A stretch of DNA of 64,000 nucleotides, from NCBI GenBank assembly GCA_015063985.1, contig SVTC01000004.1, positions 1 to 64,000 on the forward strand, written 5' to 3'. Positions 1 through 64,000 of the stretch are shown piece after piece. A program made the position numbers and the translations under genes. The stretch's first letter is position 1; the number at the start of each line of letters is the position of its first letter. Origin of the DNA: Oscillospiraceae bacterium (lineage in GTDB: Bacteria; Bacillota; Clostridia; Oscillospirales; SIG627). The notes below the pieces were generated by a model. That model had not been told where the DNA came from, did not search any database, and saw only the letters and a list, made by a program, of their open reading frames with translations.

Positions 1-1
1 A

Positions 2-430
2 CACACCGCCGTTGATACTTGCGGCTTTGTGCCGCGGACTGCTCTTGACAAGGTCATTCCTTACACCGACGTGTTTCTTTATGATATAAAAGCCTACGAT
101 GAGGATGTACATATCAAATGTACGGGGGTATCGAACAGGCAGATACTTGAAAATCTTAAATATTTAGACTCACTTGGTAAAGCTATCGAGATACGAATTC
201 CTTACGTTCCCGATTATAATGACAGTCAAATCGAGAAGATCGCTCTTTTACTTGCGCCACTTCAAAATCTCACAAAAATCCGTGTTCTTCCTTATCACAA
301 TTATGCAGGCTCTAAATATGAGGCTTTGAATATTCCAAACACTCTGCCGAATAGATTGCCGACAAACGAAGAAATACAAAGAGCCGCAGAAAAGATAAAA
401 GTTATCACACATTTTGTTGCCCCTTCTTGA
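2..430 (+). CDS. glycyl radical enzyme activase, C-terminal part
   Basis: This is the C-terminal half of a radical-SAM glycyl radical enzyme activase; the N-terminus with the CxxxCxxC cluster lies off the left edge. The visible part opens with [10 protein letters not shown] and continues [11 protein letters not shown], matching [10 protein letters not shown] and [11 protein letters not shown] of the complete activase at 6989-7801, so the two are clearly related. Such enzymes use SAM and a 4Fe-4S cluster to put a radical on the glycine of a partner enzyme, which is presumably just outside the window. A GTG at 29 is only an internal codon, since the frame is open to position 2. The last five codons (FVAPS) are written by the conserved arm that precedes the spoIVB fragment, so the natural C-terminus was probably altered when the junction formed. 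Confidence 0.85.
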
Positions 431-441
431 CCACACCGGTG
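415..441 (+). other. candidate recombination junction 1 (arm + spoIVB tail)
   Basis: A 24-bp arm beginning TGTTGCCCCT and ending TTGACCACACCG directly precedes the spoIVB fragment. The same arm in variant form occurs at 3599 and 7806, each time exactly 24 bp before the TG of the spoIVB methionine codon (here GTG). The arm is not spoIVB sequence, so it looks like the element-derived half of a hybrid attachment site. Arms 1 and 3 match at 19 of 24 positions. No recombinase gene lies in the window. Confidence 0.5.
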
Positions 442-561
442 AGCGGAAGTCCCATCATTCAGAACGGGAAGCTGGTCGATGCAGTTACCCACGTGCCGGT
501 GAATGATCCGACAAGGGGATACGGTATATTTATTGAAAATATGCTGGACGCAGCAGCATAA
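439..561 (+). pseudogene. spoIVB: displaced 3' end of spoIVB, copy 1
   Basis: Forty codons plus stop encode the C-terminus of the SpoIVB peptidase (family S55): [12 protein letters not shown], then [17 protein letters not shown] and a short tail ending AAA. The SGSP serine is the catalytic serine of the family, but everything upstream (PDZ and the rest of the protease) is missing, and there is no start codon or ribosome binding site, so this cannot make a protease. It starts directly at the conserved arm and keeps a hairpin terminator behind it, as an intact gene end would. It differs from copy 2 at a handful of bases, mostly silent, so it was under selection as a real gene until recently. 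Confidence 0.85.
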
Positions 562-569
562 AGCATACG

Positions 570-604
570 AATGCTCGTTTATGGTTCATAGGCGAGCATT
601 TTTA
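570..604 (+). terminator. intrinsic terminator behind spoIVB tail 1
   Basis: An 8-bp stem (AATGCTCG with CGAGCATT) is followed by TTTTAT. It sits 8 bp after the stop of the spoIVB fragment, so it is probably the original spoIVB terminator carried along with the displaced gene end. Confidence 0.7.
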
Positions 605-717
605 TGTTCTGCAGCATGGGAATTGTGGAATTTTGAGCGTAATTTAATAAAAAATTATATTTGCTTAAGTTTTGCTCGTGTTTTTCGTAATCCGTTTTAT
701 TTTATAAATTATTATGT

Positions 718-723
718 TATAAT
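718..723 (+). promoter_or_regulatory. -10 box upstream of the Lrp-type regulator
   Basis: TATAAT lies 28 bp before the regulator's start codon. The -35 slot at 695-700 (TTTTAT) matches poorly, which would fit autoregulated or activated expression. The 5' untranslated stretch is short and carries AAAGGAG at 736-742. Confidence 0.4.
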
Positions 724-751
724 TAGTTTAAAACGAAAGGAGCGACCGCCT

Positions 752-1213
752 ATGGATACGATCGACAAACAAATTCTGAAACTACTCTCCGAGAATGCCA
801 ATACCACTGCAACAGAAATTGGCAACACAGTCAATTTATCGGTGCCGGCTGTCAATAAAAGAATCTCACGTATGCAAAAAGAAGGTATCATTGATTTTTT
901 TACCGTTGTAACCAATGCAAAGAAACTAAATAAAACAGTGACAGCCTTTGTTTTTATTGTGATGCAATACGGCGATAGCGTTGCGTCATTATTGGAATAT
1001 GCAAAAAAAGAGCCGGATGTACTGGAGTGTTACTCTATTACAGGGGAGTATGATTATATGCTTAAAATCTGCGCAAAGGATATTGAATCCCTGGAGGAGA
1101 AAATCCTGCGCATTAAAAACAACAAAGGTGTTATGAAGAGTCATACGATGATTTCTTTGATGGAGCACAAGCTTATGCCCACTGTTTTGCCGGATATGGA
1201 CGAGGAGGTATAA
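752..1213 (+). CDS. Lrp/AsnC-family transcriptional regulator
   Basis: A 153-aa protein with the usual Lrp/AsnC plan. The N-terminal winged helix-turn-helix (about residues 1-60, TATEIGNTVNLSVPAVNKRI) is followed by a RAM effector-binding domain with the GEYDYMLKI strand typical of the family. These regulators bind DNA as oligomers and sense amino acids. The frame is open far upstream, but ATG 752 is chosen because AAAGGAG ends 9 bp before it and the protein then starts MDTIDKQIL, the normal family N-terminus. It is followed after 5 bp by an M20 amidohydrolase and then an aminotransferase, so it probably controls this amino-acid salvage operon in response to a substrate or product. The specific ligand is unknown. 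Confidence 0.9.
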   Translation: MDTIDKQILKLLSENANTTATEIGNTVNLSVPAVNKRISRMQKEGIIDFFTVVTNAKKLNKTVTAFVFIVMQYGDSVASLLEYAKKEPDVLECYSITGEYDYMLKICAKDIESLEEKILRIKNNKGVMKSHTMISLMEHKLMPTVLPDMDEEV

Positions 1214-1218
1214 AGGAA

Positions 1219-2361
1219 ATGATCAATAAGCTTTATGAATATGCAGTCGGATTGCGGCGGGAGCTGCATCGATATCCGGAAGTGGGCTTTGAGCTGGACC
1301 GGACGGTGAAGCTGGTGTCCGGCGAGCTGGATAAAATCGGCATTGCATACACATACGCCTATGGCAAAGGCAGCGTTGTTGCGGAACTGGGACAAGGCGA
1401 AAAACTGATCGCCCTCAGAGCAGATATGGATGCTCTGCCGGTGGAGGAAAAAACAGACCTGCCCTACAAGTCAAAAATCCCCGGGCAAATGCATGCCTGC
1501 GGTCACGATTCTCACACAGCAATTCTGCTGGCTGTTGCCAAGTACCTAAAGGAAAACGAAAAAGACCTTGCTTGCAGAGTAAGGCTGATTTTTCAACCCA
1601 GCGAAGAGGGAGCCATTAGCGGCGCAAAGATGCTGGTGGATAACGGCGTTATGGACGGGGTGGAGCATATTATCTGCACCCATTGTGAAAATGCGATGGA
1701 AACAGGCAAAATAGGTATATGCTATGGCGATTATATGGCAGCCTGTATTCCCGCAACTATCCGCTTCCGTGGCCGGACCTCCCACGCCGCACTGCCGGAG
1801 TATGGCATCGACGCTGTGGCAATGGCAGTAGAGGCTTATGGAAAAATGAAGACCATGGTTGCCGACGAAGCTGGGCAGACCAAGTACATCTGGTCTGTCG
1901 GACATTTTCAAGGCGGATATGTGCATAATGTGATTGCAGATTTATGTGAGATGGATATTTCTTTCCGCTTTTATGATATGGAATTTGCAAAGCGCGTTGA
2001 AGGAAATGTTCGTTCCATCTGCAGCGAAATTGCAACCAGGTATGGCGGCAGTGTAGAAGTTGTATGGAATATGAGTACGGGAGCAGTTTATAACGATCCC
2101 GCAATTGTGGATTCTTTTGTACAAACAGCAAAAAACGCGGGACTAAACCTGCAGCCTATGTCGCAAAGGATGAGCTCTGAGGACTTTGGCTGGTATCTTA
2201 CAAAAGCTCCCGGTATGATCTTCCGCTTCGGCACAAGGAATGAGAAGCTGGGTTGTACAGCCCTTGCTCATAGAAACGATTTCTGCATAGATGAGGAAGG
2301 TATGAAAGCCGCCATACTGGCATTTTGTACCTATGTTATGAATTGTCAAAAGGAGATATAA
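1219..2361 (+). CDS. M20-family amidohydrolase (N-acyl-amino acid type)
   Basis: A 380-aa metallopeptidase-fold amidohydrolase of the M20D group (hippurate/IAA-amino acid/N-acetyl-amino acid hydrolases). Metal and catalytic motifs are visible: RADMDALP near residue 70, HACGHD with H92, C94 and H96, and the EEG pair at E129-E130. The C-terminal SSEDF and LAHRNDF segments supply the last metal-binding and substrate residues. It would release a free amino acid from an N-acyl conjugate in the cytoplasm. It sits 5 bp after the Lrp-type regulator and 3 bp before an aminotransferase, which suggests sequential steps: deacylation, then transamination of the released amino acid. Substrate choice cannot be read from the sequence. 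Confidence 0.9.
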   Translation: MINKLYEYAVGLRRELHRYPEVGFELDRTVKLVSGELDKIGIAYTYAYGKGSVVAELGQGEKLIALRADMDALPVEEKTDLPYKSKIPGQMHACGHDSHTAILLAVAKYLKENEKDLACRVRLIFQPSEEGAISGAKMLVDNGVMDGVEHIICTHCENAMETGKIGICYGDYMAACIPATIRFRGRTSHAALPEYGIDAVAMAVEAYGKMKTMVADEAGQTKYIWSVGHFQGGYVHNVIADLCEMDISFRFYDMEFAKRVEGNVRSICSEIATRYGGSVEVVWNMSTGAVYNDPAIVDSFVQTAKNAGLNLQPMSQRMSSEDFGWYLTKAPGMIFRFGTRNEKLGCTALAHRNDFCIDEEGMKAAILAFCTYVMNCQKEI

Positions 2362-2364
2362 ACT

Positions 2365-3582
2365 ATGCAATGCCGAAACATATTAAGCACCGCAGCGCAA
2401 ACTGCCCTGCCTTCGGGAGTAAGAAGGATGTTTGAGCTTGCGAAAAAATATAATGATTCTATCAACCTTACCCTGGGAGAACCGGGTTTTACTGCGCCCG
2501 ATCATATTATTGAAGCAGGCATCAAGGGCCTGCGGGACAAAAAAACCAAATATACCCCCAACGCAGGCATCAAGGAACTGCGGGACGCCATTGCCTGGAA
2601 ACTGGAAAAGGAAAACGGTATCAAATGCGATCCGGATAAAAATCTAATCGTAACCGCAGGCGCGACCCAGGCGCTGATGCTGGCGATGGTGACCCTTGTA
2701 AACCCCGGGGATGAGGTTATTATACAAGGCCCAAACTGGCCGGATTACCGCGGACAGATCGATATGGTAAACGCCAAGACCGTCTATGCCAAGGTTGACG
2801 AAAAGAATGATTTCAAAATGACTGCGGATGTCATCGAGCCTCTGATCACCGATAAGACAAAGCTCATTATTATCAATTCTCCCTCCAACCCCACCGGCGG
2901 CGTTCTGGACTATGAGGATATGAAAGCAATTGCGGAGCTTGTAAAAAAGTACAAGATTTTCGTAATTTCCGACGAACCCTATGAGAAGCTTGTCTATGAC
3001 GGTTTTCATCAGCATAGTCTTGCTGCTTTTGAAGGATTGGAGGATTATGTTCTGACGATCAATAGCTTTTCAAAAACCTTTGCAATGACAGGCTTTCGCG
3101 TAGGATACGTATGCGCAAATGAAAAAATTATGGATAATCTTGTAAAACTCCATGAGAATATGGTAGCAAGTGTGCCTGAGCCAATGCAACTTGCAGCAGT
3201 GGAAGCAATTTATAACGGAGAAAAAGATGTCAGGGAAATGGTAGAATACTATGACAGAAACCGTCATTTAATCGTAGGAGGACTGAACCGAATCAATGGT
3301 TTCTCCTGCCTGTGTCCCAAGGGCGCATTTTATGTATTCCCCAACATCACCGGCTTTGGAATGAGCAGTAATGAGGCCGCGGAATACATTCTGGAAAAAA
3401 CCCATGTGGTAACTGCGCCCGGCAGCGCCTTCGGCCCCGACGGTGAAGGCTATATCCGCATTTGTTATGCGTCCAAATATGAGGACATTCAGGAAGCGTT
3501 GCGACGGATGGAAGCGGCCTTTGGAAGAAAAACCGACAGTACGGCAAATATCAGAATTTGTCGAAAAGGAAAGAAAAATTAA
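2365..3582 (+). CDS. class I/II PLP-dependent aminotransferase
   Basis: A 405-aa fold-type I aminotransferase. The PLP lysine is K237 in NSFSKTFAMTGFRVGY; other cofactor contacts are N175 in SPSNPTGG, D203 and Y206 in SDEPYEKL, and the terminal arginine in YIRICY. It resembles the aspartate/aromatic aminotransferase group (aspC/patA-like). The start follows the amidohydrolase stop by 3 bp, with GGAGATAT overlapping the end of that gene, so translation is probably coupled. The last about 15 residues (after GRKTDSTANI) look like a non-conserved tail. About 16 bp later the conserved arm of junction 2 begins, so the operon is the whole cargo of that block. Confidence 0.9.
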   Translation: MQCRNILSTAAQTALPSGVRRMFELAKKYNDSINLTLGEPGFTAPDHIIEAGIKGLRDKKTKYTPNAGIKELRDAIAWKLEKENGIKCDPDKNLIVTAGATQALMLAMVTLVNPGDEVIIQGPNWPDYRGQIDMVNAKTVYAKVDEKNDFKMTADVIEPLITDKTKLIIINSPSNPTGGVLDYEDMKAIAELVKKYKIFVISDEPYEKLVYDGFHQHSLAAFEGLEDYVLTINSFSKTFAMTGFRVGYVCANEKIMDNLVKLHENMVASVPEPMQLAAVEAIYNGEKDVREMVEYYDRNRHLIVGGLNRINGFSCLCPKGAFYVFPNITGFGMSSNEAAEYILEKTHVVTAPGSAFGPDGEGYIRICYASKYEDIQEALRRMEAAFGRKTDSTANIRICRKGKKN

Positions 3583-3598
3583 AAGTCTCTTGTCTAAC

Positions 3599-3625
3599 TG
3601 TTGTCCCTAATGACAATCACTCGTG
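3599..3625 (+). other. candidate recombination junction 2 (arm + spoIVB tail)
   Basis: The arm begins TGTTGTCCCT, sharing its first ten bases with arm 1 but for one C/T change, and contains TGAC in shifted register before CACTC. The spoIVB fragment again begins 24 bp after the start of TGTTG, with GTG replacing the ATG expected in an intact spoIVB. Confidence 0.45.
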
Positions 3626-3769
3626 AGCGGCAGTCCCATCATTCAGAACGGGAAGCTGGTCGGTGCAGTTACCCACGTGCCGGTGAATGATCCCACGAGG
3701 GGATACGGGATATTTATTGAAAATATGCTTGCCGCGGGGCAGACAAGCGTTATGCCCGGGGCGGCGTAA
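3623..3769 (+). pseudogene. spoIVB: displaced 3' end of spoIVB, copy 2
   Basis: Forty-eight codons plus stop. The core is almost the same as copy 1 ([18 protein letters not shown] and [16 protein letters not shown]) but the tail differs, reading [12 protein letters not shown]. Most base differences from copy 1 are synonymous (GGA/GGC, CCG/CCC, ACA/ACG), as expected of two functional alleles that diverged before being stranded here. There is no start codon or upstream protease domain. Confidence 0.85.
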
Positions 3770-3779
3770 ATCTATAGTT

Positions 3780-3805
3780 ATAGGGACCGGCGTCCTCGAC
3801 GGTAC
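3780..3805. repeat. REP-like GC-rich repeat, copy A
   Basis: This copy reads AGGGACCGGCGTCCTCGACG followed by GTAC. The same element is found at 62263-62287, 62973-62999 and (inverted) 63143-63169, next to and inside a REP-associated transposase gene. GGACCG and CGGTCC (here CGGTAC) can pair around the middle, so the element can form a short hairpin. It lies just behind the spoIVB fragment. Confidence 0.75.
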
Positions 3806-3807
3806 AA

Positions 3808-3864
3808 AAATAAAAGGCAATATCATTCCGAAAATAAAAATCGGTTTGATATTGCCTTTTATTT
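3808..3864. terminator. bidirectional hairpin terminator
   Basis: A perfect 18-bp stem has arms at 3808-3825 (ending GGCAATATCA) and 3847-3864 (beginning TGATATTGCC). It is A/T-tailed on both sides and lies at the 3' end of the AraC gene on the minus strand, overlapping its stop. A 17-base stretch of the left arm (AAAGGCAATATCATTCC) recurs in the terminator of the V-ATPase operon at 27618. Confidence 0.75.
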
Positions 3865-4611
3865 CCACCTGCTCGGCGAGACACCGCAGATCTGCTTGAA
3901 CACCTTGCTGAAATAATAAACGTCGGAAAATCCGCAAAGCTCAGCTATCTCGGAGACGGTCAAACTTTGAGTATCCAGCATTGATTTCGCGTTTTCTATC
4001 CTACGCTGAATAAGATATTTGTTGGGTGTTGTTCCGAAATTGCCCTTAAAAAGCTCGCCGAATCGTCTTGATGAAAGACCGCATTGTCTTACAGCAGAGT
4101 CGATGCAATCGGCATCCTTGAAATTGGCGTCGATATAGTCCTTTGCGGAGTGTATCCGCATATCCTTGGGAAAATATGCTCGCTGTCTTGCCTCGGCAAA
4201 GGTATCGCAGAGCTTATAGATGGTTGAGAGCAGTGAAAGTTCACCGCTTCCCGAAACGAGGTTCAATTGCTCGGCTTTTTGCAATAGGGCAATTATCTCG
4301 TCGGGATTATCTATGGGGAGACAGAAGCTGTCGGTCTCAATATCCTCGTAGGTGGTGAAATGCACCGAAAAGGCATCACCCGCTTCGAAGACCTCCACGT
4401 CGTAGTCGTCCTTTTGGTTGAAAAAATATATACAATTTCTGGATAATACAAAGCTTTGGTTTTTAAAGCTATGAAGTGCCGAGCCACTGAGAGTTATACC
4501 TAAAAAGTGATTTTTGCGTTTTTCTGCCCTCCATCTTTTAATATTAGGAGTGTAATGAAGTATAGAATGTATATCTTTTATCCGAATATTCTCAAAAACC
4601 AAAACCACCAT
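3859..4611 (-). CDS. AraC-family regulator, divergent from GRE 1
   Basis: A 250-aa regulator. The N-terminal about 140 residues are a cupin-like sensor (GSALHSFKNQSFVLSRNCIY). The C-terminal about 100 residues hold the two AraC helix-turn-helices (CGLSSRRFGELFKGNFG and VSEIAELCGFSDVYYFSKVF), ending in the usual SPSRWK. It is divergent from the glycyl radical enzyme at 4753, and the 141-bp gap holds back-to-back promoters, so it is the likely local activator. The start is uncertain: ATG 4611 lies directly against GGAG, whereas a TTG four codons in would have better spacing. The sensor ligand, presumably the GRE substrate, is unknown. Confidence 0.88.
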   Translation of the reverse strand: MVVLVFENIRIKDIHSILHYTPNIKRWRAEKRKNHFLGITLSGSALHSFKNQSFVLSRNCIYFFNQKDDYDVEVFEAGDAFSVHFTTYEDIETDSFCLPIDNPDEIIALLQKAEQLNLVSGSGELSLLSTIYKLCDTFAEARQRAYFPKDMRIHSAKDYIDANFKDADCIDSAVRQCGLSSRRFGELFKGNFGTTPNKYLIQRRIENAKSMLDTQSLTVSEIAELCGFSDVYYFSKVFKQICGVSPSRWK

Positions 4612-4629
4612 CTCCGTTTCTTTAGCTTT

Positions 4630-4725
4630 ATTTTACCACACTGTCACCGATTTGTAAATATTAATTTCCGTATTTTACAAATTTCTTTAATTTGCATTGT
4701 AAAGCGCCGATGGGTTTGGTATAGT
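4630..4725. promoter_or_regulatory. divergent promoters AraC / GRE 1 with palindrome
   Basis: On the minus strand TTTACA (4653-4658) and TAAAAT (4630-4635) are spaced 17 bp. On the plus strand TTGTAA (4697-4702) and TATAGT (4720-4725) are spaced 17 bp. Between them lies an imperfect palindrome, TTTGTAAATA (4651-4660) facing TATTTTACAAA (4671-4681), which overlaps the AraC-gene -35 box. It is a plausible operator. Confidence 0.55.
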
Positions 4726-4752
4726 AAACAAAAATGGAAGGAGCTGATTTTT

Positions 4753-6996
4753 ATGTTTGATGAATTGAGACGAGAATTGTATGATTTTTATCTCCACGGT
4801 GACGCGGAGAGAGCAAAGGCATTTGCCGACAAATGCTATGCCATAATGGACGAAAGATTTGTCGATGGCATGAGCGTAACAGAGCAAAAACTGCTTCAAT
4901 ACGACGTGATTACTGAGTGTTTTGAGCCGAAAATATTCCGTAACACCCCATTCTTTTATGAAACGGGAGTTCTGACCTCACTGTCCGACGGAGCAAGGCA
5001 TGCCAAGGGGCATTCCTTTGTGCAAGCAAACGGTTGGGTCTATAATCGAAACAAACATCTGTTCATCGACCAAGACAAGGCGCTTTACGAAAGAAAAAAG
5101 GCGCATTCTCGCGAAATGCTCTATCTTATCTGCGGACCTTATAACGATACCTCCCAGCATTTCAATTTCAATTGCCGTCCGTTTTTAAAGATCGGTGCCG
5201 GTGGCATCTATGAAAAGGCCAAAAGGAAGCTTAGTCACACTAAAAATGAAGGAGAAAGGGAATTTTTAGAAGCTGTCTGCCACGGTATGTTATCCTTGAA
5301 GCACATGGCTGAAAAATTCGCAAAAAAGGCTGATCTCATGCTTGAGTCCGAGAACGATCCCGAATGCAGAAAAAATCTTGCGCTGATTGCAGACACAGCC
5401 AAACGCATTCCTTGGGAGGCACCCAAAACCTTTTATGAGGCATTGGCAACCCTTTCTTTTTTACGAACCGCAATGGGCTCTCTTGAAGGCGTGGGTCCCA
5501 ACACCTTCGGTCGGCTTGACAAGGATCTGATCTCTTTTTACAAATCGGATATTGAGAAAGATATTCTGACAAAAGAGCAGGCGTATGCGCTGATCTGTCA
5601 ATTCCTTTTGATCTGGGATTGCCATTACGACCATGATATGCCAATGGAGGGCTATGCCGATCACGAATTGGAAAACACCTACACCTTAGGTGGCTGTGAT
5701 GACAATGGCGCACCGCTATACAATGAGCTGACCGAGCTGTTCCTGCAAGCAACCAATGAACATAAGATCATATTCCCCAAGATTAAATGCCGCTTTTCCA
5801 AGGACTCTCCCAAGGAGTACCTTGACATCATCAATAAATCAATCATCGACGGAATCACCACCGTTCTTCTGCAAAATGATGACGCGACCATTCCCGCGCT
5901 TCTTCGCGCAGGCAGACCGCTCCGGGAAGCGCGTGACTATATGGTATCGGGATGTTGGGATATTGTGACAAATCAGGAAAAATCCGACCACGGAAGCTAT
6001 CTGAATTTGTTAAAGCCCTTTGAGTTTTCTCTGCACAATTTACAGGACAAAATGGATGCGGTGGGCATTCGCTTCGAGTGCTTTGATGAATGCAAAAGCT
6101 TTGAGGAGCTTTACGGTAAGACACTTCACAATTGCGAGCTTTTACTTGACGCTAAGCTTGAGGTGCAGACAAAGGGCGGTCAGATATTTCACAAGGTGGA
6201 CCGATTCCCGATCTTTTCATCCACCCTTGAGGGATGTCTCGAAAACCGTGCTGATTTTACGGTAGGCGGTGCAAAATATCATGATGACTATCAGCTTTTA
6301 TTCGGATTTCCCAATATAGTCGATTCGCTTATGGCAATAAAGACTCTTGTTTTCGACAGGAAGAGGTATTCGCTTGCCGAATATCTCCATGCCGTGCGGT
6401 CAAACTGGGAGGGATACGAAAAGATGAGGCTTGAGGCTTTGCACTGTCACGGTTGGGGCGACGGAAACGAGGACTCCTGCGCCCTCGCAAATCGGTTCAA
6501 TAACGATCTTTACGAGATCTTCTCTCGCAAGACGGGAATGTACGGTGGTAAGGTTCATATGGGACACTTGACCTACACCGAGATCCGCTGGTGGGGAGAA
6601 AAAACACTCGCTACTCCCGACGGACGCAGATCCGGGGATTACTTTTCCCAAGGACTGACACCTTCCCGTCTCAAGAAGATCCCCTGTGTCAACGACGTCA
6701 TCAACAGCCTGGCAGCACTGGATCCTTCTACCATGGCTGCAAATTCGGTGGTCAACATCATTCTTCCGAGCAAGATCCCGCTTGAGGGTTGCGAGGGCTT
6801 TCTCCGCGCGGCGGCAGACTCGGCGATCCAATCGCTTCAACTGAATTGCACTTCAAAAAAGGAACTGCTTGACGCTCAAAAGCATCCCGAAAAATACCAA
6901 AACCTCATCATTCGTGTGACGGGGTTTTCAGCTAAATTCACAAGCCTTTCGAAGGGATGGCAGGACGAGGTCATATCGAGGAATTTTTATGAGTAA
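4753..6996 (+). CDS. glycyl radical enzyme 1 (PFL-like family)
   Basis: A 747-aa member of the pyruvate formate-lyase/glycyl radical superfamily. The thiyl cysteine is C401 in MVSGCWDI, and the glycyl radical loop is RVTGFSAKF with G724, followed by the usual WQDEVI segment. Substrate type is not clear: CutC, glycerol dehydratase and related eliminases usually read GCVE or GCIE at the cysteine, and PFL has two adjacent cysteines, while here a tryptophan and aspartate follow. At 747 residues it is shorter than CutC and most eliminases. ATG 4753 is chosen over upstream codons because AAGGAG precedes it and the promoter lies at 4697-4725. Its activase overlaps by 8 bp, so the pair is coupled. 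An AraC gene is divergent. It probably performs a dehydration or C-C/C-S cleavage on a small polyol or sugar acid, which is inference. Confidence 0.9.
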   Translation: MFDELRRELYDFYLHGDAERAKAFADKCYAIMDERFVDGMSVTEQKLLQYDVITECFEPKIFRNTPFFYETGVLTSLSDGARHAKGHSFVQANGWVYNRNKHLFIDQDKALYERKKAHSREMLYLICGPYNDTSQHFNFNCRPFLKIGAGGIYEKAKRKLSHTKNEGEREFLEAVCHGMLSLKHMAEKFAKKADLMLESENDPECRKNLALIADTAKRIPWEAPKTFYEALATLSFLRTAMGSLEGVGPNTFGRLDKDLISFYKSDIEKDILTKEQAYALICQFLLIWDCHYDHDMPMEGYADHELENTYTLGGCDDNGAPLYNELTELFLQATNEHKIIFPKIKCRFSKDSPKEYLDIINKSIIDGITTVLLQNDDATIPALLRAGRPLREARDYMVSGCWDIVTNQEKSDHGSYLNLLKPFEFSLHNLQDKMDAVGIRFECFDECKSFEELYGKTLHNCELLLDAKLEVQTKGGQIFHKVDRFPIFSSTLEGCLENRADFTVGGAKYHDDYQLLFGFPNIVDSLMAIKTLVFDRKRYSLAEYLHAVRSNWEGYEKMRLEALHCHGWGDGNEDSCALANRFNNDLYEIFSRKTGMYGGKVHMGHLTYTEIRWWGEKTLATPDGRRSGDYFSQGLTPSRLKKIPCVNDVINSLAALDPSTMAANSVVNIILPSKIPLEGCEGFLRAAADSAIQSLQLNCTSKKELLDAQKHPEKYQNLIIRVTGFSAKFTSLSKGWQDEVISRNFYE

Positions 6997-7801
6997 GATT
7001 GTGGCAAATATATTTGATATACAAAGAAGCTCCTTCGTGGACGGTCCGGGGATACGAACTACCGTATTTTTCAAGGGCTGTAATCTACGGTGCAGATGGT
7101 GTCACAACCCGGAAAGTCAGAATTTTGAAAAGGAGATACTTTTTTTCAAAAACAAATGTACAGGCTGTGGAAAATGTAAAGGACTCACAACTGAGGATAG
7201 CAATTTTATATGCTTTAATGATGCAAAGGAGATCTGCGGAAAGGAATATACTGTCGCCGAGGTGTTAAGCGTAGTACTGAAGGATAAGAGGTTCTACGAG
7301 TCCTCGGGCGGGGGCGTAACATTCTCGGGCGGCGAATGTATGCTTCAAATCGATTTTCTTGAAGAGATACTTAAGGAATGTAAAAAGAACGGCATACATA
7401 CCGCCGTGGACACGGCAGGACACGTGGTGTTTGAGTATTTTGAAAGGATAATTCCCTACACCGATCTGTTTCTCTATGATATCAAATGCCTCAATAATGA
7501 AAAGCACAAGCAATATACGGGTGTTCCAAACGAGTTGATTCTCTCAAACCTCAAAAGACTTTTTAAATCGGGAAAAGCAATATGGATACGAATACCGATT
7601 ATTCCCGAGGTTAATGACAATGAATCGGAGTTGCTGGCAATCAAAACAGTACTTTCCTCATATGGATCCCCCGAAAGAGTGGAGTTGCTTCCTTACCACG
7701 CTATGGGTGAGCATAAATATTTAGCTATCGGCAAGGAAGCACACATATTTTCTGTTCCGAGTGAGGAAAAAATGACGCAGCTAAAAAAACTTTTTTTATG
7801 A
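6989..7801 (+). CDS. glycyl radical enzyme activase (radical SAM)
   Basis: A 270-aa activase for the overlapping GRE 1. The radical-SAM cluster ligands are C31, C35 and C38 in [14 protein letters not shown] short cysteine-rich insert (C57, C60 and C63 in CTGCGKC, plus later cysteines) replaces the two-cluster ferredoxin domain of typical eliminase activases. [16 protein letters not shown] is the SAM-binding GGE segment. The ATG lies within the last codons of GRE 1 and overlaps its stop by 8 bp. It is closely similar in plan to the activase cut by the left window edge, which also ends at a spoIVB junction. Five bases after the stop the conserved TGTTG arm of junction 3 starts. Confidence 0.93.
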
Positions 7802-7805
7802 TTTT

Positions 7806-7832
7806 TGTTGTCCTTTATTGACCACACACCTG
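7806..7832 (+). other. candidate recombination junction 3 (arm + spoIVB tail)
   Basis: The arm begins TGTTGTCCTT and continues TATTGACCACAC, matching arm 1 at 19 of 24 positions. The spoIVB fragment follows in the same register, with CTG in place of ATG. Here the arm lies entirely outside the preceding gene. Confidence 0.5.
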
Positions 7833-7928
7833 TCGGGCTCGCCTATCATCCAAAACGGCAAGCTCGTCGGCGCTGTAACGCATGTTATGGTTGCAGACCT
7901 CACCGAGGGGTATGGGATTATATGTTAA
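7830..7928 (+). pseudogene. spoIVB: displaced 3' end of spoIVB, copy 3 (divergent)
   Basis: Thirty-two codons plus stop: [18 protein letters not shown], then [13 protein letters not shown]. The catalytic-serine segment is conserved, but the bases use different codons from copies 1 and 2 throughout, and the tail is about ten residues shorter. This is a distinct spoIVB allele rather than a duplicate of copies 1 and 2. If the array grew by repeated insertion at spoIVB, this most distal copy would be the oldest tail. It has its own hairpin terminator. Confidence 0.8.
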
Positions 7929-7953
7929 GCTCTGCGGACTATACCGCAGAGCT
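7928..7953. terminator. hairpin terminator behind spoIVB tail 3
   Basis: A perfect 10-bp stem, AGCTCTGCGG with CCGCAGAGCT around a 6-base loop, begins at the stop codon of the fragment. It also overlaps the last codons of the minus-strand membrane protein gene, so it separates two convergent units. Confidence 0.65.
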
Positions 7954-8511
7954 ACTGTTATCAATATCAACCTTTTGCCGTTTCTTCCTGCGGGCAAAAT
8001 GATTGGAAAAGAGGGCAAAACTGCCAATAAAAACGCCGATCAGGCATAATCCGACCAAAACAAAATACAATCCGTTTTCCAATCGTGTTTGGCTTTTTGC
8101 ATCGTCAAAGGAAAGAATGACTTCGTTATCAGACTTCAATTCCCAAACGTCTTGCGAATTGGGGTGGAGAAGCATATCTAACCGTTGGCCCTTTTCCAAA
8201 GCCTCAAGCTTTTCATCCATTTCCACGTGATAAGCGGCGGTATTTAAATAAAGCTCGCTTCTGTCAATAAAACGGATCTGTACTTCGTTTACTGCTCCGC
8301 TTTTACCGTATGAAAGCCTGTATGAATCAAAGCTTCCCGTTGCAGCTACGGCTTCTTCGCGGTCGATCAATTGATTAAGATACAAGCAATTATACGTGAA
8401 GATACTCCCTAAAACACTACCCAAAGCAATGAAGAAAATACACATCCACAAGGGGATATCCGCAAAATCTATTCTTTTTGTAGCCTTGATCTTATGTTGC
8501 TTTTTCTTCAT
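7939..8511 (-). CDS. DUF3592-like two-TM membrane protein
   Basis: A 190-aa protein with a basic N-terminus, a transmembrane segment at about residues 22-45 (MCIFFIALGSVLGSIFTY), an extracytoplasmic domain of about 95 residues, a second transmembrane segment at about 147-168 (YFVLVGLCLIGVFIGSF), and a basic tail (ARRKKRQK). The topology and the small beta-rich middle (YHVEMDEKLEALEKGQRLDM) resemble DUF3592 proteins, whose function is not established. It lies 9 bp downstream of the Doc-like toxin gene on the same strand and may be cotranscribed, but no functional link is evident. Confidence 0.7.
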   Translation of the reverse strand: MKKKQHKIKATKRIDFADIPLWMCIFFIALGSVLGSIFTYNCLYLNQLIDREEAVAATGSFDSYRLSYGKSGAVNEVQIRFIDRSELYLNTAAYHVEMDEKLEALEKGQRLDMLLHPNSQDVWELKSDNEVILSFDDAKSQTRLENGLYFVLVGLCLIGVFIGSFALFSNHFARRKKRQKVDIDNSSSAV

Positions 8512-8520
8512 AAAGAATTA

Positions 8521-8898
8521 TTACTCCTCATTCTCCAATATCCAATCAAGGAGCTCTTGGTATTTCATCTCACCTGCCGCAACCGCAAGACCGACACGGG
8601 CGACCTCGGCGTTGATGGGGCGAAGCTTGATACCGTTGATTTCAAGGAAGGTCAAAAGCACGAACATACCGATTCTCTTGTTTCCGTCCACGAAGGCGTG
8701 GTTGGAGATAAGCGCAAAGCCGAGCCGTGCACCCTTTTCCTGCTTGGTTGGATATAACTCTTTTCCGCCAAATGTGGCAAATGCCGACTCCAGCGCACTG
8801 TTGAGAAGAGCAATATCGCGCACGTTGGGATCTCCGCCCGTTTCTGCCGTAATGAGCTTGTGCAGTGAAAGCACCTTTTCTTGACTGAGCTTTATCAT
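8521..8898 (-). CDS. doc: Doc-family toxin (Fic fold)
   Basis: A 125-aa death-on-curing protein. The defining Fic/Doc motif HAFVDGNKRIG lies near residues 66-76 and matches the HxFx(D/N)GNKR consensus. Doc toxins phosphorylate elongation factor Tu and arrest translation until neutralised by Phd. The gene overlaps the upstream Phd-like gene by 4 bp, the normal antitoxin-first arrangement. The length equals the family norm, so it appears intact. It lies directly after the spoIVB array, a location that fits a stabilising module of a genomic island, though this is inference. Confidence 0.9.
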   Translation of the reverse strand: MIKLSQEKVLSLHKLITAETGGDPNVRDIALLNSALESAFATFGGKELYPTKQEKGARLGFALISNHAFVDGNKRIGMFVLLTFLEINGIKLRPINAEVARVGLAVAAGEMKYQELLDWILENEE

Positions 8899-9137
8899 TT
8901 TGCAAGCTCCTCAAAGGCGGGGCGGTAAATCCTCAGGATACGTGCCGCCACAAAGTCGATCTTCTCATCGTCGGTCATTTCAACGGTAGAATCCTGTTCT
9001 ATATCTACCAGCTTGTATTTGGGCTTGTTGTTCTTGAAAATATAAAGCTCGCCGTGCTTATCTGCCATTCTGGCCACACGGGAAAAATTTTGATTTGCTT
9101 CGGAGATCGAAACTATCCTATTCGTATTCAAATTCAT
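8895..9137 (-). CDS. phd: Phd/YefM-family antitoxin
   Basis: An 80-aa antitoxin. The N-terminal half (RIVSISEANQNFSRVARMAD, then GELYIFKNNKPKYKLVDI) is the Phd/YefM DNA-binding fold, and the C-terminal half (ILRIYRPAFEELAK) would be the disordered segment that wraps the toxin. It is preceded by AAGGAGG at good spacing and by a strong promoter at 9169-9197. Repeated TAGGATTAT and TAGGATATT blocks around that promoter are candidate autoregulatory sites, since Phd normally represses its own operon. Confidence 0.88.
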   Translation of the reverse strand: MNLNTNRIVSISEANQNFSRVARMADKHGELYIFKNNKPKYKLVDIEQDSTVEMTDDEKIDFVAARILRIYRPAFEELAK

Positions 9138-9168
9138 TATAAATACCTCCTTATAGGATTATGATAAT

Positions 9169-9197
9169 ATTGTACATAAATTTTAGGATATTGTCAA
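9169..9197 (-). promoter_or_regulatory. promoter of the phd-doc operon
   Basis: On the minus strand, TTGACA (9192-9197) and TACAAT (9169-9174) are separated by 17 bp. Similar TAGGAT(T)AT blocks flank the -10 region, consistent with a repressor site. Confidence 0.7.
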
Positions 9198-9238
9198 CCT
9201 GAATCAGACTTTTTATAAGCTTCTTATCGTTGTCTTTT

Positions 9239-10036
9239 TTATCCCAAATTATTCCTTTTAAATTCACCGGGAGTGAGACCTACCTTGTTTTTAAAAAAGC
9301 GGACGAAATAGCTTACGTCGTCAAATCCGCATTTTTCAGCGATCTCCGTTACGGTATAATATCCGCTGTTCAAATATTCCTTGGCGTAATAAAGCCGTAT
9401 GGAATCTCGGTATTGCAAGGGAGGATCGGGATATACCTTATTCCATTCCCGCCTGAAATTCGTTACGCTCATATTGGAGAGCTTTGCCAATTCCTCCAAG
9501 GAGATCGGCTGATGGAAATGCTGCTCTATATATTCCCTTGCGGGAAGCAGCCTGCGGTAAGATGCCGCATTTTGTCGATTGATCCAATCGGAATAGAAAA
9601 TCGAAAGCAGCTCGTAGAGATGACCTGTCGCCTGCAGCTCGAAGCCTGTGTTTTTCCACGTCCACGCGTTTGTTAATTCTATAAACTTTCTTTTGAGCCG
9701 CTCCGAGCCTTCTTCCTGCAGCAGGGAATAGGGCTTATTGAAAAAATCCGATCTTGACGTATCCAAGTGAATATCAAAATTTACGGTGTAATGCTCGAAT
9801 TCCCTTTCCGTAACGATGGAATAAGCGCAATCGGGAGAAAGAAACAGTGTATCACCCTCTGTAATTGTGATGCGTTCACCTGTAAACATTCGGTATTCCG
9901 CACTGCCGCTTTGCACGTAAACCAGACCGTAATGACCTCTTCCCGAGGGGTACTCGCACCTATGGACTCGGTCAAGAACGTATTTATGTGCAATGTGTAT
10001 TTTTTTGATATCCAAATAAAAATCCTCTGAAAACAT
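9239..10036 (-). CDS. AraC-family regulator, divergent from sugar isomerase
   Basis: A 265-aa regulator with an N-terminal cupin sensor (GLVYVQSGSAEYRMFTGE, then TEGDTLFLSPDCAYSI) and a C-terminal AraC domain (LAKLSNMSVTNFRREWNK and VTEIAEKCGFDDVSYFVRFF, ending LTPGEFKRN). GGGGGAG precedes the ATG. It has its own sigma-A promoter (10067-10095), which is only 7 bp from a 42-bp element also found upstream of the operon at 34842. The regulator is therefore the prime candidate to bind that element and to activate the isomerase gene while controlling itself. Confidence 0.9.
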   Translation of the reverse strand: MFSEDFYLDIKKIHIAHKYVLDRVHRCEYPSGRGHYGLVYVQSGSAEYRMFTGERITITEGDTLFLSPDCAYSIVTEREFEHYTVNFDIHLDTSRSDFFNKPYSLLQEEGSERLKRKFIELTNAWTWKNTGFELQATGHLYELLSIFYSDWINRQNAASYRRLLPAREYIEQHFHQPISLEELAKLSNMSVTNFRREWNKVYPDPPLQYRDSIRLYYAKEYLNSGYYTVTEIAEKCGFDDVSYFVRFFKNKVGLTPGEFKRNNLG

Positions 10037-10066
10037 CGTGGCTCATCTCCCCCTTTTGATGGCCAG

Positions 10067-10166
10067 AGTATAGCACGAACCGACGCTTTTGTCAAGCGAT
10101 AATGGACAGATCGTCCTATAAACGGTCATATTATTCCTTGATATGTGAGGCAAATTATGCTAAAAT
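10067..10166. promoter_or_regulatory. divergent promoters with shared 42-bp operator, copy 1
   Basis: On the minus strand, TTGACA (10090-10095) and TATACT (10067-10072) are spaced 17 bp. On the plus strand, TTGATA (10138-10143) and TAAAAT (10161-10166) are spaced 17 bp. The stretch 10102-10143, which ends in the plus-strand -35 box, is 38/42 identical to 34755-34796, and all four differences are transitions. It contains GGACAGATCGTCC, a near-palindrome, then CCTATAAACGG and CATATTATTCC. This is the placement expected of a class II activator site. Confidence 0.8.
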
Positions 10167-10189
10167 GCTTTAAAAAGGAGGATTTAACG

Positions 10190-11617
10190 ATGAAAAAAGC
10201 AAAAATCGCAATTGTAAGCTTGGGACACTACGTTTACTTCGAGCAATTCAGCGGGCTTCGCGAGGAGCTTATGCAAAAGAGCGAGGAGTTCAGATCCTAT
10301 ACGGATCCCGAAGTCTGTGATCTTATCGATATTGGTTATATAGACTGTGCAGAGGCGGCTTTTGATGCCGTAAAGGCGCTGAAAAAGGAGGATGCTGATC
10401 TTTTATTCCTTCTTCTTTCCACCTATGTTCCGTCGGCGGTCGCCGCACCCTTTGCAAGATACCTTGATATCCCTCAGGTTCTGGTTGCCATTCAGCCGCT
10501 GGAGCATCTGGATTATTCTCATACCACCACCTATATGCAGCTTTGCAACGACGACGTTTGCGCAATGCCCGAGGTCGCGGGTGTATACGAGCGCCTCGGT
10601 AAAGGTATCCCGCCCTGCATTGTGGCATCATCCTCGCAAGGGGAAAGGATCAAAAAGCAGGTGTCGGAATGGGTGTCGGCGGCTTCTGCTATGGCAGGCT
10701 TTAAGTACGAGACCTTCGGTTATCTCGGACACAGCTACGAGGGAATGTACGATATGCACACCGACCCCACCGCCTTCACCGCCGCCTTCGGCGCTCATGT
10801 CAAAATGCTGGAAATGTGTGAGCTGGCAAGGCTCTCGGATTCGGTCACCGATGAAGAGATCGGGGAGCAGATCAAGGAATTTATCGATACCTTTGAGATA
10901 TGCGATCCGTCCATCGATCCGCTGACCGACTACGTGAAAAAGGAGGATCTTGCCTATTCCGCACGGCAGGCGGTAGCCCTCAAAAAAATGGTACGGAATA
11001 ATAAGCTGACGGCTCTCGCTTACTATTACAAGAGTGAGCCTGGCAATCCGTATGAGCAGTTGGCCGCAAACCTCATCATCGGTAATACCCTTTTGACCTC
11101 CTCGGGGATCCCGTTGGCAGGAGAGGCAGACCTGAAAACCGCCGCTGCTATGCTTATTATGAAGAATATCGGAGGAGGAGGCTCCTTTGCCGAGATCCAT
11201 CCCTTTGACGTTTGCGATGACGTTGTGCTCATCGGACACGACGGTCCCCACAATATTGCCATTGCCGAGGGTAAGCCCAGACTTCGTAAGCTGAAAAAGT
11301 ATCACGGCAAATCGGGAAGCGGCATCGGAGTGGAGTTCTCTCTCAAGGCGGGGCCCGTCACTCTGCTCAGCATCAACGTTGACCGTAACGGCAGATTCCG
11401 TATGATCGCGGCAGAGGGCACCTCCATTGCGGGGGACATTCCTCAAACCGGAAACACCAATACACGCGTAAGCTTCGGCAGTGACGTGTGCGGATTTCTC
11501 TCCCGTTGGTGTGAGGCGGGTCCTACCCATCATCTGGCACTCGGCGTGGGACATCATATTGACACCTTGCGAAAATTTGCTCGTATCAGCGGAATTGAGT
11601 TGATCGAGGTCCGCTGA
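10190..11617 (+). CDS. L-fucose/L-arabinose isomerase-like protein
   Basis: A 475-aa protein of the L-fucose/L-arabinose isomerase superfamily. The N-terminal half has alternating Rossmann-like segments (KIAIVSLGHYVYFEQF, then DADLLFLLLSTYVPSAVAAP). The C-terminal half carries IHPFDVCDDVVLIGHDGP and the HHLALGVGHHID segment near the end, where family metal ligands lie. It would interconvert an aldose and a ketose in the cytoplasm. Sugar specificity cannot be assigned. ATG 10190 is chosen because AAAAGGAGG sits 7 bp upstream. The 42-bp operator lies upstream. Its stop codon is followed in the same frame by a headless WbsX/GH99-like remnant, so a deletion probably removed the sequence between this gene and that one. 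Confidence 0.85.
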   Translation: MKKAKIAIVSLGHYVYFEQFSGLREELMQKSEEFRSYTDPEVCDLIDIGYIDCAEAAFDAVKALKKEDADLLFLLLSTYVPSAVAAPFARYLDIPQVLVAIQPLEHLDYSHTTTYMQLCNDDVCAMPEVAGVYERLGKGIPPCIVASSSQGERIKKQVSEWVSAASAMAGFKYETFGYLGHSYEGMYDMHTDPTAFTAAFGAHVKMLEMCELARLSDSVTDEEIGEQIKEFIDTFEICDPSIDPLTDYVKKEDLAYSARQAVALKKMVRNNKLTALAYYYKSEPGNPYEQLAANLIIGNTLLTSSGIPLAGEADLKTAAAMLIMKNIGGGGSFAEIHPFDVCDDVVLIGHDGPHNIAIAEGKPRLRKLKKYHGKSGSGIGVEFSLKAGPVTLLSINVDRNGRFRMIAAEGTSIAGDIPQTGNTNTRVSFGSDVCGFLSRWCEAGPTHHLALGVGHHIDTLRKFARISGIELIEVR

Positions 11618-12166
11618 CACGAGATCGGCGGAGGGAGCACGGAAGATGCTCTTTGGGAATTCAAAGAAAAGGCGAAAAAAGCGGGGCTTGGAGGAATCGA
11701 GCTGATCGCTATCGCAAACCGAGACACCTCCCTTTTGGATGAAAACACCTCTGTTCAGGATTTTATCTTTTCCCCCATTTTCGACGGTGTTACCCATTAT
11801 CAGTTCTGCAACATGACCGACGTTAACAGAAGCTACGGTGAATGTTTGGAGGATGTTAAGGAAGTGTGGAAAAAATGCTTTGAAAAAACAAATGGAAAAT
11901 ATTATCCCCGGGTCTCTTTGGGGTGGGATTCCACACCCAGATATAACAGCCTTGCCCGCCACCGCATTTTGAAGGATAATACCCCTGAAAACGTGAAAAA
12001 AGCCTTTGAGGCGGCAAAAAGCTTTTTGGATGCCCGCCCCGAGATAAAAGCTCCGTTTATCACTGTAAATAGCTGGAACGAATGGACGGAAGGCAGCTAC
12101 CTTGAGCCCGACGATCTTAACGGCTATGGCTATCTGGAGGCAATTAAAGAGGTCTTTAAGGCTTAA
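11618..12166 (+). pseudogene. headless GH99/WbsX-like gene remnant
   Basis: The reading frame is open immediately after the isomerase stop, starting HEIGGGSTEDALWEFKEKAK and running 182 codons to TAA 12166. The segments FVTVNSWNEWTEG-like (here FITVNSWNEWTEGSYLEPDD) and YGYLEAIKEV match the C-terminal end of GH99-like WbsX-domain proteins; compare DNWNEWDEGHYVSPSHEFGF in the intact gene at 34842. There is no start codon with a ribosome binding site until ATG 11735, and a protein from there would lack most of the barrel. It shares a frame and a junction with the isomerase, so I call it a truncated 3' remnant left by a deletion. Confidence 0.75.
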
Positions 12167-12195
12167 ATCGGGCATTTTATATTTTAAAATTAAAT

Positions 12196-12250
12196 ATCCC
12201 TCCTGCGTTAAAGCTTTTTGCTTATCAAAAACGCGGGAGGGATGTTTTTA
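12196..12250. terminator. hairpin between convergent genes
   Basis: ATCCCTCCTGCGTT (12196-12209) pairs with AACGCGGGAGGGAT (12230-12243), with one G-T pair, and is followed by GTTTTTATTT. It ends the isomerase unit and abuts the stop of the convergent QueG-like gene. Confidence 0.85.
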
Positions 12251-14464
12251 TTTCTTTTTAGCCAAAGGGCAAGCTTGCAGGCAACGCTCAACGATTATGT
12301 CGATAAAAAATGGATTGCGGTAAGCCAAAGTTTGTATCTTGTCCTTTTGGGAAATTATTTCTTCAATGGTTTCGGGGGTCAATTCCTTTGGAAGCTCAAT
12401 ATCCGGCAGCTTCCAGCCAAGCTGATCGGAGCCTGCTTTGCCGGACATCGCAAGAGAGCGCGCCCAGGTGCAGCGCAAGGGATCGCAAGCCATCACTTCA
12501 TAACTTTCGTTTTCTCTTATTTCTACCTTTTGCAGATCTGCTTTAAGGGCTTTTGTGGGGCAAGCTTTGGCGCACAAACTGCAGTTTTCGGGGCAAAGGG
12601 CTTTTTCTGCCGATATGGGACTAAAAGACGCATCGGTAAGGATGAAGGCGTAGCGCATGCTGACACCCAATTTTTCGTTTGCCGCCATACCGTTTTTTGC
12701 TAATGCTCCCAAGCCCGCCGCCACAGCGTAAGGACCGTTGGCGCGAAGATCGGGCATGTGTCTGCCGAATTTGTTTATCGTCATCTCGGATTCGGGAGCA
12801 AGATCGCCCAGAGGCACAGCCTTGTAGCCCTTTTTCTCCAGAATGTTGCAAAGATCCGATGCCGCCCAGAAGCATTCCTTTATTGATTCATAATGGCTGA
12901 AAGCGTATGCGGCGCCGCATTCCGCCTCCTGATTGCAGGCAAGCTCTGTCACTCTTTGGGGAATTCCCTGACTAAGGGCGATAATGCTCTTTGCAAAAGG
13001 ATAGGCTTCAAGCACTTTTTTCATACCGGGATAGCTGATCCCATCGGTTTTTCCCACCGTGACAAGATCCATTTCCTTTAAACATTCAAGCTTTTTTAGA
13101 GAATTGCTGTCTGATAAATTTTCATCCCAAGTCTGAAGCGCTTGGCTGAAAATGGGCTCAAAGGGGACGTCTGTGATTACCGCGCCCAGATGAATGTGTT
13201 TTCCTTCCTTTTCCCAATGGGCGTTTTTAGCTCCCTGTCTTGCAATTCCCGTCAGATACCAATCCTGAATCGCTTCGTGGCCGAGATCGTCCAAGTATCT
13301 TGTTATATCAATGGTGGCACAGCCCAAACGGTCGATCACGCTTCGTCTCAGATGGCGCCAGTTTCTTTGTTGCCAAGGATCGTTTTCGTGGTCAAAGGCG
13401 TGGATAAATCTGCCGTAGAGGATAACTGTTTTGAATTTATTGAAAAATTGCTCGGTTCGAAAGCCTTGGTGGAAATTCTTTTTGTTTTCCTCGAAGGCAG
13501 AAAGAGGCTGGATCGAAATGCAATCCGCACCTGCATCTGCGGCAATTTCTTTGATCTTTTTTAGCATTTCATCCAAAGAAGCTTCGCTCTTTTCCTTTTT
13601 TCTGCGGGGATTTGGAGCGTAATCCCGCTCAAGGCTTCTTTGCTTGGGGGTCATACAATGCTTGAAGGAGGCGCACATATATCCGTGATTGTCAACAGTG
13701 GGAACCGTGTCAATGGCTTTATAGATACCTTCCTCGTCCATTTTGTCGATAGGCGCTAAATATTTCGTGTCGAGGTGGGCTTGCTCGCCGTAGAAACAGC
13801 GCCAGCGGTTGATGTTGGGATAACGGATCTTCTTTCCTTCGATGGTGTATTCAATGAAGTTCGGCTCGTTAAGGCGCTCTTGGGAATAGTTTCTGCCGAT
13901 ACAGTGACGGGCGCAAGCCTTGCAACCGTCGCAAAGGGGAGGACCGTCGTAAAGGGGATCGCTCTCCAATTCCGCAGAGGTGATAAAGGAGATAATTCTC
14001 ACTCTCGGGCCGTATTTGGGGCTGAGAACCATACCGTGATAACCGTATTCTCCCAAGCCGCAGGCAACGAAAGCGCTCATGTGGCTCCATGATGCGGCGT
14101 GCTCAAAGGGAATGTCTTTGTAATATCTGTGCCGCCAATATGTAGTGCAGGGCTGAGGGATAGTTGCGTAGCCCTCCTTTTCCAGATATCGGCTGATGCG
14201 GTAGCAAACAGCGTCCAGCTTTGGGATCATACCGATCTGAAATGCCGCAGGGTAGTTGGGGTTTGGCTCTCCGCACCAATCAACCGATGCATCGGGGTGG
14301 TGGATCCCAAGACAGATAACGCTTTTTGCCTCGGGAAGGTGAGCTTGGGGCTTTAACATGTGGGGCGCGCCTTCATAGCGTGACACGGGGGCAATACCAA
14401 CCATATCCGCACCTAAATTCAGCGCCATTTCCTTTATTGCTTTGGTTAATTCCTGTTTTGTCAT
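12248..14464 (-). CDS. three-module QueG-like iron-sulfur protein
   Basis: A 738-aa protein built from repeats of the epoxyqueuosine reductase/reductive dehalogenase-like fold. Module 1 (about 1-290) begins ALNLGADMVGIAPVSRYEG and has cluster cysteines C178, C181, C184 and C188 (CDGCKACARHC). Module 2 (about 297-450) restarts with KEIAADAGADCISIQPLSAF but has no cysteine cluster. Module 3 (about 455-738) restarts with LKEMDLVTVGKTDGISYPGM and has C624, C628, C631 and C635 (CPENCSLCAKACPTKAL). QueG itself is about half this length with two clusters and a corrinoid cofactor. Here each cysteine-bearing module shows one obvious four-cysteine set, with extra cysteines further on. The divergent AraC gene and the SGNH esterase beyond it suggest a catabolic role; a reductive step on an aromatic or ether substrate is possible. 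The function is unknown. Confidence 0.75.
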   Translation of the reverse strand: MTKQELTKAIKEMALNLGADMVGIAPVSRYEGAPHMLKPQAHLPEAKSVICLGIHHPDASVDWCGEPNPNYPAAFQIGMIPKLDAVCYRISRYLEKEGYATIPQPCTTYWRHRYYKDIPFEHAASWSHMSAFVACGLGEYGYHGMVLSPKYGPRVRIISFITSAELESDPLYDGPPLCDGCKACARHCIGRNYSQERLNEPNFIEYTIEGKKIRYPNINRWRCFYGEQAHLDTKYLAPIDKMDEEGIYKAIDTVPTVDNHGYMCASFKHCMTPKQRSLERDYAPNPRRKKEKSEASLDEMLKKIKEIAADAGADCISIQPLSAFEENKKNFHQGFRTEQFFNKFKTVILYGRFIHAFDHENDPWQQRNWRHLRRSVIDRLGCATIDITRYLDDLGHEAIQDWYLTGIARQGAKNAHWEKEGKHIHLGAVITDVPFEPIFSQALQTWDENLSDSNSLKKLECLKEMDLVTVGKTDGISYPGMKKVLEAYPFAKSIIALSQGIPQRVTELACNQEAECGAAYAFSHYESIKECFWAASDLCNILEKKGYKAVPLGDLAPESEMTINKFGRHMPDLRANGPYAVAAGLGALAKNGMAANEKLGVSMRYAFILTDASFSPISAEKALCPENCSLCAKACPTKALKADLQKVEIRENESYEVMACDPLRCTWARSLAMSGKAGSDQLGWKLPDIELPKELTPETIEEIISQKDKIQTLAYRNPFFIDIIVERCLQACPLAKKK

Positions 14465-14547
14465 AGCTTGAAATTTTTTTCCTTTTTGCTTTTTTACTAT
14501 TATGACACGAAAAACAAAATATAAGAATAGACTTTTTTAACATATTA

Positions 14548-14579
14548 CTGTACTTTTTCTCTTTTTTGTGATATACTGA
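14548..14579 (+). promoter_or_regulatory. AraC promoter with motif shared with 15494
   Basis: CTGTACTTTTT, a T-rich spacer, and TGATATACTG form a block in which TGTACT and TATACT are 17 bp apart. The same block, 26/32 identical, lies upstream of the SGNH gene at 15494-15525. The poor -35 (TGTACT) suggests activator dependence, presumably on the AraC protein encoded at 14597. Confidence 0.6.
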
Positions 14580-14596
14580 CCTTGGAGGGATGCATT

Positions 14597-15403
14597 TTGG
14601 AACTCTTTGAAGAACGCAGATTCGTTCCTTTTTTGTCGGAACTGCGCCTTTATTCCTGCGGACGGCGAATAAAGAATTTTAACCACTGTTACGGTCCTCA
14701 CGAAAAGGACAGATTTCTTTTGTATTTTGTCAAGGAAGGCAGTGCCGAGCTTGATTTCGGCGAAAAAAAGACTGTGATTTGCGAAAACACCTTTCTGGTC
14801 ATTTTCCCCAAAAGCCAATTTGGCTACGTTTGCCGCAAAAATCTTCCTTGGAGCATAAAGTGGCTGGCTGTACAAGGGGATGCCTTGGAAGGATATCTTT
14901 CTCTTTTGGGAATTACTCCCGAAAATCCTTATATGCCCTTAAAAGAGCCTTGGGCTATAGAAAAGGAGCTGGATCGCCTTTATGATCTCACGAAAAATTC
15001 AAGTCTCACCGACAGCCTTGAAGCTCTTGGGGGAGTTTACCGCATTTTGAGCCTTTTGGCATCGGACAGAGAAAAAAACATGCCTTGTAATTCCTATGTG
15101 TTAAAAGCTCTGGAGCTTATTGAAAGCTCATATAAAAACCCCGATTTCACAGTTCTTGCTTTGGCATCGGCAATAGGCTTGCATCCAAACTATCTTTCGG
15201 TTATCTTCAAAAAGGAAATGAAAATATCCCCAAAGAGGTTTTTAACCAAAAAACGCTTGGAATGTGCCTGTGATCTTTTGAGATTCAGCGATCTTAGCAT
15301 ACAAGCCGTTGCAAATGAAAGCGGCTTTAGCGACGAGTTCTATTTCAGCCGTGCCTTTCACAAGCAATACGCCCAAAGTCCAAGTCAATACCGAAAGGAT
15401 TAA
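14597..15403 (+). CDS. AraC-family regulator
   Basis: A 268-aa regulator with a cupin-like N-terminal half (DRFLLYFVKEGSAELDFGEK) and a C-terminal AraC domain (LASAIGLHPNYLSVIFKKEM and IQAVANESGFSDEFYFSRAF, ending SPSQYRKD). I choose the TTG at 14597 because GGAGG (14584-14588) is 8 bp upstream; the TTG at 14582 would lie before the ribosome binding site. It is divergent from the three-module QueG-like gene and upstream of an SGNH hydrolase gene in the same direction, separated by a terminator. Its promoter block is repeated before the hydrolase gene, so the two are probably coregulated. Confidence 0.88.
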   Translation: MELFEERRFVPFLSELRLYSCGRRIKNFNHCYGPHEKDRFLLYFVKEGSAELDFGEKKTVICENTFLVIFPKSQFGYVCRKNLPWSIKWLAVQGDALEGYLSLLGITPENPYMPLKEPWAIEKELDRLYDLTKNSSLTDSLEALGGVYRILSLLASDREKNMPCNSYVLKALELIESSYKNPDFTVLALASAIGLHPNYLSVIFKKEMKISPKRFLTKKRLECACDLLRFSDLSIQAVANESGFSDEFYFSRAFHKQYAQSPSQYRKD

Positions 15404-15413
15404 ATAAGATAAG

Positions 15414-15442
15414 TCAAGGTGATCTGCTCACCTTGATTTTTT
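15414..15442 (+). terminator. intrinsic terminator after AraC gene
   Basis: A perfect 9-bp stem, TCAAGGTGA with TCACCTTGA around TCTGC, is followed by TTTTTTG. It lies 11 bp after the stop codon. Confidence 0.9.
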
Positions 15443-15493
15443 GCTTCCTTATTTTGATCTTTGATGAACATTTTTTTGGGGGGTAACATAAGG

Positions 15494-15525
15494 CTGTACT
15501 TTTTTGGGTTTTTATGATATACTGT
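15494..15525 (+). promoter_or_regulatory. SGNH-hydrolase promoter with shared motif
   Basis: TGTACT (15495-15500) and TATACT (15518-15523) are 17 bp apart, inside a 32-bp block 26/32 identical to the AraC promoter block at 14548-14579. Confidence 0.6.
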
Positions 15526-15575
15526 AAATAGAAAATGCGCAAAGCCTGTTTTTGATAAGGAAAGGAAAATAAAAA

Positions 15576-16214
15576 ATGAAAAAAGTGGTATTGATAGGCG
15601 ATTCCATCAGACAGGGTTATGATAAATACGTCAAAATAGCTTTTGAAGGCGTTGCAAAGATTTATTATCCCAAGGAAAACTGTAGGTTTTCCACCTACGT
15701 TGTCCGTCAGCTTCTTGAGTGGAAGAACGAAGCAGGATGCGGTGACGATCTTGACCTTATCCACTGGAATGCGGGGCTTTGGGACATTCTTACAATGGTG
15801 GATAAGAAGAATCTTGTTTCCTTGGAGACCTACGCCGAGAACGTGGAGAGGATATGCAATATAATAAAGACGATCTATCCCAAAGCCAAGATGGTCTTTG
15901 CCACATCCACTCCCGTGCAGGAGGAGCTTTTCACGGGGGCATACAAGCGCTTTAATAAGGATACCGAAAGGTATAACGAAAGGGCGGCGGAGATAGTAAG
16001 GGCTCACGGCGGCATCATTAACGATCTTTATTCACTTTTGAAGGATTGCCCCAAGGAGTACTATTCCGATCTGACCCACCTTTATACCGAAAAGGCAACG
16101 AAAATAATAACCGAGCAGGTAATAGGAGTGATCGGGGACGCCCTTGAAATAAAAGGGAAAAAGCTTGATTATTCCCAATTCTTCTCAAAAAAGGATGACG
16201 TAACGGGGATCTGA
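15576..16214 (+). CDS. SGNH/GDSL-family hydrolase
   Basis: A 212-aa esterase-fold protein. Block I is VVLIGDSIRQGY with the catalytic serine near residue 9. The oxyanion-hole asparagine is probably in HWNAGLWDI. The Asp-His pair is DLTHLY near residue 170. No signal peptide is visible, so it acts in the cytoplasm, perhaps removing acetyl or other acyl groups from imported oligosaccharides. AAGGAAA precedes the ATG. The shared promoter block indicates control by the AraC protein of 14597. Confidence 0.85.
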   Translation: MKKVVLIGDSIRQGYDKYVKIAFEGVAKIYYPKENCRFSTYVVRQLLEWKNEAGCGDDLDLIHWNAGLWDILTMVDKKNLVSLETYAENVERICNIIKTIYPKAKMVFATSTPVQEELFTGAYKRFNKDTERYNERAAEIVRAHGGIINDLYSLLKDCPKEYYSDLTHLYTEKATKIITEQVIGVIGDALEIKGKKLDYSQFFSKKDDVTGI

Positions 16215-16223
16215 GTAAAAACC

Positions 16224-16260
16224 AAAAGCAGTACCACAAAATGTGATACTGCTTTTTTTC
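16224..16260. terminator. bidirectional hairpin between convergent genes
   Basis: AAAAGCAGTACCACA pairs with TGTGATACTGCTTTTT (one mismatch), followed by a T run. It serves the SGNH gene and abuts the stop of the convergent lacZ. Confidence 0.88.
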
Positions 16261-19200
16261 TTATTCCCTTATACATTCAACTACGTTGGCGCGTTGGGTC
16301 TTGTGGTCGAATTTATGGGTGGGACCGAGCCTTTCGCTTACCGCACCGAAGCTTTGTCTGGAAAGCTCCAGGAGCTTTTCCTTATCGGGATCGGGGCATA
16401 TCATAAAGACGAAGCGGAATTCGTGAGCACGGAGCTCGTGGCATTCCTCGGGATCGGGACCGCAGGATCTGCTGCCCAAGCCGCGCATTGCGTAATCGAG
16501 GTAGAGATAATTCTTATCGGACTTTTTAAGCTCGTTTCTGTGTCTTGCGGCTATAAGATCGTCAAGAGAAAAATCGTGGTAGGAGAAGCTGAAGCTGTCG
16601 GCGCCTACAAAGCCCAAGGGGGCATTATTTCCTATCTTGAGAAAATACGTATCAACTCTTGTGCCGCATTCCTGTGGGACGTCATAGATAAAGTTCATTT
16701 TATCCACGGTGGAGCTGTAAAGCCCCACGGGGCAGTGGGCGCGTCTGTCGACGTAGCATTCGTCCTCGCCTCTGCCGTACCAAAGCACGTCTTTAAACTC
16801 CTTTTCAAGAGTAAAGACAAGACCTATCCTCGGGACTGTGTCCGCAAACCTTCCGTAGGGGGTGCCGTGGATATCCACAAGGATATTTCCGTCGGGGAAG
16901 ACAGTGTAGGTCAATTGGATGTCAAAGCCCGTGAATTTTGAAATGGGCGCCCATTTTCCCTTTACCCTTATCAGTGCGGAGCCGTTCTCCTTCTCGGTTA
17001 CGTTTGTACTTAAATGGATAAACTCAAAATAGCGATAAAGGTATTTGTTCCATTCCGTTATCCAGCGCTCGTTCCAATTCACTATGCCGTCGTTATCTAT
17101 GGGAGCTCTGTAAAGGTTAAGACGCATAGGCTCCTTCAGTAAGACTTTTTCGCCCTTCTCAAGATATGAGAGAAGACCGTTTTTGATGGTTATTTTGGTA
17201 TCAGAGGCTTTTATGCATACCTCGTCGCCCTTCCCGGTGATCATAAGAGGCGCGATTTGGGGTGTGAACAGCTCTTTTTCCGACTTTACACCCAGGGACA
17301 GCTGCTTGAAGGCAAGCTCTTTTTTGTCCTCGCCGTAAAAATGAAGATCGACAAAGTATTTTGCGCCGGGGACGGGGGAGGGGATTCGGGTGTCAATATC
17401 AAGATAAGCGCTTTGATAGGGAGCAATGGGAGGAAGCTTTTCCTCGGCGGAGCTTATAACTTGGTGATCCTCCTTTATCTCCCATTTTAAGCTGATATAG
17501 TCAAGAGGGCGAAAATCGTTGGTGTTTGTTAACAGTACCCTTTGATCCTTGAGCTCCACGTAGGTGGGGGCCAGCACGTTTTTACATTCTCTCAAGGATG
17601 GCTTCGGCGTGCCGTCGGACAGACAGTAGCCGTCCATAGAGAAATTTGACCAGTGGTTGTAATCGCCGAAGTCGCCGCCGTATTTATAAAAGGCCTTGCC
17701 CTTTTCGTCCTCACTGTAGAAGCCGTGACACTTGAATTCCCAAACGGAGCCTCCGCAAATATGGCGGTGCTTGTAAACGTAGTCCCAGGTGTCCTCCATA
17801 AGTCCGGGACTGTTTCCCATGGCGTGGCCGTATTCCAGCATCATTACCGGCTTGCCCTCCTCGGAAAAGGAGCTAAGGTCTGCCAGGGTATGATAACCGA
17901 AGGCTCTGAAATCGCTTTTTACGGGTTCTCTTGCGTCTCCCGTGTGCATTACGGGCTTTTTTACGCTGCGGCTTTTCAGATAATCAACGCATTTGTGGAT
18001 GTTTTCTCCGTCGCCGTTTTCGTTGCCGGTGGTCCAGATCGCAATACAGGTCTCGTTTTTGTCACGCTCGTACATTCTGCCGACTCTGTCCATATATGCC
18101 TTGAACCAGCCAGGATGCTTGGAGAAATAGCCCATATCACCGCATTTGTAAGCGCCGTGGGTTTCGATGTCCGCCTCGTTTATAACGTATATTCCAAGCT
18201 CCGTGCATATTTCGTAGAAGGCGGGATTGTTGGGGTAGTGGGCGCATCTTATGGTGTTAAAATTGTGCTCCTTTATAAGCCTGAGCTCTTTTTCTATAAG
18301 CTCGACCGTGACGGCTCTTCCGTTTTTGGGGTCGTGCTCGTGACGGTTGATGCCCTTAAGGGTTATCGGGCTGCCATTAAGCATTATTTTGTTGCCCTCT
18401 GTGTAATAATCCGCAAAGCCGAAGCGCTTGGTGTGCATCTCCAGAAGCTTGCCGTTATCCGTAAGCTCTATGACGAGCTCGTAGGTGTAAGGCTCCTCGG
18501 CATTCCATCTTTTCGGCTCGGGAATATTGAAGGTGAAGCTTGATTCCTTTTTTCCCGAGATGAGCTTGGTGCTTTTGCCGATGCTTGCCTTTACCGAAAC
18601 CGTGTCGGTGGTGCTTCCCGCCAGGGTGACGTCCACAAGCACAAGGTCATTTTGGGTGCGGACTTGGTAATCCCAGACGCTCACATCGCCCAGGCTGTAG
18701 AGCATTACGTCTCTGAAAATACCGCTGGCAAGGAGCATATCCTGATTTTCCAGATACGTGCCGTCGCAGTAAGTGAATACCTTTACGCAAAGTAGGTTTT
18801 CGCCGTCTTTTATAAGGTGGGTGACGTCAAATTCCGCAGGCATTCTGCTGCCCTTGGAAAAGCCCACGTATTCTCCGTTGAGATATACGAAAAAGGCGCT
18901 GTCAACACCGCCGAAGTAAAGTATCCTCCGTCCGCCCGAGGTGGCAGTAAAGCTTTTGCGGTAATAGCCCACGGGATTGCTGTTTCCTACGTAGGGCGGG
19001 ACGAAGGGGATCGGATATTCAACGTTGGGGTAAAGAGGCTGCGAGTAGCCGTGATACTGCCACATAGAGGGAACGGGAAGAGTGTTCCATCGGGAATCGT
19101 CATAATCGGTCTTATAGAAATCTCCCAGATCGTCGGAGGCTCTGTAGGCGAATTTGTAATCGCCGTTAAGATCCAAGATCAGCTCGGAGAGGCTTTTGTT

Positions 19201-19311
19201 TTTGAAAAACACGCCTCTTTGCAGTGAGGGCACGATACTTGCTCTGGGAGGCAGTCGGTTTTCGTGAGTGAAATTGGGGTCGTAAAGACGTTTGCTTTCG
19301 AAGCTTGCCAT
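16261..19311 (-). CDS. lacZ: GH2 beta-galactosidase, LacZ type
   Basis: A 1016-aa glycoside hydrolase of family 2 with full LacZ architecture: a jelly-roll sugar-binding domain (DDSRWNTLPVPSMWQYHG), Ig-like domains, a TIM barrel, and the C-terminal beta-sandwich. The acid/base glutamate is E431 in WTTGNENGDGEN (canonical GNESG) and the nucleophile is E493 in MLEYGHAMGNS (canonical EYAHAMGNS). No signal peptide is present, so it hydrolyses imported beta-galactosides. ATG 19311 (MASFES) is preferred over the ATG three codons earlier, because AAAGGATGG would overlap the earlier start. A divergent AraC gene with its own promoter lies 109 bp away and is the likely regulator. Confidence 0.95.
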   Translation of the reverse strand: MASFESKRLYDPNFTHENRLPPRASIVPSLQRGVFFKNKSLSELILDLNGDYKFAYRASDDLGDFYKTDYDDSRWNTLPVPSMWQYHGYSQPLYPNVEYPIPFVPPYVGNSNPVGYYRKSFTATSGGRRILYFGGVDSAFFVYLNGEYVGFSKGSRMPAEFDVTHLIKDGENLLCVKVFTYCDGTYLENQDMLLASGIFRDVMLYSLGDVSVWDYQVRTQNDLVLVDVTLAGSTTDTVSVKASIGKSTKLISGKKESSFTFNIPEPKRWNAEEPYTYELVIELTDNGKLLEMHTKRFGFADYYTEGNKIMLNGSPITLKGINRHEHDPKNGRAVTVELIEKELRLIKEHNFNTIRCAHYPNNPAFYEICTELGIYVINEADIETHGAYKCGDMGYFSKHPGWFKAYMDRVGRMYERDKNETCIAIWTTGNENGDGENIHKCVDYLKSRSVKKPVMHTGDAREPVKSDFRAFGYHTLADLSSFSEEGKPVMMLEYGHAMGNSPGLMEDTWDYVYKHRHICGGSVWEFKCHGFYSEDEKGKAFYKYGGDFGDYNHWSNFSMDGYCLSDGTPKPSLRECKNVLAPTYVELKDQRVLLTNTNDFRPLDYISLKWEIKEDHQVISSAEEKLPPIAPYQSAYLDIDTRIPSPVPGAKYFVDLHFYGEDKKELAFKQLSLGVKSEKELFTPQIAPLMITGKGDEVCIKASDTKITIKNGLLSYLEKGEKVLLKEPMRLNLYRAPIDNDGIVNWNERWITEWNKYLYRYFEFIHLSTNVTEKENGSALIRVKGKWAPISKFTGFDIQLTYTVFPDGNILVDIHGTPYGRFADTVPRIGLVFTLEKEFKDVLWYGRGEDECYVDRRAHCPVGLYSSTVDKMNFIYDVPQECGTRVDTYFLKIGNNAPLGFVGADSFSFSYHDFSLDDLIAARHRNELKKSDKNYLYLDYAMRGLGSRSCGPDPEECHELRAHEFRFVFMICPDPDKEKLLELSRQSFGAVSERLGPTHKFDHKTQRANVVECIRE

Positions 19312-19363
19312 ATACACCATCCTTTCTTTGAAGTTATTATATCACAAAATCACGCTTTTTCCA

Positions 19364-19393
19364 TTGAAAAAATACTTGTTTATATGTTATAAT
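19364..19393 (+). promoter_or_regulatory. promoter of AraC gene beside lacZ
   Basis: TTGAAA (19364-19369) and TATAAT (19388-19393) are spaced 18 bp. ACAGGAGA precedes the start codon at 19421. Confidence 0.65.
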
Positions 19394-19420
19394 AACACTA
19401 TTACGACAGGAGATGTGAAA

Positions 19421-20215
19421 ATGTACGATATTTTTGCAACAGATCTGAGCTTTGAGCAGTGCAGCGGCGATAAGAAAAAAATAGATATGCTCTTCCCTTA
19501 TGCGGTCATCCACTTTGTGCTTTCGGGGCATGGCTGCGTTAACGGCGAAAAGATAAGCGAGGGCACTGCCTTTGTTTCCTACATCAATAACAGAATGAGC
19601 TATTATCCCAGTCGGGAGGATCCCTGGAGCTATATCTATATAAGGCTTGGGGGTAATGATCTGAAAAAGGCCTTTGAGGATTGCGGCTTTGAGTCGGGAC
19701 TCACGGTGATCCCCTTTGATTTTAAGGAAAGGCTTTGGGAGATATTATCCCTCTATAACGGCTTTTCCGGGATAAACGATCCCGACGGCGCAAGGATAAT
19801 TGCAAATGCGGTGTTTTTTCTTATGAAAAAGCGGATCGCCACGGGAGGCTTCAAGACTAAGCCCCGTCAGCACGCGGAGAGGATAAAGAGCTTTATAGAT
19901 GAAAATTATTATAAGAAAATAACCGTTCGCGATATGGCCGAGAGGGTATACCTCAATAAAAACTACGTGCGCACGGTGTTTTTCGAAGTGTTTGGTGTTT
20001 CGCCGAAGCAATATCTTCAGAGAGTGAGAATGAATAGGGCTGAGTTCCTGTTAAGGACCACCGATGAGGACGTTAAGCTTATTGCCAATTCCGTAGGCTA
20101 CGATGACGCCTTGCTCTTCTCGAAAACGTTTAAAGCGGCATACGGTATTTCCCCTCTCGGCTTCAGACTTAAAAAAGAAGATGAGGGCGAGATAAAAAAA
20201 CAAGAGGGGGATTGA
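19421..20215 (+). CDS. AraC-family regulator, divergent from lacZ
   Basis: A 264-aa regulator. The N-terminal sensor includes HFVLSGHGCVNGEKI and an ISEGTAFVSYINN loop. The C-terminal AraC domain has MAERVYLNKNYVRTVFFEVF and VKLIANSVGYDDALLFSKTF, ending SPLGFRLKKE, with a charged tail. ATG 19421 has ACAGGAG upstream and a consensus-like promoter; upstream in-frame codons are not used because they precede the -10 box. It is the likely activator of the divergent beta-galactosidase gene. Confidence 0.9.
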   Translation: MYDIFATDLSFEQCSGDKKKIDMLFPYAVIHFVLSGHGCVNGEKISEGTAFVSYINNRMSYYPSREDPWSYIYIRLGGNDLKKAFEDCGFESGLTVIPFDFKERLWEILSLYNGFSGINDPDGARIIANAVFFLMKKRIATGGFKTKPRQHAERIKSFIDENYYKKITVRDMAERVYLNKNYVRTVFFEVFGVSPKQYLQRVRMNRAEFLLRTTDEDVKLIANSVGYDDALLFSKTFKAAYGISPLGFRLKKEDEGEIKKQEGD

Positions 20216-20242
20216 TAGCTTTGGAAAAAATAATTGGGACTA

Positions 20243-20271
20243 TTGACAAAACTATATAATTATGGTATAAT
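20243..20271 (+). promoter_or_regulatory. V-ATPase operon promoter
   Basis: A perfect sigma-A consensus: TTGACA (20243-20248) and TATAAT (20266-20271), spaced 17 bp. The expected transcript start near 20278 gives an 87-nt leader before the first gene. Confidence 0.9.
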
Positions 20272-20291
20272 ATTAAGCAATGTAATAGTGG

Positions 20292-20331
20292 AAAAGGAGC
20301 CAGCTGACTGTAGAGGACGTTGGTTCCTTTT
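20292..20331 (+). promoter_or_regulatory. leader hairpin before V-ATPase operon
   Basis: AAAAGGAGCCAGC (20292-20304) can pair along its whole length with GTTGGTTCCTTTT (20319-20331), including two G-U pairs, around a 14-base loop. It lies in the untranslated leader between promoter and first gene. The T-rich right arm makes an attenuator-like terminator possible; an mRNA-stabilising stem is the alternative. Confidence 0.5.
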
Positions 20332-20364
20332 GCTTTACAGAAATAAAACTAAGGAGATACAATA

Positions 20365-20973
20365 ATGGAAATACAGCTTCAGGAGCTTATAGAGCAGATA
20401 AAAAAGGACGGCGTTCAGGCGGCTGAAGGCGAGGCTGAGAGAATAATCAACGATGCCAAGCTCCGTGCCGATAAGATAGTTGAGGAGGCAAGGGCTCAGG
20501 CAGAGAGGATACTCGGCGATGCCGGAAGAGAAAAAGAGCATATTGAAAGCTCATCTCAAGCGGCGATCTCTCAGGCAGGCAGAAATATGCTTATCTCCTT
20601 CAGGAAAAGCGTTAATGCGCAGCTTAAGGCGATCCTTGATAAAGAGCTTGAGGGTGTGTATTCCCGCGACGGTCTGAAGGCGCTTATACTCAAGGCAGTG
20701 GAGACCTGGTTTTCCAAGCCCGATACGGAGAGCGTGGAGGTGCTTTTAAACGCTGAGGATCTGCAGCTGCTTGAAAGGGAGCTTCTTTCCGCCTTCGGTG
20801 AAAGAGCAAGGGGCGGTATCACCTTAAAGGCAAGCGATAGCTTTGACGGAGGCTTCCGCATAGGAGTAAACGATCAGGGCGCGTATTACGATTATTCCTC
20901 CGAGGCGGTAGCTCAGATGCTTTCCGACTACCTTGATCCCAAGATCACAAGGCTTTTGAAAGAGGCAGAGTAA
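20365..20973 (+). CDS. ntpE: V-type ATPase subunit E (stator)
   Basis: A 202-aa peripheral-stalk subunit. Residues 1-70 form a charged coiled coil rich in Ala, Glu and Lys (AERIINDAKLRADKIVEEAR), followed by the globular C-terminal domain that contacts the catalytic head (SFDGGFRIGVNDQGAYYDY). It is the first gene of a seven-gene operon, with AAGGAGA before the ATG. No separate subunit G or H gene precedes it, as in spirochaete- and Bacteroidetes-type V-ATPase operons. Confidence 0.9.
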   Translation: MEIQLQELIEQIKKDGVQAAEGEAERIINDAKLRADKIVEEARAQAERILGDAGREKEHIESSSQAAISQAGRNMLISFRKSVNAQLKAILDKELEGVYSRDGLKALILKAVETWFSKPDTESVEVLLNAEDLQLLERELLSAFGERARGGITLKASDSFDGGFRIGVNDQGAYYDYSSEAVAQMLSDYLDPKITRLLKEAE

Positions 20974-20975
20974 AT

Positions 20976-21536
20976 ATGGCTGATTATTATCTTATATCAC
21001 AGCTTCCCTCCTTGGATTGTCTCTCTGACGAGATGGCGGTCCCCATAAGCGAGGAGCGCTTTTTTGAGCTTTGCGGCCGCTTTCTGAAGGGAAAAGTGCT
21101 TGAGAAGATAAAAAAGCTTACTCTTTTGCCCTCGCTTAATGCCGATGAGTCCGATACGGGGCTTATAAGGGCATGGAATGAAAAAGAGAGAGGGCTGAGG
21201 CTTGCATTGGCAAGACTTCGTGCCGAAAGGATGAATAAGAGCTTTTGCGTTGACGGGGATAACGTTCCCTCGGATGTACTGAGGGCCGCGTCTGCGGCGG
21301 TGGAGATGAGCGATCCCATGGAGGCGGAGTGCTTTCTTTTGAAATACCGTCTGCAGCTTTTGGAGGAGCTCAGACCGACGGAGCACTTTTGTGAGGATTA
21401 TCTTTTCTACTATGGGTTAAAGCTCAAGCTGATATCGAGAGTCAGAGGCTTTGATGGTGCTCAGGGAAGGGCGGTATATCAAAGCATTTACAAATCCGTT
21501 ATGGAAAAAGACAGATTGGAGACTGAAAATGAGTGA
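20976..21536 (+). CDS. DUF2764-type V-ATPase accessory/C-like subunit
   Basis: A 186-aa mostly helical protein (MADYYLISQLPSLDCLSDE at the N-terminus) located between subunits E and A. In the E-X-A-B-D-I-K type of V-ATPase operon this position is held by a DUF2764 protein, thought to replace subunit C as the link between central rotor and membrane ring. I assign it by position and by the YYLISQLPSL start. It begins 3 bp after subunit E and overlaps subunit A by 8 bp, so all three are translationally coupled. Confidence 0.75.
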   Translation: MADYYLISQLPSLDCLSDEMAVPISEERFFELCGRFLKGKVLEKIKKLTLLPSLNADESDTGLIRAWNEKERGLRLALARLRAERMNKSFCVDGDNVPSDVLRAASAAVEMSDPMEAECFLLKYRLQLLEELRPTEHFCEDYLFYYGLKLKLISRVRGFDGAQGRAVYQSIYKSVMEKDRLETENE

Positions 21537-23304
21537 GAATTTGGGAAGGGTCATAAGCGTTAACGGAAACCTTTTATCGGTGGAGTTTTTCGGTAACGTT
21601 TCCATGAATGAGATATGCTACGTTTTGGTGGACGGCACCGCTCTCAAGGGCGAGGTGATCCGCATAAAAAAGAACGTAGCCCAGGTACAGGTCTACGAAA
21701 TGACCGAGGGTATAAAATGGGGAGACGAGGTAAGATTTACGGGGGAAATGCTCTCCGCTCAGCTTGGTCCCGGATTGCTCGGTCAGGTCTACGACGGTCT
21801 TCAGAATCCCTTGTACGTTCTGGCTGAAAGGGCGGGATGGTTTCTGGAGCGCGGCAATTATGCCGACGGCTTGAACGCCGACAAGAAATGGGAATTTACT
21901 CCTCTTGCCAAGGTCGGAGACGTACTTAAGGCAGGCGATTGCATCGGCACCGTTCCCGAGGGGCGCTTTACTCACAAGATATTCGTTCCCTTTTATCTTC
22001 TCGGAAGATATACCTTAAGCTTTATAAACCTCAAGGGCGAGTATACCGTAAAGGAAAGGATCGCCGTGATCTGCGATGAGCGCGGAAAGGAGATCCCCCT
22101 TACAATGTGCTTTAAGTGGCCCGTAAAGAGGGCGATAAATTGCTACAGCGAGCGTCTGGCGCCCGTGGAGACAATGGAGACACAGATAAGAACGGTGGAC
22201 TCTCTGTTCCCCGTGGCAAAGGGCGGTACATACTGTACCCCGGGCCCCTTCGGTGCGGGCAAGACCGTATTGCAGCACACCACCTCCAGAAATGCGGACG
22301 TTGATATAGTTATAATCGCCGCCTGCGGAGAGCGTGCGGGCGAGGTAGTGGAGACCATAACCGAATTCCCTGAGCTTAAGGATCCAAAGACCGGCGGCTC
22401 TCTTATGGAGCGCACCATCATTATTTGTAACACCTCCTCGATGCCCGTTGCCTCCCGTGAGGCATCGGTGTATACCTCGGTGACTCTTGCGGAGTATTAC
22501 CGCCAGATGGGTATGAACGTTTTGCTTCTGGCAGATTCTACCTCCCGTTGGGCGCAGGCCCTGAGAGAAATGTCGGGAAGACTTGAGGAGATCCCCGGCG
22601 AGGAGGCATTCCCCGCATATCTGGAATCCTATATTGCCGCATTTTACGAAAGAGCGGGCTACGTCCGACTCTATGACGGCTCAACCGGCTCTGTTACCAT
22701 CGGCGGAACGGTCTCTCCCGCAGGTGGAAACTTCGAGGAGCCGGTCACTCAGGCCACCCTCAAGGTGGTGGGAGCCTTCCACGGACTTTCCCGTGAGCGC
22801 TCCGATGCGAGAAAATACCCCGCTATAGATCCCTTGATCTCCTGGTCGAAGTACAAGGGTGTAACAGATAAGGCAAAATCCGATTATTTCAAGGCGCTTC
22901 TTCATAAGGGCAGAGAGATAGATTCGATGATGAAGGTCGTCGGCGAGGAGGGCACTATGCTTTCCGATTACGTCAGCTATCTTAAATCTGAAATGCTGGA
23001 TTCGGTATACCTTCAGCAAAACTCCTTTGACCCGGTGGATTCCCATTGCAGCAGTCCCCGTCAAAGATATCTCAGCGATAAGCTTATTGCGGTTTTGGGC
23101 AGTGATTACGCTATCAGCTCCAAGGAGGATGCCCGTAGATTCTTTAACCGTATGCGCCAGAGGTTTATAGATTGGAACTACACGGAATTTGAAAGTGAGG
23201 CCTATAAAGCCGCTCAGGCTGAGATAGATTCTCTTTACAGCGAGGGCGAGGGAAGGCTCAAAGACGAGGCGCAGCTTTTATTAAAGGACGGTGATCTGAA
23301 ATGA
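21529..23304 (+). CDS. ntpA: V-type ATPase catalytic subunit A
   Basis: A 591-aa catalytic subunit. The N-terminal barrel is followed by the A-type non-homologous insert (about 110-190). The P-loop [10 protein letters not shown] starts near residue 239, where GPFGSGKT is usual, and the catalytic glutamate region is [30 protein letters not shown] is the Walker B/arginine region. ATG 21529 is chosen over earlier in-frame codons because it yields the family start [13 protein letters not shown] and overlaps the preceding gene by 8 bp. It couples ATP hydrolysis or synthesis to ion movement through the Vo ring. Confidence 0.96.
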
Positions 23305-24596
23305 GTAAGATCTATAATAAAATAGAATCCATAGTGGGAAACGTCATCACCGTCAAGGCAACGGGTGTGCGCTACAATGAGCTGGCTCAGATCAGCACCC
23401 GTTACGGAAGATCTCTTGCTCAGGTCAATAAGATCGACGGCGAGACTGTTTCCCTGCAGGTATTTGCGGGCGGTCAGGGTATTTCGACCGGAGATGAGAT
23501 CCGTTTTATGGGGCACGGAATGAGAGTGTCCTTTGGGGACGATCTTCTGGGAAGGATCTTCAACGGCTCGGGCGAGCCAAGAGATAAGGGTCCCGCTCTT
23601 ACAGACAATATGAAGCCTATAGGCGGCCCGTCGGTCAATCCCACAAAGCGTATACTTGCAAAGCGTATGCTGAGGACCAATATCCCGATGATAGATATGT
23701 TCAATACCCTCGTGGTATCTCAGAAGCTGCCCATCTTCTCCATTTCGGGAGAGCCCTATAACCAGCTTCTTGCACGCATCGCTCTGCAGGCGGAGGCGGA
23801 CGTTATCATCCTCGGCGGTATGGGACTTAAATACGACGACTTCCTCTACTTTAAGGAGGAGCTTTCCAAGGGCGGCGCTTTGAGCAAGACCGTTATGTTT
23901 ATCCATACTGCGGCAGATCCCACCGTTGAGTGTATGATGATCCCCGATATGGTGCTGGCTGTCGCAGAGCAGTTTGCATTGCAGAATAAGGACGTTCTGG
24001 TCCTTCTTACGGATATGACCAACTTTGCCGATGCAATGAAGGAGATCGCCATTACTCAGGAGCAGGTCCCCTCTAACCGAGGCTACCCCGGAGATCTTTA
24101 TTCTCAGCTTGCTTCAAGATACGAAAAGGCGGTGGACTTTGCGGATTCGGGCTCGGTGACCGTTCTTGCCGTTACCACGATGCCCGGTGACGACGTTACC
24201 CACCCCGTTCCCGATAACACGGGATATATCACCGAGGGTCAGTATTATCTCAAGGGCGGAAGAATAGAGCCCTTCGGTTCTCTTTCGAGATTAAAGCAGA
24301 ACGTAAACGGCAAGACCAGAAGGGATCACCGTGCGATAATGGACGGAATGATAAGGATGTATTCCTCCTATAAGGATACCCTTGAAAAGAAAAATATGGG
24401 ATTCTCCATGAGCGGCTGGGACGAAAAGCTTTTAAAATACGGCAAGCTTTTTGAGGAAAAGATGATGGATCTTTCCGTTAAGCTTTCCCTTGAGGAGGCT
24501 CTGGATCTGGGTTGGGAGATCCTGGCGGATTGCTTTGAGAAGGATGAGACCGGTATCAAATCCGACCTTGCCGATGAATTTTGGCCTAAAAAGTAA
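23301..24596 (+). CDS. ntpB: V-type ATPase regulatory subunit B
   Basis: A 431-aa non-catalytic nucleotide-binding subunit that alternates with A in the head. It overlaps A by 4 bp. It has the family segments [28 protein letters not shown] and [14 protein letters not shown]. The position of the P-loop reads [15 protein letters not shown], without the GKT lysine, as expected of B subunits. The length matches the family, so it is intact. Confidence 0.96.
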
Positions 24597-24610
24597 GGAG
24601 GTCCCGGAAT

Positions 24611-25243
24611 TTGGCAAAAATCAAATTAACCAAAAACGAGTTAAAGGTACAAAAGGATAACCTTAAAATGTACCGAAGATATTTGCCTACTCTGACACTG
24701 AAAAAGCAACAGCTTCAAGCGGAGATACGCTCTATAGAGGCCAAGGCCAAGGAGGTACGGAGTCAAAGAGAGCGGCTTGAGGCGGAATTCGGAAAATGGA
24801 TCGCCGTATTCAGCGAAAAGGAGGCTTTCCCCGAGGGGGTGGTCACGGTCAGCAATATAAGACGGGGCAGAGGCAATATTGCGGGCGTTGATATTCCCAC
24901 CTATCAGGGTGCGGACTTTTCCAGAGGCGACTACGATCTTTATAAAACTCCGCTCTGGGTCGATATTGCCGCGGACTGTATGGAAAGGGCAATGGCGCTG
25001 GATCTGGAGGCTCAGGTGTTGGATGAGCAGGTAAGGCTTTTGGAGGCGGAGCTTCGGTCTACCTCACAGAGAGTGAATTTGTTTGAAAAGGTAAAGATAC
25101 CCGAAGCAGAAAAGAATATCAAGAAAATATCGGTCTATATGGCCGATCAGCAGGTCAGTGCGGTGGTAAGATCAAAGATATCCAAGCGAAAGATCGCCCT
25201 TCGCGACCTGACCGCCGAGGGAGAGGAGGTCTATTCATTATGA
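24611..25243 (+). CDS. ntpD: V-type ATPase central-shaft subunit D
   Basis: A 210-aa central rotor shaft subunit made of two long helices (residues about 1-65 and 150-205) around a short middle domain. The family pattern is visible in LTKNELKVQKDNLKMYRRYL and the C-terminal coil (RVNLFEKVKIPEAEKNIKKI). TTG 24611 is the start, since TAAGGAGG ends 8 bp before it. No subunit F gene is present in the operon, in keeping with the DUF2764 type. Confidence 0.93.
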   Translation: MAKIKLTKNELKVQKDNLKMYRRYLPTLTLKKQQLQAEIRSIEAKAKEVRSQRERLEAEFGKWIAVFSEKEAFPEGVVTVSNIRRGRGNIAGVDIPTYQGADFSRGDYDLYKTPLWVDIAADCMERAMALDLEAQVLDEQVRLLEAELRSTSQRVNLFEKVKIPEAEKNIKKISVYMADQQVSAVVRSKISKRKIALRDLTAEGEEVYSL

Positions 25244-27150
25244 TAGTTCCGATGAAAAAGATCACCCTTATTGCCGCGGCGGATAAAAAAACAAAAACCC
25301 TCAAAAAATTAAGAGGGCTCGGGCTCATGCACGTTGAGATCACCGAGGGCTCGGGTGAGCGGCTCGATGGCTTGGCTCGGGATATAAGCCTTATGGATAA
25401 CGCCCTTTATTTTTTGGGCGACGGCAAAAGCACGGAGCAAAAGGCTATCGATTCCTCCGAGGCGCTCGATCTGGCAAATAAGGTGATCTCCTTAACCGAG
25501 GAAAGAAAAGAGCTCTTCAATAAGGCGGGTGCTCTGGAGGCTGAGCTGGAGAGCTTCAGGGACTGGGGCGATATAGACCCGGAGCTTTTAAAGGAGCTTG
25601 AGGAGAAAAATATAAAGCTCGGCTTTTACCAAATGCCCCTATCGGAGTACAAGGCGCTTTCGGAAAAGATCAGAACGGTAAGGCTGGATAAAACAAAAGC
25701 GGGCGTAAAGCTTTGCATAATGGAATCCGACGGGGAAAACGACAGCGAGCTTTTAGCCGCACTCAGACAGTATAGGCTTACTCTCCCCGTGGTTTCCACC
25801 AAAAAAATGGCGGCCGGGCTTGCTGATGAAAGAAAACGCATTGAAGATATCGATAAGGAGCTTTTATCCTATTCGGCTTACGTTAACGCTCTGAAGAAGG
25901 CTCGGGGCTTTCTGGAGGGTGAGGCGGAGTTTGAGACCTACGCCACCGGAATGAGCGAGGAGGAGCTGTCCCAAGGCTCAAGTGCTTATTCCATATGCTA
26001 TTTTACGGGCTACGTAGAGGCGGAGAACGTAGATAAGCTGAAGCAAGCGGCGACGGAGAATAAATGGGGGCTGATCTGCGAGGAGCCCTGCCCCGAGGAT
26101 AAGGTTCCCACAAAGCTAAAAAACAATAGGTTTGTAAGCCTTATATATCCATTGACCGACTTTTTGGGCACTGTGCCGGGATACTTTGAATATGATATCT
26201 CCGCTTGGTTTTTGATGTTCATACTCATATTCTTCGGTATAATCTTCGGTGACGGCGGATACGGACTTTTGATCTGCGGTGTTGCTGCGGTTCCCATAAT
26301 CGGCTCCATTGCAAAAAAGAAGCCCGTTCAGCCCATGATGCTGCTTATCGGTCTTTTCGGACTTGCCACCGTGCTGTGGGGAACACTTACCTGCACCTGG
26401 TTTGGAATTTCCCCTGAGTATCTTCCCCATTGGCTGAAGGCACTGTCCGTTCCCGTTATTTCAAACGTTTACGCAGATACTCTGTGGACTCTGCCGTGGA
26501 CGGAGAGCGGAGTGGGGCTTACCACCTCTCAGAACGTGCAGATACTCTGCTTCACTTTGGCGCTTATCCAGTTAAGCGTTGCCCATCTTATGGGGGCGGC
26601 GAGAAACAGAAGGTCCGTAAGGATGCTGGGAGATATCGGCTCCGTGCTGCAGCTTTTAGGTATGTATTATCTGGTGCTCAGCCTCGTTGTAAATCCTCAG
26701 GTATTCAGCTTCGGACTTGTGATAGGAGGAATTCCCGTGGGTACCGTTACCCTGGGACTTATAGGCTTGGGCTTTGTAATGAGCTTCGTCTTCTCCAATT
26801 ATGAGTCGAGCATAGGAAAGTCAATTGCCGCAAGCATGAAGAATATCGTTTCGGTATTGCTGGGAGTGGTAAACGTATTTTCCGATATAGTTTCCTATAT
26901 ACGCCTTTGGGCGGTGGGACTTGCGGGAGCCGCCATATCCGCAACCGTAAACGAGATGGCGGGCCCCTTTTTGGGAAATCTGATGTTTATGGTATTTGCC
27001 ATAATCCTTTTGGTGTTCGGCCACGGACTTAATATGATATTAAACGTTCTTTCGGTTATAGTACACGGAATAAGGCTTAACACCCTGGAGTTTTCTTCCC
27101 ATTTGGATATGTCCTGGAGCGGACACAAATTTAAAGCTTTTAAAGAATAA
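25240..27150 (+). CDS. ntpI: V-type ATPase membrane subunit I (a-subunit)
   Basis: A 636-aa stator membrane subunit. The N-terminal about 300 residues are soluble and helical (IDSSEALDLANKVISLTEER). The rest has about seven membrane segments, starting at YDISAWFLMFILIFFGIIFG. The essential arginine of the ion half-channel is in the segment IVSYIRLWAVGLAGAAIS, near the C-terminus. It overlaps subunit D by 4 bp. Together with K it forms the ion path. The protein is full length for the family. Confidence 0.95.
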   Translation: MIVPMKKITLIAAADKKTKTLKKLRGLGLMHVEITEGSGERLDGLARDISLMDNALYFLGDGKSTEQKAIDSSEALDLANKVISLTEERKELFNKAGALEAELESFRDWGDIDPELLKELEEKNIKLGFYQMPLSEYKALSEKIRTVRLDKTKAGVKLCIMESDGENDSELLAALRQYRLTLPVVSTKKMAAGLADERKRIEDIDKELLSYSAYVNALKKARGFLEGEAEFETYATGMSEEELSQGSSAYSICYFTGYVEAENVDKLKQAATENKWGLICEEPCPEDKVPTKLKNNRFVSLIYPLTDFLGTVPGYFEYDISAWFLMFILIFFGIIFGDGGYGLLICGVAAVPIIGSIAKKKPVQPMMLLIGLFGLATVLWGTLTCTWFGISPEYLPHWLKALSVPVISNVYADTLWTLPWTESGVGLTTSQNVQILCFTLALIQLSVAHLMGAARNRRSVRMLGDIGSVLQLLGMYYLVLSLVVNPQVFSFGLVIGGIPVGTVTLGLIGLGFVMSFVFSNYESSIGKSIAASMKNIVSVLLGVVNVFSDIVSYIRLWAVGLAGAAISATVNEMAGPFLGNLMFMVFAIILLVFGHGLNMILNVLSVIVHGIRLNTLEFSSHLDMSWSGHKFKAFKE

Positions 27151-27172
27151 TAAATAATGAAGGAGAATTATT

Positions 27173-27598
27173 ATGAATTTGGCTATGTTAGCAACAGCGT
27201 TGTGTATGGGAATTGCATCTATAGGCTCTGCGATCGGTATAAGTATCGCAGGTCAGGCAGCGATCGGAGCTTGGAAGAAATGTTATATGTCCAATAAGGC
27301 GGCGCCCTTCATCCTTACCGTTTTCGCAGGTGCTCCTCTTACTCAGACTATCTACGGCTTTCTTTTGATGCAGCAGATGAAGTCCGCGACCGCAGACCCT
27401 TCCTTCCTTTTCGGTCTCGGCATAATCTCGGGTATAGTTATGGCATTTTCCGCCGTGGCCCAGGGTAAGGCAGGTGCCGCAGGCGCAGACGCTTTGGCTG
27501 AGACGGGCAAGGGCTTTTCCCAGTACATCACGGTAGTCGGTCTTTGCGAGACCGTTGCCCTCTTCGCACTGGTATTCAGTATGGTCGCCCTCGGCTGA
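27173..27598 (+). CDS. ntpK: V-type ATPase proteolipid subunit K
   Basis: A 141-aa four-helix proteolipid (duplicated hairpin) that forms the rotor ring. Residues equivalent to the sodium ligands of Enterococcus hirae NtpK appear to be present: L56, T57, Q58 and Y61 in GAPLTQTIYGF, Q97 in SAVAQGKAG, and the essential carboxylate E126 in GLCETVAL. This suggests a sodium-translocating rather than proton-translocating ring, an inference by motif alignment. AAGGAGA precedes the ATG. It is the last gene of the operon, followed by a terminator. Confidence 0.93.
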   Translation: MNLAMLATALCMGIASIGSAIGISIAGQAAIGAWKKCYMSNKAAPFILTVFAGAPLTQTIYGFLLMQQMKSATADPSFLFGLGIISGIVMAFSAVAQGKAGAAGADALAETGKGFSQYITVVGLCETVALFALVFSMVALG

Positions 27599-27617
27599 TA
27601 GGATAAAAACATAAATT

Positions 27618-27664
27618 AAAGGCAATATCATTCCAAAAAAGAGTGATGTTGCCTTAGTTTTTTA
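27618..27664 (+). terminator. terminator of the V-ATPase operon
   Basis: AAAGGCAATATCATTC pairs with GAGTGATGTTGCCTT (with G-U pairs) and is followed by AGTTTTTTAA. Its left arm is identical over 17 bases to that of the hairpin at 3808. Confidence 0.85.
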
Positions 27665-27714
27665 ATATTCGAATATCAATAAAATCACACAAACAGCTAA
27701 AACGTTTTTGGGCG

Positions 27715-28407
27715 TCAGAGCTTCTCTTTTACTATACAGGGAAGTGTTCCTTTTTCCTTTTTAAGCTTCAAAACAAAATCAAAGCGATCAATGTCCGTGC
27801 AAAGGAAAAAGTCGTCTTTTGGGAATACGTCCTTTTGAGTATCGTCAAAAAATTTTGCCCCCGATGTGAATTTCAGCTTTTCGGCTTCGGATTTTATATC
27901 TAACCCGGTGTTTTCGATAAGACTTTTAATATATTCGGCACAAAGGGTGTCTTCCTCGGTGGGGCGAAGAGCTTCCAATCCCATACAGACAAGGGATACG
28001 TTTTTTGCACCGCTTTCTTTTATATATTTGGCTGTTGCTTTTGCATTGACAAGAGAGCCGCCGAGAATTTCGCTTGCGTTTATAGCGTTAGAAATACCTT
28101 GAGTTCCCGCGCTGGTAGTGTGTACAACCGTTTTTCCTTTTGGATCAAGGGAGGAGATCTGAGAAGGGGAGTTTCCTATATCAAACCCCGGAAGGATTTT
28201 TCCGTGGCGCTCGCCTGCCAAAATAAAAGCCGGATTTTCTTTTTTCAGCTTGTATGCAAGCTCCACGTCAGCTACGGGGATTATTTTTTCGGCTCCCTTT
28301 GCCAAGAGATATGCTTCCAAGGAATAGGCTCGAAAAACGTCAATGATAACGGTCAAGCCTTGCGCTTTTCGTGCGCCTTCAATAAGTTGCAGGATTTTTA
28401 TATTCAT
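27715..28407 (-). CDS. comB: ComB-family 2-phosphosulfolactate phosphatase
   Basis: A 230-aa ComB-family protein. Family segments visible are TVIIDVFRAYS, LAGERHG with PGFDIGNSP, VVHTTSAGTQG, and PTEEDTLCAEYIKSL. ComB releases phosphate from 2-phosphosulfolactate in coenzyme M synthesis; bacterial members probably act in sulfonate or other phospho-hydroxyacid metabolism. It follows a sugar isomerase/epimerase gene by 5 bp, and the pair is divergent from GRE 2. This is compatible with a sulfonate or sugar-acid pathway, but the sequence does not prove it. Confidence 0.82.
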   Translation of the reverse strand: MNIKILQLIEGARKAQGLTVIIDVFRAYSLEAYLLAKGAEKIIPVADVELAYKLKKENPAFILAGERHGKILPGFDIGNSPSQISSLDPKGKTVVHTTSAGTQGISNAINASEILGGSLVNAKATAKYIKESGAKNVSLVCMGLEALRPTEEDTLCAEYIKSLIENTGLDIKSEAEKLKFTSGAKFFDDTQKDVFPKDDFFLCTDIDRFDFVLKLKKEKGTLPCIVKEKL

Positions 28408-28412
28408 TTTTC

Positions 28413-29249
28413 TTATTTTATCAGTGATTCAAGGTAAACCAAGGAATCATAGTTGTGCTTTGCAAATGAACGAAGGAGATGGTCATCATCATACCAACAA
28501 TGGGTTTCGAGAGTTAACGGACCCTTGTAAGCTATTCTTTCCAGTGCGGGCATGATTCTGTCCCAGGCAATATTTCCGTAAACCGGAGGAGCATGGTCAT
28601 CTCTGTTTCCCCAATTGTTGTGAACGTGGGTGCAGTCCAAAAGGCTTCCCATTGCTTCCAGGCAAGGTACTTGGTCTGCTTTTATCAGGTTGGCATGGCC
28701 GAAGTCCCAGCAAATTCCCAAACTATCGTACTTAAAGAAATCACAAAGCCAAATAAGATGCTCGGGATTTGATGAAAACAGAGGGCTTACAGCTTTTGAT
28801 CCGGGAAAAATCGGCATATTTTCCACCGCGATTTTTGTGTTGTGTTTTTTGGCACATTCGACAAGAGGGCTAAGCCAGCTTTTGTTGTCTTCCAAAGATC
28901 TTGAAAGCAAAAAGCTTGAAGTAAAGGAGGTTCTGGGGTGGATCACGCAATACTTTGCACCGATATATCCGCTTGAAATTATAGATTGGCGTATGAAAAA
29001 TTCCAAATCTTCATCAATCTTTTCCGATGAATCAAAGGGATTGTAATAGTGAGGGTGAGATTGAATACAGCCAAGATTGTTTTCGGAAAGTATTCTTAAA
29101 ATATCATCATTTATCTTTTTCCAAGCATCCTCGGTTTTTTCTGTGATCTCTGTGTAGTTCACGGATATGTTGGAGAAACCGACTTCGGAGGCGTATCGGC
29201 ATTTTTTCTCAAAATCCTTGTTATAGGCTATCTGAATTGCTTTTAACAT
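28413..29249 (-). CDS. sugar phosphate isomerase/epimerase (AP_endonuc_2 fold)
   Basis: A 278-aa TIM-barrel protein of the xylose isomerase-like family. Metal-ligand segments are visible: CVIHPR, KIAVENMP (Glu), CWDFGHANL (Asp and His), CTHVHNN (His), and LTLETH (Glu) near the C-terminus. Such enzymes isomerise or epimerise sugars, sugar phosphates or inosose-like compounds. It is the first gene of a two-gene unit with the ComB homologue and is divergent from GRE 2 (137 bp apart), so it may process the same substrate. GGAGAAG precedes the start. Confidence 0.85.
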   Translation of the reverse strand: MLKAIQIAYNKDFEKKCRYASEVGFSNISVNYTEITEKTEDAWKKINDDILRILSENNLGCIQSHPHYYNPFDSSEKIDEDLEFFIRQSIISSGYIGAKYCVIHPRTSFTSSFLLSRSLEDNKSWLSPLVECAKKHNTKIAVENMPIFPGSKAVSPLFSSNPEHLIWLCDFFKYDSLGICWDFGHANLIKADQVPCLEAMGSLLDCTHVHNNWGNRDDHAPPVYGNIAWDRIMPALERIAYKGPLTLETHCWYDDDHLLRSFAKHNYDSLVYLESLIK

Positions 29250-29336
29250 AAAGCTTCTCCTTGTTTTTTTCTATTATATCATTCTTTATATCCGTTTGCA
29301 ACATGGAATTTTTTTGTTTGGGAAATGTTTTTTCTA

Positions 29337-29364
29337 TTTACAATTTTTTATATTATGCTATAAT
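29337..29364 (+). promoter_or_regulatory. promoter of GRE 2
   Basis: TTTACA (29337-29342) and TATAAT (29359-29364) are spaced 16 bp, ending 22 bp before the GRE 2 start codon. AAGAGG serves as the ribosome binding site. Confidence 0.6.
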
Positions 29365-29386
29365 AATACCGAAAAGAGGTGTCCTT

Positions 29387-31510
29387 ATGTCGAAGTCTCT
29401 TAAAGAATGTAAAGACGTATTGAAAGAAGCTTTAAAGAATGCCGATTATAAAAACGGACTTTCTGTGGAAGTATTAAAAGAAGAAATAGCAAAAATAACG
29501 CAAAGATATATAGACCTATCCGTTAGCCTTACAAAATCAAAGCTGATGGAGTTTATTTTTTTGAATGCCGCCGTTGCAGTGCATCCGGAGGATCTTTTTG
29601 CCACGGAACTGTGTCACGGAGGTCTTATGAGTAAGTTTCTCGGGCAAAGAGAAAAGTCAAAAGCTTGTCTTGAGATAGCCGAAGCTTCAAAGAAATATGA
29701 AAGGACAAACACCATCAGGGCAAGTATGGATTTCGGACATATTGCTCCCGATTGGCAATACGTTTTGGATAAAGGTATTGTCGGAATAATAGAAGACCTT
29801 TCGACCGAAAAGGAAAAGTATCTGCCCGACACCGCAAAGTTTTGCTATTGTAGCGAAAGAATCGCGGTTTTTGAAGCTATGAAGGCTTTGATGCTTAGAT
29901 TTTCCGAAATTGCAAAGGAAAACAACAGCGAAAAATCCGATTTCGTATATCAAAACCTTGTTGCTCTGGCCAACGAGCCTCCAAGGACAATGGCTCAGGC
30001 TATGCAGCTTGTTTTGCTCTTTTACGTTTTGCAGACAAACATTGATACCGTTATCTGCCGATCCCTCGGCGGGCTTGACAGAATGCTTTATCCCTTTTAC
30101 AAAAACGATCTTGAAAGCGGTAGCTTTACCAAGGAGCAGCTTGCCGAGATCACCGATCACTTCCTTTGGAAGATCTCCTGCATGGAGGTTACGGCAAATA
30201 TGCCCTTTTATATCAGCGGCAAGGATGAAAGGGGAGAGGATGCCACCAACGAATTTACCTATTTTATTCTGGAGCGTTACCGCGCCCTTGATATTTACGA
30301 TCCCAAGATCCACGTGATGTATCACGACGGAATAGATAAAAGGCTTGTAAGGCTGGTCCTTGAGATGATAAGAGAGGGAAAGAACAGCTTTGTGTTTATG
30401 AATACCAAGGCCGCCTCTCTTGCCCTTGAAAGTATCGGAGTTGAGCCCGAGGATGCAAAAAGGGTGATAGTATACGGCTGCTACGAGCCTGCCGCCGAGG
30501 CTACCGAGATCCCTTGCACCTGCGCGGGAAAGATAAATCTTGCAAAATCGGTGGAGCTTGCAATAAAGAATGCCGATAGCTTTGAAAGCTTTGACGAGTT
30601 TTACGGCGAGGTGCTTTCCCAATTGGAGAGCTACACGGTTTTGTGTATGGACACCATTGCCTCTTATGAAGAGCACTATGCGGATATCTGTCCGTCCATG
30701 CTTATGTCTCCAACCTACCGCCACAGCAGAGAAAGAGCACTGGACGTTTACAGCGGCGGAGCAAAGTACAACAACACCTCGATAGTAGGCTCGGGGCTTG
30801 CCACTTTGGTAGACAGCTTGATCGCGGTCAAAAAGTTGGTATTTGAAGAAAAGCATAAAAGCTTCGGGGAACTGAAAAGCATCCTTCTGGCGAATTGGGA
30901 AAATGAAGAAAAGCTGCGGCTTATGATAAAGGCAAAATACCCCAAGTTCGGAAACTGTCAGCCCGAGGCAGACGGTATAGCGTCGGATGTCTATAATCGC
31001 TTTGCGGATATTATCAACAATCGCCCCAACGGCAGAGGGGGAGTGTTCAGATGCGGAATGTTTTCCGTGGATTGGCGCTTCTGGATGGGAGCAAAAATGG
31101 GCGCCACCCCCGACGGAAGGCTTGCAGGGGAGGCCATATCCAAAAACCTTGCCGCCGCTATAGGTCAGGACAAAAGGGGAGTTACCGCTTATCTGAATTC
31201 CCTTACAAGGCTTGATCCCGTTAAGGTACCCGACGGATACGTGGCGGACGTTTGCCTGCACGTCTCCGCGGTAAAGGGCGAGGACGGTATGGCGGCATTC
31301 GAGGGCTTGCTTTTGACCTTTATGAAAAAGGGCGGCTTCTCGGTGCATTTTAACATTCTCAGCCCCGATACCCTGGTAAATGCTCAAAGGGAGCCGGAAA
31401 AATACAAAAACCTGCAGATACGTCTTTGCGGTTGGAACGTGAGATTCGTAGAGCTTGATAAGGCTCAGCAGGATGAATTTATACTTCAATCAACAAATAG
31501 TTTAGTGTGA
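29387..31510 (+). CDS. glycyl radical enzyme 2 (unusual glycyl loop)
   Basis: A 707-aa glycyl radical superfamily protein. The cysteine is C365 in VYGCYEPAAEA. The C-terminal loop is RLCGWNVRF with G682, where RV(S/T)GY/F is usual, followed by QQDEFI. The cysteine one residue before the glycine is uncommon. ATG 29387 is chosen because the promoter is just upstream. Unlike GRE 1 and GRE 3, no activase gene follows; the next gene is a DUF4832-like protein 1 bp away. It may use the activase at 6989 or 59439, or another one. Upstream, the divergent ComB homologue and isomerase hint at a linked substrate. The reaction is unknown. Confidence 0.85.
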   Translation: MSKSLKECKDVLKEALKNADYKNGLSVEVLKEEIAKITQRYIDLSVSLTKSKLMEFIFLNAAVAVHPEDLFATELCHGGLMSKFLGQREKSKACLEIAEASKKYERTNTIRASMDFGHIAPDWQYVLDKGIVGIIEDLSTEKEKYLPDTAKFCYCSERIAVFEAMKALMLRFSEIAKENNSEKSDFVYQNLVALANEPPRTMAQAMQLVLLFYVLQTNIDTVICRSLGGLDRMLYPFYKNDLESGSFTKEQLAEITDHFLWKISCMEVTANMPFYISGKDERGEDATNEFTYFILERYRALDIYDPKIHVMYHDGIDKRLVRLVLEMIREGKNSFVFMNTKAASLALESIGVEPEDAKRVIVYGCYEPAAEATEIPCTCAGKINLAKSVELAIKNADSFESFDEFYGEVLSQLESYTVLCMDTIASYEEHYADICPSMLMSPTYRHSRERALDVYSGGAKYNNTSIVGSGLATLVDSLIAVKKLVFEEKHKSFGELKSILLANWENEEKLRLMIKAKYPKFGNCQPEADGIASDVYNRFADIINNRPNGRGGVFRCGMFSVDWRFWMGAKMGATPDGRLAGEAISKNLAAAIGQDKRGVTAYLNSLTRLDPVKVPDGYVADVCLHVSAVKGEDGMAAFEGLLLTFMKKGGFSVHFNILSPDTLVNAQREPEKYKNLQIRLCGWNVRFVELDKAQQDEFILQSTNSLV

Positions 31511-31511
31511 T

Positions 31512-32831
31512 ATGAAAAAAACCTACTCATACCGAAAAGAAAAAAAGCAAAACCCCTTTGTGGGTCTTACCTCGTTTCAACATTTCAATAACGGCGAGCT
31601 GTATTCAGATCTTGTGGTCCTGCCGGAAAACAACCTGACCGAAACAGAGCACGTGGAGTGTTATCCCATTCCCGATTACGTCAGCCAAAAGGGTAGAGCT
31701 CAGGGCTATTATCCCGATTGCTCGGTGGCGTATTTCAGAGTACTCTGGAAGGAATTTGAGCCAGAGGAAGAAAAGTACAACTATTCCCTTATAGAGGATT
31801 TATTGAAAAAAGCAAGAGAAAGCTCTCAAAGCCTTATGCTTCGCATTATGCCACACAGCACCCGAGAGAGCGATGACGTTCCTCAATGGCTGAAGTATAG
31901 GATACCCTGTCCCTCTCGCCCTGCGGGAAAGAGGGTAAAGGATTCACCGAGGGATAAAATGTTTCTATTTTACTTCGGCAGGGCGATACGCGCCCTCGGA
32001 GAGGCCTTTGACGGCGATGAGACCCTCTCTATGCTTGACGTCTCTCTTCCCGGAGCCTGGGGGGAGGGTTGTGATATAGCTTATTTTGAAAAGGATGAGC
32101 TTTTGGATTTTGCCGCTATATATACCGACGTATTTAAAAATACCCTTCTTATCGGACAGATAGGTGCTCCGTGGCTTGTAAAGGCATTGGGGAAGTCGGG
32201 ATCGGTGGGATGGCGTGCGGATTGCATCGGACCGGATCATACCTATAAAATGATGCTTCCTCTTACCGAGGAGCTTTGTGAGGTGTGGAAAAGCGGACAC
32301 GTGTCCTTCGAATCCTATTGGTGGCTGGGAGAGTGGGAAAGAAAGGGCTGGGACGTGGACGCGCTTTTAAAAAGGATGCTTGATTGGCACGTCAGCACCT
32401 TTAATGCAAAATCCTTGCCCATACCCAATCGGTGGAGAGAGAAGATAGATGATTTTGTGTCGAAAATGGGCTATCACTTTGTGATAAAGGAAGCATCCGT
32501 GCAGGACAGTGTCAGTGCGGGCTCAAGCCTTAAGCTTTCCCTGACCGTTGAAAACCGAGGCGTTGCGCCGATATACCGTAAGCTGCCCTTATATATAAAA
32601 ATAAAGGGTGAGTCCGAGGCTCTTATTAAAACCGAGGTTGATATCACAAGGTGGCTTCCCGGTGAGCATGAGGAAGGTATTGAGCTGCAGATCCCCGTTG
32701 ATATGGCGGCGGGCAGCTACAGTATCCTGGCGGGTATAGGCGCAGGTGCTTTGCCAAGGGTGTATTTTGCCACTGATGCAAGGCAGGATGAAAACTTTGC
32801 AGAGCTTTTTAAAATAAGTGTGACGGAATAA
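31512..32831 (+). CDS. TIM-barrel protein with DUF4832-like C-terminus
   Basis: A 439-aa protein starting 1 bp after the GRE 2 stop. The N-terminal part looks like a GH42-like catalytic barrel (YFRVLWKEFEPEEEKYNYSL is the usual Trp-Glu strand; MLDVSLPGAWGEGCD holds a candidate acid). The C-terminal about 110 residues (LSLTVENRGVAPIYRKLPLY) match the immunoglobulin-like DUF4832 domain of putative glycosidases. No signal peptide is present. Coupling to a glycyl radical enzyme is odd and suggests that the GRE processes the aglycone or sugar released by this protein. Confidence 0.65.
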   Translation: MKKTYSYRKEKKQNPFVGLTSFQHFNNGELYSDLVVLPENNLTETEHVECYPIPDYVSQKGRAQGYYPDCSVAYFRVLWKEFEPEEEKYNYSLIEDLLKKARESSQSLMLRIMPHSTRESDDVPQWLKYRIPCPSRPAGKRVKDSPRDKMFLFYFGRAIRALGEAFDGDETLSMLDVSLPGAWGEGCDIAYFEKDELLDFAAIYTDVFKNTLLIGQIGAPWLVKALGKSGSVGWRADCIGPDHTYKMMLPLTEELCEVWKSGHVSFESYWWLGEWERKGWDVDALLKRMLDWHVSTFNAKSLPIPNRWREKIDDFVSKMGYHFVIKEASVQDSVSAGSSLKLSLTVENRGVAPIYRKLPLYIKIKGESEALIKTEVDITRWLPGEHEEGIELQIPVDMAAGSYSILAGIGAGALPRVYFATDARQDENFAELFKISVTE

Positions 32832-32837
32832 AAAGGA

Positions 32838-32872
32838 GGCAGTATCTTTTGATACTGCCCATTCTTTTTTTA
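32838..32872. terminator. intrinsic terminator, GRE 2 operon
   Basis: GGCAGTATC pairs with GATACTGCC around four T residues and is followed by CATTCTTTTTTTA. It also separates this unit from the convergent aldolase gene. Confidence 0.9.
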
Positions 32873-32880
32873 TAAGTGGG

Positions 32881-33759
32881 TCAAGCCCTTTCCACGTAAG
32901 GGATGATACTGCTTGCAATAAGCTCCTTGTGCTCGGAGGATATTTTGCCAAAGGGCGGCAGACAGTCACCGAAGTCAAAGCCAAGCTGATTCATTATCTC
33001 CTTTTCGGCTTGCATAACGCCGATCTTGCACAGGATTGCTATGATACGGTTGGCTTCATTCTGGATCTCTCTTGCCTTTTCCGCCTCGCCCTTTAAAAAG
33101 AGCTCTCTGATTTTTACAAACTTATCCGCCATAAAGTTGTAGGTGCTTCCTATACCGCCGTCCGCTCCCATTGCAAGCCCCGAAAGGAGCATTTCATCGT
33201 AGCCGTTAAAGAAGAGCTTATGGGGGAAAAGGGCTTTACAGCGCTCCAGGGTGAAGAAATCGTTGGAGGTATATTTAACGCCCGCAAATCTGTCGTCGGA
33301 TAAGAAGGAGGATATCTCGTCTGCGCCCATCCCCACGCCCGAGAAGGCGGGTATGTGGTAGACCAGCATCTTCATATCGGAGCTGTCTGCCAGACGTACG
33401 TAGTAATCCTTTATCTCCGAAAAGCTGAATTTGTAGTAAAAGGGAGCAACGGAGGAGATAAGATCGTAGGAAAGCTCCTTGGCGTATCCCGCCAGCTTGT
33501 GAGCATCTCTTTCGTTTATGCTTCCCACGTGAGCGATAAGCCTTGCATTCTCGGCGGAGTCCTTGACTATATCCATTATGTATTTTCTTTCCTCAAGGCT
33601 GAGCATAAGCGCCTCGGCGGTGCTTCCGCAAACGTAAAAGCCCTGCGCTCCAAGCCTGAGATTGTGTTTACAGAGCCTTACCAGCTCCTTTTCGTTTATC
33701 TTGCCATCCCTTGTGAAGGGGGTAAGAAGGGCGGTGTAGATACCGTTAAGTTCGTTCAT
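32881..33759 (-). CDS. DHDPS/NanA-family class I aldolase
   Basis: A 292-aa TIM-barrel aldolase of the dihydrodipicolinate synthase/N-acetylneuraminate lyase family. YVCGSTAEALMLSLEER is the carboxylate-binding loop, Y136 is in MLVYHIP, and the Schiff-base lysine is in AGVKYTSNDFF. The YTSND after the lysine and the overall pattern are nearer to sialate lyase-type members than to DapA. It would split an N-acylated or deoxy sugar acid into pyruvate and an aldose. Neighbours are carbohydrate genes, but no NanE, NanK or sialidase is in the window, so the sialate substrate is not assured. GGAGAAG precedes the ATG. Confidence 0.85.
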   Translation of the reverse strand: MNELNGIYTALLTPFTRDGKINEKELVRLCKHNLRLGAQGFYVCGSTAEALMLSLEERKYIMDIVKDSAENARLIAHVGSINERDAHKLAGYAKELSYDLISSVAPFYYKFSFSEIKDYYVRLADSSDMKMLVYHIPAFSGVGMGADEISSFLSDDRFAGVKYTSNDFFTLERCKALFPHKLFFNGYDEMLLSGLAMGADGGIGSTYNFMADKFVKIRELFLKGEAEKAREIQNEANRIIAILCKIGVMQAEKEIMNQLGFDFGDCLPPFGKISSEHKELIASSIIPYVERA

Positions 33760-33846
33760 TGTTCTTCTCCAATATAATCGTTTTCCTTATTTTAATTCAA
33801 ATTCAAGGCTGATACAAGCAGTATTTTGCCAATATTTTTACCCGTG

Positions 33847-33875
33847 TTGCCTTTTTGTGGGTTCTGTGGTATAAT
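33847..33875 (+). promoter_or_regulatory. promoter of AraC gene
   Basis: TTGCCT (33847-33852) and TATAAT (33870-33875) are spaced 17 bp, 30 bp before the start codon. Confidence 0.7.
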
Positions 33876-33905
33876 CAAAAAAGAAAAAACTTCGGGGAGA
33901 GAAAA

Positions 33906-34718
33906 ATGGAGGATCTGATCTTTCGGCAAAAGGGCAAGGACGGCTTTTATAAGATCTGGCACAAGCCCGAAAAGAATATTTTTATTTTTATCCACTCCGG
34001 CGAGGGCAGCTTTGTGCTGAGGGACAATAGCTATCCTATGGCATCGGGGGTGCTTTGCTTTATCGGTGAAGGCAAGAACCACTATACCTTTCCCGATAAG
34101 CCCGAAAAATACCAAAGAAGCAAGCTTTTAATGGAGTCGAGAGCCTTGGAGATGATAGTAAAGGGGATGGGGCTTGAGGCATCGGCTTCCAATATGTTCG
34201 CAAGGGATGCCTTTACTATGGCGATCCTTTCCCCCAAAGATGCCGAAAAAGCCGAGGAGATATTCGAGGAAATGTCCCGCATCGGTGACGGAGATAAGCT
34301 TTCTTCGGCAAAGCGCTGCTCTGCCGCTGCGAGGCTTATGCTTCTCATTGCCGAAAATGCCACCGACGAAACAAAGTCCGATCCCGATCCTCTGCAAAGG
34401 GCAATAGATTACGTTAACCGACACATACCGGACGAGCTGAGCATTGAAGCTATAGCCTCCGCTTGCTATATCAGCAAGTATTATCTATGCCGTCTTTTTA
34501 AAAGCAGAATGGGGCTTACCATAATGGATTACGTTTTACAGACGAGGATCGTTATGGCAAAGGAGCTATTATCCGAGGGCAAGGCATCGGTCACCCATAC
34601 CTGCATTAGCTGCGGATTTACCAATCCCTCTTATTTTTCCAGAGTGTTTAAAAAGATAACGGGGGTATCGCCCATTAAATACAAAAAGCAAATGGAAAAA
34701 GTGGATCAAAGCATTTGA
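33906..34718 (+). CDS. AraC-family regulator
   Basis: A 270-aa regulator with an N-terminal sensor (FIFIHSGEGSFVLRDNSYPM) and a C-terminal AraC domain (IASACYISKYYLCRLFKSRM and VTHTCISCGFTNPSYFSRVF, ending SPIKYKKQ). ATG 33906 has GGGGAGAG upstream and lies just behind the promoter. It is immediately upstream of, and in the same direction as, the operon at 34842, whose promoter bears the second copy of the 42-bp operator. Either this protein or the one encoded at 9239 may bind both copies. Confidence 0.9.
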   Translation: MEDLIFRQKGKDGFYKIWHKPEKNIFIFIHSGEGSFVLRDNSYPMASGVLCFIGEGKNHYTFPDKPEKYQRSKLLMESRALEMIVKGMGLEASASNMFARDAFTMAILSPKDAEKAEEIFEEMSRIGDGDKLSSAKRCSAAARLMLLIAENATDETKSDPDPLQRAIDYVNRHIPDELSIEAIASACYISKYYLCRLFKSRMGLTIMDYVLQTRIVMAKELLSEGKASVTHTCISCGFTNPSYFSRVFKKITGVSPIKYKKQMEKVDQSI

Positions 34719-34754
34719 TCAGCATTCCCATTTTCTCCTTCAAGACGGAGAAAA

Positions 34755-34819
34755 ATGGACAAATCGTCCTATAAATGGCCATATTGTTCCTTGATATCAC
34801 GAGCATAAAGTTATATAAT
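34755..34819 (+). promoter_or_regulatory. promoter with shared 42-bp operator, copy 2
   Basis: TTGATA (34791-34796) and TATAAT (34814-34819) are spaced 17 bp. The 42 bp ending in the -35 box (34755-34796) match 10102-10143 at 38 positions, all changes being transitions. GGACAAATCGTCC and the CATATTGTTCCTTGATA block are both retained. The element is on the same side of and at the same distance from the -10 box at both loci. Confidence 0.82.
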
Positions 34820-34841
34820 GAGAATAAAAAGGGGTATAGAT

Positions 34842-36089
34842 ATGTATAATATCAAGCTTTACGATTACGTTCCGGAGCCAAAGCCCGCAACCTCAGACCG
34901 CATTGTTGCCGCCCATTATTATGCGGCGTGGAAAAGAGGCGCGGCGGAGATCCACGGCGGCTTTGACGATCTTCACGGCTATCCCGAGCGCACTCCGCTT
35001 ATGGGGTATTACGATGAGGAGAATCCCCGGGTGTGCGACTGGGAGATAAAATGGGCGCTGGAGCACGGTATAAACTGCTTTATCTACTGCTGGTACAGAC
35101 GTCTTGAGGATATGAAAAAGCCGATTAAGGCAGAAAATCTGCGTTGCGGCCACTGTATCCACGATGCCTTGTTTAATGCAAAATACGGCAATATGATGAA
35201 GTTTGCCATTATGTTCGAAAACAGTCCGAGATGGGGCACCACCGATGAAAAGGATATTATCGATAATCTTATGCCCTTCTGGGTGGAGAATTATTTCAGC
35301 CGTCCCAATTATCTTAAGATCGATAATAAGCCCGTGCTTTTTATCTTCCATCCGTCAAGGCTCGTGGAGGTCTTCGGAGAAGCTGCAAAGCAGAAGGCTG
35401 CCTTCGATGCCTGCCGTGAATATGCCGTGAAATGCGGCTTTGACGGAATGATATTTGCCTGCTGCAATTACCGTATCACCAAGGAAGCCAACAATGAAAA
35501 TATTGCCCGCGGATACGATTTCTGCTTCGGATACAATTCGGGCTACCGTGCGAAAGAGCATTATCCCGACGGAGAAGAGATAGTGAATAAGCAATGCGAG
35601 ATATTGGAAAAAAGGCTTGCGGTGGATCCGATGCGCTTTATTCCCACTCCCTCTTGCTTTAGTGATCCCACTCCTCGAACCACGAAGCACTGGATAGATA
35701 TGGGTTATTCCTTCCACAAGGAAAGGGTATGGTATCTTCAGCCCGATGAGTACAGAAAGTGCCTTCGCCGAATGAAGGAAATAACGGATTCCCTCCCTCA
35801 AGGGGCATGGGGCAGACGAATAATGATGATCGATAACTGGAACGAGTGGGATGAAGGGCATTACGTGTCGCCCAGCCACGAATTCGGCTTCAGGTATCTT
35901 CAGGCGATCCGCGAGGAGCTTACCGAGAGGGATAATCTGCCCGATTACAGAACACCGCAGGATATAGGTCTTTCCCAAGGGCTTAACAACAACTGGAAGG
36001 TTCCCGATATGGCCGAGATCAGCCTTGAACGGCTCGATAAGGAAAGGATAAAGAAGGAAACCGTAGAAAAGTATGTAAAGGATAATTAA
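34842..36089 (+). CDS. GH99/WbsX-like family protein
   Basis: A 415-aa predicted barrel protein resembling the glycosyltransferase-WbsX/GH99-like family. Characteristic pieces are IVAAHYYAAWKRG near the N-terminus, ALEHGINCFIYCWYRR, and DNWNEWDEGHYVSPSHEFGF near the C-terminus, which pairs with NSWNEWTEGSYLEPDD in the remnant at 11618. No signal peptide is seen. ATG 34842 is used because AAAAGGGG precedes it and the earlier ATG (34818) lies in the -10 box. It is the first gene of a three-gene operon with an esterase and a 709-aa unknown. The exact activity (glycosidase or transferase) is not determinable. Confidence 0.78.
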   Translation: MYNIKLYDYVPEPKPATSDRIVAAHYYAAWKRGAAEIHGGFDDLHGYPERTPLMGYYDEENPRVCDWEIKWALEHGINCFIYCWYRRLEDMKKPIKAENLRCGHCIHDALFNAKYGNMMKFAIMFENSPRWGTTDEKDIIDNLMPFWVENYFSRPNYLKIDNKPVLFIFHPSRLVEVFGEAAKQKAAFDACREYAVKCGFDGMIFACCNYRITKEANNENIARGYDFCFGYNSGYRAKEHYPDGEEIVNKQCEILEKRLAVDPMRFIPTPSCFSDPTPRTTKHWIDMGYSFHKERVWYLQPDEYRKCLRRMKEITDSLPQGAWGRRIMMIDNWNEWDEGHYVSPSHEFGFRYLQAIREELTERDNLPDYRTPQDIGLSQGLNNNWKVPDMAEISLERLDKERIKKETVEKYVKDN

Positions 36090-36092
36090 GCG

Positions 36093-37124
36093 ATGTATAA
36101 GGATATCATAAAAGACGGCGATGTGTTCAGAAAAGAGTATAAGGACGGTTTTGACGCTTTTATCGAAAGAAAGCTGAAGGAAGCAAAGGATCGCAGACGG
36201 GACCTTTTGCTTGACTGTAATTTAATGAATAAGCTCGAGGAGCATCGCAAAGAATACCTTTCTATGCTCGGACTCGACCGAATCGAAGAATGTGATCTGC
36301 CCGAGCCGGAGCTTACCCGTGTGGGTGAGGATGAGGATGCCGTTATATATAGGACACGAATATATATTACCCCCGAGATTCCGCAATACGGGCTTCTTTT
36401 CGTGCCCCACGGCAAAAGCTGCGCCCCGCTTATCATCGCACAGCACGGAGGTGGAGGTACACCGGAGCTTTGCTCCGATATGAACGGCAAGATTAATTAT
36501 AACCGTATGGTACGCCGTTTGTTGGAAAGAGGAGCAGTGGTTTTTGCCCCTCAGCTTCTTTTGTGGAACTTTGGTGAGCCCCGTGCTACCCGTCCAAAGC
36601 ACGATATTCCCTATAGAAGGCAGGAGGTAGATAGGGATCTTAAGCGCATTGGCCTTTCCTTAACTGCCGTGGAAATAAAGGGTATTATGAATGGGCTGGA
36701 TTTTTTGTCGGAGCTTGACTTTGTTGACGGCGAGCGTATCGGTATGATAGGGCTTTCCTACGGCGGTTATTTTACGCTTCACACAATGGCGGTCGATACT
36801 CGCATCAAGGCCGGCTTTTCCAACGCCTGCTTCAACGATCGGAACGTATACCCGTGGAACGACTGGGTATATCCAAACAGTGCAAATCTTTTCCACGATG
36901 CCGAGGTTGCCGCGCTTTGCGCACCGCGAAGGCTTTACGTTGCGGTGGGAAAAGAGGATGAGGTCTTCGATTACAGATCTGCGGTTACGGAGGCCGAGAG
37001 AGCAAGGGAATACTTTAAGGCGGCGGGCTGTCCGCAAAGCTTTATGTTTTCTGCGTGGGACGGCGGTCACACGATCCCTGACACAAATGAGGGAATTGAT
37101 TTTTTGTTTTCTGCTTTGTCATAA
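36093..37124 (+). CDS. alpha/beta-hydrolase, acetyl-xylan-esterase/DLH-like
   Basis: A 343-aa serine hydrolase. The nucleophile elbow is GLSYGG near residue 226. The acid is in VGKEDEVFDY and the histidine is in DGGHTIPD near the end. A long N-terminal helical extension (about 1-60) precedes the fold, and IIAQHGGGGTPE gives the oxyanion hole. It resembles the dienelactone hydrolase/acetyl xylan esterase group. It starts 3 bp after the GH99-like gene and lacks a signal peptide, so it probably deacylates an imported oligosaccharide. Confidence 0.8.
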   Translation: MYKDIIKDGDVFRKEYKDGFDAFIERKLKEAKDRRRDLLLDCNLMNKLEEHRKEYLSMLGLDRIEECDLPEPELTRVGEDEDAVIYRTRIYITPEIPQYGLLFVPHGKSCAPLIIAQHGGGGTPELCSDMNGKINYNRMVRRLLERGAVVFAPQLLLWNFGEPRATRPKHDIPYRRQEVDRDLKRIGLSLTAVEIKGIMNGLDFLSELDFVDGERIGMIGLSYGGYFTLHTMAVDTRIKAGFSNACFNDRNVYPWNDWVYPNSANLFHDAEVAALCAPRRLYVAVGKEDEVFDYRSAVTEAERAREYFKAAGCPQSFMFSAWDGGHTIPDTNEGIDFLFSALS

Positions 37125-37163
37125 ATAGCTTAAGTGAATTTGATTGAACAGAGGTAAAGTGAA

Positions 37164-39293
37164 ATGTTTGAAAATGTCACCCTGGAATTGAGCTTAAAGC
37201 CCTTCAAAAGGGTGGATGATGAATACATCCGAAAGGTTTGCCGGGAGATCTTTTCGCAATGGAGACCGCTTTTGAAGAACAGAAAAACGGTGTCCTTGAT
37301 GCTTTGGGTTGGCGACGGCAGTGAAATTCTTGATTATGCCGGAGATCTCAAGGATGAATTTGAGTGGGCAAGGTTTGTGGGCACTGCAAACAAGCCTTAT
37401 CGCGGCGAGGATGAGCCCTTGGAGACCTCGTTACATTCAAAAAAACAGGACTATTTTGAAAATGCTCCCGTAATGAACTACGGAATACTTAAAAAAATAG
37501 TGACTGTTTTAAAGGAAGAAGGAAAAAAGGCTTTTCCCGATACCCCCATAAGAGTCGGCGAGACCTTTGACATCGGCCCCGAGTTTGCAATATCCGATTT
37601 TAAATATAAGCGCCATAACGAGATCTGTCGTGGGAGCGGAGGCTCTTGCGACGGCTTTGGATTTGTGGATTCCACCGCGCTTTTAAAAGGCGACAATCGA
37701 AAATATGCCGCTTATCCCAACGGCATACCGGACAAAACCCCCTTCGGAAGCTTTCTGGGAAAGCAGGCACAGTGCTTTTTAAGCGATATGGGCTTTGATT
37801 TTCTGTGGCTCTCCAACGGACTTGGCTTCAGCTCCGACCCTTGGGATAAAACCGGTAAGATCTTTGACGGCGAAAGCTATTATCCCCAAAGGCTTGAGGA
37901 GGTAAGAGAGAAGGTATTTTCCTTCTGGAAGCTTTTCAGAAGGGAGTGTGCTTTTCCATTGGAGACAAGAGGGACAAATAACTCCGTGGGAATAGATTAT
38001 GCCACCGACGGAGTGCCTCTTTACGATATCTATAAGGCGGGGCTTGACATCACACCTCCCCCAAATTCTCCCTGGGCGGCATTGAATGATAATTACGGTC
38101 TGGAGATGATGGGCCATATGACCAGGATCTGTGAGCTCCCGGGGGACAGATTCCCCTTCAGATACTACCTTCACGATCCTTGGTGGCTCAACTCCCCCTG
38201 GTATGACCGCTACGACGGCTCTCCTTGTGATATTTATCTGCCTATGTCGGTGTCAAGGATAGACGGCGAGGGAAGGATCGGCACCGCAAACTCTCTTAAC
38301 ATTCTTTCCATTGATAATTCTCACGGCGATATGCCCGATCAGTGTGTCAACGAGCCTCTGCCCCATTTGTTGAAGGCGGAAAAGGATTGCGCCGATGAGC
38401 CCGCACCCTTGGTTTGGGTATATCCCTTCCGTGAGTATACCACCACCCTTGACGGGGACTTGCTTAAGGAGATGAATTCGGGAGATAATTATATCTGCGA
38501 TGCAATAAACAGCGGTCTGCCCTTGTGCTGTGTGGTCTCCACCGATAATTTCTTAAAGCACGAAGGGAAGCTTTATGAAAAAAGCATGATCATCACCCCC
38601 CTTCCCGAGGAAGAGGTTGTCAGCGATAAGCTTTGCGAGCTTTCAAGCCTGGGGATTCCCGTGATAGTCTATGCCACAAAGGATAGGCTTAAGGCGGCAT
38701 CCTTGCCCCGCGGCTTGAAGACCGTGGAGGTGGAGGGATCTCCCCGTGAGCTTGTAAGAGTCTTGGGTGAATTTGGATATAATATTGATTTTGCTCTTGA
38801 GGAGGGTACCTTAAAGCCGCCTACAATGGCTATATACCGCAGAGATAACGCATTGCTCTTTTCTGTGTATAACTCCAATACCACCTCAGAGGCGAGCTTT
38901 AAATTCCCGATGGGAGCTCCCATTTTGTGCGGCTGCGAAGCAAAGCTCAAAAACGGCGCCTCCACGTATCGTTTTGCCAGAGCCGAGCACAGAGAATGCC
39001 GCGTATTCGTTGAACAAAAAAGCGGCGTTATATCCTGCAGAGAGCATTATCCCAGTAACGTGAGATTCAGACGTATCAACCGTATATCCGGCTTGGAGGA
39101 TGCCACGGTTTACCTTTTCCCGGAAAAGGGCTGCGAAGCTGCGGTTACGGCCTCCAAAAAGCCCAGCTATGGAATTGAATTTGACCGTCGCTTTAAGGAG
39201 GGCTATGACCCTAAGCAAGGCAGATATCTGAAGGGCGAGCATATCAGCGGCACCGTATTTTTCCTGACGGGACATAAAAACACGTTTAAATAA
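37164..39293 (+). CDS. large protein of unknown family (709 aa)
   Basis: A 709-aa protein I do not recognise. It starts FENVTLELSLKPFKRVDDEY, has no signal peptide or membrane segment, and is rich in aromatic residues: FDFLWLSNGLGFSSDPWD, YYLHDPWWLNSPWYDRYDGS, and APLVWVYPFREYTTTLDG. The middle third looks like a TIM-barrel-type glycosidase, and the region after about 560 looks like a beta-sandwich (ALLFSVYNSNTTSEASFKFP). It is the last gene of the operon with the GH99-like protein and the esterase, 39 bp after the latter, preceded by AGAGG. A cytoplasmic glycosidase is the most likely role by context only. Confidence 0.6.
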   Translation: MFENVTLELSLKPFKRVDDEYIRKVCREIFSQWRPLLKNRKTVSLMLWVGDGSEILDYAGDLKDEFEWARFVGTANKPYRGEDEPLETSLHSKKQDYFENAPVMNYGILKKIVTVLKEEGKKAFPDTPIRVGETFDIGPEFAISDFKYKRHNEICRGSGGSCDGFGFVDSTALLKGDNRKYAAYPNGIPDKTPFGSFLGKQAQCFLSDMGFDFLWLSNGLGFSSDPWDKTGKIFDGESYYPQRLEEVREKVFSFWKLFRRECAFPLETRGTNNSVGIDYATDGVPLYDIYKAGLDITPPPNSPWAALNDNYGLEMMGHMTRICELPGDRFPFRYYLHDPWWLNSPWYDRYDGSPCDIYLPMSVSRIDGEGRIGTANSLNILSIDNSHGDMPDQCVNEPLPHLLKAEKDCADEPAPLVWVYPFREYTTTLDGDLLKEMNSGDNYICDAINSGLPLCCVVSTDNFLKHEGKLYEKSMIITPLPEEEVVSDKLCELSSLGIPVIVYATKDRLKAASLPRGLKTVEVEGSPRELVRVLGEFGYNIDFALEEGTLKPPTMAIYRRDNALLFSVYNSNTTSEASFKFPMGAPILCGCEAKLKNGASTYRFARAEHRECRVFVEQKSGVISCREHYPSNVRFRRINRISGLEDATVYLFPEKGCEAAVTASKKPSYGIEFDRRFKEGYDPKQGRYLKGEHISGTVFFLTGHKNTFK

Positions 39294-39299
39294 AAACTA

Positions 39300-39341
39300 A
39301 GGATCACTCTTTTGAGATTTGAAGGAGTGATCTTTTTTTCA
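39300..39341 (+). terminator. terminator after 709-aa gene
   Basis: GGATCACTC pairs with GAGTGATC (39331 region) and is followed by TTTTTTTC. Confidence 0.8.
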
Positions 39342-39423
39342 TCACCCCGCACAAAAAAGCCATCTGCTAAACTTCTTTGAAAACCTATGTTTTGTGCATA
39401 TTGTAGAAATTTTCCTGCCGATA

Positions 39424-39452
39424 TTGACATAATACCTTGTGCAATATATAAT
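39424..39452 (+). promoter_or_regulatory. consensus promoter with long leader
   Basis: TTGACA (39424-39429) and TATAAT (39447-39452) are spaced 17 bp, a perfect consensus. The gap 39294-39598 has no gene apart from the preceding terminator and this promoter; the transcript would carry a leader of about 140 nt with no clear hairpin or uORF. Confidence 0.85.
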
Positions 39453-39598
39453 AAAGATGTAGCATTGTAATAAAGGACTTTTGTGGGAAATGACCTTTTC
39501 CTCCCTTTGTCCGAGATTCCCCCCTTTTCAAAGCCCCGCTTTGCAGTGCAACAGGTCTTTCTAAACCGAAAAATCTAAAAACCTAAAGAAGAGTTGAA

Positions 39599-39718
39599 AT
39601 GAAGACCTTGAAGAAAAACCTAAATTACATTTGTGACGTGATTAGTGGTGTAGACGTGTATTCATATAACGATTCAGAGTTCTTTAATAACTATTTCGGA
39701 TACAAGGAGGTGCAGTAA
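39599..39718 (+). CDS. small ORF, 39 aa, coupled to membrane protein
   Basis: ATG 39599 to TAA 39718 encodes 39 residues beginning MKTLKKNLNYICDVISGVDV, with several aromatic and acidic residues (YSYNDSEFFNNYFGYKEVQ). A weak AAAGAAGAG precedes it. Its last codons contain AAGGAGG, the ribosome binding site of the next gene, whose GTG starts 1 bp after this stop. This arrangement suggests translational coupling. No family is recognised. It could be a leader peptide or a small partner of the membrane protein. Confidence 0.5.
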   Translation: MKTLKKNLNYICDVISGVDVYSYNDSEFFNNYFGYKEVQ

Positions 39719-39719
39719 G

Positions 39720-40340
39720 GTGGATGTATTATTATTATTATTAGCTTGTTTTTTGATATCGACCAATCTTTGGGGAGTTTTTGCAATGTTTTTTATATAC
39801 AAGTTTATCGATTTTCTTGCCTACAAAAAACTTCGCTTGGTAAACAGTATAAAAAAACTTCTGCTTATTGATTTACTTATAATATTAGCTTCTTACATTT
39901 TCTGCATATGTTTTGCGATTGGAGGTACTATTCTCATTGACGAAACGTTCAAAGTGATTTCTAATTTCCTCTTATTCGGAACGATTCTCTCTAATATACT
40001 GTCGTTAATTATTATGCATAGAATAGAACTAAAGAGATTCGGCTGTGAAACAGAAAATAAAAAAATACTGAAAAAACACGTTTATCTTGATGCTATTCTG
40101 CTGTTGTGTTATGATCTTATTTGTTTATGTTTTGAACAATGGAGCCATGTGGCATCCCGAGATGATCTTACGTCATTTATGTTTGGTTCGGTTAGTCACG
40201 CGTTAAAAATGAAATGGAGAGTTATAAATGGCATAGGTTATTTGGCACCTTTCATTGTTTTTATTGTGATAAGAATCATCGTTGAAGTGTTCTTTGTAAA
40301 AAAACAAAGAAAGAATAAGCTTACAACGGAAAATCAATAA
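39720..40340 (+). CDS. hypothetical membrane protein
   Basis: A 206-aa protein with GTG start, about five hydrophobic segments (residues about 1-25, 47-70, 80-100, 120-137 and 170-192) and a lysine-rich C-terminus (FFVKKQRKNKLTTENQ). The loop around FEQWSHVASRDDLTS is the only longer hydrophilic stretch besides the KRFGCETENKKILKKH one. No family is recognised. It follows the 39-aa ORF and precedes a lipoprotein gene. A+T content is higher than in the neighbouring sugar genes, which hints at separate origin. Confidence 0.7.
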   Translation: MDVLLLLLACFLISTNLWGVFAMFFIYKFIDFLAYKKLRLVNSIKKLLLIDLLIILASYIFCICFAIGGTILIDETFKVISNFLLFGTILSNILSLIIMHRIELKRFGCETENKKILKKHVYLDAILLLCYDLICLCFEQWSHVASRDDLTSFMFGSVSHALKMKWRVINGIGYLAPFIVFIVIRIIVEVFFVKKQRKNKLTTENQ

Positions 40341-40368
40341 ACGTTTAAATCAACAGCTAACGTTAATG

Positions 40369-40401
40369 CAATTTAGCATCGAGGATTATAAGGAAGCTTG
40401 A
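40369..40401 (+). pseudogene. lipoprotein 3'-end remnant
   Basis: The last codons of the lipoprotein gene (QFSIEDYK) are repeated here, out of context, as CAATTTAGCATCGAGGATTA and a stop after EA. The repeat matches 41307-41332 at 25 of 26 positions. It lies just before the intact lipoprotein gene, so a second copy probably existed and was lost by recombination. Confidence 0.65.
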
Positions 40402-40487
40402 AAGGAGACTAAATTCATTTTGCGCTTCATGTAAAGCTACGTTATTGAATAAAATTGAAAACACACTTGCAGGATGGGAGGAATAAA

Positions 40488-41336
40488 ATGAAAAAAACAT
40501 TATCACTGATTATATCCCTTATATTTATTATAACTTGTTTTACCTCTTGCGGTCCGGAACCATACGGCGGAGATAATGAAAGGTATGATTTAGTAAAAAT
40601 AGACGGTCAGGATTATCTTGTAATCAAAGATGAAGCTAAGGCAAAGATTCAAGAAATTGAGGACGGCATGATTTTCGACGGATGTGTTATTTACTCCGGA
40701 GGAGATTATGATAACGCTGATGAACTTGTTGACAGAGTGAAAAATGGTAAACTTAGTGATAAAGAATTAGCTATATTAAATCATATATTCACTAAGGACT
40801 CAAACGGTATAAAGATCTGTGATTTTACCAATATTCAAGTGCCTAAGCTCCCGGAAGAATATGGAGATGGAATGGTTACTTGGAATGGTCAGTCTTATCT
40901 TTATATTTACGCTACCCCTCGAAGAGGAAAATATGGCATATCTACCCGTTGTCAAATTGATATAATGCCCAAAGAGAGATATGATGAATTAGGTTATAGC
41001 GGTGATCTTGAGGCTAAGTTTGCCGAGAACGGGAAAGATAGCTTTACAGAAATAAAAACCAATGAAGACCGTACTGAGTATTATGAATCTAAAATAACAG
41101 GAGAATGGAAAACTGTTTGGTACACAATAACACAAGGAGAATCGGTAATACAGGTACAAGAGAAATACAAATTAAAGGATAGTGAGGGAAATGTTGTTTT
41201 TGAGGATATACCTACAGAGGTATCCACGTACGGAAAAAAAGGGAATGTGTACTTTACTATTACCCACAGAAAATTAACACAAAAGCCCACAGTAGAATGG
41301 CTTAGTCAATTTAGCATCGAGGATTACAAGGGATAA
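40488..41336 (+). CDS. predicted lipoprotein of unknown function
   Basis: A 282-aa protein with a clear lipoprotein signal: MKKTLSLIISLIFIITCFTS followed by C21 of the lipobox, then GPEPYGG. The mature part is soluble and rich in Tyr, Asp and Glu, with repeated beta-strand-like segments (YDLVKIDGQDYLVIKDEAK and ITQGESVIQVQEKYKLKD). ATG 40488 is chosen because GGGAGGA is upstream. No enzyme motif is visible. It would be anchored to the outer face of the membrane. A remnant of its own C-terminus lies upstream at 40369. Confidence 0.75.
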   Translation: MKKTLSLIISLIFIITCFTSCGPEPYGGDNERYDLVKIDGQDYLVIKDEAKAKIQEIEDGMIFDGCVIYSGGDYDNADELVDRVKNGKLSDKELAILNHIFTKDSNGIKICDFTNIQVPKLPEEYGDGMVTWNGQSYLYIYATPRRGKYGISTRCQIDIMPKERYDELGYSGDLEAKFAENGKDSFTEIKTNEDRTEYYESKITGEWKTVWYTITQGESVIQVQEKYKLKDSEGNVVFEDIPTEVSTYGKKGNVYFTITHRKLTQKPTVEWLSQFSIEDYKG

Positions 41337-41341
41337 GAAAT

Positions 41342-41373
41342 CGCCTCCCGTTTTTACGGGAGGCGTACTTTTT
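41342..41373. terminator. hairpin between convergent genes
   Basis: CGCCTCCCG pairs perfectly with CGGGAGGCG around TTTTTA and is followed by TACTTTTTGG. It serves the lipoprotein gene and lies at the stop of the convergent phosphoesterase gene. Confidence 0.88.
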
Positions 41374-41377
41374 GGCT

Positions 41378-42172
41378 TTATACTATTTCAATGTGGGTCA
41401 TTTTCCCTTTAAAGAGGCCGGGAGTGACGTATTCGGGGATGCCGCCGTCGGTGGTCGTATCTACCTCAACGTGCCAATGACCCGAGAATTCCGCTTTTAT
41501 CAGATCACAGCCGTTTATCAATTCCAACATCTTTTTTGTTTGCTCCATCATATATTTATCGGGAACAAGATCCTTGTGATGGTATACAAGATTGAGCATT
41601 TTTTCCGTGAGAGGAACGTGGGAGAAAATGATGATAGGCAAGCCCTTTTCGATCTCTTTTTCCAGAGCTTTTATTTGCGGTGCGCAGTAGTTGTAATAGC
41701 TGTTGTCAACGGTGACAAAGTTCACTCCGTTGATGATCTGCGATTCAAAATACATATTTCCGTCAAAGTAGCTCTGTATTCTGCAGAACTCGTCCAGCTT
41801 TCTTGCAAAGGAATCGCTTATACCGACCTGCGGGCAAAATTCGTGGTTTCCGGCGGTGAACATATATTTGTGTCCGTCCAGAATGCTTTTTGCTTCCTCG
41901 AGGTTTTTTTCGGATATGAAATCTATCATATCGCCGGTTATTACGCTGAGATCGCAATTTTCATCTGCATATTCAAGAGCCTCCTTCAAAAACTCCGACG
42001 GAGTCTTGTCGGGCTTTTCAGCCTCGCGGTAAAAAACGTCCGCTCTGGCTTCGGCGTGCTTTATCAGATGCTCGTCTCTTTCGTCTGCCATAGAGATGTG
42101 GACGTCGGTAAAGTGAGCCACGTTTACGGGCTTTTCAAGACCCAGCTCTATCTTTATTTTTCTTACTTCCAT
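41378..42172 (-). CDS. calcineurin-like metallophosphoesterase
   Basis: A 264-aa phosphoesterase with all five metal motifs in order: DVH (HFTDVHIS), GDMID, GNHE, SHVPL and GHWH. No signal peptide or membrane segment is apparent. The family includes phosphodiesterases, nucleotidases and 5'-phosphatases, so the substrate is not known. Its start overlaps the end of the upstream AraC gene by 10 bp, so the two are one operon; the AraC protein may therefore respond to a phosphorylated metabolite or regulate the oxidoreductase transcribed away from it. Confidence 0.88.
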   Translation of the reverse strand: MEVRKIKIELGLEKPVNVAHFTDVHISMADERDEHLIKHAEARADVFYREAEKPDKTPSEFLKEALEYADENCDLSVITGDMIDFISEKNLEEAKSILDGHKYMFTAGNHEFCPQVGISDSFARKLDEFCRIQSYFDGNMYFESQIINGVNFVTVDNSYYNYCAPQIKALEKEIEKGLPIIIFSHVPLTEKMLNLVYHHKDLVPDKYMMEQTKKMLELINGCDLIKAEFSGHWHVEVDTTTDGGIPEYVTPGLFKGKMTHIEIV

Positions 42173-42969
42173 TTTTCCTCTTCCTTTTTTTCGTTGAATT
42201 TATTAATATACTCCGAGGGCGTTATACCCTTTGATTGCTTGAATACCTTTGAAAAATACAGTGCGTCGGAAAAGCCCGAAAGCAAAGCCACGTTTTTCAC
42301 GCTTACTACGCCCTGCTCTATAAGAAAGCTGGCGTGATCCACTCTCAGCTCCCTTAAATATTCTCTGTAGCCAATACCCTTTTCCTTTTTAAATACCGTG
42401 GAAAGGTATTTGGTGTCGTAATTTATCCTGGCTGCCAGCCTTGTAAGGGAAAAGCTCTTGTCGCAAAAGCACTCGGATGTGATGGAAAGCATCTGTGCTA
42501 TCAGAGAGTTTTTCTTTTGTTGGATGGGGGTGAGGTTTGCCACGGTGTACAAAAGCACGGCTTCGCTTATAAGATCTGTGTTTTTGTCGTTGGCGGCTTT
42601 AAAGCAGGTATTCCAGAATTCCTCCAGGGGGACGGTGGGGGTGAAGATGCAATTATTATTGGAGACTCCCAGCCTTTGGAGTATTTCCCTTGCTCGCCTT
42701 CCGTTGAAGCGGATGTAGCCGTAGGCGGAGTCGGGTGCGGCATCTATGGAGAAGCTTTGGTTTTTGTCTATGACAAAGACCTCGCCTTGGGATATTTGGT
42801 GGGTGGCTGATTCCAATGTCAGCAAGGCGCTTCCGCTTAAAAGAATGTTTATAAAATATCCGCTTGCGATCTGTTGACGGCTCTGGGCGTTCTTTACCTC
42901 CAGAACAAATCTGTCGCAAATAAGATCCGCCGAGTTTGAAAAGCCAAATCGGCAAATGTTTTCACTCAT
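42163..42969 (-). CDS. AraC-family regulator
   Basis: A 268-aa regulator with a cupin sensor (GYFINILLSGSALLTLESAT, then SQGEVFVIDKNQSF) and an AraC domain (LAARINYDTKYLSTVFKKEK and VKNVALLSGFSDALYFSKVF, ending TPSEYINKFN). It overlaps the downstream phosphoesterase gene by 10 bp and is divergent from the Gfo/Idh/MocA gene at 43135. It has a good ribosome binding site (GGAGGGG). Confidence 0.9.
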   Translation of the reverse strand: MSENICRFGFSNSADLICDRFVLEVKNAQSRQQIASGYFINILLSGSALLTLESATHQISQGEVFVIDKNQSFSIDAAPDSAYGYIRFNGRRAREILQRLGVSNNNCIFTPTVPLEEFWNTCFKAANDKNTDLISEAVLLYTVANLTPIQQKKNSLIAQMLSITSECFCDKSFSLTRLAARINYDTKYLSTVFKKEKGIGYREYLRELRVDHASFLIEQGVVSVKNVALLSGFSDALYFSKVFKQSKGITPSEYINKFNEKKEEEKWK

Positions 42970-43060
42970 TGCTTCCCCTCCTTAGGGTAGATTATAAATT
43001 ATAAGCGAAAAAAAGTCAACAATAAAAGAGTTTTTTCCATATATTTATGGTGATAATCCA

Positions 43061-43089
43061 TTTACACAAGCAACAAGAAGAGATACAAT
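43061..43089 (+). promoter_or_regulatory. promoter of the oxidoreductase gene
   Basis: TTTACA (43061-43066) and TACAAT (43084-43089) are spaced 17 bp. AAGGAGA lies 6 bp before the ATG. Confidence 0.7.
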
Positions 43090-43134
43090 AACTATAGGAC
43101 GGGGACACCCGATTTCTATCTTAAGGAGACGAAT

Positions 43135-44328
43135 ATGGAAAAGAAAACTGTAAAGCTTGGACTTTTCGGTCTTGGCAGAGGATCAAGCTTTTATGACAGC
43201 ATTATGCTCAATAACGGCGAGCTTGTTGCGGTCTGCGACAAGAACGAGGAAAAGCTTAAGAAGGCAAAGGAAAAGCTGGGAGAGGGACTTTTGACCTTTA
43301 CCGATTTCGATGAGTTTTTGGATAAGGGCGGAATGGATGCGGTGTTTTTGTGCAATTATTTCCACGAGCACGCATACTACGCCATAAAGGCGCTGGAGAA
43401 AAATATCCACGTTCTCTCGGAGTGCTGCTCCAACGGCACTATGGCAGAGGGTGTTGCCCTTGTAAGGGCCGCTGAAAAGAGCAAGGCGTTTTATATGCTC
43501 AGTGAAAACTATCCGTTTATGACCTTCAACAGAGAGCTTAAGAGAGTATACGACGGCGGAACTCTGGGCGATTTTCTCTATGCCGAGGGTGAATACAACC
43601 ATCCTATGGATTGGCAGGATATAGATAGCGTTAAGGGCTTGAGACCCTATCCCACCCATTGGAGGTGTATGCTTCCCAGAGCGTATTATATCACTCACTC
43701 TCTTGCACCTCTTATGTATATCACCGGCTCACGCCCCACAAGGGTGACCGCTATGCCCGTATATAAGAAGAACACAATGCCCTCCAGCGGTATTTTCGGA
43801 AACGTTAACGACCTTGCCGCAATAATCACCTGCCTTAACGATGATGATACCGTTTACAAGGTAACGGGCTGCGCCGCCTTCGGCGCTCACAGTAATTCCT
43901 ACAGGATCTGCGGAACAAAGGGTCAGGCGGAGAATCTCAGAGGCAAGAGCGGAGAGGTGATGGTCCGTTATAACGACTGGAACGTACCCGAGGGAATGGA
44001 AAACAAAAACGGATATATGCCCGATCTTAAGGATGAGGACGAGGAGCTTATCAAAAAAGCGGGTCACGGCGGCGGAGACTTTTTGGTTATCAGAGAGTTC
44101 TTCAGATGTATCAGAGAGAATAAAAAGCCCATTATGGACGAGTACTTTGCAACCACCTGCGCAAGCGTGGGTATCCTCGGTCACAGAAGCCTTCTTGAAA
44201 GGGGTACGCCCTACGATATTCCCGATTTCAGAAAGCAATCCGACCGTAAGCTTTATGAAAACGATCACATCACACCATTCTACGGAAGCGACGGAAGCGA
44301 GCCTACGATAGACTGCTGCTCCCATTAA
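43135..44328 (+). CDS. Gfo/Idh/MocA-family oxidoreductase
   Basis: A 397-aa NAD(P)-dependent sugar or inositol dehydrogenase-type enzyme. The Rossmann fold begins KLGLFGLGRGSSF; FLCNYFHEH and EKNIHVLSE are the usual core segments, the latter with asparagine where many members have EKP. HPMDW and HWRC lie in the C-terminal sheet domain. Substrate unknown. It is monocistronic, divergent from the AraC-phosphoesterase operon and ended by a terminator. Confidence 0.85.
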   Translation: MEKKTVKLGLFGLGRGSSFYDSIMLNNGELVAVCDKNEEKLKKAKEKLGEGLLTFTDFDEFLDKGGMDAVFLCNYFHEHAYYAIKALEKNIHVLSECCSNGTMAEGVALVRAAEKSKAFYMLSENYPFMTFNRELKRVYDGGTLGDFLYAEGEYNHPMDWQDIDSVKGLRPYPTHWRCMLPRAYYITHSLAPLMYITGSRPTRVTAMPVYKKNTMPSSGIFGNVNDLAAIITCLNDDDTVYKVTGCAAFGAHSNSYRICGTKGQAENLRGKSGEVMVRYNDWNVPEGMENKNGYMPDLKDEDEELIKKAGHGGGDFLVIREFFRCIRENKKPIMDEYFATTCASVGILGHRSLLERGTPYDIPDFRKQSDRKLYENDHITPFYGSDGSEPTIDCCSH

Positions 44329-44346
44329 ATAGCAGATAAATTCTTG

Positions 44347-44380
44347 ACGGTATGGTCCCAAAGGGAGCATACCGTTTTCA
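44347..44380 (+). terminator. terminator after oxidoreductase gene
   Basis: ACGGTATGGTCCC can pair with GGGAGCATACCGT with one internal mismatch and is followed by TTTCATTT. Confidence 0.7.
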
Positions 44381-44423
44381 TTTGCGAGGTTAAAAAATAA
44401 ACAAAAATATTTTCAAAAAGGTA

Positions 44424-44452
44424 TTGACAAATCACCTTAGATGTGCTAAAAT
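44424..44452 (+). promoter_or_regulatory. tRNA-Gln promoter
   Basis: TTGACA (44424-44429) and TAAAAT (44447-44452) are spaced 17 bp, with the tRNA beginning 24 bp later. Confidence 0.85.
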
Positions 44453-44475
44453 ACCGTCTGTTGAAAATAATCCAT

Positions 44476-44549
44476 TGGGGATTTGTGTAATGGCAGCACG
44501 ACAGACTCTGACTCTGTTTGTGAGGGTTCAAATCCTTCATCCCCAGCCA
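44476..44549 (+). tRNA. tRNA-Gln (anticodon CTG)
   Basis: A 74-nt tRNA with encoded CCA. The acceptor stem TGGGGAT pairs with ATCCCCA, with G as discriminator. The D arm uses GTG and CAC. The anticodon stem ACAGA/TCTGT encloses the loop CTCTGAC, giving anticodon CTG for codon CAG. The T arm is GAGGG-TTCAAAT-CCTTC. It has its own promoter and terminator, so it is an independent unit. I see no attachment-site duplication of its 3' end nearby. Confidence 0.95.
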
Positions 44550-44604
44550 AAAAGAAACGACAATTTTCTTTCGGAAGATTGTCGTTTCTTTTTGTTCTTT
44601 TCAC
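44550..44604 (+). terminator. tRNA-Gln terminator
   Basis: AAAAAGAAACGACAAT pairs with ATTGTCGTTTCTTTTT around TTTCTTTCGGAAG. The 11-base ATTGTCGTTTC recurs at 44638, followed by a purine-rich stretch complementary to the pyrimidine-rich 44604-44636, so a second, imperfect hairpin is possible up to about 44685. Confidence 0.85.
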
Positions 44605-44753
44605 TTTTCTCTTTTCGTTCTTCTCTCTTCTCTCAAATTGTCGTTTCCAGAGAAAAGATAAGAGAGAAAAAAGAAGAGAAAAGGTAGCTTTGCTCCGCAA
44701 AGCATTGATTTGAATAACTAATTATGATATAATACATTCAGAGGTGATGATGA

Positions 44754-44969
44754 ATGAACAGTCCGTTACATGAAAAATCTCTCGATTTTGCAACACAAAT
44801 CGTATTGTTTTATGAAGAGTTTTCCAAATCAAAAAAAGATACAACTATCGCCAAACAATTACTTCGCTCTGCAACAAGCATAGGTGCAAATATTGCCGAA
44901 AGCAAATACGCCCACGGTCGCGCCGATTTTATTGCCAAGCTTGAAATTGCACTCAAAGAAACAAATTAA
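44754..44969 (+). pseudogene. truncated four-helix-bundle protein gene
   Basis: Seventy-one codons match the first part of the four-helix-bundle (23S rRNA intervening-sequence-type) protein family: KSLDFATQIVLFYEEFSKSK, LLRSATSIGANIAES and ADFIAKLEIALKETN. Family members are about 115-120 residues, so the last two helices are missing. The stop is followed in the same frame by the end of an unrelated membrane protein, which shows a deletion junction at about 44966. Whether a stable peptide is made is unknown. Confidence 0.75.
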
Positions 44970-45125
44970 ACGAGCAAGTGGCTTGGGATTATCGCTTTAC
45001 TGTGTGGTGTAGCACTACTTGTAGGTATTATCTTGGCTTTTGTAAATATATCGATGACCTCAATTGTTATGATAGCATTGGGAGGTATGTTTGGTATTTT
45101 TGTTTTTAAGCTGTTTTCTTACTGA
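44970..45125 (+). pseudogene. membrane-protein 3' remnant
   Basis: Directly after the stop of the truncated gene, the same frame runs open for 51 codons as SKWLGIIALLCGVALLVGII and SMTSIVMIALGGMFGIFVFK, two strongly hydrophobic segments, ending SY and TGA. There is no start codon with a ribosome binding site. It reads as the C-terminal end of a small integral membrane protein whose 5' part was deleted. Confidence 0.6.
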
Positions 45126-45214
45126 AAAAAGCAGGGCTTTTGCGTTTGATTTTACAAAAAACGAAAGAGCTCGAATTTATACGAAAAACAGAAAAATTTT
45201 TTCCCATAATTAAA

Positions 45215-45243
45215 TTGACATTGTTATTAAATCGTGGTACAAT
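45215..45243 (+). promoter_or_regulatory. promoter of surface-protein gene
   Basis: TTGACA (45215-45220) and TACAAT (45238-45243) are spaced 17 bp; AAGGAGG precedes the ATG at 45322. Confidence 0.8.
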
Positions 45244-45321
45244 AAAGCTTGTAAGGTTTATTTGGCAAGGTATTGGGAGTGATCTGCTTATACCTGTCGC
45301 TATCAACAAGGAGGATCTGGT

Positions 45322-46602
45322 ATGAAAAAACTTCTATCTGTATTTTTTGTTTTGACTGTTGTCAGTTGTATGCTTTATGTTTGTATACCGTCGGTCTGCG
45401 CTGCAGAAAGTGATAGTTATTACTACTATAATGTCAAGGTTACCACAAAAATTGAGGGAGATATCCCTTCCGAAGCATTTATTTTCTATTACAGCCTTCA
45501 CGGTGTTAATCAGTCAAATCACCATATTCCTCTTGATGCTTGTGGTATAGATGGAAATTCAAGTAATACCTTTGGCGTAAGCTTTCAGGCGGGAGTCACC
45601 GAACAAACCAACGTGCTTACCTATCGCAGCGAGAATCCGGTAATTGGCGCCAGATTTCTTCAGGAGGGCTTTTCCTCAACGGCTTTTACCGCTGAAGAAG
45701 GTCAATACTACCTTGAGTTCCCCGAACAGACTCAGCAACCCGGAATTGAAAACGCCATGAATATTGAACAAATGTGCCTGATCGAAGGCTTTGAGGTCGG
45801 CGGAAAGCCTATTCTGTCGGAGCTTAGAATTCCAAGCTTCACCGTAAAACACAATGCGCCACCCATGTTTTTCGGAGTAGAGGATGGCGGTGAGTATTTC
45901 ACTACTCATAAGGTACGGGTACAGGATGCAGATCTGGTGTCCGTAATGCTTGACGACGAGCCGGTTGAGTTCGAAAACGGTGAGGCACTGATCACCATAC
46001 CGGGAGATACGAATAAAAGATACACAATTACTGCAAAGGATGCTGCCCAGACTACTTGTCAACTGACCGTTACAATGCACGAGCTAAGCGAGCTTATGGC
46101 ACTTGTGTCCGAGATAAATGAAAAAAATGTAAAAGCAGAGCAAGAAATCGCCATCCTGGCGACACTTGGAAAAGTCGAAACAGTAATCGAACAGGAGCCG
46201 GATGCCTCTGCCGAGGAAAAAGCCAGTCTCGATACGATGAAGAAGAAGCTGGAGATCCTTCTTTCCCGCATTGACGAGGCAACAGTTTATAAAAACAGTG
46301 AAAATGTCGAGAAGACTGAAGGCATCACAGCAGATAATGTGAAGCTTGAAGATAAAGAAATACTGGAAAAAGCGTCATCCGACCTTAAAAAAGCACTGGA
46401 AGAATACGGCGGAAATTACAGTGATTCCGAAAAGGAAGAGCTGCAGAAAGAGTTGACACGCATCAGCGATGCACTCAAGGCAATCGAGGAAATGGCTACA
46501 CAATCACCCGAGACCGGGGATAACTACAATATCACTATGTGGCTTACGTTGATTATGTTGTCAGGAGCCGCTATAGTTACGTTCACACGTAAGATTGCAT
46601 AA
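45322..46602 (+). CDS. sortase-anchored surface protein
   Basis: A 426-aa secreted protein. A signal peptide (MKKLLSVFFVLTVVSCMLYV, cleavage near SVCA/AES) is followed by beta-rich domains, including one with Ig-like strands (YFTTHKVRVQDADLVSVML, then GDTNKRYTITAKDAAQTTCQ). An acidic coiled-coil stretch at about 255-385 follows (EINEKNVKAEQEIAILATLG). The C-terminal sorting signal is SPETGD, then the hydrophobic MWLTLIMLSGAAIVTF and RKIA. Sortase would attach it to the wall peptidoglycan. The sequence between the sorting signal and the Ig-like part resembles a wall-spanning stalk. Ligand unknown. Confidence 0.82.
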   Translation: MKKLLSVFFVLTVVSCMLYVCIPSVCAAESDSYYYYNVKVTTKIEGDIPSEAFIFYYSLHGVNQSNHHIPLDACGIDGNSSNTFGVSFQAGVTEQTNVLTYRSENPVIGARFLQEGFSSTAFTAEEGQYYLEFPEQTQQPGIENAMNIEQMCLIEGFEVGGKPILSELRIPSFTVKHNAPPMFFGVEDGGEYFTTHKVRVQDADLVSVMLDDEPVEFENGEALITIPGDTNKRYTITAKDAAQTTCQLTVTMHELSELMALVSEINEKNVKAEQEIAILATLGKVETVIEQEPDASAEEKASLDTMKKKLEILLSRIDEATVYKNSENVEKTEGITADNVKLEDKEILEKASSDLKKALEEYGGNYSDSEKEELQKELTRISDALKAIEEMATQSPETGDNYNITMWLTLIMLSGAAIVTFTRKIA

Positions 46603-46887
46603 AAATGCCTTGCTTCCCAAAATGGGAACGGGTGATCTCTCAAATCAGAGCGCAAGTAAAGAATTAAAAACAGTATCGGAAGAGCCGGAAACCACCAAAA
46701 CTCCTCCTTCGTAAGAAGGGGGAGTTTTGCTTCTTCACTATTACCTACTCACCTATCACCCTTCTCCTTCGAAGCTTGTCGATTGGGAAATAAGCAATTG
46801 CGAATAATGAAGAAGTAAAGGTATCCGATTGAGGATGATCCCTATCTATACGCGAGAGCTTGATTTCATACGGGAAACAGAAATATA
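46603..46887. other. gene-poor spacer with coding debris
   Basis: This stretch holds a terminator and two pieces of possible coding debris. One open frame encodes GTGDLSNQSASKELKTVSEE and runs into the terminator. Another at 46835-46888 encodes MIPIYTRELDFIRETEI, similar to KELEFIRKTEK at 45164-45196. I see no intact gene. Confidence 0.4.
46697..46731 (+). terminator. terminator after surface-protein gene
   Basis: AAAACTCCTCCTTC pairs with GAAGGGGGAGTTTT (one mismatch) around GTAA, followed by GCTTCTTC. The T tail is poor. Confidence 0.6.
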
Positions 46888-46930
46888 GCCTAAGATCATT
46901 TGGTTTTTCTTGATCTTAGGCTTTTTTGTT
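46888..46930. terminator. hairpin at the 3' end of P1B-ATPase gene
   Basis: A perfect 11-bp stem, GCCTAAGATCA with TGATCTTAGGC, is followed by TTTTTTG on the plus strand. It lies just downstream of the stop of the minus-strand ATPase gene, so it can act in both directions. Confidence 0.88.
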
Positions 46931-48812
46931 ATGATTTTTTTACAAATGAAGTGCGAATTGCGTTTAGCACGGCAAGTACCATTACACCGACGTCGGCAAA
47001 AATGGCGATCCACATATCAGCCGCACCCAAACAAACGAAAACCAGTGAGAGCAGCTTAATGCTTATTGCAAAGCCGATATTCTGATGCACTATCCTCAAG
47101 CACCTTCGGGAGATCCTGATAGCCTTTGCTATCTTCAAGGGATCATCGTCCATCAAAACAACGTCGGCGGCTTCAATGGCCGCATCAGAGCCGATGGCGC
47201 CCATAGCTATACCTATATCCGCGCGGGACAGTACAGGTGCGTCGTTGATGCCGTCTCCCACAAAGGCAAGCTTTGTTTTCTTGGACTTGGCGCAAATTAG
47301 CTCCTCAAGCTTGGAGACCTTTTCGTGGGGTAAGAGCTCGCTGTAAGTCTTGTCGATACCAAGGGAATCGGCAACCTCATCGGCTGCGGCTTTGGAATCA
47401 CCGGTGAGCATGACCGTCTTTTTTATGCCCAACTTTTTTAGCTCCGAGATGGCTTTGGCAGAGGAGGGCTTGAGCACGTCGGAGATGACGACGCAGCCTG
47501 CGTATTCGTTATCGATGGCAATATGTACGACGGTTCCGACGTCGGTGCAAGCAACGTGGGCAATACCGAGAGTTTCCATCAGCTTGTCGTTTCCCACGGC
47601 GACAGAACGTCCGTCAACAATGGCAGTTACGCCGTTGCCGCTTGTCTCTTTTATTTCATTGACTCTGCTTCGGTCAAGCGTTGAGCCGTAGGCGCGTTGC
47701 AGACCTTTGGCAATGGGGTGAGAGGAAGCAATTTCGGCGAGGGCGGCATATTCGATCAGCTTATCCCTTGAAAGCTTGTTGGGATAGATGGCGGTAACCT
47801 CAAACACGCCGCGAGTCAGCGTACCCGTTTTATCAAGCACCACGTGATCGGTTTGCGCCAAAGCCTCCAGATAATTTGATCCCTTGACAAGAATACCCTC
47901 CTTGCTTGCTCCGCCGATAGCGGCAAAGAAGCTGAGAGGAATGCTGATGACCAGAGCGCAGGGACAGCTTGCTACAAGAAAGCTCAGTGCACGGTAGATC
48001 CATTCGCTCCAATTCCCGGAGCCCTCCAAAAACAACACGGTGAAAAGCGGCGGAATGACCGACAGTGCCAAAGCACTGAAGCAAACGGCGGGGGTATATA
48101 TTTTGGCAAATCGGGAAATGAAATTCTCGGATCTTGATTTACGGGAGCTTGCGTTTTCCACAAGGTCGAGGATCTTCGATGCCGTGGATTCGCCGAATTC
48201 CTTCGTGGTGCGTATTTTCAAAACTCCGCTTACGTTGATACACCCGCTTAGGACCTCGTCCCCTTCACTTACGTCATGGGGGAGGCTTTCTCCTGTAAGT
48301 GCACTTGTATTCAAGGAAGAGCATCCCTCGATAACGATGCCGTCAATGGGGATCTTCTCTCCGGGCTGAACCGTAATGACCGTTCCGATGGCAAGCTCAT
48401 CGGGAGAGACCATTTTCAGCTCGCCTCCTTCCTCGACGTTGGCGTGATCGGGACGGATATCCATAAGCTCGCTGATGCTTCGGCGGCTCTTGCCCACGGC
48501 ATAGCTCTGGAATAGCTCTCCCACCTGATAAAACAGCATAACGGCAATTGCTTCAACGTAATCGCCGTTTTCCGCTGCTCCGATGATCATCGCACCAATG
48601 GTGGCGGTAGCCATCAAAAAGCTTTCGTTAAATACCTGACGGTTAAGAATGCCCTTTACGGCTTTTTTAAGAATGTCGTAGCCTATGATAAGGTATGGGA
48701 TCAAGTACAGAATAAAGCGCGCTGCCCCCTCTATGGGAAGGAAGGCCAAGCCGATCATCAGCGCTGATGAAAGGATGATCCTTACGAGCATCTTTTTTTG
48801 CTTTTTAGTCAT
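46929..48812 (-). CDS. Zn/Cd/Pb-type P1B-ATPase
   Basis: A 627-aa heavy-metal efflux ATPase. The actuator motif TGES is at 173-176, the membrane CPC at 283-285, the phosphorylation site DKTGT at 327-331, HP in ASSHPIAKG, and the hinge GDGINDAP near 540. The last helix has ADVGVMVLAVLNA, typical of the P1B-2 (zinc/cadmium/lead) group. The N-terminal metal-binding domain found in most relatives is absent; a free-standing one is encoded just upstream at 48887. It would export excess divalent metal from the cytoplasm, under control of the adjacent ArsR-AraC regulator. Confidence 0.93.
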   Translation of the reverse strand: MTKKQKKMLVRIILSSALMIGLAFLPIEGAARFILYLIPYLIIGYDILKKAVKGILNRQVFNESFLMATATIGAMIIGAAENGDYVEAIAVMLFYQVGELFQSYAVGKSRRSISELMDIRPDHANVEEGGELKMVSPDELAIGTVITVQPGEKIPIDGIVIEGCSSLNTSALTGESLPHDVSEGDEVLSGCINVSGVLKIRTTKEFGESTASKILDLVENASSRKSRSENFISRFAKIYTPAVCFSALALSVIPPLFTVLFLEGSGNWSEWIYRALSFLVASCPCALVISIPLSFFAAIGGASKEGILVKGSNYLEALAQTDHVVLDKTGTLTRGVFEVTAIYPNKLSRDKLIEYAALAEIASSHPIAKGLQRAYGSTLDRSRVNEIKETSGNGVTAIVDGRSVAVGNDKLMETLGIAHVACTDVGTVVHIAIDNEYAGCVVISDVLKPSSAKAISELKKLGIKKTVMLTGDSKAAADEVADSLGIDKTYSELLPHEKVSKLEELICAKSKKTKLAFVGDGINDAPVLSRADIGIAMGAIGSDAAIEAADVVLMDDDPLKIAKAIRISRRCLRIVHQNIGFAISIKLLSLVFVCLGAADMWIAIFADVGVMVLAVLNAIRTSFVKKS

Positions 48813-48886
48813 TTATGCTCCTTTCATGGAAAAGGCCGTCGTGATCAACCTTGAGATCGCCGACACCGTACCCCCGATCAAGTGAG

Positions 48887-49105
48887 TTAAAAATAGATCT
48901 CGCAGTCGTCCTCGACCCTTTTACAGCTTTTAAGAACCGTTTTCATTACGGCTTTTTCGTCGGCGCTCTCTTCAAATTCCACGGTCATTTTTTGGGTCAT
49001 AAAATTTACGACCGCCTTATTAACGCCCGCCGTTTTGTTTGCGGCATCCTCCATTTTCAATGCGCAATTGGCGCAATCGACTTCTATCTTATAGGTTTTC
49101 TTCAT
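48887..49105 (-). CDS. free-standing heavy-metal-binding (HMA) domain protein
   Basis: A 72-aa ferredoxin-like HMA domain: KIEVDCANCALKMEDAANKT with the CxxC pair, an 'AVVNFMTQKMTVEF' strand, and a C-terminal DDCEIYF with another cysteine. It corresponds to the N-terminal domain that P1B-ATPases usually carry fused. It precedes the ATPase gene by 74 bp on the same strand, so it probably delivers metal to, or regulates, the truncated pump. Confidence 0.88.
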   Translation of the reverse strand: MKKTYKIEVDCANCALKMEDAANKTAGVNKAVVNFMTQKMTVEFEESADEKAVMKTVLKSCKRVEDDCEIYF

Positions 49106-49151
49106 GATCGGTGCTCCTTTGGATATTTATAAGCTTTTTTGTGTTATCCGT

Positions 49152-49180
49152 ATTATATTGTACGATTAAACAAATGTCAA
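49152..49180 (-). promoter_or_regulatory. promoter of the metal-efflux operon
   Basis: On the minus strand, TTGACA (49175-49180) and TATAAT (49152-49157) are spaced 17 bp, a perfect consensus. Confidence 0.85.
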
Positions 49181-49216
49181 TATGTTGGGATAAATGACTT
49201 CTTATAGGGATAATCT

Positions 49217-49277
49217 TTTGACCAAATGGATCATTTTTGATTTTTCTGTTGAAAATTATTTGACCGAATGGTATAAT
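49217..49277 (+). promoter_or_regulatory. regulator promoter with 42-bp-spaced direct repeats
   Basis: TTGAAA (49249-49254) and TATAAT (49272-49277) are spaced 17 bp. TTTGACCAAATGG (49217-49229) and TTTGACCGAATGG (49259-49271) are direct repeats, 12/13 identical, whose starts are 42 bp apart, exactly four helical turns. The second fills the promoter spacer, so a bound protein would block RNA polymerase. Confidence 0.7.
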
Positions 49278-49299
49278 GGATCCGTTAGGAGGCGATATA

Positions 49300-50025
49300 A
49301 TGGGATTTGAGCCCTTGCCCCATGATCACGGGCATATTTGGGGAGAATTACGGCTTGAAATGCCAAGATCCGATACCTTTGAAACGGTTTCCGAGCTTAT
49401 GAAAATGATGAGTGATACCAGACGTATACAGATCTTTTGGCTTCTTTGTCACTGTGAGGAATGTGTTATCAATATATCGGCGCTTCTGGATGCAAGCAGT
49501 CCCGTTGTGTCCCATCATTTGAAGCTTTTGAAAACCTCGGGTCTTATTGTAAGCCGCCGAGAAGGAAAAGAGGTCTACTATACAGCGGCAAAGACCGTAA
49601 GAGTGCGGGTGCTTCACGGTATGATCGAGCAGATAATCGAGCTTGCCTGCCCGACGGAGCATATACTCACCGAAGAGCACGTGCAAGATCACGATTCCTT
49701 TGTACAAACGGTAAACGAGGTACACCGGCTGTTAGTAAGCGATCTGACAAGGCGGTATACCATAGAGGAGCTTTCCGTGAAATATCACATCAATCAAACC
49801 ACACTGAAGACCACCTTTAAAAGGGTGTTCGGCCAATCCATCGGCGGCTATATGAAGGAGCAACGTATAAAACGGGCAAAGGAGCTTCTTTGCTGCAGTG
49901 ATGCATCCATTGCCGAAATTGCAGGCTCTGTCGGTTACGAGAATCAAAGCAAGTTTACCGTTGCTTTTAGAAATGTAACCGGGATGCTCCCCCGCGACTA
50001 TAAGAGAGCACATAAAAAGAAATAG
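49300..50025 (+). CDS. ArsR-AraC fusion transcriptional regulator
   Basis: A 241-aa regulator with two unrelated DNA-binding parts. Residues about 30-120 form an ArsR-type winged helix (SDTRRIQIFWLLCHCEECVI, LLDASSPVVSHHLKLLKTSG, SRREGKEVYYT), including CHCEEC, a candidate metal-binding cysteine motif. Residues about 140-240 form an AraC-type double helix-turn-helix (ELSVKYHINQTTLKTTFKRV and IAEIAGSVGYENQSKFTVAF, ending LPRDYKRAHK). The N-terminus (PLPHDHGHIWGELR) has extra histidines. ATG 49300 is used because TAGGAGG precedes it. Divergent from the HMA and P1B-ATPase operon, it probably senses metal through the ArsR part. Confidence 0.85.
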   Translation: MGFEPLPHDHGHIWGELRLEMPRSDTFETVSELMKMMSDTRRIQIFWLLCHCEECVINISALLDASSPVVSHHLKLLKTSGLIVSRREGKEVYYTAAKTVRVRVLHGMIEQIIELACPTEHILTEEHVQDHDSFVQTVNEVHRLLVSDLTRRYTIEELSVKYHINQTTLKTTFKRVFGQSIGGYMKEQRIKRAKELLCCSDASIAEIAGSVGYENQSKFTVAFRNVTGMLPRDYKRAHKKK

Positions 50026-50058
50026 GCGTTATGAAGGAATGGGCTACCTTGCGCCGTC

Positions 50059-50087
50059 TTGACTTGATCTTGAGGATATGATATAAT
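50059..50087 (+). promoter_or_regulatory. promoter of flavodoxin-like gene
   Basis: TTGACT (50059-50064) and TATAAT (50082-50087) are spaced 17 bp; the leader to the chosen start codon is about 100 nt. Confidence 0.7.
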
Positions 50088-50194
50088 AATCAGGTATTTT
50101 GTATAAGGTCTGTCCGGATCACCCCGATCGCTCGGCTTGTGATATTGACCGTGAGGGGCTTAATTTGCGGATAAGGCTTAGTAAAGAGGTGGAT

Positions 50195-50692
50195 ATGAAG
50201 GGAATAGTGTATACGTCCAACACCGGACACACCAAAAAATATGCCGAGATGCTCGGAGAAAAACTGGATCTAAGGGTCTATTCTCTTTCCGAGGCCGAAG
50301 TCGGACTTGAAAAGGGGAGTGAAATAATTTACCTCGGCTGGCTTTTCGTTAATAAGGTGAAGGGCTACGAGAGGGCAAAAAAGCACTTTAAGATAACGGC
50401 GGTGTGCGGAGTGGGACTTTGCGACACCGGTACTGCCATAGACGGTGTGAGAAAAGCAAATAAAATGCCAAGGGAGCTGCCCGTATTTACCCTTCAGGGC
50501 GGGATGGATAAGGAAAAGCTGAGGGGAATCAATAGCTTTATGATAAAAATGCTTATTAAAATGACCGAGGCAAAGAAGGATAAGACTGAGGATGATCGGC
50601 GTATGCTCTACCTTCTGACCAACGACAAGGATTACGTTGGCGAGGAAAGCCTTAAAGCTTTTACGGAATGGTACGGTAATTATAAGGCTTGA
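50195..50692 (+). CDS. flavodoxin-like protein
   Basis: A 165-aa protein with a flavodoxin-type phosphate-binding start, GIVYTSNTGHTKKYAEMLGE, and the strands EIIYLGWLF and PVFTLQGGMDKEKL. It has the length and order of small flavodoxin-domain proteins, which bind FMN and act in electron transfer or as diflavin-like reductases. The frame is open 32 codons further up, but ATG 50195 with AAAGAGG upstream gives the natural N-terminus. It is monocistronic, with a terminator behind it, and no partner is evident. Confidence 0.75.
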   Translation: MKGIVYTSNTGHTKKYAEMLGEKLDLRVYSLSEAEVGLEKGSEIIYLGWLFVNKVKGYERAKKHFKITAVCGVGLCDTGTAIDGVRKANKMPRELPVFTLQGGMDKEKLRGINSFMIKMLIKMTEAKKDKTEDDRRMLYLLTNDKDYVGEESLKAFTEWYGNYKA

Positions 50693-50704
50693 CAGCGGAA
50701 AAAG

Positions 50705-50752
50705 GAGAAGTTTTGCTAAATTGTTGCAAAACTTCTCTTTCTGTGTTATAAT
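50705..50752 (+). promoter_or_regulatory. terminator hairpin overlapping next promoter
   Basis: A 12-bp stem, GAGAAGTTTTGC (50705-50716) with GCAAAACTTCTC (50726-50737), followed by TTTCTGTG, ends the flavodoxin-like gene. The right arm supplies the -35 box TTGCAA (50724-50729) of the next promoter, with TATAAT at 50747-50752, spaced 17 bp. Confidence 0.7.
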
Positions 50753-50784
50753 ATCGCGAATGTGAGGTTTTTTGGAGGGATCTT

Positions 50785-52653
50785 ATGTTTAACGAAGGGA
50801 ATGTATCGCTGAGAGTTTTCGCTCCCGAGGAGCTTTACGAGGGTCTGGAGAGACTTAAGGACAAACTGAATTTTTCTCTTTCCGACTGCGGCGTTTCGGT
50901 GGAAGCGGTCAAGGGCGGCGAGAACCGAGTTTGCTTTAAGAATAACAGGGCTAAGATAACCTATACCAAGAAGAATTTGTTTTTCCGTTTGCTGGGGGTC
51001 TTTTTGGAAAACCTTTCCAAGAAGGTTGAATTTGATATTGTTGAAGACAGCTTCTTCCAAGGCGTTTCCGCAATGATCGATACCTCCCGTTGCGGTGTTC
51101 CCACAGTGGAGTCCATCTGTGAAATGATCGATTATCTGGCGCTTATGGGCTACGATATGGCGATGCTCTACACAGAGGATACGGTTAAGCTTGAGTCGCG
51201 GGAATATTTTGGCTATATGAGAGGAAGGTATCTGCCCTCTCAATTTAAGGCAATAGACGATTACGCCTATACTTACGGAATAGAGATAATTCCCTGCATC
51301 GAATGCTACGGTCATATGGAAAAGTATCTTTTCTGGAGCGAAGCAAGGGATATAAAGGATACCAACGGAGTGCTTCTGGCGAGGGAGGAAAAGACCTTTG
51401 AGTTTGTGGAGGAGCTTATAAAAACGGTATCGGGCTGTTTGCGTTCCAAGAGGATACACATCGGAATGGACGAGGCGTGGGATATGGGCAGAGGAAGGTT
51501 TTTGGATAAGCACGGTTACGTTCCCCCCTTTGAGATCTTTACCGAATACATGGACGGGCTTATGGAGATAATCCGCCGACTGGGACTAAAGCCCATGATG
51601 TGGAGCGATATGTATTTCCGTATGGGTAATCCCGCTCACCGCTATTACGAGGAGGATACGGTCATACCTCCCGAGGTGGCTGAAAGGATCCCCGAGGATA
51701 TGGAGCTTGTGTTCTGGCATTACGGTGAAAAGAGTCAGTGCGATGACTATATGCTGAAAAAGCACTGCGAGCTTGGCAGAAGAACTATATACGCGGGCGG
51801 CTTGTGGAGCTGGATAGGTCACTTTCCCGAGCATAATTACACGATCCAAACCGTGCGCTTTTCTCTTGATGCCTGCAGGAATAACGGCGTAAGAGAGGCT
51901 ATGGCTACCATCTGGACCAACGATAACGCCGAGTGTGATCTGTTCTGCAACCTCTTCGGGCTTTCTTATTTTGCCGAGCTTTGCTTTGATAAAAATGCCT
52001 CGGAGGATAAGCTCAGATCCCGTTTTGAGGCTTGCACGGGCGGCAGCTACGACGGATTTTGGGCAATGAGCCTTTACCACAACGATTTTGACGTGAATAA
52101 CGATTACCCCAACTATTCCAAGCGCTTTTTGGGCAAGCACCTGTTTTGGCAGGATATTATGGAGGGGCTTTTCGATACCCACCTTTACGAAAAGCCGATG
52201 AGCTCTCACTATGCGGCGAGCGCGGTGAAAATGAGGGAGTTTAAAAACGACAGATGGGATGAGCTTTACCGCTTGGCGGAAAAGACCTTTGATTACCTTG
52301 CGGTCAAGACTCTTATAGCCGAAAGGCTCGTTCCGGCTTACAAGGACGGTAACAGAGATATACTAACGGAGATCGCAGAGGTCCTTCTGCCCTTGCTGAA
52401 GGAAAGGACCGTCTCTTTGCACGAGGCTCACAGAGAGCTTTGGTTTAAGCATAACAACGTTATCGGATGGGCTAATCTTGATATACGCTATGCAGGCGTT
52501 GCGGCAAGATGCGACACGGCAATTCTGTTGCTGAAGCGTTATCTTGACGGCAAGGATGATATTATCGCCTCGCTGGAGGAGCCGAGGCTGCACAGATCCC
52601 TTTCGGGCTTTGTACACTACAGTGCGATATCCTCACCAAATCTTAAGATCTAA
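50785..52653 (+). CDS. GH20-like beta-N-acetylhexosaminidase
   Basis: A 622-aa glycoside hydrolase of GH20 type. The catalytic Asp-Glu pair is D229-E230 in RIHIGMDEAWDMG. The barrel starts around SAMIDTSRCGVPTVESICEM, with EIIPCIECYGHMEKY on strand 4 and LVFWHYG and AGGLWSWIGHF further on. A helical C-terminal region of about 200 residues follows, as in the cytoplasmic exo-hexosaminidases of Bacillota. No signal peptide is seen. It would release terminal GlcNAc or GalNAc from imported oligosaccharides. A sodium-dependent transporter follows 16 bp later. Confidence 0.85.
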   Translation: MFNEGNVSLRVFAPEELYEGLERLKDKLNFSLSDCGVSVEAVKGGENRVCFKNNRAKITYTKKNLFFRLLGVFLENLSKKVEFDIVEDSFFQGVSAMIDTSRCGVPTVESICEMIDYLALMGYDMAMLYTEDTVKLESREYFGYMRGRYLPSQFKAIDDYAYTYGIEIIPCIECYGHMEKYLFWSEARDIKDTNGVLLAREEKTFEFVEELIKTVSGCLRSKRIHIGMDEAWDMGRGRFLDKHGYVPPFEIFTEYMDGLMEIIRRLGLKPMMWSDMYFRMGNPAHRYYEEDTVIPPEVAERIPEDMELVFWHYGEKSQCDDYMLKKHCELGRRTIYAGGLWSWIGHFPEHNYTIQTVRFSLDACRNNGVREAMATIWTNDNAECDLFCNLFGLSYFAELCFDKNASEDKLRSRFEACTGGSYDGFWAMSLYHNDFDVNNDYPNYSKRFLGKHLFWQDIMEGLFDTHLYEKPMSSHYAASAVKMREFKNDRWDELYRLAEKTFDYLAVKTLIAERLVPAYKDGNRDILTEIAEVLLPLLKERTVSLHEAHRELWFKHNNVIGWANLDIRYAGVAARCDTAILLLKRYLDGKDDIIASLEEPRLHRSLSGFVHYSAISSPNLKI

Positions 52654-52669
52654 TCAGACAGGAGATATT

Positions 52670-54031
52670 ATGGAAAAGAAAAGAAGCAGCTTTACCGGCA
52701 AGATCGGTTTTGTTATGGCGGCGGCGGGCTCTGCCGTTGGACTTGGTAATATTTGGAGATTTCCCTATCTTGCCGCTAAATACGGCGGAGGAATATTTCT
52801 CCTTGTGTATATTATTCTGGCAGTTACCTTCGGATTTGCGCTGATGTGTGCGGAGATCGCCTTGGGAAGAAAAACGGGTCAGAGTGCCATAGGTGCCTTT
52901 GGTGCTTTGAGCAAGAGGTTTAAATTCGTGGGAGTGTTGGCATCCCTTGTTCCGATGCTTATCCTGCCCTATTATTCCGTAATCGGCGGCTGGGTAACGA
53001 AGTATTTCTTTGTATTCACCACGGGCGGCGGCGCCGCTTCCTCGGCAGACGGCTTTTTCGAGCGCTTTATAGCAAATCCCGTTGAGCCTCTGGGCTGGTT
53101 TTTGATATTTATGGGAATAACCGCATTGACCGTTATCTTCGGCGTTGAAAAGGGCGTTGAAAAGGTCAGCAAGATAATGATGCCCGTGCTTGTGGTGCTG
53201 TCCTTGGGAATCGCGATCTATTCGATGTTCATTCCCGGCGCGATTGACGGCGTTCTTTTTTACATAACTCCCGATTTTTCAAAGTTTTCCGTTAATACGG
53301 TGCTCGGTGCTATGGGCCAGCTCTTCTATTCCATGAGTCTTGCCATGGGTATTATGATCACCTACGGCTCTTATATGAAAAAGGACGTCAGCATAGAGGG
53401 CTCGGTCTCTCAGATCGAGATATTCGATACGGGCATTGCGTTTTTGGCGGGACTTATGGTCATCCCCGCGGTATTCTCCTTCTCGGGAGGGGATGAGGCG
53501 GCTCTGAACAAGGGACCCGGACTTATGTTTGTCACCTTACCCAAGGTGTTTGCAAGCCTTGGCGAAGTTGCGGGCGGCATAGTGGGCGCTCTGTTCTTCC
53601 TTCTTGTGCTTTTCGCGGCTCTGACCTCCTCCATATCTCTTATGGAGACGGTAGTATCAATATTCCGTGATAAATTCGGCTGGGGAAGAAAGACCACCTG
53701 CGTTATAGTGTTTATCGGTTGCGTTGTTTTGGGAATACCCTCGTCTTTGGGATTCGGAGTATGGGATTTTGTTTCCGTTGCGGGAATGACTATTCTTGAT
53801 ATGTTCGACTTCTTCACCAATAGCGTGATGATGCCCGTGGTTGCCTTCCTTACCTGCATTTTCATAGCTTGGGTATTGAAGACAAAGCCTATCACCGAGG
53901 AGATCGAAAATGGCGGAAGGTTCAAGAGAAGGGCTCTCTTTGAGGTTATGATAAAGTACGTTTGTCCCGTGTTTATTGTGCTGATCCTTATTTCCTCAGT
54001 GCTGGATGCCTTTGGGATCTTCAAGATATGA
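52670..54031 (+). CDS. NSS-family sodium-dependent transporter
   Basis: A 453-aa member of the neurotransmitter:sodium symporter family. The signature GFVMAAAGSAVGLGNIWRF and PYLAAKYGGGIFL make up helix 1 and its entry loop; about eleven to twelve membrane helices follow. These proteins couple sodium entry to uptake of amino acids or related compounds. ATG 52670 is chosen because ACAGGAGA is just upstream and the protein then starts MEKKRSSFTGKIG. It is cotranscribed with the GH20-like gene, an uncommon pairing; the sodium-motive force could come from the V-ATPase at 20365. Confidence 0.93.
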   Translation: MEKKRSSFTGKIGFVMAAAGSAVGLGNIWRFPYLAAKYGGGIFLLVYIILAVTFGFALMCAEIALGRKTGQSAIGAFGALSKRFKFVGVLASLVPMLILPYYSVIGGWVTKYFFVFTTGGGAASSADGFFERFIANPVEPLGWFLIFMGITALTVIFGVEKGVEKVSKIMMPVLVVLSLGIAIYSMFIPGAIDGVLFYITPDFSKFSVNTVLGAMGQLFYSMSLAMGIMITYGSYMKKDVSIEGSVSQIEIFDTGIAFLAGLMVIPAVFSFSGGDEAALNKGPGLMFVTLPKVFASLGEVAGGIVGALFFLLVLFAALTSSISLMETVVSIFRDKFGWGRKTTCVIVFIGCVVLGIPSSLGFGVWDFVSVAGMTILDMFDFFTNSVMMPVVAFLTCIFIAWVLKTKPITEEIENGGRFKRRALFEVMIKYVCPVFIVLILISSVLDAFGIFKI

Positions 54032-54036
54032 TCCTT

Positions 54037-54070
54037 GCGCTCTCTCTATAAAGGGGGGAGCGCTTTTTTT
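54037..54070 (+). terminator. terminator after NSS transporter
   Basis: GCGCTCTCTC can pair with GGGGGAGCGC with G-U and mismatch tolerance around TATAAAG, followed by a run of seven T. Confidence 0.85.
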
Positions 54071-54143
54071 GTGTTTACTCTTGACAAAAGCTTTGCTTTT
54101 TAGTAGTATATCTAAAAACCTTTATTGACCCGAGGAGGAAATA

Positions 54144-56339
54144 ATGACTCATTTTGAGATGTTCGGAAAAGCACTGTGGATAGGCTCCGAGGATTATGAT
54201 AAGCACAGGATATTTATAATTCGCGGACACTTTAAGCTCGGTAAAGTGGAAAACGCAAGCATAAGAGTTCTCGGAATGGGAATATTCCATTGCTATATAA
54301 ATGGAGTGCGCGTCAGCGACGATCTGTTTTTGCCCTTGGATTCGGAATACGAGCCGAGAGAGAATTTCCCCGTGAACGAAAAGCTTTCGGGCTTTCACAC
54401 CTACGTTCCCCAATATGATATAAGCCCGCTGGTAAGAGAGGGCGAAAATACTGTTGCCATACATTTCGGCGGCGGAAGATATACCTTTGAAAGAGAGTGC
54501 CGCTTCGGATATCCCAAGGCGATATGGCGGATATTCGGCGAGGACAGCGACGGAGAGTTTGAAGTGTGCTCCTCTCTTGAGGATAAGATTGCTCCCAGCT
54601 TTATTTATGAATACGAGATCCCCGAGGAGGTGGATTCTCCCGTTGAAAGGCAGGATCTTAATAACGCCAATATAAATGCCTTGGGGTCTGATTTTGACGA
54701 TTCCTCCTGGGAAAGCTGTGTCGCCGCAACCGATGTGGATACTGATTATCTTTTTAGTGACTGTCCCGCCGACAGAGTCTGCCAAAGGATCCTGCCCGAG
54801 GTCATCTATGATGATGCCGGTAAAAGGGTGTACGACGTCGGGAAAAATCTTGTGGGCTATCCGTTGTTCAAAACAAAGGGAAAAAGGGGAGATACGGTAA
54901 CGGTGCATTTTTCCGAGGAAAGGCTTGAAAACGGCGAGCTCGATCCCAAATATTGCCACAAGCAGGAGTTTACCTGCATTTGCGACGGCAGCGAGAGGCA
55001 GGTCATGCCGCTTTTCTCCTGGTACGGCTTCAGGTATCTGGAGATAACTTCAAATGCTGAGCTTATATCGGTGGATGAAATACACACCGATCTTGCGGTG
55101 ACCTCCCACTTTGAATGTGATAACGAGATCCTCAACTGGTTATACAGTGCCTATATCAATACCGAGCTTTCCAATATGCACACGGGGATCCCCTTTGACT
55201 GTCCTCACATCGAGCGCAGGGGATATACGGGAGACGGTCAGCTTACGTGCCGCGCCGCAATGAATCTTATAGGTGCAAAGGAGCTTTACCGCAAATGGAT
55301 GCAGGATATTGCCGACGGCCAGGATAAGCTGAGCGGTCACGTTCAGAATACCGCACCCTACACTCATGCGGGCGGCGGCCCCGGAGGCTTCAGCGGAGCC
55401 GTGGTGGAGGTGCCCTGGCAGTTTTACGTTCATTACGGCGACAGCTCGGTTCTGGAAAGGTATTATCCCAATATGCTCAGATATTTTGATTATCTGGAGG
55501 CTCATTCCGAGACTGATCTTGTTGTCAGTGACAAGGCGGGGGAGTGGTGTCTGGGTGATTGGTGCGCTCCGGAGGGTGTGATCCTGCCTTTGCCCTTTGT
55601 GAATACCTACTTTTTTATAAAATATCTCAACCGTGCCGTAAGAATAGCGCAGATCATCGGAAGAAATGAGGATATTCCGAGCTTCGAGGAGAAGATAGAG
55701 AGAAAGAAAAAGGCTCTTTTGCGCTGCTATTTTAACTATAATTACGAGGATAGCTGCTTTTTCGGAGCCCGTCAGGGTGCCAACGCCTTTATGCTGGACA
55801 TAGGCTTGGGAAACAAGAAGACGTATCCCAATATGCTTAAATACTATGAAAAGCTGGGTGAGTACGATACGGGAATTTTCGGAACCGAGGTGCTCACAAG
55901 GACGCTTTTCGAAAGAGGGGCGGGAGATCTTGCGGTAAGGCTTATGACCTCCGAAGGTGAACATTCCTTTAGCGAAATGAAAAAGCGCGGCGCCACCACC
56001 GTATGGGAATACTTCCCCGGCTCAATGAGGGACAGAAGCCATAACCACCCGATGTTCGGTGCGGTAAGCGCCTTTTTGACGGAATATATTCTGGGTATAA
56101 GAGCACAAGACGGCTCTGATACTCTTGACAGGATCAAGATCGAGCCTATGGCTACGGCTTGTGTAAAGAGAGCCTCTGGTCACGTGACCCTTGAGGCGGG
56201 CAGGGTAGAGGTGTCCTATAACACCGAGGGTGAGCTTATCAGCTTTGAAATAGAGATCCCCGAGGGTCTTGAGGCTGAGTTTATCCTCAAGGGAGAAAAA
56301 CACCCTCTTAAAGCAGGCAAGACAAGCTTTAAAATATAA
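54144..56339 (+). CDS. GH78-like alpha-L-rhamnosidase
   Basis: A 731-aa protein with the GH78 (alpha/alpha)6-barrel layout. An N-terminal beta-sandwich (YINGVRVSDDLFLPLDSEY) is followed by a second beta domain (YGFRYLEITSN). The catalytic barrel has GIPFDCPHIERRGYTGDGQL, where the family has DCPQRDERxGWTGD, and TTVWEYFPGSMRDRSHNHPM (family TxWE). The C-terminal sandwich is about 665-731. The DCP segment has ERR instead of DER, which may affect the acid position. It probably removes terminal rhamnose or a related deoxysugar from glycosides. GAGGAGG precedes ATG 54144. It is monocistronic. Confidence 0.85.
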   Translation: MTHFEMFGKALWIGSEDYDKHRIFIIRGHFKLGKVENASIRVLGMGIFHCYINGVRVSDDLFLPLDSEYEPRENFPVNEKLSGFHTYVPQYDISPLVREGENTVAIHFGGGRYTFERECRFGYPKAIWRIFGEDSDGEFEVCSSLEDKIAPSFIYEYEIPEEVDSPVERQDLNNANINALGSDFDDSSWESCVAATDVDTDYLFSDCPADRVCQRILPEVIYDDAGKRVYDVGKNLVGYPLFKTKGKRGDTVTVHFSEERLENGELDPKYCHKQEFTCICDGSERQVMPLFSWYGFRYLEITSNAELISVDEIHTDLAVTSHFECDNEILNWLYSAYINTELSNMHTGIPFDCPHIERRGYTGDGQLTCRAAMNLIGAKELYRKWMQDIADGQDKLSGHVQNTAPYTHAGGGPGGFSGAVVEVPWQFYVHYGDSSVLERYYPNMLRYFDYLEAHSETDLVVSDKAGEWCLGDWCAPEGVILPLPFVNTYFFIKYLNRAVRIAQIIGRNEDIPSFEEKIERKKKALLRCYFNYNYEDSCFFGARQGANAFMLDIGLGNKKTYPNMLKYYEKLGEYDTGIFGTEVLTRTLFERGAGDLAVRLMTSEGEHSFSEMKKRGATTVWEYFPGSMRDRSHNHPMFGAVSAFLTEYILGIRAQDGSDTLDRIKIEPMATACVKRASGHVTLEAGRVEVSYNTEGELISFEIEIPEGLEAEFILKGEKHPLKAGKTSFKI

Positions 56340-56343
56340 CGAA

Positions 56344-56376
56344 AAAAGGCTTTTCCTTAAAAGGAAGAGCCTTTAA
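56344..56376. terminator. hairpin between convergent genes
   Basis: AAAGGCTTTTCCTT pairs perfectly with AAGGAAGAGCCTTT apart from a G-T pair, and the T/A-rich flanks suit both the rhamnosidase gene and the convergent AraC gene. Confidence 0.85.
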
Positions 56377-56388
56377 TATTATACTTGC

Positions 56389-57189
56389 TTAAGGCTCGTG
56401 AGGGAGCCTTGGCTTTTCGCTTATATTGTAACCGAAAAGCTTTTTGAACAGTCTGCTGACGTAGTTGGGATCACTGTAGCCGTATATCGCGGCAGCCTCG
56501 TAAAGCTTGAGGTTTGCATTATCCATAAGGGTTTTGATGTTTTCGAGCTTAAGGGTGTTGACGTAGCGCATAACTGTCATCCCCTCCGATTTTTTGAAAA
56601 CACTGCATAGATATTCGGGCGAGATCCCAAGGTGCTCGGCTACGGAGCTTTGAGTGAGAGGGGAGTGGATGTTTTGCTCAATATAGCTTTTGGCGCGGTT
56701 GGTATAAAGAAGCTCACTGGGTTGATTTGTGGTTTGGAGCTTTCTGTTTTGCTGGTCAATGGCGCAAAGAAGCTCAAGAATTTTGGCGGCACCCTTAGCC
56801 GACGAGGAGCGGTAGGCGATCTGATTGTGGATTATATCGTCGATCAGTCGGCAAATTGAGGCGGTGTTGTTTTCAACTTTTGTGAGTTTCGGAAGGATGA
56901 TCGCGTTTTCGTCACTTGAAAAGCTCCAATCAACCTTTATTCCCACCGTGTGATGACAGTGATATTCGTCTGCCGAAACGAGCTTTGGAGTGTCGTGAAG
57001 AAAACAAACCACGTCTCCCTTTGTTGCGCAAAAGCTTTGATCTGAGGCTTCTACGGTCAGTGAGCCTTCAAAAATATAAGAAATTTCTATAAAGCTTTCC
57101 TTTTTTGCAAAGGAGTTGTGATAGGACTCGGCTTTGTATATATGAGAAAATAAGATCCGAGGTAGGTTGTTGAGCTCTATCGATCGCAT
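56389..57189 (-). CDS. AraC-family regulator, divergent from GRE 3
   Basis: A 266-aa regulator with a cupin sensor (EISYIFEGSLTVEASDQSFC, then KGDVVCFLHDTP) and an AraC domain (VAEHLGISPEYLCSVFKKSE and LYEAAAIYGYSDPNYVSRLF, ending GYNISEKP). The sensor strands FIEISYIFEG and CFLHDT are typical of sugar-responsive members. It is divergent from GRE 3 (141 bp apart) with its own consensus promoter, the third AraC-GRE pairing in or at the edge of the window. A role as activator of GRE 3 is likely. Confidence 0.9.
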   Translation of the reverse strand: MRSIELNNLPRILFSHIYKAESYHNSFAKKESFIEISYIFEGSLTVEASDQSFCATKGDVVCFLHDTPKLVSADEYHCHHTVGIKVDWSFSSDENAIILPKLTKVENNTASICRLIDDIIHNQIAYRSSSAKGAAKILELLCAIDQQNRKLQTTNQPSELLYTNRAKSYIEQNIHSPLTQSSVAEHLGISPEYLCSVFKKSEGMTVMRYVNTLKLENIKTLMDNANLKLYEAAAIYGYSDPNYVSRLFKKLFGYNISEKPRLPHEP

Positions 57190-57210
57190 TCAGTCACCGC
57201 CTTTTCTTGA

Positions 57211-57286
57211 ATTATAATATTTTATATTAATTTTGTCAAGATTATTAAATTCATTTATTTAACTATTCCTTGGAATGTCCTATAAT
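57211..57286. promoter_or_regulatory. divergent promoters AraC / GRE 3
   Basis: On the minus strand, TTGACA (57234-57239) and TATAAT (57211-57216) are spaced 17 bp. On the plus strand, TATAAT (57281-57286) has only a weak -35 (TTTAAC, 57258-57263), fitting activator dependence. The plus-strand spacer contains ATTCCTTGGAATGTCC, with the palindrome ATTCC-TT-GGAAT. Confidence 0.65.
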
Positions 57287-57330
57287 TTAATCAAAGAATT
57301 TTATTGATTTTAGGAGGTTGCGAGCTTCTT

Positions 57331-59436
57331 ATGGAATTGTTTAAAGCTTTGAATAATGAAATATGTGAAGAAACCTCGGGAACTTATGCTCCCTATTATT
57401 TCAGATGCTTGGGATATAGGCGTGATTTTGCGGCAAAGCCTTCGGTCTTGCGCGCTAACGGTATCTACGCTCTGTTTACCGAAACCGAGCCCGTGATCTT
57501 AAAAAGCGAGCTTATTGCGGGAAATAAAAAATCTCTTTATACCGATGCACCCCATGAGATCCTTGAATACTCGGAAAAGACCGTGAAAAAATTCGGTGAA
57601 AGAAGCTTTATAACCAATAAGGATCACTATGCTCCCAATTACAGTCATATATTAAGCGTTGGCATTCCCGGGCTTATCGGCGAGATCGAAGCTTCAATGG
57701 AAGTCCACAAGGACGACAGCGAAAAGCTCGATACCCTTCTTTCAATGAAGCACAGTATTTTGGGCTTCAAGCTGATGATCGAAAACTATAAAAATGCGGC
57801 ATTAAGCTCTAAAAATGACCCGTCTTATACCGCTGAGCGCTTGGAGCTTATCATAAATAATTGCGAAGCCATCACAAAAGGAAAGCCCCAAAGCTTTTCT
57901 CAGGCTCTTCAGCTTATATGGTTCTGCCACTTGGCCTTTCTTATGGAGGGAAGATACGCTATGGCGCTGGGAAGGCTGGATCAGTATCTTTATCCCTTCT
58001 ATAAAAACGATATCGAAAAAGGGCTGATCACCGATAAAGAGGTTACAGAGCTTCTTGAAAACGTGTTTATCAAGCTTCAAGGTGACGTTGTAAACATTTG
58101 TATAGGCGGTCAAAACAAAAACGGCGAATGTGAGGTCAATCCTTTGAGCCTTTGCATTTTGAAGGCTGTCGGAAACTGCAACGTTCCGGGCCCCAATCTT
58201 TCCCTGAGACTTACCAAAAACACCCCCGATGAATTTTTGGATGAATGCCTGAAGACCATCGGCACCGGTCTTGGATATCCCGCTCTTATGAATGACGACG
58301 TGAACCTTGCCGCTCTGAAGAGATACGGCTATGAGGACGAAGACCTTTACGACTACTGTATGGTAGGATGCATTGAAAACTTCATAACGGGTAAGCAGCC
58401 GCCGTGGTCCGACGGTCGCTTCGACACTCCGAGATATTTTGACTATATTTTCAATAACGGGGTCAGTAAAACCAATAAAAGCTGCGGTATAGATATGGGC
58501 GACGTTGAAAAGCTGGGATCGATGGCTGATTTTATGAGCGCCTTTGAAGAACAGCTTAAATTCGGGGTTGCCGAATACGTTGCCAGATTCAACGCATCAA
58601 ACTGCGCCATCAACCAAAAATTTTTCCCCGAGCCCTTCTTATCCTGCTTCTGCGACGATTGTATCGGCAGAGGCTTGGATATAAATAACGGCGGAAGTAA
58701 ATATCCCTCCGTTCACGGTGCCGCTATAATGGGAATAGGCACCACCGCAGACTCTCTTGCGGCTATTGAAAAGGTCATCTTTAACGATAAGGCGGCTACC
58801 CTTACTCAGCTTAAGGATGCTCTCAATGCCAACTTCGAAGGCTTCGAGGAGCTTCGTGAAAGGCTTCTGGAGGCACCGAAATACGGAAATAACGATGAGT
58901 TTGTAGATAAATATGCCGTTTGGTTTATAGATTACCTTGCAGGGCTTTTCGATAAGTATAAGACCCGTGACGGCGGCGGTATATACGTTGCCGCGGCGGC
59001 AAACGTCAGCAATATCTATGCGGGAAGGATCATAAACGCCACTCCCGACGGAAGAAAACGCGGCGAGCCCTTAAGCGATGCCGCCAGCCCTACCTACGGA
59101 AGGGACGTAAAGGGCCCGACATCCACCGTGAACAGTGTTACTAAGCCCGACTACACAAAGGTAGCCTGCGGAAGCGTTGTTAACCAAAAATTCTCTCCCG
59201 CAATGTTTTCCGATAATAACAGACCCAAGCTTCTTGGTCTTATCCGTACTTATTTCAAAAAGGGCGGTCAGGAGATGCAGATAAACGCCACCTCCAGAGA
59301 GATTTTGAAAAAAGCCATGGAGGAGCCGCAGAATTACAGAAATCTTGTGGTTCGCGTTTCGGGCTTTTCCGCCTTCTACGTCACCCTGGAAAGGGAAGTT
59401 CAGCTTGACATTCTTAACCGCACTCAGCAGGAATAA
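57331..59436 (+). CDS. glycyl radical enzyme 3
   Basis: A 701-aa glycyl radical superfamily protein. The cysteine is C347 in CMVGCIENF, close to the eliminase-type GCIE, and the glycyl radical loop is RVSGFSAFYV with G678. The Cys-Ile-Glu triad suggests a dehydratase/eliminase-like reaction rather than pyruvate cleavage. It is shorter than CutC, glycerol dehydratase or HypD proteins. ATG 57331 follows TAGGAGG by 13 bp, somewhat long. Its activase begins 3 bp after its stop, followed by a transporter and alcohol dehydrogenase. A pathway producing an aldehyde reduced by the dehydrogenase is plausible but unproven. Confidence 0.9.
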   Translation: MELFKALNNEICEETSGTYAPYYFRCLGYRRDFAAKPSVLRANGIYALFTETEPVILKSELIAGNKKSLYTDAPHEILEYSEKTVKKFGERSFITNKDHYAPNYSHILSVGIPGLIGEIEASMEVHKDDSEKLDTLLSMKHSILGFKLMIENYKNAALSSKNDPSYTAERLELIINNCEAITKGKPQSFSQALQLIWFCHLAFLMEGRYAMALGRLDQYLYPFYKNDIEKGLITDKEVTELLENVFIKLQGDVVNICIGGQNKNGECEVNPLSLCILKAVGNCNVPGPNLSLRLTKNTPDEFLDECLKTIGTGLGYPALMNDDVNLAALKRYGYEDEDLYDYCMVGCIENFITGKQPPWSDGRFDTPRYFDYIFNNGVSKTNKSCGIDMGDVEKLGSMADFMSAFEEQLKFGVAEYVARFNASNCAINQKFFPEPFLSCFCDDCIGRGLDINNGGSKYPSVHGAAIMGIGTTADSLAAIEKVIFNDKAATLTQLKDALNANFEGFEELRERLLEAPKYGNNDEFVDKYAVWFIDYLAGLFDKYKTRDGGGIYVAAAANVSNIYAGRIINATPDGRKRGEPLSDAASPTYGRDVKGPTSTVNSVTKPDYTKVACGSVVNQKFSPAMFSDNNRPKLLGLIRTYFKKGGQEMQINATSREILKKAMEEPQNYRNLVVRVSGFSAFYVTLEREVQLDILNRTQQE

Positions 59437-59438
59437 AA

Positions 59439-60209
59439 ATGATACTTAATATATCAAATATCCAGCATTTTTCAACGGGAGACGGAGCGGGAATAAGAAC
59501 AACGGTTTTCTTCAAGGGCTGTAATCTTCGCTGTCCGTGGTGTCATAATCCGGAAAATCTGTCTGCCGCTCCTTCGGTTTTGCACTATAAGAATCTCGAT
59601 AAGACCGAGATAATGGGAAAAAGGGTGACCGTGGATGAAATATTGCCGGAGCTTTTGGAGGATAAGGACTTTTTTGACCAAAGCTCGGGCGGAGTAACCT
59701 TATCGGGCGGCGAGGTAATGCTCCAAGCGGATTCCGCCGCAGAGCTGGCAATAGCTTTGAGGTCTTGCGGTGTCGGGGTTCTTATCGACACGGCCGGCTG
59801 TGTGCCGTACTCTGAATTTGAAAAGCTAAACGCAGTTGTTCAAGGCTATCTTTTCGATTTCAAGACCGCCGATGCAAAAAAATATAAAGAGATAGGCGGA
59901 GATCTGGAGCTTGTCAGCGAAAACATAAAAAAGCTAAAAAACGAAAAGCTTGAGCTCCATATAAGAATTCCGCTTATACCCGGCTTTAATACCGATCTTG
60001 GCTCGCTGGAGGCTATCTGCCGTCACCTTGAAAAAACAGGCATAAAAGAGGTTGAGCTTTTGCCCTTCCATCGCCTGGGAAGCGGTAAGTACGAGGCAAT
60101 GGTGTTGGAATATAAGTATGCCAAGCTTCCTCCCATGAAGGCCGACGAGCTGGAAAGAATTGCGCAGCTATTCGGGACTAAGGGCTTTTCGGTCAAGAAG
60201 GAGGGGTGA
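59439..60209 (+). CDS. glycyl radical enzyme activase without ferredoxin insert
   Basis: A 256-aa radical-SAM activase for GRE 3. The cluster cysteines are C28, C32 and C35 in GCNLRCPWCHNPE; SSGGVTLSGGEVMLQ is the SAM-binding segment. The segment after the radical-SAM motif lacks the cysteine-rich insert found in the 6989 activase, so it is a compact PFL-activase-like form. It overlaps the transporter gene slightly or lies 2 bp before it, depending on the start chosen there. Confidence 0.92.
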   Translation: MILNISNIQHFSTGDGAGIRTTVFFKGCNLRCPWCHNPENLSAAPSVLHYKNLDKTEIMGKRVTVDEILPELLEDKDFFDQSSGGVTLSGGEVMLQADSAAELAIALRSCGVGVLIDTAGCVPYSEFEKLNAVVQGYLFDFKTADAKKYKEIGGDLELVSENIKKLKNEKLELHIRIPLIPGFNTDLGSLEAICRHLEKTGIKEVELLPFHRLGSGKYEAMVLEYKYAKLPPMKADELERIAQLFGTKGFSVKKEG

Positions 60210-60211
60210 GC

Positions 60212-61096
60212 GTGAACGTAGTATTCTTGCTTTTGGCAACCTTGATCTTCGCTCTTTACTCCATTTTTATGAAATACGTTCCCAAGGGCAATTTGCGCTT
60301 TAACATTTTTGTAACCGTGATCTATGCGGGAATCGTGACCTTGATGTATCTTGTGATGTTCATTTTCGACGATCATAAGATCAGCTCCGCCACCCTTCTT
60401 TGGGCGGTGCTGAAAGGCGTGATTGGAATCGCGGTTCAAACCTCCTATTTTGCGGCTATGCAAAGCGGACCCTTGTCCTACACCACCTTCATCTTTTCTT
60501 CCAGTATGATAATCCCAGCTTTGGCAAGCCCCGTTTTGTGGAATGAGCAGATCACCTTGCCCCAGTGGATAGCTATTGCGCTGTTCTTGGTGGCTTTCTA
60601 TCTGATCTGTGTACCCGGAGCGGATAAGACCAAGAAATTAAGCAAAGCCTGGCTTCCTTTTTGTCTTTCGGCGTTCTTGTTAAACGGCTTTGGCTCGGTT
60701 ATCTTAAAGATACAACAGACCGAGCTAAAGGGCGGCGAAGGAAACGCAATGATGTTCTTGTCATACGGCACCACCTGCATTGCGGCGTTTTTGGTCTTTG
60801 TTATTTGGGCTTTGGTAAAAAAAGAAAAAATCTTTCCCGAGGATATGAAAATCAAGCTGAAAACCGCAACCGGAAGCATTATCGGCGTTGCTCTGGCAAA
60901 CGGAATCGCAAACGGCTTTGTGACCTATCTTGCTTCGAGAATGTCGGGCGCTTGGCTTTTCCCTTGTGTTTTGGGCGGAAGCATGATCACCGTAACCTTG
61001 TTCTCGGTGATTGCTTTGAAGGAAAAAATAAATAAATTTGGTAAAATCGGGCTTGTTACGGGCCTTGTTGCCATGTTTGTAATGAATGTAATTTAA
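60212..61096 (+). CDS. DMT-superfamily (EamA-like) transporter
   Basis: A 294-aa membrane protein with ten predicted helices in two five-helix repeats, each ending in an EamA-like stretch (SPVLWNEQITLPQWIAIALF and ALKEKINKFGKIGLVTGLVA). The GTG at 60212 is preferred: AAGGAGG (60198-60204) lies 7 bp before it, whereas GTG 60206 is too close. Members export or import small metabolites. Position after GRE 3 and its activase points to uptake of the GRE substrate or export of product. Confidence 0.85.
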   Translation: MNVVFLLLATLIFALYSIFMKYVPKGNLRFNIFVTVIYAGIVTLMYLVMFIFDDHKISSATLLWAVLKGVIGIAVQTSYFAAMQSGPLSYTTFIFSSSMIIPALASPVLWNEQITLPQWIAIALFLVAFYLICVPGADKTKKLSKAWLPFCLSAFLLNGFGSVILKIQQTELKGGEGNAMMFLSYGTTCIAAFLVFVIWALVKKEKIFPEDMKIKLKTATGSIIGVALANGIANGFVTYLASRMSGAWLFPCVLGGSMITVTLFSVIALKEKINKFGKIGLVTGLVAMFVMNVI

Positions 61097-61114
61097 TTAA
61101 GGAGATTTTTTATT

Positions 61115-62209
61115 ATGAAAGCAAAAGCAGCAGTATTTATGGGCGCAAACAAGGATTTTGAGGTGCGCGAGTTTGAGGTTACCGAAACCCCCGCGGGCTA
61201 CGGTAGAATGGATCTTATCGCCAGCGGTATCTGCGGAACCGACCTCCATTTCCACAACGGCAAATTGGCAATTAACCCTCCCACCGTTATAGGTCACGAG
61301 TTTGTGGGTAAGATCAACGATCTTGACGCCGCCGAGGGTGAAAAGTACGGCTTGAAGGTGGGCGACAACGTAATCGCCGACATTGCGGTACCCTGCGGAG
61401 AGTGCCTCCTTTGCAAGAATGGCGACGATGCAAACTGTGTTAATATGCAGGTCACCAACGGCGGAAGCATTGACGTTGCTCCCTATCTTTACGGCGGATA
61501 TGCCGAGGTAAATTTCACTCCTCTTACAAATCTTGTGAAGATCCCCGAAGGTGTTGATCCCATGGTTGCAGTACCCTTTGCTTGCCCCGGACCTACAGCT
61601 ATTCACGCTTGTGAATTGGCAAAGAAGGCGGGAGTTGATTTCTCGGCGCTTGACGTTGCGGTGGTTCAGGGTCTCGGTCCCGTAGGCACCTTTGCGGTTA
61701 TGTACCTTAAGAGCCTTGGTATAAAGAAGGTATATGCCATCACCGCAGGAAACGATCTCACCCGTGAAAACGTTGCACTTTCCGTTGGCGCAGATAAGGT
61801 CTTTAATCTCACCCGTGAGGGAGTTAGTGCCGTTACAGAGGCATTGCAGAAGGAAAACGGCGGCTTGGGTGTGGATCTTTGCTTCGAGGCATCCGGTGCT
61901 CCCGCCGCAGTGGCTCAGGGAATGGAGATATTGAGAAACAGAGGTGTGTATCTCGTTCCCGGACAGTACAGTGCATCCGGCGGAGTTGAGATCCAGCCTC
62001 AGCTTATCACCTTCAAGGCTCTTCATATTGTCGGCTCTTCTCAGTATTCCATGTGCGACGTTCATAAGTATCTGGAATTTTTGTCTGTCCACACCGAGCT
62101 TCACGATAAGATCAGAGGCCTTGCAACCAAATTTAAGGTAAGTGATATCAACGAGGCTATCGCTTACGCTAAGCAGGGTAAGAACGTTAAGACGGTTCTG
62201 GTTAAATAA
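61115..62209 (+). CDS. zinc-dependent medium-chain alcohol dehydrogenase
   Basis: A 364-aa MDR dehydrogenase. Catalytic zinc ligands include C40 (ICGTDLHF) and H61-E62 (GHEFVG). The structural zinc site is C94, C97, C100 and C108 (CGECLLCKNGDDANC). The nucleotide-binding motif is GLGPVGTFAV. It resembles threonine/sorbitol/1,2-diol dehydrogenases. AAGGAGA precedes the ATG, 18 bp after the transporter stop. It probably oxidises or reduces an alcohol/aldehyde of the GRE 3 pathway with NAD(P)(H). Confidence 0.92.
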   Translation: MKAKAAVFMGANKDFEVREFEVTETPAGYGRMDLIASGICGTDLHFHNGKLAINPPTVIGHEFVGKINDLDAAEGEKYGLKVGDNVIADIAVPCGECLLCKNGDDANCVNMQVTNGGSIDVAPYLYGGYAEVNFTPLTNLVKIPEGVDPMVAVPFACPGPTAIHACELAKKAGVDFSALDVAVVQGLGPVGTFAVMYLKSLGIKKVYAITAGNDLTRENVALSVGADKVFNLTREGVSAVTEALQKENGGLGVDLCFEASGAPAAVAQGMEILRNRGVYLVPGQYSASGGVEIQPQLITFKALHIVGSSQYSMCDVHKYLEFLSVHTELHDKIRGLATKFKVSDINEAIAYAKQGKNVKTVLVK

Positions 62210-62262
62210 TAAAAAAAGGTGCCGATAAAGGCTGGTTCTCGTAAGGAAGTTAGTTTCTCCTT

Positions 62263-62287
62263 GTAGGACCGGCGTCCCCGACGGTCC
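62263..62287. repeat. REP-like GC-rich repeat, copy B
   Basis: A variant of the element at 62973 (one G deleted in the first GGG, CTCG changed to CCCG). It lies 54 bp after the alcohol dehydrogenase stop. Confidence 0.8.
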
Positions 62288-62323
62288 AAAAAGACATAAT
62301 TGCAACGCAGTAGACAAATAATT

Positions 62324-62362
62324 AACCCCGATAGACTTTCAAAAATCTGTCGGGGTTTGTTG
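62324..62362. terminator. hairpin between convergent genes
   Basis: AACCCCGATAGAC pairs with CTGTCGGGGTT (one G-T and a short offset) followed by TGTTGTTATTTTT. It serves the GRE 3 operon and abuts the stop of the convergent 107-aa gene. Confidence 0.75.
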
Positions 62363-62686
62363 TTATTTTTCTGCTATAAAAGTCCAATGTTCAGAAATGT
62401 TTTTAGGCATCATTCGTGCGAGGGCGTCAGCATCTTTCATAAGATTTTTGTTTCCAAAATGGAAGAAAAAGAATTCTCCTTTTCCTTCATTATATCCCAA
62501 TTGGAATTCAAGTTCTTTCTTACAATATGGAAACACCGGCTTTAACCGTTCGTCAATTGCCCAAACAAAAGCTGAATCGTGATTAGAAAGACAATTGACG
62601 ATCCATGACTCTTGTTCTTCAAACCAAGCCCAAAAAGCTCTTGCTGCTTCCTCATTCATAACTTTTTTAGAAAATAATGAAAACAT
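62363..62686 (-). CDS. hypothetical protein, 107 aa
   Basis: A 107-aa protein of mixed composition beginning MFSLFSKKVMNEEAARAFWA. It is acidic and aromatic (WFEEQESWIVNCLSNHDSAF, then FQLGYNEGKGEFFFFHFGNK). I do not recognise a family; it resembles small uncharacterised proteins of gut Bacillota that may be immunity-like. AAAGGAG precedes the ATG. It appears intact, monocistronic, and lies between the GRE 3 operon and a transposase. Confidence 0.6.
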   Translation of the reverse strand: MFSLFSKKVMNEEAARAFWAWFEEQESWIVNCLSNHDSAFVWAIDERLKPVFPYCKKELEFQLGYNEGKGEFFFFHFGNKNLMKDADALARMMPKNISEHWTFIAEK

Positions 62687-62776
62687 AGCTTTTCTCCTTT
62701 TAAGTAAACTATTATTTTTCGTTTTATCGCCAGTTTCGCTTTTGTATTACAAAGGCACAAGGCAAAGCCCATACCC

Positions 62777-63292
62777 CTATTCTTCGGTATATAATTCGTC
62801 ATAATACCACCGCACAGGGTTTTCGTAAATATATCGCAAATGCTCCTCATAATCCTGACGGTTGCGGATAATATGATCATTGGAACGGTATTGCCATATA
62901 TTTATGCCGTATTCCTTATTACAAAATCTTTTGAAGGTAGAAACGAACCGCGACGGAACGGAATTCTGTACTGTAGGGACCGGCGTCCTCGACGGTCCGT
63001 TTTCCGCACCTTTTACCCACAGCATAATATGAATATGGTTTGGCATAATTACATAACTCTCGACCGATAGATCATCGTAAAAGTTGTTTAGTTGATGGAT
63101 GTATTTATCAGCGATTTGTCCGTGTTTTGACAATTCGATCTGCGGACCGTCGAGGACGCCGGTCCCTACAATACGAGAAAGAATACAGCGCCTTTCTTTC
63201 GTGCATATCGTGAGAAACACGGCTTGATTTCGATTATAGTCCGCCCCCTTCAACCGAGTGGTCTTGCGATTTTTCAGTTCGTCCATTTTCAT
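62777..63292 (-). CDS. REP-associated tyrosine transposase (Y1/IS200-like)
   Basis: A 171-aa Y1-type single-strand transposase. The HUH pair lies in MPNHIHIMLW, and the C-terminal YEEHLRYIYENPVRW holds the catalytic tyrosine region. The N-terminal strand AVFLTICTKERRCIL is typical of the REP-associated group. The ORF extends 13 codons further up, but the -10 box lies there, so I take MKMDELKNRKTT as the start. Two exact, inverted copies of the GC-rich repeat lie inside the gene and are translated (IVGTGVLDGPQ and NGPSRTPVPTVQ). It has no second transposase gene, as expected of a domesticated REP-transposase. Confidence 0.9.
   Translation of the reverse strand: MKMDELKNRKTTRLKGADYNRNQAVFLTICTKERRCILSRIVGTGVLDGPQIELSKHGQIADKYIHQLNNFYDDLSVESYVIMPNHIHIMLWVKGAENGPSRTPVPTVQNSVPSRFVSTFKRFCNKEYGINIWQYRSNDHIIRNRQDYEEHLRYIYENPVRWYYDELYTEE
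62973..62999. repeat. REP-like repeat, copy C, inside transposase gene
   Basis: A 27-bp copy with GTAGGGACCGGCGTCC and CGACGGTCCG. It is the exact inverse of 63143-63169 and is translated on the minus strand as GPSRTPVPT. It can form a short GGACCG/CGGTCC stem. Confidence 0.9.
63143..63169. repeat. REP-like repeat, copy D, inverted, inside transposase gene
   Basis: The exact reverse complement of 62973-62999 over 27 bp, with 143 bp between the copies. It is translated as VGTGVLDGP in the transposase. Confidence 0.9.
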
Positions 63293-63302
63293 CACCCATT
63301 CC

Positions 63303-63331
63303 ATTATAACACAAATCGGCAGAGAAAACAA
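63303..63331 (-). promoter_or_regulatory. promoter of the transposase gene
   Basis: On the minus strand, TTGTTT (63326-63331) and TATAAT (63303-63308) are spaced 17 bp, with the -10 close to the start codon, so the mRNA is nearly leaderless. A weak GGAATGGG precedes the start. Confidence 0.5.
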
Positions 63332-63401
63332 CTTCCGCCGATTTTTTGCGCCTGCCTATTTCTCCGCTAAGAATACAGAGAGAATCGTCACCTTATTTTA
63401 T

Positions 63402-63434
63402 CCATATCCACCGCATCCGATGCGGTGGATATGG
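63402..63434. repeat. perfect 15-bp inverted repeat
   Basis: CCATATCCACCGCAT and ATGCGGTGGATATGG are perfect inverse arms around CCG. It lies between the transposase and the aroD-like gene. Without a T tail it is a poor terminator for either strand. It may be another REP-type palindrome or an end of the transposase element. Confidence 0.65.
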
Positions 63435-63453
63435 AAAGGCTACGTTCTTTGGT

Positions 63454-63999
63454 TTATTTTTCCTCCAAAAGCTCTCTTAAAAGCTTCATATCCCTCAACA
63501 GCGGCTGAGATTTCGTTGCCAGCTCATCGTACTCGTGAACACAAAGTGACATACAGCTTCCCACGCTCGATCCCACTCGCCTTAACAAGCGGCACTCACC
63601 TCCGGAGAGGAAGAGAAAGGGGATATCCAGCTTTTCCTTTAAAAGATTTATTATTCTTATGTTTTCTATTTCCTGTTCCTTGGTCTCGGCTCCTGTTACT
63701 ATCTTGCATATATCCGCTCCACGTCTTTGATGCTCGTAGGCTATTTCCAGCACTCTTTCGGCGGGAGTGAATTTTAAAACGTGAGAGGACATCAATACCT
63801 TGGCACCGCAGGAGTGGATGGTGTCGATAAGCTTTTTTTGCCTGTCGATCGCCTTTTCGTCCATGGTAAGCTCGCCCCGGCAACGGTCAAAGTAGTCGCC
63901 CATAACGTCGCAAAGCTCTGCACCGCTCTCGGCAATGCTGATAAGGCCCTCGGCGAGCTCGTCGTCGCTCTTTCCCTTGTTTTTTCCGGTTCTGTAATA
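63454..63999 (-). CDS. aroD: type I 3-dehydroquinate dehydratase, partial
   Basis: The C-terminal about 181 codons of a type I dehydroquinase; the frame stays open to the right window edge (YYRTGKNKGKSDDELAEGLI), so the N-terminal part is missing. The Schiff-base lysine is in GADICKIVTGAE, and the partner histidine is in KVLMSSHVLKFTPA. The substrate-binding arginine region reads GGECRLLRRVGSSVGSCMSL, which is looser than the usual GxxSRxxG pattern. It dehydrates 3-dehydroquinate in the shikimate pathway, though a catabolic relative is possible. No partner shikimate genes are within view. Confidence 0.85.
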   Translation of the reverse strand, partial: YYRTGKNKGKSDDELAEGLISIAESGAELCDVMGDYFDRCRGELTMDEKAIDRQKKLIDTIHSCGAKVLMSSHVLKFTPAERVLEIAYEHQRRGADICKIVTGAETKEQEIENIRIINLLKEKLDIPFLFLSGGECRLLRRVGSSVGSCMSLCVHEYDELATKSQPLLRDMKLLRELLEEK

Positions 64000-64000
64000 G

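Follow-up and report, generated by a model that had tools for sequence, protein, structure and literature searches.

The window analysed here, a stretch of 64,000 nucleotides from an Oscillospiraceae bacterium, encodes at positions 4753–6996 of the forward strand an intact 747-residue glycyl radical enzyme (GRE), which we call GRE1. As far as aligned sequences can tell, its clade has lost the glutamate of the eliminase CxE motif together with the appearance of an invariant glutamate, Glu307, ahead of strand β3; this paired change is a stronger anomaly than the unusual cysteine context to which the earlier note had drawn attention. GRE1 belongs to an uncharacterised clade from animal-gut bacteria and probably carries out its radical chemistry in an active site that has been rearranged. 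We further propose, and would give about an even chance, that it is a working GRE of this clade, switched by an AraC-type regulator, in which the catalytic carboxylate has been relocated to Glu307 on β3.

The open frame runs from 4507; we take the ATG at 4753 as the start because AAGGAG lies ahead of it (4738–4743) and orthologs align from residue 1–5. The translation contains the two GRE motifs, SGCWDIVTNQE around Cys401 and RVTGFSAKF around Gly724, the glycyl radical residue by alignment of the Gly loop (6922–6924); the GCWD context previously reported thus stands, as G400-C401-W402-D403 (5950–5961), with Cys401 as the catalytic cysteine. Pfam scores are 299.9 bits for PF02901 and 52.5 bits for PF01228, the AlphaFold2 model has a pLDDT of 90.9 and a pTM of 0.91 with one weak stretch (residues 293–306, pLDDT <50), and Pfam, model and alignment together place a PFL-like barrel, the Cys loop and the C-terminal Gly loop in the protein. 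In a fold search, solved GREs match the model over residues 1–747 without any one family standing out: benzylsuccinate synthase has a VIA Z of 38.1, the A. fulgidus GRE one of 38.0, HypD 36.9, and diol dehydratase, CutC and PflD 36–37, so that all top scores are near ties. Purifying selection is strong in five of five ortholog comparisons (pN 0.13–0.27 vs. pS 0.71–0.88, with synonymous sites near saturation). PADLOC returned no match, nor did Rfam over positions 3500–9500.

GRE1 scores at most 245.9 bits against the NCBIfam equivalogs of substrate-converting GREs, whose cut-offs are about 1000–1150; it lies under the curated cut-off for HypD, CutC, HpsG, HpfG, the indoleacetate and hydroxyphenylacetate decarboxylases and PflD, and reaches 46.6 bits against a cut-off of 994.2 for pyruvate formate-lyase (PFL; TIGR01255). 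Among PDB sequences HypD ranks first, with 206 bits over residues 169–744 only, and phmmer gives about 190 bits to the B12-independent glycerol and 1,2-propanediol dehydratases. About 20 full-length orthologs, 50–80% identical, are found in gut Clostridia and Oscillospiraceae metagenome-assembled genomes; 16 loci come from Clostridia, Clostridiales and Oscillospiraceae genomes of this kind plus one uncultured bacterium, and four more from related genomes. A match to GRE1 at 1e-100 or better occurs in 13 of 394 genomes in a sample of the order and in 1 of 398 in a sample of the phylum, that one being the window's own; of 137 plasmid records with similar proteins, none reaches 60% identity. A search of the open literature, which most subscription papers lie outside, returned no description of a GRE clade with a GCW-G/D loop.

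Phylogenies support the same placement. An IQ-TREE phylogeny of 44 proteins (L191, with no qualifying frame, is not among them) gives UFBoot 100 to the whole clade and to a group of four CxE-less sisters, 97 to the 28 main members, and 93 to the main members plus a GCWE-bearing pair (L124 and L128). FastTree on 158 proteins of at least 560 aa gives the same order, with local support of 1.0 for the clade and 0.872 for the main members plus L124; L128 is present in the 44-protein tree and absent from the clade listing of the larger one. The sister proteins are at 38–43% identity, L124/L128 at 42%. We conclude from these scores and trees that the clade is outside every characterised GRE family compared. 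The earlier note had set GRE1 apart from the characterised eliminases and from PFL and left its substrate unassigned; equivalog scores far below cut-off and a separate clade in the trees agree with the former, and, as GRE1 does not group with any functionally characterised GRE in the comparison, the latter stays as it was.

The CxE motif is described as conserved in GRE eliminases in two reports (PMC7077986, PMC8473560), in which substitution of its glutamate inactivates the enzyme (E436Q in HypD, PMC7077986; E470Q in IslA, PMC8473560). The residue at Cys+2 is Glu in our references HypD, CutC, glycerol dehydratase-like proteins, PflD, YbiW and HpfG, and aligns as Ser in PFL and in the X-succinate synthase (XSS)-like proteins L090/L094. 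GRE1 has C401-W-D, and C-W-G/D/A is found in all 21 aligned family rows (20 distinct proteins, since L011 and L052 look identical), with Gly at Cys+2 in 16, Asp in four and Ala in one. With one of these three residues at Cys+2 in every row, the family has lost the eliminase-defining glutamate. Trp402 is invariant (21/21), and a tryptophan at Cys+1 is also found outside the clade, in GCWE and ACWE loops of other GREs.

Our reading of the remaining active site was guided by the equivalences of PFL Trp333 and glycerol dehydratase His164. The segment D303-H-E-L-E307-N-T-Y-T-L-G313-G is nearly constant through the family, and E305-L306-E307-N308 (5665–5676) lies ahead of strand β3. Glu307, six residues before Gly313, aligns with HypD Phe340, CutC Phe395 and IslA Trp374; PMC8473560 describes an aromatic residue at this position in all three eliminases and places IslA Trp374 3.5 Å from both the thiol and the Gly-loop carbonyl. 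GRE1 thus has a glutamate where the eliminases pack an aromatic side chain on the substrate; because the model is poor at residues 293–306, this assignment rests on alignment to solved relatives rather than on distances. A second residue of interest is His136 (5158–5160), the equivalent of HypD His160, whose column holds an invariant His in A1, Arg in PFL and Tyr in the XSS-like proteins; HypD H160Q is inactive according to PMC7077986.

Within the clade, Glu307 follows the state of the Cys loop closely. Glu307 and Asn308 are invariant in 32 of 32 CxE-less members, and Glu307 is found in none of the five close CxE-bearing relatives (L124, L128, L129, L157 and L158); the sisters L123, L125, L127 and L194 combine GCWD with Glu307, whereas L124 and L128 combine GCWE with Ser instead. 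By these comparisons, Glu307 and the CxE glutamate exclude each other in the clade and in the outgroup nearest to it. A column count had suggested that the exclusivity extends to all GREs, which an anchored count refuted: among 160 GREs (GRE1 included, and ORFs of at least 500 aa, so that L126 is not counted), Glu occupies the position in 28/28 of the clade group, 5/113 of the CxE enzymes and 0/19 of the others, and Asp in 4 of the 113 CxE enzymes. Therefore, the presence of a glutamate here is not enough to conclude that CxE has been lost, and, given the CxE enzymes with Glu or Asp there, such a residue may bind substrate rather than act as a base. On the IQ-TREE topology, in which the node joining L124/L128 to the main members has UFBoot 93, it is suggestive that both characters switched twice together; if L124/L128 branched outside the main group, one switch would suffice.

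These observations can be read in several ways. One is an ordinary eliminase whose base is Asp403 in place of the CxE glutamate. It would account for GRE1, L042, L043, L044 and the sisters L123, L125, L127 and L194, all with Asp at Cys+2, but in 17 of the 21 family rows this residue is Gly or Ala while the other active-site residues stay the same; we regard this reading as improbable, since a residue so often replaced cannot be essential to the family. The same count removes Asp403 as the distinguishing residue that the earlier note took it for, and we rejected it as a key residue, although it may be a helper where present. A chemistry that needs no base on the Cys loop, such as C–C cleavage of the PFL type or addition of the X-succinate type, also appears unlikely, if somewhat less so: PFL (CCVS) and the XSS-like proteins L090/L094 (ACMS and LCMS) likewise do without the CxE glutamate, but GRE1 has neither the adjacent cysteine pair of PFL (G400 precedes C401) nor a CMS motif, and it keeps His136 as the eliminases do, where PFL and the XSS-like proteins differ.

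More difficult to set aside is the possibility, doubtful in our estimate yet real, that the role of Glu307 is to select a cationic or sugar group, with proton transfer falling to His304, Glu305, water or Glu610. The clade has other invariant polar residues besides Glu307 (D289, N308, Y608, T609 and E610), and a glutamate at the Glu305 position is also present in the GCHE outgroup L129/L157. Against this, Glu307 alone falls at a known active-site position beside the thiol (PMC8473560), and within the clade Glu307 and Asn308 are the only β3-segment residues whose presence is reciprocal to CxE. That GRE1 is simply decayed or inactive we consider very improbable: the residue it lacks is essential in HypD and IslA, but the Cys and Gly loops are intact in all complete orthologs, purifying selection is strong, and the regulator and promoter element are conserved.

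Under the reading that we prefer, relocation of the catalytic carboxylate to Glu307, an activase (adjoining here, acting in trans elsewhere) would place the radical on Gly724; Cys401 would become a thiyl radical and abstract a hydrogen from a small substrate bearing a hydroxyl group; the acid/base carboxylate, which in eliminases sits on the Cys loop, would come from Glu307 on β3; and His136 would provide a second polar contact that helps to manage protons. The reaction would probably still be an elimination (C–O or similar lyase), an outcome carried over by analogy from the nearest families and the least certain step of the proposal. The AraC-type regulator would activate the GRE operon from an element upstream of it, and perhaps repress its own promoter.

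The AraC-type regulator that the earlier note had mentioned, a protein of 250 aa (PF12833), is encoded divergently at 3859–4611 on the reverse strand. Of the 25 main-clade loci that extend at least 1 kb upstream, 20 have a divergent AraC relative no more than 250 bp from the GRE, and, in the sister groups, an AraC gene lies within 250 bp in L201, L202 and L204. Of the 23 main-clade loci that extend 500 bp or more downstream, only 6 have an activase directly after the GRE (sister-group loci and L205, L208, L210 and L195, probable duplicates of L050, L052, L048 and L055, are left out of both counts); AraC and GRE thus form the stable unit, with the activase often elsewhere.

Comparison of ten intergenic regions (the window, L040–L047 and L053; coordinates cut by hand) and a genome scan point to a presumed operator, TTTGTAAA-N6-TTTCCGTATTTTACAAA, at 4651–4681 on the forward strand, which the regulator probably binds. 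Its right half is recognisable in 10/10 of these regions, just upstream of the −35/−10 pair of the GRE; its left half may be merely part of a promoter, as the spacing of the halves is not fixed and the gap is longer in L047 and L053. A consensus scan (four sites in the stretch vs. 1.1 expected in shuffles) places a promoter-like site for the GRE, TTGTAA-17-TATAGT with TG, at 4697–4725 (+), and one for the regulator, TTTACA-17-TAAAAT, at 4630–4658 (−), the first hexamer of which shares positions with the left half of this element. The presumed operator has a single match in its own genome at up to three mismatches, so that the regulon probably consists of the GRE1 operon only.

The gene downstream (6989–7801, +) encodes a radical SAM GRE-activating enzyme of 270 aa (TIGR02494, 319.6 bits against a cut-off of 174.35) with CX3CX2C at C31/C35/C38 and a shortened auxiliary-cluster insert (C57, C60, C63, C75 and C83); its ATG lies inside the 3′ end of the GRE1 frame. 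The coupling of GRE1 to a short-insert activase that had been noted before holds in the window, by the overlap and the five cysteines, but not in general, given the six loci of 23. Orthologous activases differ in this insert: L040, L053 and L054 have two Cys sets, the activase beside GRE1 has a reduced one and L042 has none; among sister groups the activase is next door in L201, L204 and L194, and not in L202 or L200. An activase at G000:C42:45606-46448, with no Pfam-listed GRE on its contig, is a candidate in-trans activator of activase-less GREs. At the start of the contig, positions 2–430 of the window encode the C-terminal portion of a further GRE activase, whose partner lies off the contig.

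Gene neighbourhoods gave no substrate. Carbohydrate genes (GH2, GH20, GH28, GH29 and sugar kinases) occur at a few loci, to which we attach no weight, and Pfam on 30 neighbours returned GH2, GH20, GH28, GH29, DUF6259, PfkB, ROK, EamA, creatininase, TruB, BrxC and others; several of the 30 are without a Pfam match, no partner recurs beyond two loci, and we rejected this route. Elsewhere in the window, an Lrp-type regulator, an M20 amidohydrolase and a class I/II aminotransferase stand in a row (503–3582), likely an amino-acid unit apart from the GRE; a distant L-arabinose/L-fucose isomerase-like protein (10145–11617) lies behind a divergent AraC gene (9239–10036); and a 738-aa protein (12248–14464, −) has weak ferredoxin-type Fe-S matches only and, by eye, two similar halves.

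The window's genome has nine GREs by Pfam, and the gut genomes G313, G165, G257 and G248 of the same order have about 25–30 GRE hits each (29 match segments in G313, 28 in G165). Other GREs without CxE include L088, L131, L137, L140, L178 and L180, with GCNQ, GCNN or GCYN loops, and L032, L037, L039, L146 and L148, with Trp at Cys+2 (GCNW, GCHW, GCQW, PCNW). A separate GCWE clade with a Tyr/Gln pair on β3 comprises L004, L022, L025, L027, L174 and L175; L004, the member tested, lies under the NCBIfam equivalog cut-offs. Given the number of GRE hits per gut genome and the several further kinds without CxE, the GRE1 clade is one example from a wider, uncharted range of such enzymes. Prediction of GRE substrates reads few active-site residues and takes the CxE glutamate to be constant in eliminases. 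Here a conserved clade lacks it yet keeps the radical machinery, a regulator and a promoter, which indicates that this rule misses functional-looking enzymes. The AraC partner and its one presumed operator offer a culture-free route to the substrate, by inducer screening.

Compared with known systems, GRE1 shares with HypD (NF043068) the Cys and Gly loops, the histidine (H160 corresponds to H136) and a close fold match, but scores 245.9 bits against a cut-off of 1100 and replaces E436, D278 and F340 with D403, G248 and E307. The B12-independent glycerol and 1,2-propanediol dehydratases (1r8w, 5i2g) have the same fold and active-site histidine, whereas their CxE glutamate and the aromatic residue six before Gly313 are not kept in GRE1. 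PflD and YbiW, anhydrohexitol-6-phosphate dehydratases according to PMC12441222 (citing Ma et al.), share the GRE fold, and sugar-derived substrates are plausible for GRE1 too; they differ in having CxE and a Tyr or Gly at the Glu307 position. The relatives L124/L128 belong to the same clade and have Trp at Cys+1, but possess CxE and lack Glu307. E. coli PflB resembles GRE1 in the absence of the CxE glutamate and in FGR on β1, but has a Cys-Cys pair that GRE1 lacks, and its Trp and Arg correspond to Glu307 and His136; the CMS motif of the XSS-like L090/L094 is absent from GRE1, and the fold Z of GRE1 to 4pkf is about that to eliminases. Tentatively, and as a possibility we hold well short of the relocation itself, the clade may embody a third catalytic design for a substrate-converting GRE, distinct from the CxE eliminase and from the Cys-Cys and X-succinate types, in which acid and aromatic residue have traded places (Trp402 on the Cys loop, Glu307 on β3) in a swap made or reversed more than once.

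Follow-up and report, generated by a model that had tools for sequence, protein, structure and literature searches.

A CGW-clade glycyl radical enzyme encoded without an adjoining activase in an Oscillospiraceae bacterium

Introduction

Glycyl radical enzymes (GREs) are usually annotated by the activase encoded beside them, and a GCxE motif marks the GREs of the eliminase type. Here we analyze a GRE, termed GRE2, encoded in a 64,000-nucleotide stretch of an Oscillospiraceae genome (contig SVTC01000004.1 of assembly GCA_015063985.1, hereafter the window). A Foldseek search with the GRE2 model (pLDDT 76.7) recovered PflD, glycerol dehydratase, propanediol dehydratase and HypD as the nearest structures, with TM scores of about 0.8 and 22-24% identity.

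The best PDB matches of GRE2, by both sequence and fold, are the PflD/YbiW enzymes of E. coli and Streptococcus (8id0, 8yjo): these share with it the GRE fold, the thiyl cysteine, the GCxE motif and a link to sugar metabolism (PMC12441222). PflD and YbiW act on anhydrohexitol phosphates, as anhydrohexitol-6-phosphate lyases (PMC12441222). GRE2 differs from them in showing 23% identity in the structural alignment, in being about 70 residues shorter, in having GCYE and CGWN in place of the usual residues, and in possessing a cysteine (Cys379) where 2f3o has the aspartate of ..SSDAA... The B12-independent glycerol and propanediol dehydratases (1r8w, 5i2g) likewise share the fold, with the Cys, Glu, His118 and Asp231 columns conserved; however, at 22-24% identity, GRE2 reaches 321 bits on TIGR01774 against a cut-off of 678 and falls far below the cut-offs of the dehydratase equivalogs. 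The class III ribonucleotide reductase NrdD resembles GRE2 in having a cysteine directly before the radical glycine (RRVCGY in E. coli), but differs in its separate activator NrdG and its domain set, with no overall domain match. That a single activase can serve two glycyl-radical proteins is known from PflA, which activates PflB and GrcA/YfiD (PMC8683613, PMC12338860); YfiD, however, is a spare-part subunit rather than an independent enzyme, whereas in the present case it is complete GREs that are uncoupled from the activase. Finally, the aminoacyl radical enzymes (AAREs) combine a GRE fold with unusual radical loops (PMC11528403), as GRE2 does, but replace the glycine itself; an AARE-type radical was rejected for GRE2, since the glycine is kept in all 41 members of its clade.

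None of the named GRE equivalogs (PFL, CutC, HypD, HpfG/HpsG, HPAD and IAD) places GRE2 above its NCBIfam cut-off: the best score is 256 bits against 1000, and the PFL model TIGR01255 gives 85 bits against 994. Literature searches, the coverage of which leaves out most subscription papers, returned no description of the clade reported below or of genomes with a comparable excess of GREs. We treat this clade as an uncharacterized clostridial GRE subfamily.

The GRE2 gene and its transcription unit

The following features make up the locus:

28413..29249, - strand: divergent gene for a xylose-isomerase-like TIM-barrel protein (AP_endonuc_2; Pfam)
29337..29364, + strand: putative sigma-70-type promoter, TTTACA-16-TATAAT with a TGn (extended) element before the second hexamer, 11 of 12 matches
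29374..29381, + strand: predicted ribosome-binding site of GRE2, AAGAGGTG, 5' of the ATG at 29387 (read from the sequence)
29387..31510, + strand: GRE2, glycyl radical enzyme of 707 aa, CGW clade, no activase adjoining (Pfam, fold, alignment)
30476..30487, + strand: active-site motif G364-C365-Y366-E367, with thiyl Cys and dehydratase-type Glu (G, C and E in 41 of 41 clade members, Y in 40 of 41)
31415..31438, + strand: glycyl radical loop QIRLCGWN, KNLQIRLCGWNVRF (alignment of 41 homologues)
31512..32831, + strand: TIM-barrel-like protein with a C-terminal DUF4832 domain, starting 1 bp after the GRE2 stop (Pfam)
32838..32859, + strand: predicted intrinsic terminator, 9-pair stem followed by a T run, at the end of the GRE2-DUF4832 unit

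The GRE2 frame, read directly from the sequence, opens with the ATG at 29387 and closes with the stop at 31508-31510. It matches PF02901 (PFL-like; 297 bits, 3.3e-88) and PF01228 (Gly_radical; 59.8 bits, 4.3e-16), which together span nearly its whole length, giving it both the barrel and the Gly_radical domain of the superfamily. These matches, the reading frames and a search of the window bore out what an earlier note on this DNA had described: a GRE with an RLCGW loop and no adjoining activase, followed 1 bp later by a DUF4832-like gene. The promoter, a consensus match, is the best such site of the region; together with the ribosome-binding site and the terminator it suggests that GRE2 is expressed, and that GRE2 and the DUF4832 gene form one promoter-to-terminator unit. 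Against a 56%-identical homologue, GRE2 has diverged by 0.36, 0.29 and 0.60 at codon positions 1, 2 and 3 respectively; third positions are thus about twice as divergent as second positions, which indicates purifying selection.

Xylose-isomerase-like genes like the divergent one upstream of GRE2 also adjoin two other GRE-activase pairs of the clade (L074, L082). Directly downstream of the divergent gene lies an ORF (27715-28407, - strand) that by eye is a candidate ComB-type 2-phosphosulfolactate phosphatase.

The CGW clade and its radical loop

A first scan of contigs yielded only remote GREs, 23-28% identical overall. Whole genomes belonging to the same family, order and class were then searched for homologues, which gave a clade of 41 members including GRE2. 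A wider draw of 294 genomes across the phylum added no member beyond the window's own genome; as sampled, the clade hence looks confined to this class.

The clade is defined by two motifs, Q[VI]R[VL]CGWN and GCYE. In the radical loop, the glutamine, the arginine (Arg679 of GRE2), the radical glycine (Gly682, codon 31430-31432) and the following tryptophan (Trp683) are present in all 41 members, while the cysteine (Cys681, codon 31427-31429) is present in 40, with a serine in the remaining one, and the asparagine in 40. At mid-protein the thiyl cysteine, Cys365, and the glutamate two residues after it, Glu367, are both invariant (41/41); the latter yields the GCxE signature of dehydratase and eliminase GREs. 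The adjacent Cys-Cys pair of the PFL type is absent, GRE2 having a single cysteine in its GCYE.

The earlier note had called the loop unlike the usual RVSG or RVTG. A cysteine does precede the glycine, but the contrast was overstated: the published GRE fingerprint, RVXG[FWY], leaves X free (PMC11528403). GRE2 conforms to it in the glycine and aromatic residue, as do all clade members, and has a leucine at the V position, where 23 of 41 have valine. Across 26 GREs of the related genome G313, the radical glycine is preceded by A, S, T, G, C, W or H. The occurrence of the cysteine in 40 of 41 members makes it a hallmark of the clade rather than a local defect, and the idea of a degraded motif was rejected. 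Two GREs of G313 have unusual loops: RIHGTF (L171), which lacks an aromatic residue after the glycine and adjoins an activase, and KISGYS (L184), which lacks the usual arginine.

The earlier note had also raised the prospect that GRE2 has lost radical chemistry. It would then work, if at all, as a non-radical protein or be a decaying paralogue. The lack of an adjoining activase, a state common to its closest relatives, would fit such a loss. However, none of the radical and catalytic residues varies within the clade, the divergence is biased to third positions, and the promoter, ribosome-binding site and terminator appear intact. NrdD, too, has Cys-Gly in its loop. The loss of radical chemistry is therefore highly improbable, and GRE2 is most likely an ordinary intact GRE with a loop typical of its subfamily and an activase supplied in trans.

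Separation of clade members from their activases

When neighborhoods were called from all ORFs, a same-strand radical-SAM activase was present no more than 2.3 kb away from 28 of the 41 clade GREs, mostly 0-18 bp downstream. A further 12 are without one even though over 6 kb of sequence follows each of them, and the remaining GRE lies at the end of its contig. GRE2 groups with the GREs of G257, G106 and G313 in a subclade (SH-aLRT 99, from a quick tree), all four members of which depart from the typical, though not obligatory, encoding of GREs near an activase. In the case of GRE2, no activase is found in about 8-12 kb on either side, the nearest in the window being those at 6989-7801 and 59439-60209 and the truncated one at 2-430.

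In G435 and G463 (L052, L053), a solo-type GRE, a second clade GRE of another subclade and one activase follow one another in a single operon, spaced by 4-18 bp, such that two GREs naturally share an operon with one activase. The solo GRE of G257 has a clade GRE paired with an activase at a distance of about 5 kb.

In activase trees, those adjoining CGW GREs form one group, separate from the activases adjoining RIGGYS, RVTGFS, RIWGWS and RVSGFS GREs. A profile built from 24 CGW activases was run on 80 genomes, 29 with a clade GRE and 51 controls. It gave at least 390 bits in 25 of the 29, and two more (G009, G001) have known adjoining members with split frames, raising the count to 27; none of the 51 controls was positive, the best scoring 342 bits and none reaching 345. 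These co-occurrence figures are partly circular, as many of the genomes surveyed had also supplied loci for training the profile, though certain hits are independent of the training set (e.g. G585:C14, G313:C65, G257:C100). G405, G313 and G585 each have a CGW-type activase that is free-standing, with no GRE in the fetched flanks of about 1.5-9 kb a side. The proposal of the earlier note that GRE2 borrows an activase is thus supported: most homologues with the same loop adjoin an activase of their own, and CGW-type activases also occur by themselves. The exceptions are G106 (best score 303 bits) and G036 (374 bits), both 98% complete and with a solo GRE, in which no activase exceeds the CGW score gap; hence, a GRE of this clade can apparently manage with another activase.

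Candidate activases in the genome

The window encodes three GREs (at 4507, 29387 and 57304) and the genome nine, alongside seven activases over the family cut-off and the fragment at 2-430. The activases of the window are:

2..430, + strand: CGW-type activase, C-terminal 142 aa, cut by the contig start, candidate trans partner (groups with the C25 activase, SH-aLRT 89)
6989..7801, + strand: activase of the GRE at 4507-6996, of another activase clade and an unlikely GRE2 partner (tree; 295.6 bits on the CGW profile against at least 390 for members)
59439..60209, + strand: activase of the GRE at 57304-59436, of another activase clade and an unlikely GRE2 partner (Pfam, tree)

The earlier note had put forward the activases at 6989 and 59439 for charging GRE2. 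Both were rejected as its best partners: each has its own GRE beside it and falls outside the CGW group. Within that group are the fragment at 2-430 and a second activase of the genome, C25:22345-23229. The missing half of the fragment, and any GRE partner of it, lie off the contig. The C25 activase is 764 bp from a clade paralogue with RVSGWN and GCNE motifs; this may reflect a different recognition loop, which counts against C25 as the partner of GRE2. Another solo GRE of the genome (L086, C10:53407-55221) has RVSGWN and GCWE and no activase within about 8 kb.

Alternatively, GRE2 could be charged in trans by a non-CGW 'hub' activase serving several solo GREs in these GRE-rich genomes. One candidate is the orphan activase at C42:45594-46493 (L117), which is full-length, contains Cys clusters of the ferredoxin type and has no GRE for about 7-8 kb around it. 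Activases of this conserved type have no GRE within the fetched flanks; they are found in all four genomes of the GRE2 subclade (G000, the present genome, and G257, G106 and G313), yet across the order in only 13 of 394. Moreover, the only activases of G106 over the family cut-off are one of the C42 type and one paired with a RIWGWS GRE. On the other hand, the co-occurrence with the subclade is confounded by GRE-rich genomes, and the C42 type groups with activases adjoining RIGGYS GREs (L102, L104, L114), such that the solo RIGGYS GRE on contig C27 of the same genome could be its partner. We therefore regard this alternative as unlikely. The most economical pairing would match C25, or the truncated gene, with GRE2, and C42 with the C27 GRE. 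As the genome is 90.7% complete, a dedicated GRE2 activase could also be missing from the assembly.

The neighboring DUF4832 gene

The DUF4832 match covers residues 282-406 of the downstream protein, with a weak resemblance to a GH35-type TIM barrel in residues 76-128. The 1-bp spacing and the single promoter-terminator unit, as well as melibiase, GH10 and GH106-like genes beside GREs in other genomes, would accord with a dedicated pair, in which the second protein would be, for example, a glycosidase that frees the substrate of the GRE or a factor that binds the GRE. Among 394 genomes of the order, 15 encode homologues of this protein, 31-51% identical. Yet none of the 17 homologues in other genomes lies within about 1.5 kb of a GRE, even where the genome has a clade GRE as well (G257, G313 and G165), and none of the other 40 clade GREs has a DUF4832 gene nearby. 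As far as sampled, the pairing is specific to this genome. A conserved partnership was accordingly rejected; the coupling suggested in the earlier note is not conserved, and a dedicated pair is unlikely.

Proposed mechanism

The combined evidence favors, with a probability of about 0.7, an intact CGW-clade GRE that is activated in trans by a CGW-type activase, carries out a polyol-type elimination and has a locally acquired DUF4832 neighbor. Hydrogen abstraction from Gly682 would fall to a radical-SAM activase of the CGW type at another site in the genome, probably C25:22345-23229 or the gene whose C-terminal half is at 2-430. The resulting glycyl radical would oxidize Cys365 to a thiyl radical that starts the elimination, most likely the dehydration of a sugar-derived polyol, in which Glu367 would act as the acid/base. 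Cys681 would be a tolerated small loop residue, as in the class III ribonucleotide reductase, rather than a second catalytic center, and the DUF4832 protein a locally acquired, co-transcribed, glycosidase-like neighbor.

Genes near clade members include those for melibiase, GH10, GH106-like, sugar-binding, GFO/IDH/MocA, xylose-isomerase-like and AraC proteins, though their annotation reveals no conserved partner other than the activase and AraC regulators, and none that points to a substrate. Our best guess for the reaction is a dehydratase-type elimination on a sugar-like polyol or sugar-derived compound.

GRE surplus and implications

Certain related genomes (G313, G257, G165 and G107) have 16-28 GRE matches each against about 7-10 activases over the family cut-off, with G313 and G257 at 26-28 GREs against about eight. 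The majority of the GREs in G313 lack an activase in the surrounding 1 kb or so, but the radical glycine loop is retained in most. Tentatively, this may point to a modular system in these clostridia, in which a few free-standing, subfamily-specific activases charge many dispersed solo GREs. In that case, the CGW clade would represent a new class of sugar-processing eliminases, with the CGWN loop as the tag by which a shared CGW-type activase recognizes them.

The locus marks an uncharacterized clostridial GRE subfamily, associated with carbohydrates, whose host genomes have as many as 26-28 GREs. In this subfamily, GRE and activase genes have become separated while matching types stay together in genomes, and the matched pairs form a concrete set for testing what an activase recognizes. 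Its interest lies in this separation, and in the fact that GREs outnumber activases in related genomes.
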